In this document: in pieces, positions 1 through 29,766 of the stretch | Layout of the letters: each line of letters begins with the position of its first letter | Position numbering within the stretch: the stretch's first letter is position 1 | Notes under the pieces: generated by a model | Databases searched by the model: none | What the model saw: the letters and a program-made list of their open reading frames with translations, nothing else | What the model was told of the DNA's origin: nothing | Program-made: the position numbers and the translations under genes | Source of the DNA: a virus | Direction: 5' to 3' (one strand) | Length of the DNA stretch: 29,766 nucleotides | Virus record (IMG/VR): IMGVR_UViG_3300022074_000257 | Location: 1-29,766 of that record

Positions 1-10
1 ACCTAATATT

Positions 11-82
11 GAAATATACATTTATCTAGAAATATACATTTATTTAGAGATATACATTTATCTAGAAATATATATTATAATA
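11..82. repeat. 18-bp tandem repeat, three good copies plus one decayed
   Basis: Three adjacent 18-bp units start at 11, 29 and 47 and share the pattern GARATATACATTTATYTA. A fourth, diverged unit starts at 65 and runs into TATATTATAATA. The array lies in very AT-rich sequence at the left end, where no gene is seen. By analogy with phage and plasmid iterons it could bind an initiator or help strand opening, but that is inference. It is not a CRISPR array because there are no spacers. Confidence 0.8.
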
Positions 83-140
83 TACTAGAAACTAATACTG
101 CAAAAATATATTTACGAACATTATTTTACAGGGATCTATT

Positions 141-255
141 GGCGGAAATTGGATAGGCAGAAATCCAGATACAGGGGGGTCCATGGGAATTAATCACAAA
201 AAAAAGAGGAATACCTTGACGGAAATTCCTCTTCTTGCTAGGGGTTGGCAGAAAT
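141..255 (+). repeat. four direct copies of a GRCRGAAAT motif
   Basis: The 9-mer occurs at 141-149 (GGCGGAAAT), 156-164 (GGCAGAAAT), 218-226 (GACGGAAAT) and 247-255 (GGCAGAAAT), always in the same orientation. The first two copies are part of a longer, roughly 15-bp tandem repeat (GGCGGAAATTGGATA then GGCAGAAATCCAGATA). The third lies in the loop and descending arm of the terminator at 198-233. The fourth ends next to the stop codon of the last leftward gene. Role unknown. Confidence 0.55.
198..233 (-). terminator. Rho-independent terminator of the left early operon
   Basis: A perfect 9-bp stem (204-212 with 225-233, AAGAGGAAT/ATTCCTCTT) is followed, on the minus strand, by a run of eight T (198-205 as A on the plus strand). 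It lies 22 nt beyond the stop of the last leftward gene and is placed to end the transcript running from about 2300. Confidence 0.8.
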
Positions 256-489
256 TTATGTTATGATGTTTCTAAGTTGTTTAGATTCATCAAGAAATGC
301 CTCAGGCGTGTCGTTATTTCGTTGTACAAGCCTTATCTCACTATGAGTAGGGCTAACACCCACCTCGTCTATATAAAAAGGATATATGTCAATTTCATCC
401 CCTGTATCCAAGTCAACAGTCTGTATGACCACATCATCTTTTGGATTACATAATTTTAATCTGTTTATAAGTTTCTCAACGGTCATCAT
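256..489 (-). CDS. small acidic phage protein, last gene of the left early operon
   Basis: This 77-residue protein of unknown function opens MMTVEKLINRLKLCNPKDDV, followed by hydrophobic and acidic strands. That layout resembles small phage proteins beginning 'MTVxELIxxL...P.D..V', which have no assigned role. The open frame runs back to 558, but 489 is chosen as the start: GGAGG lies at 496-500, seven bases upstream, and the extension would sit inside the neighbouring gene. The chosen start overlaps the upstream gene by 14 nt, so the two are probably translationally coupled. The stop lies just before the operon terminator. Confidence 0.75.
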   Translation of the reverse strand: MMTVEKLINRLKLCNPKDDVVIQTVDLDTGDEIDIYPFYIDEVGVSPTHSEIRLVQRNNDTPEAFLDESKQLRNIIT

Positions 490-733
490 AAGAATCCTCC
501 CATTCTGTATAATAATGAAATTTAAATGTATATGAAATTGAAAGTAGTGTTTTTTCACTTACTTCTACCCAAGGTAAGCTTTCTTCATTCGTAGCAAATT
601 CATTCAAATAATCTATGATTTTAGGAATCAAATGCTTCTCATGTTTGTATATGTCTCCATTGTGCCAAACATAACCAGATTGTACTGGTTCATTTGTGAC
701 ACAACATCTTCTTATTTTTTTTACTGCACTCAT
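476..733 (-). CDS. small cysteine-containing hypothetical protein
   Basis: This 85-residue protein begins MSAVKKIRRCCVTNEPVQSG and continues with a 'YVWHNGDIYKHEKHLI' stretch. It resembles a type of small phage protein with the pattern C-x-V-T-x-E-P-x-x-x-G-Y-V, reminiscent of a small metal-binding knuckle, but only two adjacent cysteines are present and no function can be assigned. It starts four bases past the upstream stop and overlaps the next gene by 14 nt, as expected within an operon. The ribosome site is weak (AAGGGA, about 8 nt upstream). Confidence 0.7.
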   Translation of the reverse strand: MSAVKKIRRCCVTNEPVQSGYVWHNGDIYKHEKHLIPKIIDYLNEFATNEESLPWVEVSEKTLLSISYTFKFHYYTEWEDSYDDR

Positions 734-737
734 GTTA

Positions 738-950
738 TTATCCCTTTTGTGATGTTGCTACTTTTTTATTTAGATATTTTGTTATGCTTTCATCAAGTGT
801 TTCATCGTCTCTATTATAATCAGATGTAAAAAACTTTTCCATATGAAATTTAACTACATTGTATATGTGTTCATAACTAACATCTTCATGCTTCTTGTAA
901 CCGATGTGTTCTAAAAACATCTGTGTAAATTTAAAGTGATGTAAATACAT
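738..950 (-). CDS. hypothetical early protein
   Basis: This 70-residue, mostly helical and charged protein (MYLHHFKFTQMFLEHIGY at the start) is not recognised. The start is well supported because GGAGG lies at 956-960, about five bases upstream. The stop of the preceding gene (951-953) abuts the start codon. It sits fourth in a run of tightly packed leftward genes and probably belongs to the early takeover set; that role is inferred from position only. Confidence 0.7.
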   Translation of the reverse strand: MYLHHFKFTQMFLEHIGYKKHEDVSYEHIYNVVKFHMEKFFTSDYNRDDETLDESITKYLNKKVATSQKG

Positions 951-1259
951 TTATACCTCCTCTATTGTTTGATATTTAAACCTGAACGTATCAACTAGTA
1001 GTTCTAATTCATCAAGTTCGACAACGCTTCTGTCAAGACCTCCTGCTATTTCATTCAATAAATGTATGGGATAATCATGGTCATAAACATGGATAGGCAA
1101 TTCACTATCGCATTGTAGGTTAGCAATACAACACCTCATATTCCTTCCATTGATAAGGGTGTACGATACACTACCGCATTCTTTTTCAAATACTTTGAGT
1201 CTAAGGTAAGTATCTGAACCCCTATATTTGAGGTTCAGTATACCGATTAATTGTTTCAT
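951..1259 (-). CDS. hypothetical early protein
   Basis: This 102-residue protein of unknown function begins MKQLIGILNLKYRGSDTYLR and ends with an acidic helix. It contains a CC pair (NMRCCIANLQC) but no recognisable domain. Its ATG shares one base with the stop of the upstream gene (TAATG at 1257-1261), which indicates translational coupling. Confidence 0.7.
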   Translation of the reverse strand: MKQLIGILNLKYRGSDTYLRLKVFEKECGSVSYTLINGRNMRCCIANLQCDSELPIHVYDHDYPIHLLNEIAGGLDRSVVELDELELLVDTFRFKYQTIEEV

Positions 1260-1546
1260 TATGATTGCTCCACTTTTGATTTTTGATTAGGTGACCAGTT
1301 GCTAAATGTCCACTCTATATCATTATAAAGTGTTTTTACTTTTTCTTCATGATTCTTGGTTTCATCTTCAATAAGACTTATCAAGAACATCACCTCATCA
1401 ATAGGATTATCAGATTGCTCAAGAATCCAGTTCACATAGAATAATTTTGTTATTGCATCTGGTTTTGGTTTGGTTCTTTCCTCCATGTCATTTATTCTTT
1501 CAAATTCAGCATCAATATGCCCTTGGATCGATTGTGCTACATTCAT
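1259..1546 (-). CDS. hypothetical acidic early protein
   Basis: This 95-residue, glutamate- and aspartate-rich, probably all-helical protein begins MNVAQSIQGHIDAEFERIND. No family is recognised. AGAGGTT about eight bases before the ATG can serve as the ribosome site. It follows the SH3-like gene after four bases and overlaps the next start by one base. Confidence 0.7.
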   Translation of the reverse strand: MNVAQSIQGHIDAEFERINDMEERTKPKPDAITKLFYVNWILEQSDNPIDEVMFLISLIEDETKNHEEKVKTLYNDIEWTFSNWSPNQKSKVEQS

Positions 1547-1550
1547 GTTA

Positions 1551-1826
1551 TTAACCTCTTACTGTGTATTTGTTACCGTTTAAATTCAAGTTTGTCAATG
1601 TATGGGTATTGATTGTTCTATACCCCTTAGCATTCATGTCAAATGCAATGATAAAGCCATTTTTAGTTGGGTCATAAGTCATGGATCCACCTTTCAAATG
1701 TTTCTTTACGCTTAATCTGGCATTCATGCTTCTTTCGGTCCCATCCTTTTTTACAAACCGAACATTGAATATCGAGTTGTTATTTTTGTTTATCAAGCTA
1801 AACGCTTCTTGTTTGTTGATTATCAT
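1551..1826 (-). CDS. WYL_2/SH3-like beta-barrel phage protein
   Basis: This 91-residue protein matches, from memory, the small Sm/SH3-like fold family called WYL_2 (formerly DUF2693), common in Bacteroidetes and their phages. The visible features are an N-terminal helix (INKQEAFSLINKN), the 'F.VRFVKKDGTERSMNARL' strand pair (residues 20-39), then 'KGGSMTYDP', 'IIAFDMNAKGYRTIN' and 'LTNLNLNG'. Members usually carry a KKDG-x-x-R-x-M-N-x-R-L core, seen here in full. The biochemical role is not established; a nucleic-acid-associated or regulatory role is a guess. It is the second gene of the left early operon. Confidence 0.8.
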   Translation of the reverse strand: MIINKQEAFSLINKNNNSIFNVRFVKKDGTERSMNARLSVKKHLKGGSMTYDPTKNGFIIAFDMNAKGYRTINTHTLTNLNLNGNKYTVRG

Positions 1827-1875
1827 GTTGTACCTATGTTTTGTTATTGTTATTTGTACACAGGTAATATACTAG

Positions 1876-1884
1876 TTATCCACA
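1876..1884 (+). other. consensus DnaA box TTATCCACA
   Basis: The 9-mer TTATCCACA is a perfect match to the strong bacterial DnaA box (R1 type). It lies in the 76-bp AT-rich gap between the O-like gene and the SH3-like gene. The phage also encodes a stand-alone DnaA domain IV protein (6887-7177). Together these suggest a replication origin or a DnaA-controlled site here. No second perfect box was noticed nearby, so its use as an origin is inference. Confidence 0.55.
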
Positions 1885-1902
1885 AAGAAACAAAAAAAGT
1901 TT

Positions 1903-2280
1903 CTACTCATCATATACTACTTCACCAATCACAATAGATGTGTCTTTTTGTTTATTATAGTGTAGTGTTGTGTGTGTAGTTTTTACATAAGATTCTTGTG
2001 TAGATTTTTCCAATACCTTGATAAGGTTGGTCCTCTTAAATCGCTTTGTCATAGAAATTAATTCTCTGTCTACTAAAGATTGTAAACATTTAACTACTGT
2101 TTTATTGGAAAGGCCTGTCATGGAAATTAATTGGCTATGGCTAATCTTATCACTATTTTTATTCCAACCCCATGTTTTTCGAATGATGGCCATGTAACAT
2201 AAAAATTCATTGCCAGATAGAAATTTCATGTGTTCATCAAAAATTGTATTGGGTACTCGTACAAATCCTTTTTTAATCAT
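1903..2280 (-). CDS. phage replication protein O-type winged-helix protein
   Basis: This 125-residue protein corresponds to the N-terminal DNA-binding domain of phage replication protein O (Phage_rep_O type). 'FVRVPNTIFDEHMKFLSGNE' (residues 6-25) is followed by 'YMAIIRKTWGWNKNSDKIS' and the helix-turn-helix 'SQLISMTGLSNKTVVKCLQS' and wing (about 49-80). The O family binds the origin and recruits helicase through a C-terminal part. Here the C-terminus is short (about 40 residues, threonine-rich), so the protein may act as an initiator with a partner or as a regulator. It is the first leftward gene, next to the divergent control region and upstream of the DnaA box. Confidence 0.8.
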   Translation of the reverse strand: MIKKGFVRVPNTIFDEHMKFLSGNEFLCYMAIIRKTWGWNKNSDKISHSQLISMTGLSNKTVVKCLQSLVDRELISMTKRFKRTNLIKVLEKSTQESYVKTTHTTLHYNKQKDTSIVIGEVVYDE

Positions 2281-2358
2281 GCTATCTATTTTGTTTGTAT
2301 TTATTGTGGAAATCTAATAATTTAATACAAATTCTTCAACACACATAAAAATTTAAAT
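2281..2358. promoter_or_regulatory. divergent early control region
   Basis: This 78-bp gap separates the O-like gene (leftward) from the first replication-block gene (rightward), so promoters for both directions are expected. On the minus strand TTGAAG (2334-2339) and TAGATT (2311-2316) stand 17 bp apart, each matching four of six sigma-70 consensus bases. On the plus strand the best pair is weaker: TTGTGG at 2304-2309 and TACAAA at 2326-2331, 16 bp apart. The two promoters would overlap. Exact elements are low confidence; the regional assignment is firmer. Confidence 0.45.
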
Positions 2359-2646
2359 ATGATAGACAACGACCCAAGATATGATGGACATTGGAATTAT
2401 AGGTTATTCGCAGAAGAAAATATTGATGGAAATCCAGTATTTTCTATACATGAGGTTTTTTATGATGATAGCCATAAAATACCAAATGACTACGAGAAAG
2501 CACCTGTAATGATGGTGTCAGATGATGTAGAGGAAATTATATTTATGTTAGAAAAAATGATAGGATCATTTCAACAACCAATATTAAGTAAAAAAAAATT
2601 TCCAGAGGAGTATCCAGATGCGCACATTCAGCAACTTATCGAATAA
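2359..2646 (+). CDS. conserved small phage protein, unknown function
   Basis: This 95-residue protein has a pattern seen in many short phage proteins: 'HWNYRLFAEE', then 'FSIHEVFYDD' and 'PVMMVSDDVEEIIFMLEKMI', ending in 'PIL'. No biochemical role is known to me. It is the first gene of the rightward block. Its end overlaps the nuclease start by 29 nt, which suggests co-expression with recombination genes. Confidence 0.75.
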   Translation: MIDNDPRYDGHWNYRLFAEENIDGNPVFSIHEVFYDDSHKIPNDYEKAPVMMVSDDVEEIIFMLEKMIGSFQQPILSKKKFPEEYPDAHIQQLIE

Positions 2647-3469
2647 AAAATACCATGAACATGGAACTGATTATATATCATCTAGTTTCGTAAAAAATGT
2701 TCAAAAGCATTCTATAGCAAGGGCCTTGTTACCACTCAGTGCTAGTCAGGCTTTAATATTTGGTGATGCTATGCATACATACTTTGAGGATCGTACAGAG
2801 TTTCATAGTAGGTTTGTTACCTTTGATGACACGAAAATTATAGCCGATATCATGGAAGCCAGACCAGATCTGATAGCACCAACTATGACCAAGGATTATA
2901 AAACATACAGAAACGAATTTGAAAAGGGGGTTGATCAAGATCAAACTATCTTGTCCCTTGATGATGTCGAAAAAATCCAAAATATGTATGATAACACCAT
3001 AAAAAATGAGGCAGTTAAATCGATCCCTGAAATGTATGATTATGATGCGGTATGGGATGAATATTCATTTTTTACAGATCATAATTTTGATAAATTTAGT
3101 CCATTAAAGTTTCGTGTTAGACCTGACAAGATGTTGGTTAAGAACGAAACACCAATGGCTATAATAGATTGGAAATCGTGCAAAGATGCTAGTAAAGCAG
3201 CGTTCCGTTCAGACTTTTTTCGATATAGATATGATATACAAGCAGCATTTTATTGCATGGTATTAGGTCTTGATTTTACAGATTTTTATTTTGTTGCAAT
3301 TGAAAAAGAGTATCCATATAATAGTGCCGTATACACGCTTAGTGAGGAAACTCATTCTAAGGCGTGCAATGACATGACAAACACTCTGATCCAGATTATG
3401 GATTGGGTAAATGATCCTAGAACTGCAAATACTGGGATCGTAAACAAGAACACAATAACACAATTATGA
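2618..3469 (+). CDS. RecE-like PD-(D/E)XK exonuclease (DUF3799 type)
   Basis: This 283-residue protein has the layout of the PDDEXK-like exodeoxyribonuclease VIII family. 'GDAMHTYFED' (residues 49-58) holds the early histidine, 'RVRPDKM' the metal-binding aspartate D170, 'IIDWKS' the D184-x-K186 pair, and 'YDIQAAFY' (205-212) the conserved Tyr/Gln helix. Such enzymes chew duplex ends 5' to 3' to expose single strands for a partner annealase. That partner is the next gene (ERF), joined by an ATGA overlap at 3466-3469. The start is supported by AGGAG seven bases before the ATG. The length is short of full RecE but normal for the phage nuclease domain alone. Confidence 0.85.
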   Translation: MRTFSNLSNKKYHEHGTDYISSSFVKNVQKHSIARALLPLSASQALIFGDAMHTYFEDRTEFHSRFVTFDDTKIIADIMEARPDLIAPTMTKDYKTYRNEFEKGVDQDQTILSLDDVEKIQNMYDNTIKNEAVKSIPEMYDYDAVWDEYSFFTDHNFDKFSPLKFRVRPDKMLVKNETPMAIIDWKSCKDASKAAFRSDFFRYRYDIQAAFYCMVLGLDFTDFYFVAIEKEYPYNSAVYTLSEETHSKACNDMTNTLIQIMDWVNDPRTANTGIVNKNTITQL

Positions 3470-3924
3470 GCCAAGCAAAAAAAACAATACAACAATTACT
3501 CACTAAAATTCAGAATGAACTGAATGTTCCAAAGAATAGAATCAATAAGTTTTCTAATTATGAGTATAGAAATCTAGACGATATTCTTGAGGCAGTAAAA
3601 CCATTATTGGCTAAATATGATGTTACCCTAAAATTAGATGATGAGATCGTATCTAATGGTGATAGAGTATACATTAAATCAACTGTTACCTTTGAAAAGA
3701 ATGGCCAAGTCATCACAGGTTCTGCACTAGCAAGAGAGCCTGAGTCAAAAAAAGGCATGGACCTCATGCAGCTTACTGGCACATGCTCAAGCTATGCTAG
3801 AAAATATGCCCTCGCAGGCTTGCTATTGCTTGATGATTCTAAAGATGCAGATAGCGTTGATCATAGACACGTAAACCAAAGTGTCAAAAAAAATGGTCTA
3901 GCATACGATACTGCCCCATTTTAG
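3466..3924 (+). CDS. erf: ERF-family single-strand annealing protein
   Basis: This 152-residue protein has the ERF core. 'KFSNYEYRNLDDILEAVKPLL' (residues 28-48) is the typical N-terminal block. 'GMDLMQLTGTCSSYARKY' (97-114) and 'ALAGLLLLDDSKDAD' form the conserved C-terminal half of the domain. ERF proteins bind single-stranded DNA and anneal complementary strands, working with the RecE-like nuclease encoded immediately upstream. The C-terminus ends in DTAPF, which resembles the acidic-aromatic tip of SSB proteins. A hairpin lies 18 nt after the stop. Confidence 0.9.
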   Translation: MSQAKKTIQQLLTKIQNELNVPKNRINKFSNYEYRNLDDILEAVKPLLAKYDVTLKLDDEIVSNGDRVYIKSTVTFEKNGQVITGSALAREPESKKGMDLMQLTGTCSSYARKYALAGLLLLDDSKDADSVDHRHVNQSVKKNGLAYDTAPF

Positions 3925-3941
3925 ATATCCATCCGTTAAGT

Positions 3942-3976
3942 AACCCTTGCCATCTAAATGGTGGTAGGGGTTTTTT
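3942..3976 (+). terminator. hairpin with T-run overlapping the next ribosome site
   Basis: An 11-bp stem (3942-3952 with 3962-3972, two G-U pairs) is followed by TTTTTT (3971-3976), the form of an intrinsic terminator after erf. The next gene starts only two bases later at 3979, and its probable ribosome site (AGGGG at 3966-3970) lies in the 3' arm. The structure could therefore terminate most transcripts or hide the ribosome site. Confidence 0.6.
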
Positions 3977-3978
3977 AT

Positions 3979-4404
3979 ATGAGTAAGGCAAAGGGAAAAA
4001 GAACCGTATACAAGGCAATATCTTATCTCAAAGATCAAGGGATGATCGTAGATGAGGTAGAGATGTCTGGTAGATATACTCAATACAAGGATCTTTTTGC
4101 TGGTTATTGCACTAAGTGCTGGACAAAGGATTGTGATCATAAAGATCAATATCGATTTGAGGGATTTGATCTAATATCCATGAGTCCTAAAAGGTTGTTT
4201 TTAATACAAGTTAAAACTAATACTCCCCCAACACGCAAAAATTACATTCGTTTTGCTACAAAGTTTGCTAGTAGATATATTAAAATACTATCAATGACTT
4301 GGTATGATCGAAGGGGATGGGTCATCCATACATTTAACAAAAATGGAACCGTAACGAAAAAAGATCTCAGAAAAACAAATGAGAAGAAAGATGACACTAA
4401 ATGA
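3979..4404 (+). CDS. Holliday-junction-resolvase-like nuclease with a Cys/His knuckle
   Basis: This 141-residue protein has a compact PD-(D/E)XK-like layout. 'FEGFDLISMS' (D64) is followed after a turn by 'FLIQVKTNT' (Q77-x-K79), and then a basic helical region. Q in place of D/E at the second site is known in some members of this superfamily. Between residues 44 and 54 there is a CxxCxxxxCxH cluster that may hold zinc. The position between the annealase and the helicase fits a branched-DNA nuclease. The start at 3979 is preferred over 3958 because the latter lies in the upstream hairpin and AGGGG sits eight bases before 3979. Confidence 0.6.
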   Translation: MSKAKGKRTVYKAISYLKDQGMIVDEVEMSGRYTQYKDLFAGYCTKCWTKDCDHKDQYRFEGFDLISMSPKRLFLIQVKTNTPPTRKNYIRFATKFASRYIKILSMTWYDRRGWVIHTFNKNGTVTKKDLRKTNEKKDDTK

Positions 4405-4618
4405 ACAGCAAATACTAAACTTATTACAATCCAATACGAAGGCAACGTATTGGCAAATTGAACCGTTGATGAGGGTGGAAAATCACGACAAATATTGGAC
4501 TACCTTTTCAACGATATGTAGCCTTATACAGTCAGGTGTAATAGTCTCCGATAATAAATACCCATCTACCTATTCACTAACCCCATATGGGCGAGTCAAG
4601 GCCAAGGAAATACTATGA
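4391..4618 (+). CDS. small winged-helix DNA-binding protein
   Basis: This 75-residue protein begins MTLNEQQILNLLQSNTKATY and continues 'WQIEPLMRV', 'ICSLIQSGVIVSD' and 'YSLTPYGRVKAKEIL', the order expected of a one-domain winged helix (helix, helix-turn-helix, wing, final helix). No specific family is assigned. An in-frame ATG at 4379 is possible, but AGAAG just before 4391 favours the shorter form. It overlaps the resolvase-like gene by 14 nt and the helicase by an ATGA, so it is co-translated with replication genes. Confidence 0.6.
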   Translation: MTLNEQQILNLLQSNTKATYWQIEPLMRVENHDKYWTTFSTICSLIQSGVIVSDNKYPSTYSLTPYGRVKAKEIL

Positions 4619-5850
4619 GTATTGATCTTGAGGACTCCCTCATTGGGACACTTCTTTTTTCTAGAGAATATAGAGATCTAATCTTTGATTTAAGTGATGC
4701 CGACTATTTCAACTACAACAATGAATTGTATTTAGAATGTTGTAGGCAACATTTAGAGGGCGTAAACTTCAATGAGGTCACGATATCCTCAAAATTAGAT
4801 ATATATACTCAAGACAGACTTTTAGGGTTACAGATGTATGCTTTGGTTAGCGAGTCACAGATCAAAGATTATCTGCACATACTAAAAGAGGATCGAGATA
4901 AGAAAGTATTAAGGAGATCCATATCTGAGGTGTTTCAGAAATCCATGTCTGAAGATGTGACTACAAATGATCTCATATTGATGATCGACAAACTATCACA
5001 ACAGACTGACGATACAAGTGATGTTGTTGCTTTAACGCCAACAGAAATATTTGTTAGAGAAAAAGAGAACCCAGTAAAAGAAAAACTGTATACCAATATA
5101 AATACAATTGACAATATTTTATATGAAAATGTTGGCATGCACAAAGGCGATATCAATGTGGTTTTGGCAGATTCTGGACATGGTAAAACTCAATTTTGCA
5201 ACTTTATATCCGTTAAACTGCTAGAGGCTGGATACAGGGGTTTGTGGTTTCAGATGGAAGATTATGATGTAAATACGGCATCTCAACTTGCTGTTAACAC
5301 ATTAGAGTATTGTGATAATATGCTGATCGTTGATAGTATTGATGATGTTGATGAAATAAAAAGATGTTGCAGGAAAATCAAGCAAGAAAACGGCTTAGAT
5401 TTTGTTATTATAGATTATATACAAGAGGTGTACGCAAAGGGTCGATTTAACTCTAGAACCTTGGAACTGAATTATGTAACAAAAATACTCAAACAGATTG
5501 CTAAAGAATTAAACGTTTTACTTTTGGTCCCTAGTCAGGTCACGATCAACGATCATGTACGTAATGGATGGCAACTAGAGCCAAGATACAAAGATGCGCA
5601 ATGGGCGCAAGTAATAAAAAATGTAGCGCATTGTATGACATCAATATTCAGGCCAAGCATGATCCCTAGTCTTGTTTCTTTTGATGGGACATCTAAAAAG
5701 GTTAAGGGATGGCGTGACATGGATACTTTTACGTATAATAGCGTCTTTGCGAAAATTGTAAAATCAAGAAGAGGAATAATAAGCCACCAAAGAGTCCATT
5801 TAGAACATGTTACAGATAAAGGACTTGAAGTAGCAAAAAAACCATTTTAG
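4615..5850 (+). CDS. DnaB-type replicative helicase
   Basis: This 411-residue protein has the DnaB plan. The N-terminal helical domain (residues 1-110, opening 'LEDSLIGTLLFS') is followed by a RecA-like motor. The Walker A motif is 'ADSGHGKT' (185-192), Walker B is 'FVIIDYIQE' (263-271), the DnaB-type sensor is 'LLLVPSQ' (302-308), and the region near 325-345 corresponds to the arginine-finger segment. The enzyme would unwind duplex DNA at the phage fork as a hexamer. The start overlaps the winged-helix gene by ATGA. The length is slightly short of bacterial DnaB (about 450-470 residues), as in other phage versions. Loading could involve the O-like protein. Confidence 0.9.
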   Translation: MSIDLEDSLIGTLLFSREYRDLIFDLSDADYFNYNNELYLECCRQHLEGVNFNEVTISSKLDIYTQDRLLGLQMYALVSESQIKDYLHILKEDRDKKVLRRSISEVFQKSMSEDVTTNDLILMIDKLSQQTDDTSDVVALTPTEIFVREKENPVKEKLYTNINTIDNILYENVGMHKGDINVVLADSGHGKTQFCNFISVKLLEAGYRGLWFQMEDYDVNTASQLAVNTLEYCDNMLIVDSIDDVDEIKRCCRKIKQENGLDFVIIDYIQEVYAKGRFNSRTLELNYVTKILKQIAKELNVLLLVPSQVTINDHVRNGWQLEPRYKDAQWAQVIKNVAHCMTSIFRPSMIPSLVSFDGTSKKVKGWRDMDTFTYNSVFAKIVKSRRGIISHQRVHLEHVTDKGLEVAKKPF

Positions 5851-5879
5851 TTGCGCAATACAATCCTTGAGCGTATATT
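5851..5879 (+). promoter_or_regulatory. possible sigma-70-type promoter after the helicase gene
   Basis: TTGCGC (5851-5856) and TATATT (5874-5879) are separated by exactly 17 bp in the 89-bp gap upstream of the gene at 5940. The -35 element starts directly after the helicase stop codon. The rest of the gap is very AT-rich. The match is moderate and is proposed only because a non-coding gap of this size is rare in the window. Confidence 0.35.
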
Positions 5880-5939
5880 ATATAAATATCATTCAAACAT
5901 TAATTAAAATACATTCTTATGATATACTGTGAAGCATAT

Positions 5940-6248
5940 ATGAAGTTGGAAACATTAGAACAGCTTGTTGCAGGCGTAAAAGCTAAACAACAGGCCGATC
6001 CCAAAGTTAAGGGTATATCCTTAACGATACAGGTAAAAGATGAATTAGATCCTTATGGAAATAATTTAAGCGCTTGGGTTAAGCAGACCGATGAGCAAAA
6101 GGCTGCAAAAAAAGACCGATTCTGGGTAGCGAATGGAAAATGCTACTGGAAAGATGGAGGGGTTTTCACTCAAAAAGAGTTACAAGAAGAAAGCCCTGTT
6201 GCTACCTCACAGAGGGAGGTTATGCCAACTGAGGCAGCTCTCTTTTGA
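5940..6248 (+). CDS. conserved phage protein, possibly nucleic-acid-associated
   Basis: This 102-residue protein begins MKLETLEQLVAGVKAKQQAD and contains 'DPYGNNLSAWVKQTDEQ' and 'RFWVANGKCYWKDG'. A YGNN-x-S-W-V and GNGK-like pattern of this kind occurs, from memory, in small replication-block proteins of other phages, whose function I do not know. Its place after the helicase gene and its acidic C-terminal end (PTEAALF) are compatible with single-strand binding, but this is speculative. An upstream in-frame ATG at 5919 would add seven residues; 5940 fits the expected N-terminus better. Confidence 0.6.
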   Translation: MKLETLEQLVAGVKAKQQADPKVKGISLTIQVKDELDPYGNNLSAWVKQTDEQKAAKKDRFWVANGKCYWKDGGVFTQKELQEESPVATSQREVMPTEAALF

Positions 6249-6324
6249 TTTTAATGGAGACAAAATAGCACAATACATATACAAGAAATTTAGTTAATCT
6301 AATTTATCATGTTATTGTATGGAT

Positions 6325-6351
6325 GGATGGTGTGAAAGCTGCCATCCTTTT
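6325..6351 (+). terminator. terminator-like hairpin after the gene at 5940
   Basis: GGATGG (6325-6330) pairs with CCATCC (6342-6347) around an 11-nt loop, followed by five T (6348-6352). It is the first of three hairpins in the 220-bp gene-free stretch 6249-6468. The second is a perfect TCAGGA-ATA-TCCTGA at 6352-6366. Confidence 0.6.
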
Positions 6352-6380
6352 TCAGGAATATCCTGACTGACAAAACTGAA

Positions 6381-6410
6381 AGGGGGGAACCAGCGAGCCT
6401 CCCCTCTTTT
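6381..6410 (+). terminator. GC-rich terminator-like hairpin before the peptidase gene
   Basis: AGGGGGG (6381-6387) pairs with CCTCCCCT-type sequence (6399-6405, one G-U pair) around an 11-nt loop and is followed by CTTTT (6406-6410). It is the strongest stem in the gap 6249-6468 and probably ends the helicase transcript ahead of the endolysin candidate. No promoter is obvious between it and 6469, although the sequence there is AT-rich. Confidence 0.65.
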
Positions 6411-6468
6411 GGTATTGAAAAAACAAATAACAATACATAGATTATATTTTTTAACGAACAATAATATT

Positions 6469-6885
6469 ATGTACTTCGATTATTTTAGCATTAAAGAGTT
6501 TTTTGTTGACAGAGTTATGTCAAGCGTGCCAATACATGTAGTAGATAAAATAGAAAAACATCATAAACCTATAATCAATCAAATAAGACACAAAATACAA
6601 CAACCTATATCAGTGTCAGAAAATAGTGGTTATAGATCTAAAGATTGGGAACTATCACATGGCAGGAGTGGAACATCAGAGCACACTTTTACTGGACTAG
6701 GTGCGGTAGATTACACGTGCGCCAATATGGAGTTGCTATTACAAGAACTTAGGGCGTCTGACTACAAGCGTATATGTTATTATCCTGACAAAGGATTTAT
6801 ACATTGTGATCACAAAGGTGATCGATACCATGAGTTCGAAGCAGACGAAAATGGAACATGGCAATATAGAGGAGAAAGACGATAA
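6469..6885 (+). CDS. M15-type zinc D-Ala-D-Ala peptidase, endolysin candidate
   Basis: This 138-residue protein has the M15 peptidase core. 'SGYRSKDW' (53-60) is followed by 'SEHTFTGLGAVDYT' (70-83) with zinc ligands H72 and D81, then 'KGFIHCDHKG' (108-117) with the third ligand H112. The spacing from H72 to D81 is two residues longer than in most members. Such enzymes cut peptide cross-bridges of peptidoglycan; in a phage the usual role is host lysis. No signal peptide is visible, so release would need a holin. The frame is open from a TTG at 6409, but that lies in the upstream hairpin; ATG 6469 is chosen. Confidence 0.8.
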   Translation: MYFDYFSIKEFFVDRVMSSVPIHVVDKIEKHHKPIINQIRHKIQQPISVSENSGYRSKDWELSHGRSGTSEHTFTGLGAVDYTCANMELLLQELRASDYKRICYYPDKGFIHCDHKGDRYHEFEADENGTWQYRGERR

Positions 6886-6886
6886 T

Positions 6887-7177
6887 ATGACACAAGACAG
6901 TAATCAGATAATAGAAATGGTTTGCAAATCATGCAACATATCTATTGATGATCTATTAAGCAAACGAAGAAAAAAAAATCTGGTTGATGCCAGACAAATT
7001 TGCTGTATTTTAATGTACAGATTAGGATTTAATCAGCAAAAAATAGGAAAATTGTTAAATTACAAGGATCATACCACCGTAAATTACCATTTAAGTGGCA
7101 GGCGTGCTAATAGCGCCACAATGCTCAATAGAGCCAACTTACTGCTTATTAATAGTAATGCATCATACAACGCATGA
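6887..7177 (+). CDS. stand-alone DnaA domain IV (DnaA-box-binding) protein
   Basis: This 96-residue protein corresponds to the C-terminal DNA-binding domain of DnaA. 'IDDLLSKRRKKNLVDARQIC' (about 20-39) is the first helix pair, and 'QQKIGKLLNYKDHTTVNYH' holds the DnaA signature (G-K/R-x-x-x-x-K/R-D-H-T-T-V). The AAA+ motor and N-terminal domains are absent. In full DnaA this domain recognises TTATCCACA boxes, and one such box is at 1876-1884. The protein could mark the phage origin, or compete with host DnaA; both are inference. It starts right after the peptidase stop; an upstream in-frame ATG at 6806 lies inside that gene and is rejected. Confidence 0.85.
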   Translation: MTQDSNQIIEMVCKSCNISIDDLLSKRRKKNLVDARQICCILMYRLGFNQQKIGKLLNYKDHTTVNYHLSGRRANSATMLNRANLLLINSNASYNA

Positions 7178-7211
7178 TCGCTCGTTACAAGTAAAATTTG
7201 GGGGGTGTTTT

Positions 7212-7367
7212 TTGGAAGGTATAATTATTTTGGTGTTTTCGATAACAATGACCTTTATAGGATTTCTTGCTGGTCTCTGTGTAAGTATGCAGATATCAGA
7301 AGATCATATAAAAGATGTTTTCAAACAAGGATACCTAACAGGATCTAAAGATCGTGAAGAAAACTAG
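7212..7367 (+). CDS. 51-residue membrane protein with TTG start (holin-like candidate)
   Basis: The TTG at 7212 has GGGGGGTG (7200-7207) just upstream and opens a 51-residue protein. It has one membrane segment near its N-terminus ('IIILVFSITMTFIGFLAGLC') and a charged C-terminal tail. The frame is open back to an ATG at 7095, but that part lies within the DnaA-IV gene and reads as a chance extension. The neighbourhood (M15 peptidase two genes upstream) makes a lysis role possible. Its stop codon shares a CTAG with the opposing gene. Confidence 0.5.
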   Translation: MEGIIILVFSITMTFIGFLAGLCVSMQISEDHIKDVFKQGYLTGSKDREEN

Positions 7368-7489
7368 CCTTTCTTACTGCGTCCAGTTTTTTTCATATTT
7401 CTAGCGATTACTCTGCCATTCTTGGCTCCTGTCATATCTTTATTTTTTTTACCTTTCTTGTCTTTTTTGCCGTCTGATCCATGATACAT
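7364..7489 (-). CDS. 41-residue very basic protein, last late gene
   Basis: This short gene encodes MYHGSDGKKDKKGKKNKDMT followed by 'GAKNGRVIARNMKKTGRSKKG', with about a third of its residues lysine or arginine. AGGAAA about eight bases before the ATG can serve as the ribosome site. It is preceded after two bases by another short leftward gene. Function unknown; such basic peptides may bind nucleic acid or be packaged. The stop (7364-7366) overlaps the stop of the rightward block (7365-7367) in one CTAG. Confidence 0.6.
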   Translation of the reverse strand: MYHGSDGKKDKKGKKNKDMTGAKNGRVIARNMKKTGRSKKG

Positions 7490-7491
7490 AA

Positions 7492-7614
7492 TTATTTTCC
7501 TATTTTTTGTTGTGCTTTTCTATGGGCTTCAACGAAGGAGTCTCCCATGAGCATCCTCCTACGCATAAAGTCCATGTGTGGTTTACTGTGATGAACTGAG
7601 TGTTTACTCAGCAT
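7492..7614 (-). CDS. 40-residue small phage protein of the 'F.EAH..A...GK' type
   Basis: The reading frame encodes MLSKHSVHHSKPHMDFMRRR, then 'MLMGDSFVEAHRKAQQKIGK'. The ending resembles tiny phage proteins that finish in G-K-S-F-x-x-A-H-x-x-A-x-K-x-V-G-K, recalled from memory and of unknown role. The first ATG overlaps the upstream gene by 11 nt and allows coupling. AGGAGG at 7555-7560 lies inside the frame, so a shorter product beginning MGDSF is also possible. Confidence 0.55.
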   Translation of the reverse strand: MLSKHSVHHSKPHMDFMRRRMLMGDSFVEAHRKAQQKIGK

Positions 7615-7765
7615 TGTCTGCTGACTCTTGGTCAGCTTTTGCTTCATTATCATTGTTTTCTAGTGCGTTTTGATAACCTTTAATCAGGTGTTGTGTTTCG
7701 TGTAGTTGCATCACAATTTGTGATTCAAGGTTCTTTAACTGTTCTAGTCTTTCTTCTGCTGTCAT
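7604..7765 (-). CDS. 53-residue coiled-coil protein
   Basis: The frame encodes MTAEERLEQLKNLESQIVMQ followed by a helical stretch and a glutamate/asparagine-rich tail ending in ADNAE. Heptad-like spacing of leucine and isoleucine in the first 35 residues suggests a short coiled coil. It is the second gene after the tail fibre and could be structural, but no function is recognised. Confidence 0.55.
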   Translation of the reverse strand: MTAEERLEQLKNLESQIVMQLHETQHLIKGYQNALENNDNEAKADQESADNAE

Positions 7766-7806
7766 AATTTTGCTCGCTTTATGTTAATGGTTATACCTAA
7801 ATATAA

Positions 7807-8124
7807 CTACCAAGGCATTCCTTTCAAAGTCAAAGGATTTTTTTGTCCATCAATCTGTGCTTGAACACTTGCCTCTGTAGCATCTTTATCAACTACCTCG
7901 TAAAGCCAACCAAGAACAGTTTCCTCAGTCAAGTCCTTATAGGCTACATAGTCCTTAGATGATGGGTCTGGTGTAAAGGATTCAGCGCCATAGCATCTTC
8001 CTGAGTAAGACAAAGCGTCATCGCCCTCCCCAACTGTTTCGGTATGGTTACAATCCCAATGTGCTACAACGACCCCTTTGTCAGAGTCGTTAGTGTATTC
8101 TAGTGTGTTAATTTTCCAGTTCAT
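7807..8124 (-). CDS. conserved phage protein downstream of the tail fibre (DUF7936-like)
   Basis: This 105-residue protein begins MNWKINTLEYTNDSDKG, has 'VVVAHWDCNHTE' and 'YKDLTEETVLGWLYEV', and ends 'AQIDGQKNPLTLKGMPW'. The 'DLTEE-x-V-x-G-W' and 'A-Q-I-x-x-Q-K-N-P...P-W' pattern is familiar from phages of marine bacteria; I recall it as DUF7936, unverified. The role is unknown, though the place next to a fibre suggests a virion part or fibre-related factor. The open frame starts at 8151, but ATG 8124, four bases past the fibre stop, matches the family start. Confidence 0.7.
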   Translation of the reverse strand: MNWKINTLEYTNDSDKGVVVAHWDCNHTETVGEGDDALSYSGRCYGAESFTPDPSSKDYVAYKDLTEETVLGWLYEVVDKDATEASVQAQIDGQKNPLTLKGMPW

Positions 8125-8128
8125 TATT

Positions 8129-10951
8129 TTATTGGTTTTTAAGTTGTTCAATTTCTGCTCTAAGTTCTTGTATTGCTCCTACTAATAAAGGAACTAGCTT
8201 GCTTTGGTCGATACCTTGATACATTGGATTTCCTTCTTCATCTACGGCATCCTTTTCCCCAGTTATCGCTTCGGGTACTACGTCAGCTACTTCGTGCGCT
8301 AAGAATCCATCTACGGTTGTATCGCCATCAATAATAAAGTTAAATCGACTTGGCTTTAGTTGGTCAACCCTATCCAATGCACCAGTCATTTCTATTACAT
8401 TTTCTTTTAGTCTGTAGTCAGAAGAAGTGTTGTAAGCAGTTGCAGAACTTGTTACTGATATGTTTCCTACTTGTGTGGAATCTCTTCGAAATGCTACTAC
8501 TTCGCCATCAGTATTCAATCTTTTATATGCCTTCAGAGTACCATTATCACGAACTTGATAGGAAGCACCATTAGCAAAAAAAGTATGACCTGCACTACTA
8601 AAATCATCCGATGTAGTACCCACTAATAACGTACCATCATTCTTCAATGTCATCACTGTAGTACCTGTAGCAGTAGGGTCTTGACCTTGACCTTGACCTG
8701 AGCCAGCAGGTTGCGCCTCGAACTTAAGGTCTTTAGCATTACCTGAAACAATTCTATTATCTTTGTTAGTCCCAGCAGATGTTAAGTACAATGCGGCATT
8801 ACCATCATTGGCTTCAACTGCTATAATAGCATCACCAGTTGACTTAGCCACGTGAACAGGCTCGTCAGGACTAAGAGTGCCAATCCCAAGGTTTCCACTT
8901 TTAAGTATAGCGTAATTTGTTCCACCATTATCTGACCTAAAATATATATTATCAGTATCAAGGTAAACATCAGAAGTTCCACCATAACCAAATCTATAAG
9001 AACTACTATCGTTGTTCATAATTTGAAGATTTGCGTCTGGAGAAATTTGTCTAATTCCAACTCTATTATTTGCAAAGTCAATGCTTAGGCTGTCAGTGCC
9101 TACACCAGAGCCTCTGAAAGATAATACATCTGGCACACCAACACCTTCACCAATTCTTATATGCCTCGTTGTGGTTGGGTTTTCAAATCTAATTTGTGCA
9201 CCACCTGCTTTTTTCAAATGCAAAAGGTCTGTCAGGCTATCGGCTCCGATGCCCAATCTGCCACTTGTATCGAATCTCATTTTTTCTGAACCACCTGCAA
9301 AAAACATCAAACCATTAGCAGTTGAACCAGTTATTTGAGCATTAACATTTCCAAATTTGATACCTTGATTATCATCAAAAAGCACAGACCCTGAAGTGCC
9401 TATATTACCAGTCACCGATAGTTTTTGTGATGGACTAGCGGTACCAATACCTACGTTACCGTTAAAAAAGTTTTTCTGAGCAGTGCTTGCTTGATAGATA
9501 CCGTAGTTATTTGTAATGACAGCGTTCGAAGCTGCTGTACTAGGAGCATCAATTCTTAAACTTGCGAAGTCCGTAATAGTTGTATCTGCTTTAACTGCAC
9601 CACCAGCATAAAAAATATTCGTTTGAGTAGTACCTTGTAAACTAGAACCATCAAATATGAAACCATAGTAATTTGCCCCTGCGCTCATATCACCTGATAT
9701 TTTTATACTTCCACCACCCGAACTTCCTGCTACATCTAAACGGGTAGTAGGACTAGAAGTACCAATACCTACGTTACCGCTTGAGTTTACGACCAAAGCA
9801 GGATTGCTAAAAGTAGTGCCACCTGCCGTTGTTGATGGTGTAATTTCAAGAGCATTTGCAACGTTTTCTTGTATGGCAATTTGAAAATTAGTATTAGATG
9901 CAGTTTTAAATATATATTGCGGACTTGTACCACTATGAGTGATATTCCCCGAACTATCGATGCGCATTTTTTCGCTACCCGATACTTGAAACTCTATATT
10001 TGTTCCAGTAGCATTGTTGATTTGTGCGTTACCTGTACCTGTAGGAGCAATGTTTATGCGACTAGAAATATTAGTACCAACAGATTTTAGCCAAAGAGTA
10101 TCAGTATAACCAGATGGCGCTTGTAATGTAAGTGGTGTATTATTAACAGGACTAGAAGTACCAATACCTACGTTACCGCTTGAATCAATGCGCATGGATT
10201 CAGTACCGTTATTGACTGCAAAAATATGACCTATCCCTGCTTTTGCATCATGATAAACATTACTACCGAATACATAAAGAGCTCCTTTCGTTGTACCGTT
10301 TATCTGGTGAATAATACCACCACTAGCACTACTTCCGTTATCGGCATCTAGTGTTAACCATCTAGCTGTACTGCTTATACTTGCAGGACTAGCAGTACCA
10401 ATGCCTACGTTGCCCTCTTTACTGATAACCATCTTATCGCCTATAGTTCCAGCATTTATGGTCTGAAAATATAACTCACCTGACTCTTGACCAGACAGAT
10501 TAGCTACAACCTTAGTTCGTATTTTAGCATATTCATGGTTTGCATCTGAATCATTGCTATGACCTGAGGCATACGTTAAATCTATAAACGAATCGTTGCT
10601 CGTTGTATCTCTTTCTAGTCTGAGTATTTCTTCACTTGATGTTCCTACTTGAAGTTTGGCAGAAGAATTAGCTGTGCCAATAGAAATATTACCACCACTT
10701 GCGATGGTCATCCTGTTATTACCGCCTGTAGCCAAATTTAAAACATTAGCACCACTACTAAAGATACCAGTATCTGTATCACCAGTAAAAGAGTAAGATG
10801 GTGCGCCAACACTACCTAAGCCAAGAGTTATTTGAGTTAATGGATCACCATTGCCGTTTTCAATTTGTCCAAGTGTTGGTGTTCCTGCACTCGTTCCTAC
10901 TGTGACAAGATTGCCGAAAGTTTGTTGTAATTGTGTGCCTTTTAAGTCCAT
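8129..10951 (-). CDS. tail fibre with C-terminal S74 intramolecular chaperone
   Basis: This 940-residue protein is probably the receptor-binding fibre. At least seven spaced repeats of the type N-V-G-I-G-T-S-S-P, followed by a hydrophobic strand, run from about residue 88 to 690 and are typical of trimeric fibre shafts. The C-terminus (about 843-940) is the S74 'chaperone of endosialidase' domain. 'SDYRLKENV' supplies the Ser844/Lys849 self-cleavage pair, 'DGFLAHEVADVVPEAI' is the conserved core, and the end is a coiled coil ('LVGAIQELRAEIEQLKN'). In this family the domain drives trimerisation and then cuts itself off. It starts four bases past a 33-codon gene. Confidence 0.9.
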   Translation of the reverse strand: MDLKGTQLQQTFGNLVTVGTSAGTPTLGQIENGNGDPLTQITLGLGSVGAPSYSFTGDTDTGIFSSGANVLNLATGGNNRMTIASGGNISIGTANSSAKLQVGTSSEEILRLERDTTSNDSFIDLTYASGHSNDSDANHEYAKIRTKVVANLSGQESGELYFQTINAGTIGDKMVISKEGNVGIGTASPASISSTARWLTLDADNGSSASGGIIHQINGTTKGALYVFGSNVYHDAKAGIGHIFAVNNGTESMRIDSSGNVGIGTSSPVNNTPLTLQAPSGYTDTLWLKSVGTNISSRINIAPTGTGNAQINNATGTNIEFQVSGSEKMRIDSSGNITHSGTSPQYIFKTASNTNFQIAIQENVANALEITPSTTAGGTTFSNPALVVNSSGNVGIGTSSPTTRLDVAGSSGGGSIKISGDMSAGANYYGFIFDGSSLQGTTQTNIFYAGGAVKADTTITDFASLRIDAPSTAASNAVITNNYGIYQASTAQKNFFNGNVGIGTASPSQKLSVTGNIGTSGSVLFDDNQGIKFGNVNAQITGSTANGLMFFAGGSEKMRFDTSGRLGIGADSLTDLLHLKKAGGAQIRFENPTTTRHIRIGEGVGVPDVLSFRGSGVGTDSLSIDFANNRVGIRQISPDANLQIMNNDSSSYRFGYGGTSDVYLDTDNIYFRSDNGGTNYAILKSGNLGIGTLSPDEPVHVAKSTGDAIIAVEANDGNAALYLTSAGTNKDNRIVSGNAKDLKFEAQPAGSGQGQGQDPTATGTTVMTLKNDGTLLVGTTSDDFSSAGHTFFANGASYQVRDNGTLKAYKRLNTDGEVVAFRRDSTQVGNISVTSSATAYNTSSDYRLKENVIEMTGALDRVDQLKPSRFNFIIDGDTTVDGFLAHEVADVVPEAITGEKDAVDEEGNPMYQGIDQSKLVPLLVGAIQELRAEIEQLKNQ

Positions 10952-10954
10952 AAT

Positions 10955-11056
10955 CTATTGCTTGTTAAATAACATTCTTGATTGATTAAATATCTGATTA
11001 CTCCTGCTGAAAACTCCATACAACACATGAGATATAGCTACAAATACAGGCTTCAT
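10955..11056 (-). CDS. 33-residue protein between tail genes
   Basis: The frame encodes MKPVFVAISHVLYGVFSRSN followed by 'QIFNQSRMLFNKQ'. The ATG shares a base with the stop of the upstream gene (TAATG at 11054-11058), and its own stop is three bases before the fibre start. The position makes it a probable real gene. The first half is hydrophobic enough to touch a membrane. No family is assigned. Confidence 0.5.
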   Translation of the reverse strand: MKPVFVAISHVLYGVFSRSNQIFNQSRMLFNKQ

Positions 11057-11388
11057 TAGTCTACGAAATCTATGAGTAATACTTGCGCAGTTCTGTCTGA
11101 TGCCTCGTTCTGAGAACCCTTCAGCCGTATCGTGTCTACATCCTTAAATACATCAGCAGGAAGCGTGTGCTTGCCTGTAGCTACAGTAATAGAATATTTA
11201 CTACCAAACGTATCATATACATCAAAAAACGTACCACCTATCTTAGCCTGAACGTCAAAAGACGTGTTGGTATACGTCCCACTAAGAATAACAGAACCCA
11301 TTTCATACGAGTCATTGCTTCTGCTGAAAGAAGCCTCGCTAGAGGTTGGGTCACCAGACGTGATTGTAATTGTTTCTAATTTTGCCAT
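11056..11388 (-). CDS. tail-associated beta-rich protein, unknown
   Basis: This 110-residue protein begins MAKLETITITSGDPTSSEAS and consists of alternating polar strands rich in Ser, Thr and Asp. 'SYEMGSVILSGTYTNTSFDV' and 'DTIRLKGSQNEASDRTAQVL' suggest a small beta sandwich of the kind found on phage tails and heads. No family is recognised. It lies between distal tail genes and the fibre, so a virion decoration or fibre-attachment role is likely from context. Confidence 0.65.
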   Translation of the reverse strand: MAKLETITITSGDPTSSEASFSRSNDSYEMGSVILSGTYTNTSFDVQAKIGGTFFDVYDTFGSKYSITVATGKHTLPADVFKDVDTIRLKGSQNEASDRTAQVLLIDFVD

Positions 11389-11433
11389 AATGAGTCAAAT
11401 ATATCTAGCTTATCTTTACTTTTCAATACTATT

Positions 11434-11991
11434 TTAGGTTGCCTGTAATTCAGTTGGTATACTTGTTAGCTTCTTCTGACCCACGAACTTAATGCTACTG
11501 GAATCTCTACCTATCTGGTTCGTAAAGATTGTTTTAAATGAGGACGAGTCTATTACTATCTTTCTGAAATCTTTTGTGGTACCTTCGTAAACACCATCAA
11601 AAGAAACTTCAACGAAATCATCATCATTAGTCTTAAACGTGGTAATTATATCTGTAAAAAATGTAGTTGCATCTGAATTGCTAAAATCACTTAACACAGT
11701 ATTAAAGTCAAATGGGTCAGGTATACTGCTTGAAGGATGAGTTGTTGCTTTTGTTGTCTTTTTAAATGTGCTAGTCAATAATTTTTCGTGTGGTATCTCA
11801 AGGCTTATCCTAAAACCACGAAGGTTAGACCTCAAAGACCCATCAATAGCCTCGTCATTATCCGAACCAAAGTTTAAGACACCCAATGAAACATTAAAGT
11901 TTGTTGGTGTAATCAAGTAACAAAAGTCAGCATCAGCATTATAATCCTTTGTCTTTATAAATAACTGTGATACGGTAGTTGCTATAGCCAT
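11434..11991 (-). CDS. distal tail protein, paralogue of the gene at 11991
   Basis: This 185-residue protein shares the segment 'DEAIDGSLRSNLRGFR' (residues 46-61) with its upstream neighbour, which has 'DEAIDGSLRQNVRGTR'. Both also end in a similar 'FTNQIG...' or 'YSNQIG...' strand. The pair therefore seems to derive from a tandem duplication. Position after the tape measure and before the fibre points to the tail tip or baseplate. The ATG overlaps the previous stop by one base. Confidence 0.65.
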   Translation of the reverse strand: MAIATTVSQLFIKTKDYNADADFCYLITPTNFNVSLGVLNFGSDNDEAIDGSLRSNLRGFRISLEIPHEKLLTSTFKKTTKATTHPSSSIPDPFDFNTVLSDFSNSDATTFFTDIITTFKTNDDDFVEVSFDGVYEGTTKDFRKIVIDSSSFKTIFTNQIGRDSSSIKFVGQKKLTSIPTELQAT

Positions 11992-12455
11992 TATGTTATC
12001 GTGGTTTCTATCATATTTATCTTTGGCACATACGTTCCAATCTGATTGCTGTACTGTATCTGATGTATTGTAGCCGAATCAAGGGTGACTGTGTGTTCTG
12101 TTATAACTTGGTCAAACGTAGATGTGCTAGTATTAAATATTTCGGTACTCGTATTTGGTATAAGAGGATCACCCTGAAATATTCTAAACGAACCTAAATT
12201 ATTACCCTCCACGTTTAGGTCAGTAACAATATTGTTTAATATAATACGCATCTGGCTAGGCTCTATGCATTTGTTATAAAACAATGAGAACTTTTTTCTT
12301 GTGCCTCGAACATTTTGCCGTAAGCTACCATCAATAGCCTCATCAAATGACTTATTAAAAAACAACAACTCAGTCTCTACGCTAAAAGAACTAACAGTTA
12401 AAAACTGCTCACCACCTGCTACTGTTAAAAATCCTACTTTAGTTAGTTGACTCAT
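11991..12455 (-). CDS. distal tail protein, paralogue of the gene at 11434
   Basis: This 154-residue protein begins MSQLTKVGFLTVAGGEQFLT. The shared segment 'FDEAIDGSLRQNVRGTRKKF' lies at residues 37-56. Downstream strands include 'FRIFQGDPLIPNTST', and the tail contains 'YSNQIGTYVPKINMIE'. No database family is recognised. Start and stop each share a base with the neighbours, so the three distal tail genes are read as one tightly coupled unit. Confidence 0.65.
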   Translation of the reverse strand: MSQLTKVGFLTVAGGEQFLTVSSFSVETELLFFNKSFDEAIDGSLRQNVRGTRKKFSLFYNKCIEPSQMRIILNNIVTDLNVEGNNLGSFRIFQGDPLIPNTSTEIFNTSTSTFDQVITEHTVTLDSATIHQIQYSNQIGTYVPKINMIETTIT

Positions 12456-13777
12456 TATATTAGATACGCCTCACAATTTATTACATCATTCTCTAGGTCA
12501 TATTCTAACATAGATGGTCTAGCCTTGAGTCCATTTACGCTTACATGTATATCGCTGCCAAACTGAATAAACTGATATGGCCTGAGAGTTCCAATACCAA
12601 GTATTTTTAATTTTATCAGAAATGGTGTTTTGTTTTTTTCTGACGATGAGGGCATACCCAATGATTTTTTATACGAATCTCTAGCCTGAGTTGATATATC
12701 TTGTACAATGGCTGTGGTAAGAGCAGAGTCACTACTAGATCCTGAAGATAATAGCTGCCATTTATCTGGTGTCAAAGATTCGTTAAGAAATATTGTGTTC
12801 ATGTCAGTGACTTGAACGTTTAATGAAATGTCTTGTGATCCAAATTGATTAATCTCTTCATTTGTGGTTTGACTAGTAAAAGGTTCATTATTGACACCAT
12901 TGTCCTGTATTCCTAAAATAGTGTTAAAGTTTTTTACATTTCTTTTGTTAAATGAAATACCAAAGTCCTTAAAGTTAGATGCTGACAAGGTTGCGTAATG
13001 ATCGCCTGTTGTTGTTGAGTTAAAGTTTCTTCTAACATAGAATGCAAACCCCATCATAGATCCTACAAATGCTCCTTCTATAATTGAAAATTTTAATATA
13101 TTTGCCTGAGCCTTGCTGTATGTATTTATATTAACTAAGTTAAAACCCATTACTTTCGTGGCTTCAGGGCCTACTGGAAGCGAGGTTATGTTGCTTATTG
13201 TTTCTGTAAATTTATGGCCAATAATCTTTGTAGTAGGCGAGTCGCCCTGAGATAACAGGAAGCCTTTTAGTGCATCTGATGATGTGATTAAGTCTGCATC
13301 ATTATTTGTACCAGCCGTTGTTACTAAACCATTTAAAGTCTGACCAGTACCTGTGCCATAATTCGTCACTTGAACATCGTAACGTAAAGCGGCCTGTGCT
13401 TCTATGGTCACCTTTCTAGATACTCTATCATATTTGCATCCTGCCTTAGTTGCTATAAAAAAATCACTGCCTGTTGGGACTGTAATTTTTACTTGAATAG
13501 CATCATCGTCTCCCATGGCATTTATTTTCGAAAAAAGAAGGGTTCCATCACCCAGCTTATCAAACATTGCTATGGATATTTTTGATAGATTTATCCTAAA
13601 TTTTGACAGGTCCTCAAAGCTATCTTGAACGTCAAAGTCCTGAGATATCTTTGGCATTTTATGCATAAGCATGGTTGTGGTAGATGTTGATATGTTAGAT
13701 CCTGTAATCTGCAATTGAGCAGAGAACGTACCAAACCTTCTGGTCACATTACCTGTTGTGGCTATAAAAGTGCCCAT
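12455..13777 (-). CDS. minor tail (tail-tip) protein
   Basis: This 440-residue protein follows the tape measure, where siphoviruses usually encode the distal tail or baseplate hub. It is beta-rich ('FRINLSKISIAMFDKL', 'AIQVKITVPTGSDFF', 'KYDRVSRKVTIEAQAAL') and ends with 'PYQFIQFGSDIHVSVNGLKA'. That last part is reminiscent of hub proteins that place a short beta domain near the end. No signature motif allows a firm family call. Single-base overlaps with both neighbours indicate coupling. Confidence 0.65.
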   Translation of the reverse strand: MGTFIATTGNVTRRFGTFSAQLQITGSNISTSTTTMLMHKMPKISQDFDVQDSFEDLSKFRINLSKISIAMFDKLGDGTLLFSKINAMGDDDAIQVKITVPTGSDFFIATKAGCKYDRVSRKVTIEAQAALRYDVQVTNYGTGTGQTLNGLVTTAGTNNDADLITSSDALKGFLLSQGDSPTTKIIGHKFTETISNITSLPVGPEATKVMGFNLVNINTYSKAQANILKFSIIEGAFVGSMMGFAFYVRRNFNSTTTGDHYATLSASNFKDFGISFNKRNVKNFNTILGIQDNGVNNEPFTSQTTNEEINQFGSQDISLNVQVTDMNTIFLNESLTPDKWQLLSSGSSSDSALTTAIVQDISTQARDSYKKSLGMPSSSEKNKTPFLIKLKILGIGTLRPYQFIQFGSDIHVSVNGLKARPSMLEYDLENDVINCEAYLI

Positions 13778-16755
13778 TATATTGACACTGAGTTATTTAT
13801 TATTTCTTGCTGACCTTGATTAACAAAAGTAGCAAACCCAGCCCTGTCTATAACATTTTCTATTTGAAATACATTGGTCTGATTAGAATTTTCAGCCGTA
13901 GGCATAAATGTTATTTGTTGTGTTGGAGGCGTATTTTGCGTTTCAGAATCTAAACCAGAAACAGTTCCCACAGATGATCCAGATGGTGCTGCGCTTTCAT
14001 ATTTGGTTCTAGCTATAGTCGCTATCTGAATCGCTCCTAACGCACCAATGGCAGCAGCTAAAATTGGATTTTTATCCAAATGAGCAGTAACAGCCTCTGC
14101 TGTATTTATTACTGCATTGGCAAGCATAAAAGCTTTGTTTGATCTAAACTTCTTTCTATTTAGAGCATCTATCTCTGCTGCTGAGGCCTTTCTAGCTTTG
14201 GCCGCCTTTATTTCATTGCTTATCTCTTTTTGTACAAGTGACCCTATTGCCCCAGAAGCTTGACCAGCAAAATCTAAAGCGGCTCCTATTACTTCTCGTC
14301 TCTTCTCCTCAGTATCTATAGTTTTATCTAATTTATGCTGTTCTAGTTCGGCATGCTTAGCCGCATCTATACCCCTCATCAATTCAGCGCTGTTAAATCC
14401 TTGTCTAAGGAAATCAAGCCTCATGTCCTCGAATCTTTTGGCTATTTGTAGCTTTTCTTGCTCATGATCACTAAGGCCTACTAACTCTGCGTCAAACATT
14501 AATTGCTGTATTGCAAATGCCTCTTGTAGTCCTCTTTCGTCATCTGAATCCTCTGCTGCAGGGGATGTAGCATCCGATAATATTTTTTGTCTGTTTTTAT
14601 GAAATTCTTCTTCTAAACCTAACAATTTGTCAAATTCTTCTGCAACAAATTCGTTAGTTTGCATTATTCTTGTTTTTTCAAAAAACAAAGCTTTTTTAGT
14701 TTGCTCTTCTAGATTTTTTAAAAAATCATCTCCAACAATACTACTTGCATCTTTAAAAGGAAAGAAGGTTTTTGAAAGATTTTCAGCATCCCTAAACCTT
14801 TGATCAAAACTAGCAACAAAATCTTTGGCTTCTTTTTTTAGTCTTTTTTCTTCATTTTCTGATACTTTTTCTCCAAACTCAGCAGACTGTTCATCAAAGA
14901 ATTCTTTTGCTTCTTCTTGGGCTGCCTTTGTTGCGTCAATAGTCTTATCTCTTAATTCTATTTGTTTTTGAAGCTCTTCATCTAATTTTCTTGCTTGTGC
15001 TAGGAATAAGGCCTGCTCATCAGAGCCATTTTTTGCTGCTTTTGCTAATCTAAAAAAATGAGCAGCCCCCTCCTCTAGTACCTGAAACTCTCCTTTAAAT
15101 CTGCCAAGAAAACCTAGTTCAAATGTATTCTGAAATGCCAAGGCTGTTTTTGATATAGTTTCCTGCAATAAAGCTAGTTCTGTTCTTCCTTTTATTGTTT
15201 CTATTTTATCTAAACGTTCTTGAAAGAATTGTAACTCTCTTTTTGCGTCCTTAGCTTCCTTTGCGCTAAAACCAAACTCATCGGTAATGCCCTTTAGCGA
15301 CTTTCTAAATTTGAAGAATGGCTCAGCAAGAAAGAAATCTTTTTGAGCGTCCTTTATTTCTTTTTCTTTTTGAATAATTTCATCGAATAAAGGCTCAAAA
15401 GTTTTTAGTACTTCTATATTGGATTTAAGTGCATTTTCATCTAAAAACGAAAAGCCCTTAGACTCTTGCTTCAGCTTTTTCACGGCCGTTAAAAACTCTT
15501 CAAGTCCTATTGATGTTTTCTTAGCAGAAGCTTCTAATCTTTGAGAGACAACAGTAACTAAACTTACTGCAGTATTTAAAGCAAGCAAACCAATTGTCAA
15601 CGGTGTTAGCGATGATTTTACAAGCGCCCCTAAAGTTGTACCATTCATCTTAGCTTGCATATTGAGCAACATGAACATTTCAGCAGTAAAACCAATATTG
15701 TTTCCTACGGCCCTCATACCAGTAGCAAAACCAAAATTAAATTGAGAAGCATCATTTATAAGGTCACCAAAAGAAAACGCTAATTGATTCCCAATAGACA
15801 TGGCCTTGTTTGTTCTGCCCATGGTAGACGCCCTTCTTTGATCGGCCATGGTGGCCGTTGCCGTTGCTGAGGCACTAGTTTTTAGGGCTAGTCTATATCT
15901 CCTTACATTATCTATAGCCCTCTCTCTTGTGGCAGTAAGTCTATTAAGGGTAATCTGAGACTTTTCTTTTTGAGAATCATTTATATTGCCAGCATTTATT
16001 AACTGTTTAATAGAGTTGATCTCTTGATCTATAGTTGATATACTCTTTTTGGACTCAATATTTTTTTGTGCAGTAACCCTGCTATTAGCACCCAGATTGT
16101 TTATGCTCTCTTTAAACTCTCTGTTTAATCTATCTTGTGATTCAGCAAATTTATTTGCAGATCTTACAGCTTGATTTACAGCCTGAGATTGTTCAAGGGT
16201 TTCTCTATTTTGTCTATCTAATAAAGCGGCTGCTTCTTTTCTTGCTTGATTTAATTGTTTAAGCTTTTGTTTTTCTAGATCTAAAGCCTTAGCATTTTTC
16301 GTTATTGCTGTTCGTTGTCTTTCAGATAATTTAGAGTTAGTTTCTTGTCTTTTGTTTAAATGAATTAACTCATCAGACGTTAATTTATATCTGCTTATTT
16401 GATGAGTAAATGTATTATTAACTTGCTGTGTCTGATCAGCTAAAGATCGTAACTCCCTTCTCTGTTTAGATGCCTGTCTACTAGCTAGGCCAAATTGGTT
16501 AGATGCCTCATTCAGTTTCTGTATTGTATTGCCAGTTTTTGCAATAAGTTCATCTTGCGTTCTAGTAACATCCTGCACTTCTTTTCTGAATTTTTTAGAA
16601 GTGGATGAGGTCCTAGTAGTTGCATCACCTAATTTTTTAACCTGAGATGTGCTTTGCTTGAGATTTGCCGCTAAATCTTTAGATACTATTTTATCTAAAC
16701 CCTTTATACTGGATTTGTCTATCTCAAATTTTAGTTTGTATACTAAAGTAGGCAT
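13777..16755 (-). CDS. tail tape measure protein
   Basis: At 992 residues this is the longest protein in the window. The N-terminal 300 residues and several later parts (about 470-830) are dense in Lys, Glu and Gln heptads, so extended coiled coil. Two hydrophobic stretches are visible: 'SSLTPLTIGLLALNTAVSLV' in the middle and 'PILAAAIGALGAIQIATIA' near the C-terminus. That layout, and the place directly after a frameshifting tail chaperone gene, are diagnostic of a siphovirus tape measure. It sets tail length (roughly 1.5 angstrom per residue, so about 150 nm, a family rule of thumb) and passes into the host envelope on DNA entry. Confidence 0.9.
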   Translation of the reverse strand: MPTLVYKLKFEIDKSSIKGLDKIVSKDLAANLKQSTSQVKKLGDATTRTSSTSKKFRKEVQDVTRTQDELIAKTGNTIQKLNEASNQFGLASRQASKQRRELRSLADQTQQVNNTFTHQISRYKLTSDELIHLNKRQETNSKLSERQRTAITKNAKALDLEKQKLKQLNQARKEAAALLDRQNRETLEQSQAVNQAVRSANKFAESQDRLNREFKESINNLGANSRVTAQKNIESKKSISTIDQEINSIKQLINAGNINDSQKEKSQITLNRLTATRERAIDNVRRYRLALKTSASATATATMADQRRASTMGRTNKAMSIGNQLAFSFGDLINDASQFNFGFATGMRAVGNNIGFTAEMFMLLNMQAKMNGTTLGALVKSSLTPLTIGLLALNTAVSLVTVVSQRLEASAKKTSIGLEEFLTAVKKLKQESKGFSFLDENALKSNIEVLKTFEPLFDEIIQKEKEIKDAQKDFFLAEPFFKFRKSLKGITDEFGFSAKEAKDAKRELQFFQERLDKIETIKGRTELALLQETISKTALAFQNTFELGFLGRFKGEFQVLEEGAAHFFRLAKAAKNGSDEQALFLAQARKLDEELQKQIELRDKTIDATKAAQEEAKEFFDEQSAEFGEKVSENEEKRLKKEAKDFVASFDQRFRDAENLSKTFFPFKDASSIVGDDFLKNLEEQTKKALFFEKTRIMQTNEFVAEEFDKLLGLEEEFHKNRQKILSDATSPAAEDSDDERGLQEAFAIQQLMFDAELVGLSDHEQEKLQIAKRFEDMRLDFLRQGFNSAELMRGIDAAKHAELEQHKLDKTIDTEEKRREVIGAALDFAGQASGAIGSLVQKEISNEIKAAKARKASAAEIDALNRKKFRSNKAFMLANAVINTAEAVTAHLDKNPILAAAIGALGAIQIATIARTKYESAAPSGSSVGTVSGLDSETQNTPPTQQITFMPTAENSNQTNVFQIENVIDRAGFATFVNQGQQEIINNSVSI

Positions 16756-16760
16756 TGTTA

Positions 16761-17353
16761 TTAATGTTTATCTTTTGGCGTATGATAGGCTGCTCTAGCC
16801 ATTATGGCTTTAGTAACCTCTTCAATCGAACATTTGGCTTCAAATTCCTTTGCTCGCAATGGATCAAAGTCAGCGAGAACGTAACAGTAGTAACTGTACG
16901 ATCCGCCAACTTCAACCACTAGGTCATTAGCTGCGAGCAAGTCTAATGACTCTAAAGTAGACCGACTCCACTGGAGGGTACTTGACGCCTGTTCGTAAAA
17001 AAATCCCACGCTTCCTCAAGCGTGCCTAATTCTAAATCATCAGATTCCCAAGTGCTGTCCTCCAAATCTTTGTCTAGTTTGATGCATTTTTCTGCAGTAT
17101 ATTTACAGTATTTTGCACGAAACTTCTTGTCTAATCTCCATGCGTTTATAGCATTCAATTCTTCTAAGGTATAATCTTCTACATCATAGTCATCAGACTC
17201 TATTTTTTCGTGTAGAGTAGGATGATTCTTTTTATACCATCCAAGTAATAGATTTCTTCTTTCATCCATTACCTTATCAAAACGAATAGGGGTTGGCTTG
17301 ACCTCAAACCGAACCCCCATGAATTCTCCAGTTACTTTTGTTATACGTCCCAT
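16761..17353 (-). CDS. tail assembly chaperone, long form by -1 frameshift (gpGT-like)
   Basis: The second frame (16761-16997) has no convincing independent start and overlaps the end of the short form. At 16997-17003 the zero-frame codons GAT TTT TTT contain the heptamer T TTT TTT. A -1 slip there joins residue 119 of the short form to TAC GAA CAG in the second frame and gives about 197 residues. This reproduces the lambda G/GT arrangement, in which the minor fusion binds the tape measure while the tail tube assembles. Gene order (tail protein, this gene, tape measure) is the canonical one. The fused part begins 'YEQASSTLQW'. Confidence 0.8.
16952..17353 (-). CDS. tail assembly chaperone, short form (gpG-like)
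   Basis: The zero-frame product is 133 residues, beginning MGRITKVTGEFMGVRFEVKP and highly charged, with a long helical middle ('YTLEELNAINAWRLDKKF'). It ends 16 codons past the slippery site in 'SSGVGLL'. By analogy with gpG of siphoviruses it would coat the tape measure and be absent from mature virions. Function is inferred from position and the frameshift. It follows the tail protein gene after 23 bases. Confidence 0.8.
   Translation of the reverse strand: MGRITKVTGEFMGVRFEVKPTPIRFDKVMDERRNLLLGWYKKNHPTLHEKIESDDYDVEDYTLEELNAINAWRLDKKFRAKYCKYTAEKCIKLDKDLEDSTWESDDLELGTLEEAWDFFTNRRQVPSSGVGLL
16996..17003 (-). other. slippery heptamer T TTT TTT for -1 frameshifting
   Basis: Seven A on the plus strand (16997-17003) give T TTT TTT followed by A on the coding strand, in exactly the register needed for a tandem -1 slip from the 17353 frame to the 16761 frame. 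The site lies within the overlap of the two frames. Confidence 0.75.
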
Positions 17354-17376
17354 AAATTGCTCGCTTTATTTTAGGG

Positions 17377-18333
17377 TTATGTGTTGAACTCTACAAAATT
17401 GTAATCAGCAGTTGTCGCTGTTCCTTGTATTATTTGAAGAGTTGGTTGTTTTATTTTAAAATCATCTGCACCACCCACAGTATAAACTATTTCTATGTAT
17501 TCAGTAGTTGCTGGTAGTACTCTTGAGTAAAGCTTGATTCCAGTTGAATCTAGCACTGTTGCAGTTCCGACTTGGGTATTAAAACCTGAGTCATCGGCTG
17601 AACCAGCTAACTCGGCATTACTACTATTATATGCTTTTATACTAAGATTTGTATTTGATGCTGAAGCATCTTCAAAAACATTAACAAAGGCAGTTAGCTT
17701 TGTAAGTGGAAAAGGAAAATGAATCAATCTCTCGAATGTTATGGCTCCACTAGTGTGTATTCTTTGAGAATCATTACTAGTATCAAATAAAGTTGTAGCA
17801 TTTATATTACTTGATGATCCTCCAAATTCATACCCAGCAGCGTCATCAGTGTTGCCTCTACCCCATTTGAATAGACATAATCCATTTTGGGAATATGACA
17901 TATCTGAAGTGTGCTTGCCTGTAGTAGAACTGTATCCACCTACAGCCTCTCTAGGGCTAGTAAATCTAAATGAAGCATTATCCTCGAATTGACTAACAAT
18001 CTGTAAGGATCCTTCTGCTTGAAGTATGCTACCATCTAGACCCATACCAGAAAAAATAAGACTAGTCTGATTTGTAGCCCAAGTATTCAATTGACTTCTG
18101 GCTGCTGTGCTGTATAATCCTGTAGCTGTAATGTTGTAAACTTTGCTTGTGATTATCTCTCTCTCATTTTCTATTACTTGAGTATTTGGCTCTAAGCTTA
18201 AAACCTGCCTTGAAGCCTCAGCCGCACCCTCTTGCACAACAGAAAATGTTTTTGTCTCGCTTAAAGCATCAAAGGCTCCTCCGCCATCAACAGAGTTGTT
18301 TATTAAGGCTAACTTAGTTAGTTGTGTGGACAT
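17377..18333 (-). CDS. tail protein, possibly tail tube or decoration
   Basis: This 318-residue, Ser/Thr/Asn-rich, beta-type protein begins MSTQLTKLALINNSVDGGGA. It contains 'EIITSKVYNITATGLYS' near residue 60, which resembles tail tube folds. The second half reads like a carbohydrate-binding or beta-sandwich module ('FVNVFEDASASNTNLSIKAY'). AGGGGT about eight bases before the ATG is a good ribosome site. It follows two paralogous tube-like genes and precedes the chaperone, so it may be the main tube protein or a third tail-shaft component. Confidence 0.6.
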   Translation of the reverse strand: MSTQLTKLALINNSVDGGGAFDALSETKTFSVVQEGAAEASRQVLSLEPNTQVIENEREIITSKVYNITATGLYSTAARSQLNTWATNQTSLIFSGMGLDGSILQAEGSLQIVSQFEDNASFRFTSPREAVGGYSSTTGKHTSDMSYSQNGLCLFKWGRGNTDDAAGYEFGGSSSNINATTLFDTSNDSQRIHTSGAITFERLIHFPFPLTKLTAFVNVFEDASASNTNLSIKAYNSSNAELAGSADDSGFNTQVGTATVLDSTGIKLYSRVLPATTEYIEIVYTVGGADDFKIKQPTLQIIQGTATTADYNFVEFNT

Positions 18334-18352
18334 TGTTGTTTACCCCTATTTA

Positions 18353-18838
18353 TTAAGCAGTTCCAGCTTCAGAGAACAATACCTTTCTACTGTCTACATC
18401 TTGAAGTTGTGCTACTATTACAGTTTCAAGTCTTCCATTTTCAAATGATCTAAAGCCTTGTATAAATGTCAAAAGAGGTAATCCAGATGTTGCATCATTG
18501 CCACCTAATGTAACGTCTATACCTTTTCCTAAAAGTTTAATAAACCCTTCTTTTGGCTGTTCTCCACCTACACCAATATAGTCAGCGCCAGTATTATTGG
18601 CAATTCCTGCAGCCAATATTGGATCGGTTGTTCCATCAAAATTGGTTTCAAGAGTTCTAATAACTACTCGACCAGTAAAAGACTCAAACAATTCACGATC
18701 ATTCTCAGTCATGACTGTATCTGGAGTCATTCCTACCTCTATGCCTTCTACAGTTATATTGTCAATTGTTCCCTTAACAGTTTCTGTATTCCCTGTTCTA
18801 TCAGTTATTTGGGCTTTTTTAAATAGTAATCTAGACAT
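18353..18838 (-). CDS. tail tube-like protein B
   Basis: This 161-residue protein is a paralogue of the next gene upstream. Both contain 'ITVEG(I/V)E(V/I)', then 'TP-x-TV', 'EN-x-RE-x-x-ESFTGR' and '(F)-x-NGR-x-ETV'. The small size, beta-strand pattern and place between head completion genes and the tail chaperone fit a tail tube protein. AAGGAG eight bases before the ATG is one of the best ribosome sites in the late block, suggesting high expression. Which of the two paralogues is the main tube subunit is not clear. Confidence 0.65.
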   Translation of the reverse strand: MSRLLFKKAQITDRTGNTETVKGTIDNITVEGIEVGMTPDTVMTENDRELFESFTGRVVIRTLETNFDGTTDPILAAGIANNTGADYIGVGGEQPKEGFIKLLGKGIDVTLGGNDATSGLPLLTFIQGFRSFENGRLETVIVAQLQDVDSRKVLFSEAGTA

Positions 18839-18857
18839 AATGTATACTCCTTATATA

Positions 18858-19301
18858 TTAAGATACAACCAAAGAATTCAAGTTAGAAATTTCTGCAGCT
18901 TGAGCATATAATACAGTTTCTCTTCTGCCATTGGCAAAATCTTCGTGTCCCATAATATACACAACAGGTGTTGTTATGCTATGCGAACCTGTCGCTCCAT
19001 GAAGTTTTAATTTAGCCTCTGTTGGAAGCACTCCATCTGGAGACACATAATCGCTACCAAGGATTGTCCCAGTTTGACCTGCTCCACTTACTTGTTTAAA
19101 AGCTGTATCGGTAGTCCTAATAACGATACGACCTGTAAAAGATTCGTTTATTTCTCTGTTATTTTCTACTGCTACCGTAGCTGGAGTATGAGTTATCTCA
19201 ACACCCTCTACTGTTATGTTTCTAATGTTAGTGCCTCCAGTACCAATAGCGCTGCCGCTACTATCGAGAATTTCAGCATGGGTAAATATTAGTTTTGCCA
19301 T
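18858..19301 (-). CDS. tail tube-like protein A
   Basis: This 147-residue protein has 'RNITVEGVEITHTPATV' (about residues 27-43), 'ENNREINESFTGRIVIRT' (46-63) and 'FANGRRETVLYAQ' near its end, each matched in the paralogue at 18353. It is probably a tube component or a neck ring between the tail terminator and the tube. The start is separated by four bases from the stop of the upstream gene; the ribosome site is weak. Confidence 0.65.
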   Translation of the reverse strand: MAKLIFTHAEILDSSGSAIGTGGTNIRNITVEGVEITHTPATVAVENNREINESFTGRIVIRTTDTAFKQVSGAGQTGTILGSDYVSPDGVLPTEAKLKLHGATGSHSITTPVVYIMGHEDFANGRRETVLYAQAAEISNLNSLVVS

Positions 19302-19305
19302 TATT

Positions 19306-19764
19306 TTATTGTCTTATTTTAATTATACATTCAAAGTTTACATTCGTTGACAGATACCCATCTTCCTCATCTATGGTATCTACGCCAGTTGTTGATAGGG
19401 TTTCTACATCTGAATTTATTGAGTTTCCTGACGTAGCATTAGCCCAGTCAATTAATTGATCTGTAAGTTCAAGCATTCTATCATAGGCTACCTCACTTCC
19501 ACTGTGAGTATCAGCCTGCTCAACATACACATTAGTTTCAAAGAGCTGCACTAAATCTAAAGGCTTTTCATCCTCTACTCTATCAACAGCCGAACCACTA
19601 AGAAGTCTAAATATGACAACTTCCCTTTTAATATCGGCTCTTTTTCTAATATCTATATTTCCACCACTAAATTTCAATACCTTTTCTACAGTCGATCTAG
19701 AATCAGAACTAGAATAGCTAGAATATGAAGTGGTCAATGAAGTAAGTATAGCATTTCTATCCAT
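19306..19764 (-). CDS. tail terminator/completion protein
   Basis: This 152-residue protein begins MDRNAILTSLTTSYSSYSSS. It contains 'VYVEQADTHSGSEVAYDRML' (about 79-98) followed by the helix 'ELTDQLIDWANATSG', and ends with a beta strand 'STNVNFECIIKIRQ'. This order is common in tail terminators (lambda gpU/SPP1 gp17 type), which cap the tube before head joining. The assignment rests on position between a gpG-type head completion gene and the tail tube-like genes, and on size. It overlaps the upstream gene by eight bases. Confidence 0.6.
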   Translation of the reverse strand: MDRNAILTSLTTSYSSYSSSDSRSTVEKVLKFSGGNIDIRKRADIKREVVIFRLLSGSAVDRVEDEKPLDLVQLFETNVYVEQADTHSGSEVAYDRMLELTDQLIDWANATSGNSINSDVETLSTTGVDTIDEEDGYLSTNVNFECIIKIRQ

Positions 19765-20284
19765 TTACTACAATTAATCTATCGCTGTTTAATACTCTTG
19801 TTAATCTGCTTTGAACTTCTCGTTTTATTTTTTTAGCAGTGGTTCCGCCATCCTCTTGTATTTTGCTGTCTGGAAACCATTCTCTGACAGGCATTTTTCT
19901 ACCGTTTATGGCACGACCCTTTTGGTGAGCATCCATGTATCTTTTCATATGAGTTTGACCAGAAAAATTAAAATGGGCCTCGTTACCAAACACATCATAA
20001 TCAAAAACACCTTCACTGAAAGCGCCCTTGCTTTCACCTCCGCCACCTCTACTTTTGTAATGAAGATCTGATTTTACAGGAAGGCTATATCTTCTTCTAG
20101 ACCTCTTATAATCATCGCTTTGTAGCCTCTGAAACCTATCCCCAAACGCATCATAGCCTTTCAAAGATTGACTTTTTATCTTCTTCTTTAACTCATCAGC
20201 AGATGGATCTGTCACCTCTTGTTCAAATTTTTGAGATTTAAGAAGTGTTTCTAAATCCTTTTTTATGGCTTCTGTAATTTTCAT
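19757..20284 (-). CDS. head-tail joining protein (Mu gpG/HK97 gp10-like)
   Basis: This 175-residue protein is basic and resembles virion morphogenesis proteins of the Mu gpG/HK97 gp10 group. The tell-tale part is 'MKRYMDAHQKGRAINGRKMP' (about 112-131) followed by 'VREWFPDS', matching the usual 'H-Q-x-G ... R-x-M-P-x-R-x-F/W'. Proteins of this group sit at the neck or help tail completion. It shares one base with the upstream stop and overlaps the tail terminator by eight bases. Confidence 0.65.
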   Translation of the reverse strand: MKITEAIKKDLETLLKSQKFEQEVTDPSADELKKKIKSQSLKGYDAFGDRFQRLQSDDYKRSRRRYSLPVKSDLHYKSRGGGGESKGAFSEGVFDYDVFGNEAHFNFSGQTHMKRYMDAHQKGRAINGRKMPVREWFPDSKIQEDGGTTAKKIKREVQSRLTRVLNSDRLIVVNG

Positions 20285-20739
20285 TAGTATACGCTCATAA
20301 ATCTAACTCTAGGAGTTGTTTTTGGTTTTGACAGAAGGCCACTTAATCTTCTTAAATTGGCTGTTAAGTATTGATTATAAAATTGATAATACTTGCTTGC
20401 CTTGGCGAAAGAATAACTGTCTTGATGAGTTGCGTCTTGTGCAAACCATAATTCTAAAAACTTATATGATAACAGGTCAATCAACAACTCTTCTGAATCA
20501 GCGCCATGTATTGCATCTAATAAAGCTGTTTCTGTAGCGTATGTTGAGTCATTTATATATTCTCTTAAATTTTCTAAAATATCTGTTTTTAACATCTTAA
20601 TAGCTTTAGCTAATATTAAGTTGTCTTTTTCTGAAAGGTTCAACGCTGTAGTGCCAGCAGTCACGTTTATACCTTTAAACGTTAACTCTTCTAAAGCATC
20701 AATATTGTTTCTAGTAAGAGTAAGACTGCTAAACGCCAT
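20284..20739 (-). CDS. head-tail connector (adaptor) protein
   Basis: This 151-residue, almost all-helical protein ('NLILAKAIKMLKTDILENLR', 'EELLIDLLSYKFLELWFAQ') ends in an arginine-rich strand ('PRVRFMSVY'). Size, helicity and place after the capsid gene and before the neck gene match portal-adaptor proteins (SPP1 gp15/HK97 gp6 type). No sequence signature is decisive. Start and stop each share one base with neighbours. Confidence 0.55.
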   Translation of the reverse strand: MAFSSLTLTRNNIDALEELTFKGINVTAGTTALNLSEKDNLILAKAIKMLKTDILENLREYINDSTYATETALLDAIHGADSEELLIDLLSYKFLELWFAQDATHQDSYSFAKASKYYQFYNQYLTANLRRLSGLLSKPKTTPRVRFMSVY

Positions 20740-20918
20740 TATTTTTCACCTTTGATTCTTTTCCATTCATAATACCATTTCATGGTCATGTAACCAAGAG
20801 TTACTAAACCTACAAGAATAGACACTACTGTAGACACCTGTTGCAGGGTAATACTTGATAACAATCCAAGCATACCTATCATAGCTTTGTAGTCCATTAC
20901 ATTATCTAAATCTACCAT
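20739..20918 (-). CDS. 59-residue membrane protein (holin-like candidate)
   Basis: The product begins MVDLDNVMDYKAMIGMLGLL and has a hydrophobic segment 'VSTVVSILVGLVTLGYMTM' followed by a basic tail 'KWYYEWKRIKGEK'. One or two membrane passes are likely, as in small holins or other phage membrane proteins. The ORF is open upstream to a TTG at 20939, but that codon is in the loop of the terminator after the capsid gene; ATG 20918 is taken. There is no clear ribosome site, which fits low expression beyond the terminator. Confidence 0.55.
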   Translation of the reverse strand: MVDLDNVMDYKAMIGMLGLLSSITLQQVSTVVSILVGLVTLGYMTMKWYYEWKRIKGEK

Positions 20919-20921
20919 AAT

Positions 20922-20949
20922 AAAAAGAGAGCCGCACAATGCGACTCTC
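20922..20949 (-). terminator. terminator directly after the major capsid gene
   Basis: A 10-bp stem (20927-20936 with 20940-20949, one G-U pair in the RNA) closed by a 3-nt loop is followed on the minus strand by five T (20922-20926). It starts eight bases past the capsid stop and ends three bases before the next ATG. Partial termination here would make capsid mRNA more abundant than that of the tail genes. Confidence 0.8.
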
Positions 20950-20957
20950 CTTTAAAA

Positions 20958-22151
20958 TTAGGCTTTGGCTACATTACCACGAATGTATCGACCACCTAAG
21001 TCTCCTCTGAATACTTTAGTTCCGTAAAGAACTTCAATAAGTATGTCAGCACCTGACTTGGTTTCTTCGATAGTCAATGTGTAGTTCACATTGTTCATTG
21101 GCTCGAAGCCTGCTGCTCTACGAACACCTGAGCCTGAACCACTATCTACTGAAGGCATAACCGCAGTAACTAGGGCAAGGGAAGATGGGTCATAGAAGAA
21201 CTGCTCACGACCAGTATCGCCTGAAGCAATATCAACTGGGTTGATAGTAGCGTTATTAGCGAGTGCTTTTCGTAATGGCTCTTTCAAGGTAAGAACTGTT
21301 CCTGTCTGAGACTGAACTACGTAGAAGTCATCAGTTCCTTTAGCAGAACCGAAAGTAACAACGTCACCCTCAGCTAGAGATACAGTTGCTGCAGAACCGC
21401 TACCGTTATCGATAGTTAGTTCTGTTTGTCCGATAGCCTCTGTGGCTGCAAGAACAGCATCAGTTACAGTAGCTGCTGTGTGGGAGCTTCCGTTATTATC
21501 AACAGAGAAGTTGAAACCATAAGCCTGAGCCATCATACCAGATAGCTGAATCTCGTTGTTTCCACGAGTATTAGCATTTTGGAAAAGATTAAGTGTAGTC
21601 AAATCTTTCTCTACAAATGGATCAATAACCATATTCATGTTGTCAGATACAAACTTACGAGAAGCCATGATTTTTCGTGCTTCTGCAAGGTCATTTGTGT
21701 CCATAACAGTAGAATCTGTGTTGTTATCAGCGAAGGCTACTTCAAATCCTTTTCTAGCTTCAGCCTTAACGTCACTATTGATTTGGTCAATAAGTTGGTG
21801 TAGTCTTGGCACGAAGTGTTGTTGTACTAAGTCAGGAAGTGCAAACTTTTGGTCTGCTTTGTCAATACTGAAACCACTAAAGAAGTGCTTGTTAATGATT
21901 AACTGCTCTTCGCTAGCGTTAGGTGTACCTAAAGAATAGCTACCAGTATAGGCAGTAGGTGCGCCACTAGGCTTTACTGCACGAGTTATACTTACAGTCT
22001 TGTTACGTGCTGCAACTAGACCTTCGATGGATGCGCCAGCTACGTTAGTAACAGCGCTGGATACCATTGGTCGATTTGGGTATTGGTTAGCTAGTGCAAC
22101 CTCAACAAACGCCTCTGGTTCGTAAATGGAAAAATTAGTATTAATTGCCAT
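20958..22151 (-). CDS. major capsid protein (HK97 fold, P22-like type)
   Basis: This 397-residue protein begins MAINTNFSIYEPEAFVEVAL. It then has a segment rich in Ala and Val ('SAVTNVAGASIEGLVAARN'), a helix of the spine type ('LVQQHFVPRLHQLIDQINSD'), and 'IMASRKFVSDNMNMVIDPF'. A Gly/Ser-rich inserted region (about 240-300) looks like an added domain. The C-terminal 'TIEETKSGADILIEVLYGTK' and 'VFRGDLGGRYIRG' close the fold. The order portal, scaffold, capsid supports the call. The insertion and the length are compatible with P22-like coat proteins, but the subfamily is uncertain. Confidence 0.85.
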   Translation of the reverse strand: MAINTNFSIYEPEAFVEVALANQYPNRPMVSSAVTNVAGASIEGLVAARNKTVSITRAVKPSGAPTAYTGSYSLGTPNASEEQLIINKHFFSGFSIDKADQKFALPDLVQQHFVPRLHQLIDQINSDVKAEARKGFEVAFADNNTDSTVMDTNDLAEARKIMASRKFVSDNMNMVIDPFVEKDLTTLNLFQNANTRGNNEIQLSGMMAQAYGFNFSVDNNGSSHTAATVTDAVLAATEAIGQTELTIDNGSGSAATVSLAEGDVVTFGSAKGTDDFYVVQSQTGTVLTLKEPLRKALANNATINPVDIASGDTGREQFFYDPSSLALVTAVMPSVDSGSGSGVRRAAGFEPMNNVNYTLTIEETKSGADILIEVLYGTKVFRGDLGGRYIRGNVAKA

Positions 22152-22251
22152 GTCTCTATAAAAGTTAAATTAAATGTTCGATTATATTTAGCTTTTGGGT
22201 CGCTATGACCAAAACATGACAATTAAGGTTTTGTCTAACCAATAGATGGAT
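22152..22251 (-). promoter_or_regulatory. leader between scaffold and capsid genes, possible promoter
   Basis: This 100-bp gap is the largest within the head genes. On the minus strand it has a bulged hairpin TTTTGGTC-GACCCAAAA (22193-22215) and a perfect TATAAT at 22181-22186, 30 nt before the capsid ATG. No good -35 box is placed 17 bp upstream. It may hold a dedicated capsid promoter or an RNA stabiliser. Confidence 0.35.
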
Positions 22252-22995
22252 TTATGCTTGTTCGGCCCAGCCGCCAGCCTGTTTCATTGCTGAATATAGT
22301 TGTTCAGCCTTGGTTCGATCTGCTGGACTAGAAGAGCGTACAAGTTTTTGAAACTCTACTCTGCTAGGTCTGTCAGTAGAAGGGGTACCACCAGTTGCCC
22401 CACCTACGCCCGATTTCTTGGGCTTTGCAAATTGTTTAGCAAACTCCACGAGTGAGTTTCCTACCGATTTTCTATTGCCTTGAACATCTAAGTCAGGTAC
22501 GCCATTTCGTGTGGCATAAAACTGACCATTGCTCTCCTCAATCTCGTACTCGTTGTAGAACAGTTGTTCTATGTAATCTGTTTTGAGCGTCAACTCACTA
22601 TCTTGCTGCAAGGAACTAAACGCTGCCTTAAATTCGGAACCTATACGGCTCTCCATTTGGGTTATCGCTAGTTGCTCTTTTGCGGCTTCTGCTTCTTGTT
22701 GGTACTGTTGCAACAATTCTCGCAACTGGTCTGCCTCGCCCTTATCCTCTTGCACAGGCTGCATTTTATTTGACAATAAAGAGAACGCATCATCGAGAGT
22801 ATTGACATCATTACCTAATATTTCAGAAAATTTACTTATCATATCACGCTCGACTTTGCCCTTACCTTCATTGTAAGCGCCCCTAAAGAACTTGTCTTTA
22901 TCGAACTCTGGTTGCTGTTGTTGTTCGTTTTGAGAAGTTGTCTCTTCTATTGTTGACTCAGGAGCGTCAACTGACTCTATGTTTTCTTGACTCAT
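22252..22995 (-). CDS. capsid scaffolding protein
   Basis: This 247-residue, acidic and glutamine-rich protein begins MSQENIESVDAPESTIEETT. Its central coiled coil is 'LRELLQQYQQEAEAAKEQL' (about 91-109), and the C-terminal part is Gly/Ser-rich before a short basic helix region. Scaffold proteins have this layout, with the basic helical C-terminus contacting the coat. The position between portal and capsid is canonical. No protease domain is visible. Confidence 0.8.
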   Translation of the reverse strand: MSQENIESVDAPESTIEETTSQNEQQQQPEFDKDKFFRGAYNEGKGKVERDMISKFSEILGNDVNTLDDAFSLLSNKMQPVQEDKGEADQLRELLQQYQQEAEAAKEQLAITQMESRIGSEFKAAFSSLQQDSELTLKTDYIEQLFYNEYEIEESNGQFYATRNGVPDLDVQGNRKSVGNSLVEFAKQFAKPKKSGVGGATGGTPSTDRPSRVEFQKLVRSSSPADRTKAEQLYSAMKQAGGWAEQA

Positions 22996-23011
22996 AATGG
23001 TTATAAGTTAA

Positions 23012-24571
23012 TTATTGCTCGCTATTTGATTCAATACCAAGTTGAACCTGTCTTGCAAGTTCTTCCTGAGGTAATATATCTAATAAATTACGTAAATCCG
23101 CAGAACTTTTCGGCATACCATATTCCTTGAAATAATTGGTAACCTCATCAATATCTTCTTGAGGCATGGATCGTTTTCTCATGTACTCTGCTGTCAACTT
23201 AACAAGTAATGGTAGGGGCATTGCTTTGTACTGCATACCCTCTGTAATATCTGAGAATATTTCGTCTGCACTAGACAAATCATAATGCTTGCTGTAGGTG
23301 ACAATATAGTTCTCAAAGTCCTCGTCACGAACCTTGGCCATTCTTCTAAGTACTTGATTTTCAATCATTTCCATGTCCATAGCCGTAGACGCTAACAACC
23401 CCTGTTCGTCTACATTATCAAAACGTTTAGCTGCTCCAGATACATTGCTCTTAACAAGGGACTTGTCACGAACCATGGCCATAGAAAATATCAATGACAT
23501 GAGGTCACCAAAGATGACATCTCTCAAGTGTTGTAAGCCCTGCATATCAGCTTGATACAACATATTGTTTGGTATCGTTTGCTCGTCAGGTATGATGATT
23601 GCCATACCCACACCCTCTTTTATTGTGCGTGAATCGTATTGGTCATCATCAGCAACACCAGCTAAACTTCGTACAATAGAATCTGTAAGAACAGGTATAG
23701 GGTGACCGAACAGTTCTGATCCTTTCTTCAGGTCATAGAACAATTCAGATGAAGCAAGATACATTCCCTTGAGGGAATACCTTCTAGGTTTGCCAACCAC
23801 AAAAGAACTGTTAGCGTCTGTTTGACCCTTTAACAGGGTAGCTGGAACCTCACCAAATGGGTTGTCTATTTCTAGCACCTTTTGCTTCATATTATTTTCT
23901 TGGGTATATACACAAATATACTCAGGAGTATAAGCTGTCCATTTAAACTTCTTTATGTTCTGAACGTCATAATACATCTGACGAGTAACCAAAAGCGTCA
24001 ATACGCCCTGCTTTACTTGGAAGTTGAATATTTCATGGGGGCGCAAAACAAAGTTATAAGGAACTACGTTGCCACTATCATCAAGGACTGGCTCACCTTC
24101 GTTATCCATCATTAGGTCGGTAACTACCGCCCCAAATCCTAACACCTCCTTCACAAACATTACCTTGTCACGATAGAACTCAGTAATGGAACATCCTGCG
24201 TCATCAAAGTTACCTGACTTATACTTCCAAAAGTCTTTGTTTTCAGGGAACATCCTGTTGACGTTGTTTTCGTCATATATTCTTTGTTGAGCAGCAAAAA
24301 ACTTCTGCTCCAAAGGGAATAGCTTCATCCTTTTAAGTCTTTCTGTGTATTCGTCATCAGACTCAATGGTGGACTGCTCTATGATGTATGACTTATCAGA
24401 AAATACTGTACTAGATATGGCTGTGTATTCATCGTATTCAGCCTGAAACCAACTATTCATAATTTTAGCACGATCCAGAACCACGCTATAATATGGGTGC
24501 CTAGTCTCTTTCATCACTATATCTTCAGCGACATCTTTAGGTACAGAGTAAATTTTAGATAAATCAATCAT
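23012..24571 (-). CDS. portal protein
   Basis: This 519-residue protein sits between terminase-side genes and the scaffold and has the portal plan. An N-terminal helical part is followed by 'FYRDKVMFVKEVLGFGAVVT' (about 132-151), 'FVLRPHEIFNFQVKQG' (a wing strand pair), 'SELFYDLKKGSELFGHPIPV' (stem helix) and 'GVGMAIIIPDEQTIPNNML'. A long C-terminal crown of helices ends in the acidic 'LGIESNSEQ'. Twelve copies would form the DNA channel at one capsid vertex. The ATG overlaps the upstream stop (ATGA at 24568-24571). Confidence 0.85.
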   Translation of the reverse strand: MIDLSKIYSVPKDVAEDIVMKETRHPYYSVVLDRAKIMNSWFQAEYDEYTAISSTVFSDKSYIIEQSTIESDDEYTERLKRMKLFPLEQKFFAAQQRIYDENNVNRMFPENKDFWKYKSGNFDDAGCSITEFYRDKVMFVKEVLGFGAVVTDLMMDNEGEPVLDDSGNVVPYNFVLRPHEIFNFQVKQGVLTLLVTRQMYYDVQNIKKFKWTAYTPEYICVYTQENNMKQKVLEIDNPFGEVPATLLKGQTDANSSFVVGKPRRYSLKGMYLASSELFYDLKKGSELFGHPIPVLTDSIVRSLAGVADDDQYDSRTIKEGVGMAIIIPDEQTIPNNMLYQADMQGLQHLRDVIFGDLMSLIFSMAMVRDKSLVKSNVSGAAKRFDNVDEQGLLASTAMDMEMIENQVLRRMAKVRDEDFENYIVTYSKHYDLSSADEIFSDITEGMQYKAMPLPLLVKLTAEYMRKRSMPQEDIDEVTNYFKEYGMPKSSADLRNLLDILPQEELARQVQLGIESNSEQ

Positions 24572-24687
24572 CTTTCAGAGAATTGTAGGGCTATAGCAAC
24601 CGCCTGTTGCCTACTATACCCCTCGTTAATAAGTTGTCTTACGTTTTTAGAAATCGTTTTTTGAGATATACCCTTCTTGAGTGGCAT
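24568..24687 (-). CDS. 39-residue small phage protein (MPLKKG type)
   Basis: The frame encodes MPLKKGISQKTISKNVRQLI followed by 'NEGYSRQQAVAIALQFSER'. This resembles small proteins of the pattern MPLKKG-x-S-x-K-T-I-S-x-N-I-R-x-L-I-x-x-G-Y-x-x-x-Q-A-V-A-I-A-L, which I recall from many phages, especially of marine bacteria. Function unknown. AGGAG lies just before the ATG. The stop overlaps the portal start in an ATGA, so it is co-translated with the portal. Confidence 0.8.
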   Translation of the reverse strand: MPLKKGISQKTISKNVRQLINEGYSRQQAVAIALQFSER

Positions 24688-24692
24688 GACTC

Positions 24693-25187
24693 CTAATCTT
24701 CGTCCCTAGATGATTTACCAAAATAATAACCAGTCACAGTAGTAAACGCAGTAAAGATTGCGCCAAATGCTACATTTACAAGAGTCTGAGAATTACCCCC
24801 TATATCATCAGTAAATATCAAAACACCCACTAATGCGAATGCGCCTAGTATGATAGACGCTGCAAGGATCGTGTTCATGTTTCTAGTAAAAGCGTTTCTT
24901 GAGGCTTTCATTCTAGCAAGTTCGCTGTTGCGAGCGTTCTGGACATCCTGTATCTCCATCTCAAACTCGTTTAGATCATGCTGCATCTGAGTTAAAATTA
25001 TCTCCTTGTCATCATCAGATAACTCAGTAGACAATCCTACTTCTTTCTTGAACAGTTCTAATATTTGGTCACTTCTACCACCAGTTGCTATACTGGCAAC
25101 TACAGTAGCTGCTTTTGCACCTAGCTTAGGTGCTTTCTTGGTTAATAAATCAATAAAACCCATATTGATTAGTTTTTTCTTGCCCAT
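24693..25187 (-). CDS. two-segment membrane protein, holin candidate
   Basis: This 164-residue protein begins MGKKKLINMGFIDLLTKKAP. It has a charged helical middle ('MEIQDVQNARNSELARMKAS') and two membrane segments: 'TILAASIILGAFALVGVLIF' and 'LVNVAFGAIFTAFTTVTGYY', with a charged end 'FGKSSRDED'. This layout, including the 'VQNARNSE' helix and the 'T-G-Y-Y-F-G' end, resembles three-TM-type phage and gene-transfer-agent holins, though only two segments are clear here. The ORF is open to 25256, but ATG 25187 follows the upstream stop by two bases and is preferred. Confidence 0.6.
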   Translation of the reverse strand: MGKKKLINMGFIDLLTKKAPKLGAKAATVVASIATGGRSDQILELFKKEVGLSTELSDDDKEIILTQMQHDLNEFEMEIQDVQNARNSELARMKASRNAFTRNMNTILAASIILGAFALVGVLIFTDDIGGNSQTLVNVAFGAIFTAFTTVTGYYFGKSSRDED

Positions 25188-25189
25188 AT

Positions 25190-25465
25190 CTATTTTATTA
25201 AGTCCATAAGTAAATTTACGAGGGTTCCAGACCCTAAGCCTGCCCCAGTAGCCCAAGCTACTATTTTTTGTTTAAACTTGATAAGTTCTTCAATTTGTTT
25301 CTCGTTATTTTCAACTTTATAGACGAGACCTTCCTTATTAAACTCGTTACCTAACAATGCTTCTTTCATATCCTGAATGTCTTTAGTTATCAATTCTATA
25401 ACGGAATGTAACTGTTTTACTTCAAACTTCAAGTCTTTATTAAGCTGCTCTTGCGATATAGCCAT
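25190..25465 (-). CDS. coiled-coil protein with C-terminal membrane anchor (XhlA-like)
   Basis: This 91-residue protein begins MAISQEQLNKDLKFEVKQLH. Residues 5-60 are a likely coiled coil ('VENNEKQIEELIKFKQKIV'), and the end 'WATGAGLGSGTLVNLLMDL' is hydrophobic. The layout resembles XhlA-like or spanin-like lysis accessories. It precedes the holin candidate by two bases, and the two may work together. Sequence identity to a named family is not claimed. Confidence 0.55.
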   Translation of the reverse strand: MAISQEQLNKDLKFEVKQLHSVIELITKDIQDMKEALLGNEFNKEGLVYKVENNEKQIEELIKFKQKIVAWATGAGLGSGTLVNLLMDLIK

Positions 25466-25472
25466 TATTTAG

Positions 25473-25748
25473 TTACCATTTTTTACACGACCAATATCTT
25501 GCCGTAAATTTATCTTTAGCTGTGGAACAACGATGTCTCGCTCTAAAAGACTTTCTACGAGCTGGCTCATTCTTACGTATGGGCATATTAGGATCGCCAT
25601 AATGGATAACCTTAACTTGGTTACCTTTCTTTGCTAAAACTACAAATTTTTTGGTGTCCCTCCAACTGTTGCGTGGCTTGTTGAACCCAGCATACGTATG
25701 ACCCCTGTATTCAATGCGACCACCGCTAAGTCTTTTAACATCTTTCAT
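25473..25748 (-). CDS. basic, Trp/Cys-containing phage protein
   Basis: This 91-residue protein begins MKDVKRLSGGRIEYRGHTYA, continues 'FVVLAKKGNQVKVIHYGDPN', and ends in 'RRKSFRARHRCSTAKDKFTA' plus 'RYWSCKKW'. A 'YGDPNM...SFRARH-x-C ... ARYWSC-x-x-W' ending is recalled from phages of marine bacteria, function unknown. The frame is open to 25856 through a TTG, but that extension covers the palindromes of the control region, so ATG 25748 is chosen. It is the first gene after the internal divergent promoter region. Confidence 0.7.
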   Translation of the reverse strand: MKDVKRLSGGRIEYRGHTYAGFNKPRNSWRDTKKFVVLAKKGNQVKVIHYGDPNMPIRKNEPARRKSFRARHRCSTAKDKFTARYWSCKKW

Positions 25749-25888
25749 GGTGACAAAATAGTTACTATTTATGTTTTGATTCAATACTAAATTAAAGTAT
25801 TGAATTTTACGTAATTCATCTATAAGTTTAACGTAATTACTAATGGTAATGACCAATAGTTATAACTATTCGTCACTATACTATCCAA
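25749..25888. promoter_or_regulatory. internal divergent control region with three inverted repeats
   Basis: This 140-bp non-coding region lies between two divergently read basic-protein genes. It holds AAATAGT-T-ACTATTT (25756-25770), a 9-bp inverted repeat TTCAATACT/AGTATTGAA with a 7-nt loop (25780-25804), and a perfect 16-bp palindrome AATAGTTATAACTATT (25855-25870). ACGTAATT also occurs twice (25809 and 25831). The first and third share the half-site AATAGTTA and look like operators. Promoters toward both genes are expected, but I could not place clear -35/-10 pairs. Confidence 0.55.
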
Positions 25889-26275
25889 ATGGCAGAAAAC
25901 GAACCATCAAAACCAGCCCTATACAGTCGAGTCAAGTCTGAGGCTAAACGCAAGTTTAAGATATTCCCTAGTGCCTACGCATCAGCTTGGATCGTGAAGG
26001 AATACAAAAAACGAGGTGGCACATATACAGGCAGAAAGTCCTCCAAAAGAGGCGTGGCTCGATGGATGCGAGAAAAATGGACTACCCAAGATGGATCACC
26101 TTGTGGGTCAGCCAAGTTCAAGGGCGTAAAAAAATGTCGACCTACTGTTCGTATTAGCAAGGAAACACCTGTTACATGGAAGGAACTCAAAACAAAAGGC
26201 AAGGCTGCTGAGGCTGTACGTGAGAAAAAACGTGTAGGTATGGGTAAACGTGCTAAAGCCATCAAAAGAGACTAG
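25889..26275 (+). CDS. basic phage protein, lone rightward gene in the late block (moron-like)
   Basis: This 128-residue protein is about a quarter Lys plus Arg. 'PSAYASAWIVKEYKKRGGTY' (about 27-46) is followed by 'GVARWMREKWTTQDGSPCGS' and 'CRPTVRISKETPVTWKELKT'. The order 'PSAYAS-x-x-x-V-x-E-Y', 'W...G-x-PCG' and 'CRP...TP-x-TW-x-EL' is recalled from phages of marine bacteria; function unknown, and a DNA-packaging or virion-internal role is a guess. It is read opposite to all its neighbours and its stop shares a CTAG with the terminase nuclease gene. Confidence 0.75.
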   Translation: MAENEPSKPALYSRVKSEAKRKFKIFPSAYASAWIVKEYKKRGGTYTGRKSSKRGVARWMREKWTTQDGSPCGSAKFKGVKKCRPTVRISKETPVTWKELKTKGKAAEAVREKKRVGMGKRAKAIKRD

Positions 26276-27057
26276 CGCAGCACGTACATTGGGCTTGATG
26301 ACCCCTTTTCATTCCTCCAAATAGCATAATCTATTGCATCAGACATGTGTCCTCTATCACCATTGTCTATTTTTAGGCCTTTATCGTTCACAATCGAGTA
26401 CATATAGTCTTTTATGACGTGATCGCACCTTGTATTGATCAAAAGTCTTCTTTCTCCGTTTTTCCCAGCATATATTGCATTATTAACTCTGTCTACACGC
26501 ACTTTTCTTTTAGGATTTTGTATATCTAACTCATTTTTATAAGAAATATCATGATTACTAAATACTTCTCTAACATAATCCCAATCATTTTTTCCTACAC
26601 GACCATAATTACCACTTTTTTGGTTGGATGTGTTGTCCCCAGCCAATAAAACCTTCGAAATACCCCATTTTTTCAGTAATTCTACCGCTTTTAGGGCTTG
26701 CTCAGTGGTCAGAGCCTCTTTGGAGAAGATTTCATCGAAAATAATGTACTGCTTAAGCCCATTACGAGCTTTTTTAACTTGTAGAAGAGCCCAACAATGA
26801 GGAGACCTGTTGAAATCAGCACAAAGCCAGACAGGACTGCTGCTATCGTAATCGAGAGCCGTAAGATTACCATCAGGGTAGTGATTGTATCCATCAAAGT
26901 GTTTGTATGCCTTCTTCGTAGGGTCATCTGTTTCCTCGCTCATTTCATACCCCAATTTATACGACAGAAAGTCCATCGCCTCTTCTTGGAGTAATCTTTG
27001 TTTACTATGGTTTGTTTCCCATAAAGGTATATCCCATACTTTATCAGCCTCTCTCAT
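26272..27057 (-). CDS. terL (C-terminal part): terminase large subunit, C-terminal nuclease half
   Basis: This 261-residue protein has the RNase H-like nuclease plan of TerL. 'LCADFNRSPHCWALL' (D81) is followed by 'IIFDEIFSKE' (E109), 'LLAGDNTSNQKS' (D141) and 'GDRGHMSDAIDYAIW' (D240/D243). The first 70 residues ('KVWDIPLWETNHSKQRLLQE') match the linker that in an intact TerL follows the ATPase. The nuclease cuts concatemers at packaging start and headful. Here it is a separate gene whose ATG overlaps the stop of the resolvase-like gene (ATGA), while the ATPase half lies further upstream. Confidence 0.85.
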   Translation of the reverse strand: MREADKVWDIPLWETNHSKQRLLQEEAMDFLSYKLGYEMSEETDDPTKKAYKHFDGYNHYPDGNLTALDYDSSSPVWLCADFNRSPHCWALLQVKKARNGLKQYIIFDEIFSKEALTTEQALKAVELLKKWGISKVLLAGDNTSNQKSGNYGRVGKNDWDYVREVFSNHDISYKNELDIQNPKRKVRVDRVNNAIYAGKNGERRLLINTRCDHVIKDYMYSIVNDKGLKIDNGDRGHMSDAIDYAIWRNEKGSSSPMYVLR

Positions 27058-27398
27058 AAATGAAATATACTTTTTAATGAACTAGTTGGGTCTACAAAGA
27101 ATATAGCAACTTGATCCTTAAATGCCTCATCTAATATTGAAAAGGCTCCAGAAACATACCCATGAAGAGTGTCTAAATCGTATGTAAGTATTGAACATCC
27201 CTTTCTCATGCATTCATCTATTATATAATCGATCACGCCAGATTCTGTAGTTCTGTCTAGCATTTCCCAGTGTTCATTTACTAACTTAGCACCAATCATG
27301 TCTATAAATCTATGCAGCTCTTTTTTTGTGTTGTCAACATATTCTTGATCTACATCTGTGTTGAATCTTATATATATGATTACTTTAGGTTGTTCCAT
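27054..27398 (-). CDS. degenerate serine-recombinase-like protein inside the terminase locus
   Basis: This 114-residue protein looks like the resolvase catalytic fold. 'VIIYIRFNTD' (6-15) matches the usual 'Y-x-R-V-S-T', 'GAKLVNEHWE' the second strand, and 'GCSILTYDLDTLHG' (67-80) the 'K-L-D-R-L-G-R' strand. The catalytic serine position is Asn13 and the two late arginines appear as Thr77 and Gly80, so recombinase activity is unlikely. No DNA-binding C-terminus follows. The gene begins inside the end of the ATPase gene and ends overlapping the nuclease gene, in a third frame. The homology is a judgement by eye. Confidence 0.5.
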   Translation of the reverse strand: MEQPKVIIYIRFNTDVDQEYVDNTKKELHRFIDMIGAKLVNEHWEMLDRTTESGVIDYIIDECMRKGCSILTYDLDTLHGYVSGAFSILDEAFKDQVAIFFVDPTSSLKSIFHL

Positions 27399-28183
27399 TC
27401 CTCTACCTTGTATCCAGTCTTATCTTCCTTTACTGATATTTGCAGTACGTTAAAGATGCCTGACTTCATAAGTCGACTATTAGCATCATTAGGATGATAG
27501 GGAGTACATACACTTAAAACAATACCTTTATCATGAACACGCTTTATCCATGTGTTAGAAACCTTGTTCCAAACTGTATCTCTACGAGCAGTAGATATAC
27601 GATCTTCATCATTGCACACGTCATCAAGAATTAGGACACCAGCCCTTTGTCCTGTAGTTTGAGTCAGTACAGCATATGCTTCATAAGTGGGGTTGCCTGT
27701 TCTGTTGCGACTCTTAACAATAATACGCTGAGTTGATCCAGTATCAGTCCTATCAAACTCAACAGGATTAAATTTATGCTCTCTGCACCAATATCTATAC
27801 ATATCACTCATAAACAACGCACGTAGTGATAATATCCTCTTAGCAGATATGCCTCCATCAGCAGACACAATCAAGGTCTCAAGTTCATGCTTTCTAGTGG
27901 TCATATAGGCTGATAGACCAATAGCTACTTGTTGCGACTTACCAGTATTGTAGGGCGCACGAATAAGCCCATTCAAACGTGCACTTTTAGACAACGCTTG
28001 CTGTTCCCAGTCATAGATTCCTTGCTGCATAACTAGATGTATATCTGCCTGCGTAAGTTTTCCACCATCTTGATCTGCCAAACAATTCTCAATAAAAGAG
28101 TTGCGCAAATCAATTGAGTCTGCTGGAGGTTCATGGCCCACTACATTAACTAATAAATCAGACCAATTAGTTTTTTGGGGCAT
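27380..28183 (-). CDS. terL (N-terminal part): terminase large subunit, N-terminal ATPase half
   Basis: Counted from the ATG at 28183, this 267-residue protein carries the packaging motor. Walker A is 'APYNTGKS' (76-83), Walker B is 'VLILDD' (183-188), and the coupling motif is 'SVCTPYHPND' (224-233). It stops soon after 'VEEWNNLK', where an intact TerL would run on into the linker and nuclease. The frame is open to a GTG at 28240, and ATG 28213 is also possible; MPQKTNWSDLL at 28183 is the most natural start. The 149-bp gap 28184-28332 upstream shows nothing recognisable apart from AT-rich inverted sequence. Confidence 0.85.
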   Translation of the reverse strand: MPQKTNWSDLLVNVVGHEPPADSIDLRNSFIENCLADQDGGKLTQADIHLVMQQGIYDWEQQALSKSARLNGLIRAPYNTGKSQQVAIGLSAYMTTRKHELETLIVSADGGISAKRILSLRALFMSDMYRYWCREHKFNPVEFDRTDTGSTQRIIVKSRNRTGNPTYEAYAVLTQTTGQRAGVLILDDVCNDEDRISTARRDTVWNKVSNTWIKRVHDKGIVLSVCTPYHPNDANSRLMKSGIFNVLQISVKEDKTGYKVEEWNNLK

Positions 28184-28332
28184 ACGCTTGCTTACACAGG
28201 GTACATTGCACATCACACTGCCTGCCGTGAGAAACAACACCCAAACATTTAAAGGGTTTTGTTTTGTTCCAAAACTTCAAGTGTTTCACAAAGAAGTTCG
28301 TTTTAAATACAGGCAACTTAAATAATTTAAAC

Positions 28333-28833
28333 TTAATAGACATATACCTTTTCTTTTAACGTCATCAAGTCATCCTTAGTGATGTATATAAACACATCTT
28401 TTCTACCCTTTCTACCAATAGGTTTATATAGTATTTGATCATATCCATATTTTTTGGCAGCACCATCAACCCTCATAATAGGCATATTCATTCTTTTGTT
28501 TTCTATCATTTTCTTTACCGCTAAAGAATGTAACTTTTTATTGTCCACCAAAATAAACTCTTCATGAAACTGAAATGCTATTTTGTCTGCCCCTTTACTG
28601 CTGCACCAACCCAGATGGCCCTGTACATTTGTTATTTCGATAAGAATATACCCATCAATGTGGCTTTTTTTTAGCCCCTTAACGTCTATTGTTATATCAT
28701 CTAAATATGCATCAATATGATTATAGTCATCATGCTGAGTACCAGCCCTAGAGCCAGATAACTTGCAAAATAACTTTTCAGATTCTTTGCCCTTTTTTAG
28801 GTTTTGTTTTTGTTGTTCCTTATAATAACTCAT
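28333..28833 (-). CDS. PD-(D/E)XK-like endonuclease
   Basis: This 166-residue protein begins MSYYKEQQKQNLKKGKESEK. 'YNHIDAYLDDITIDVKGLKK' contains D41 and the D50-x-K52 pair. 'ILIEITNVQGHLGWCSS' and 'ADKIAFQFHEEFILVD' follow, as in small nucleases found near phage terminase genes. The product probably cuts DNA, perhaps in packaging or host-DNA breakdown; the exact role is unknown. It overlaps the TerS-like gene by 14 nt. GGAGG is present but about 15 nt from the ATG. Confidence 0.6.
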   Translation of the reverse strand: MSYYKEQQKQNLKKGKESEKLFCKLSGSRAGTQHDDYNHIDAYLDDITIDVKGLKKSHIDGYILIEITNVQGHLGWCSSKGADKIAFQFHEEFILVDNKKLHSLAVKKMIENKRMNMPIMRVDGAAKKYGYDQILYKPIGRKGRKDVFIYITKDDLMTLKEKVYVY

Positions 28834-29398
28834 AATCGGCTTCTATTGCCTCCATTTTTTGAGCGAACTCTTTTAATTGATCCAGATTTAAGAAATCTTG
28901 AAGGACCTGTAATGTCTGTTCTCTCATTTTGTTTTTATATTCAATAATGATAGTTGGCTCATTGCTTAATTCCTTTCTAACATCATGCAAGTCCTTCATC
29001 ATCTTGCTCAAGTCTTTTGGGTGTATCTCTTTTAGGTCCTCGTGTTTTTCTATAGCATCAACTACATTCATCAACAGTAATTCAACCTTAGCAGACAGGT
29101 TTTCTTTTCTTTTCTCTAAATCACCTATTGTGGATAAAAGGTTCTTATATGTCCCAATGTTTCTTAAAACTTCTTTATCTAATAGATCATGTCTTTTGTT
29201 TTTTGTTACTTTATCTAGTTCAATAACCTGTTCTTGTAACTGTTTTGCAGAACCTTTCCAGTTGTATATTGTTTGTCTAGAAAGGCCATATTTTGTTGAC
29301 ACTTTTGACAAGTTTCCATATTTATCCAGATCTCTTAAAACATCTAGCTTTTCTTTATCAGAGTAATCACTTGCTCTCTTTTTTTTCATCCCAACCAT
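28820..29398 (-). CDS. terminase small subunit-like protein
   Basis: From ATG 29398 this is a 192-residue protein with an N-terminal helix-turn-helix ('KLDVLRDLDKYGNLSKVSTK' then 'YGLSRQTIYNWKGSA', about 17-51). Long helices with coiled-coil spacing follow ('TIGDLEKRKENLSAKVELLL'), and the tail is acidic. This is the common TerS plan: DNA recognition at one end, oligomerisation in the middle. Position upstream of TerL fits. The frame is open to 29497, but that part overlaps the preceding gene and is rejected; ATG 29389 is an alternative. Confidence 0.75.
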   Translation of the reverse strand: MVGMKKKRASDYSDKEKLDVLRDLDKYGNLSKVSTKYGLSRQTIYNWKGSAKQLQEQVIELDKVTKNKRHDLLDKEVLRNIGTYKNLLSTIGDLEKRKENLSAKVELLLMNVVDAIEKHEDLKEIHPKDLSKMMKDLHDVRKELSNEPTIIIEYKNKMREQTLQVLQDFLNLDQLKEFAQKMEAIEADYELL

Positions 29399-29558
29399 TT
29401 TTAGAGGTGAACTCCATAATGGACTGTACTCTATTATTGATGTAGTTTGGCAGCTTACTAGACATGCTAGGTATTCCGTATAAACACTCAATAACAACCT
29501 TCATCTCAGAGAACATTTGTTCTGCCGACTTTATATCTTCCTTTTCATGCCAAGACAT
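29367..29558 (-). CDS. hypothetical protein, first gene of the late block
   Basis: This 63-residue helical protein begins MSWHEKEDIKSAEQMFSEMK and ends 'FTSKNGWDEKKESK'. No family is recognised. AGGTG about five bases upstream of the ATG is a good ribosome site. It overlaps the TerS-like gene by 32 nt, so it is probably coupled to it and may belong to the packaging set. Confidence 0.65.
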   Translation of the reverse strand: MSWHEKEDIKSAEQMFSEMKVVIECLYGIPSMSSKLPNYINNRVQSIMEFTSKNGWDEKKESK

Positions 29559-29766
29559 TTTACACCTTTTTGGAAAAGTTTACATTTTTTACAAAAATAT
29601 AAAAAATTATACATAATTAAAAATAAGACACTATTTGTGAAAAATAGTATTTTCGCGAAAGGGTTGGTGGAAGATCCACCCAAAAATCATTTTAATATAT
29701 AGGCCCCGTATATGTAGAAATTTAAAATAACTATATAATATAATTATTAATGTATATAATATATAT
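29559..29766. promoter_or_regulatory. AT-rich right end with hairpins, probable late promoter region
   Basis: No gene is seen in these 208 bases. Upstream of the first late gene, on the minus strand, a TATAAT lies at 29606-29611 and a TATTTTTG at 29594-29601. Further right are an ACTATTT-GTGAA-AAATAGT inverted repeat (29630-29648), the palindrome TTTCGCGAAA (29651-29660) and a 6-bp hairpin GGTGGA-AGA-TCCACC (29666-29680). The last 60 bases are almost pure A and T. A late promoter is expected here, since all late genes run leftward from this point. Confidence 0.45.

Follow-up and report, generated by a model that had tools for sequence, protein, structure and literature searches.

The large terminase subunit (TerL) is the DNA-packaging motor protein and is, as a rule, a single chain. 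In the 29.8-kb virus record analysed here (29,766 nucleotides, the window), which comes from a group of uncultured viruses of bacteria, apparently marine ones, the ATPase and the nuclease of TerL are found in two genes on the minus strand, with a small third gene between them (Table 1). Is this split genuine, where do the two halves come from, and what is the gene in the middle? An initial annotation of the window had proposed that a resolvase-like gene split TerL, and that this gene is either a decayed mobile gene or a subunit bridging the halves.

Table 1 Features of the split terminase locus, its neighbours and selected relatives
Feature	Position	Strand	Remarks
TerS-like gene (HTH protein)	28820..29389	-	head of packaging operon; weak HTH and small-terminase matches; start codon approximate
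Conserved neighbour, 166 aa	28333..28833	-	flanked by TerS-like gene and ATPase half; shared with sister lineage; not confidently assigned to a family
TerL ATPase half, 267 aa	27380..28183	-	Walker A RAPYNTGKS, Walker B VLILDD, coupling motif SVCTPYHP
19-nt overlap where ATPase half ends and middle gene begins	27380..27398	-	kept in relatives without homing endonuclease gene
Middle gene, 114 aa	27054..27398	-	predicted degenerate serine-recombinase catalytic domain without DNA-binding domain (Pfam relatives, AF2 model)
ATGA shared by the middle-gene stop and the nuclease-half start	27054..27057	-	preserved in almost every relative; sister contigs L336 and L411 have it where slot and nuclease gene meet
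TerL nuclease half, 261 aa, RNase H-like	26272..27057	-	D81, D141, D240; LWE (LWP-like) segment ahead
DUF5872 gene	25889..26275	+	Pfam E 8.5e-26
Small protein	25473..25829	-	phrog_7595 (1.1e-18)
T5orf172/MUG113 inserts in relatives, examples	L043:7167-7673, L021:903-1331, L013:2594-3034		between ATPase half and middle gene
Divergent middle gene of L009	L009:1170-1523		61% identical to those of L065/L067/L107
259-aa phrog_8198 protein in sister contigs	L409:2445-3224, L459:405-1184		in the slot

A terminase encoded by two genes

Both halves are called TerL by PHROGs. The ATPase half matches phrog_38 (E 2.2e-21) and phrog_4758 (E 4.7e-15), and its Walker A, Walker B and coupling motifs are kept in 11 homologues. 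Its ATG start is conserved, whereas an in-frame GTG at 28240 is not. The nuclease half matches phrog_10250 (E 1.7e-6), and its three aspartates are shared without exception by seven phrog_2-type TerLs. In the alignment, the cut falls immediately 3' of the coupling motif and ahead of the LWP-like segment preceding the nuclease domain, so this segment is carried by the nuclease gene. The predicted structure of the nuclease half gave no usable model (pLDDT 39), and neither half matched a solved structure in a sequence search of the PDB.

The arrangement is not confined to the window. Among 97 IMG/VR stretches encoding homologues of the nuclease half, the order ATPase half, middle gene, nuclease half was observed in 73 of 73 distinct junctions with sufficient upstream sequence, which rules out chance or a sequencing error as the source of the split. 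No open frame holding both ATPase and nuclease was present in 482 loci. Twelve records of the clade (25-36 kb, possibly incomplete) each contain a single ATPase match and a single nuclease match, and no second TerL was seen in them. The separate genes, the three frames and the 19-nt and ATGA overlaps described in the initial annotation agree with these data, and relatives with the same three-gene order, which it had suggested looking for, are the rule.

Each gene lies in the -1 frame relative to the preceding one, which would suit a single chain made from the three frames, either by splicing or by programmed -1 frameshifting. This is very improbable. No intein family was found at the locus by the Pfam search. 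The Rfam search, which reaches described intron types, was likewise negative, and an intron was dropped as an explanation. A frameshift fusion was also discarded: no conserved slippery sequence is seen by eye at the junctions, a few relatives have 14 or 17 nt in place of the 4-nt overlap, and the content of the slot between the halves varies. Moreover, a Shine-Dalgarno-like AAGG stands seven nt ahead of the middle gene. These results concur with the earlier statement that the locus is neither an in-frame intein nor a simple frameshift. The nuclease gene has no Shine-Dalgarno site, but the same is true of many genes in the window, so this lends little weight to translational coupling; as proof of coupling, the comparison is uninformative.

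Several neighbours accompany the terminase. The TerS-like gene is 49-50% identical in the sister contigs described below, whose flanking genes and gene order agree with the window. The 166-aa neighbour was not detected in part of the clade. The DUF5872 gene is convergent with the nuclease half and overlaps its end by 4 nt. The small protein beyond it also matches a portion of phrog_220 (annotated 'minor head protein and DNA pilot'), and a phrog_7595-matching protein follows the terminase in the sister lineage too. The capsid and one other structural-region protein had no match in annotated phages.

A maintained pseudo-enzyme in a variable slot

The middle protein of the window matches Pfam Resolvase (PF00239) at E 0.0026, with 18.3 bits against a curated cut-off of 23.3. 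Resolvase is also matched by 18/25 of its relatives (best 1.3e-5), one of which reaches the cut-off. The AF2 model has a pLDDT of 74, with one of five models clearly ahead of the others, and its highest VIA Z scores are with IS607 TnpA (6dgc, 12.2), TP901-1 integrase (3bvp, 11.7) and another serine recombinase (11.7), while some other folds, HflX among them, score about 10. TP901-1 integrase is also the top PDB match by sequence, a weak one (E 0.43). The degenerate resolvase catalytic fold suggested in the initial annotation is thus borne out by the Pfam relatives and, as a prediction, by the structural model.

The middle protein resembles serine recombinases in its predicted fold and in the Y, R and Q positions of strand 1, but it has no DNA-binding domain and its catalytic residues are degraded. 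In the window, the equivalents of S10, R68 and R71 are N, T and G, and the active serine and two late arginines are indeed replaced, as had been noted. Across 59 distinct middle proteins, the serine is found in 15, the R68 equivalent is always T or S, the R71 equivalent is never R, and the R8 equivalent is retained in 57. Other positions are strictly kept. Sixteen columns are invariant among 25 sequences, and Y9, Q18, W44, E45, C63, Y73, H79 and G84 make up an invariant patch. In the model, the most conserved residues (Y9, R11, Q18, W44, E45, Y73-H79) are located at predicted strand ends, which probably correspond to the ancestral active-site region.

The gene evolves faster than its neighbours. 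Within the clade, identity exceeds about 82% for the halves and falls to 38% for the middle protein. Rough dN/dS values (Nei-Gojobori counts, pairs with dS < 1) are 0.03-0.05 for the ATPase half, 0.06 for the nuclease half and about 0.2 for the middle gene, which is therefore under purifying selection. If the gene were the relic of a mobile serine recombinase in decay, as the initial annotation had considered, the loss of the catalytic residues and of the DNA-binding domain would be accounted for. Nevertheless, every complete copy is open and 111-118 aa long, the gene is universal in the clade, and the invariant columns and the dN/dS value speak against decay, which was rejected on the selection data and is hardly credible. 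The middle protein is a maintained pseudo-enzyme and not a working recombinase. No relatives of it were found in annotated phages.

The slot also accepts other genes. In 18 closer relatives, an additional T5orf172/MUG113 gene of the GIY-YIG superfamily lies exactly between the ATPase half and the middle gene. Five of the 18 encoded proteins were scanned and are above the Pfam cut-offs; most have a zinc-type cysteine motif. T5orf172 genes are described as homing endonucleases often located close to terminase genes (PMC10448857). No homing endonuclease gene lies between the halves in the window. A filled and an empty slot (L043 and L038) can be compared directly: their middle genes are 98% identical in DNA, and the overlap sequence flanks the insert on both sides. 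On the tree of the halves, the insert requires three gains or losses.

The middle gene itself may be exchanged. In L009, the halves are about 92-100% identical to those of L065, L067 and L107, while the middle gene is just 61% identical, and a tree test rejected the grouping of the halves for the middle gene. Apparently, the allele was swapped between nearly identical halves, although L009 is a single metagenomic contig and could be an assembly artefact. No near-identical donor of this allele is known.

A sister lineage gives a further view of the slot. A first scan of the genome collection with the nuclease half as sole query returned no loci, and a scan with a mixed alignment returned 80, essentially intact phrog_2-type TerLs. 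The mixed alignment and further scans yielded the sister contigs L336 (halves about 57% identical), L409, L410, L411/L458, L457, L459 and L460; in the last of these, the ATPase half has a frame break, probably a sequencing error. The sister halves are encoded separately, with the same end and start points as in the window. Their slot contains no match to the middle gene, and the T5orf172 homing endonuclease is not among its ORFs. In most contigs, a 60-76 aa ORF, distantly alike among contigs, directly follows the ATPase half. In L336, it is followed by a 52-aa membrane-type ORF, and in some others by a 259-aa protein (phrog_8198) and a 51-59-aa ORF.

As the sister lineage shows the same division in the absence of the resolvase-like gene, the split is independent of that gene. 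In general, the halves do not require an insert of this kind to stay together, nor is it the visible cause of the split, contrary to what had been proposed. The resolvase-like gene may once have been present in the sister lineage and been lost later.

Origin of the halves and rival explanations

The two halves resemble different TerL families. The ATPase half matches a Zobellviridae TerL profile (E 4.4e-14) and gave no match to the phrog_2-type TerL profile. Reciprocally, the nuclease half matches the phrog_2-type profile (hairong, SSU5, LP.2 and others; E 3.2e-24) and gave no match to the Zobellviridae profile. Each of 21 intact known TerLs matches one half only, and none of 135 intact relatives of the nuclease half has such an ATPase. 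The search for relatives with an intact TerL, suggested in the initial annotation, thus gave none that matches both halves. When control TerLs were cut by coordinates, both halves fell in the same family wherever both matched; the nuclease half of FPSV matched nothing. The coverage is complementary: the ATPase half corresponds to about the first half of the Zobellviridae TerL and the nuclease half to the part of the phrog_2-type TerL from about residue 178 onward, so that together they span one whole TerL without redundancy (267+261 aa vs 510-536 aa in intact proteins). A chimera of two terminases would be the simplest reading of this mismatch. As all TerL comparisons are distant (about 20-30% identity) and most of the intact TerLs compared were chosen for matching one half, one old TerL family with unequal divergence could mimic a chimera.

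We favour, with a probability of about 0.7, a terminase that is made from two genes, is probably chimeric and has a cargo slot of variable content. The ATPase polypeptide would descend from a phrog_38/Zobellviridae-type TerL, and the nuclease polypeptide, including the segment that precedes its nuclease domain, from a phrog_2/phrog_10250-type TerL. By analogy with the split NrdA of phage Aeh1, the two would join non-covalently into a packaging motor. Because the small slot ORFs overlap both neighbours, a ribosome could pass from half to half, and translation may be coupled. In this clade, the slot holds the conserved, catalytically dead serine-recombinase-fold protein, sometimes with a T5orf172/GIY-YIG gene; in the sister clade, small genes unrelated to it take this place.

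Plain fission is the main competitor of this reading and, while unlikely, deserves attention. An inserted mobile gene, either a homing endonuclease or a resolvase-like gene, would have cut one TerL whose halves still cooperate, the family mismatch being an artefact of unequal divergence. The position of the T5orf172 gene exactly at the junction of ATPase half and middle gene in 18 relatives is what such an event might leave, the preference of these genes for terminase surroundings (PMC10448857) is in keeping with it, and the summed length of the halves is close to that of an intact TerL. On the other hand, the mismatch is reciprocal, no TerL matches both halves, and the endonuclease is missing from most relatives and from the slot ORFs of the sister clade.

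A different role for the middle protein was also weighed. It could be a structural or regulatory subunit bridging the halves in this clade, with the different 60-76 aa protein in that place in the sister lineage. Its constant presence under purifying selection, its invariant patch and the small ORF directly 3' of the ATPase half in most sister contigs would agree with this. Its fast divergence between well-conserved halves, the allele exchange in L009 and the lack of such a protein in the sister clade argue against it. The bridging subunit of the initial annotation therefore does not hold for the sister lineage, and for this clade it is conceivable, though rather doubtful. Because of the sister lineage without the middle protein and the divergent alleles between nearly identical halves, an accessory role is preferred: most likely, the middle protein is kept for binding via the ancestral active-site pocket and is neither a recombinase nor a general linker. 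However, every member of its own clade has the gene, a sign that it may be more than optional cargo. A bolder and quite tentative proposal is a hybrid motor, in which the ATPase and nuclease genes of two families would be exchangeable and the pseudo-recombinase would act as a clade-specific third component for regulation or tethering.

Known split genes and the meaning of a proposed two-chain motor

Split phage genes have been described before. In Aeromonas phage Aeh1, NrdA is split by mobE, and the unspliced pieces associate and function (Friedrich et al. 2007, as cited in PMC7344957 and PMC3322345). There, as here, an essential phage enzyme is encoded by two genes with another between them and no splicing; in Aeh1, however, the pieces belong to one enzyme and the insert is an HNH homing endonuclease, whereas the terminase has halves resembling two families and a varying slot, and its function in trans is proposed. 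The terL gene is also split by introns or inteins, for instance in ICP1 (PMC10448857), CB7 (PMC7344957), the Jug phages (PMC12363816) and IBB_35 (PMC3322345). These genes are likewise fragmented, and homing endonuclease genes, T5orf172 among them, are often close by. Where introns have been tested, splicing restores a single chain, while here overlapping coding genes fill the slot and no intron was found. In the OM43 phages MEP401/402, the DNA polymerase is split by a small unknown ORF (PMC10580990). These are also marine phages with an essential gene in two pieces around a small non-endonuclease ORF, but the gene concerned is not TerL.

Split terL genes are therefore known, mostly through introns and inteins. 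A published split or two-part terminase without splicing was not found in the literature searched, which excludes most subscription journals, nor was a report of a fixed unspliced two-gene TerL that combines halves from two families with a pseudo-recombinase as cargo.

Communication between ATPase and nuclease in viral packaging motors is usually studied by mutating one chain. If this locus encodes a natural two-chain motor from two families, the interface could be dissected by mixing parts. Phage trees are usually built on TerL, and a chimeric one can lead the classification of phages astray. Furthermore, a motor drawn from two families would mean that terminase evolution is modular below the level of the gene.
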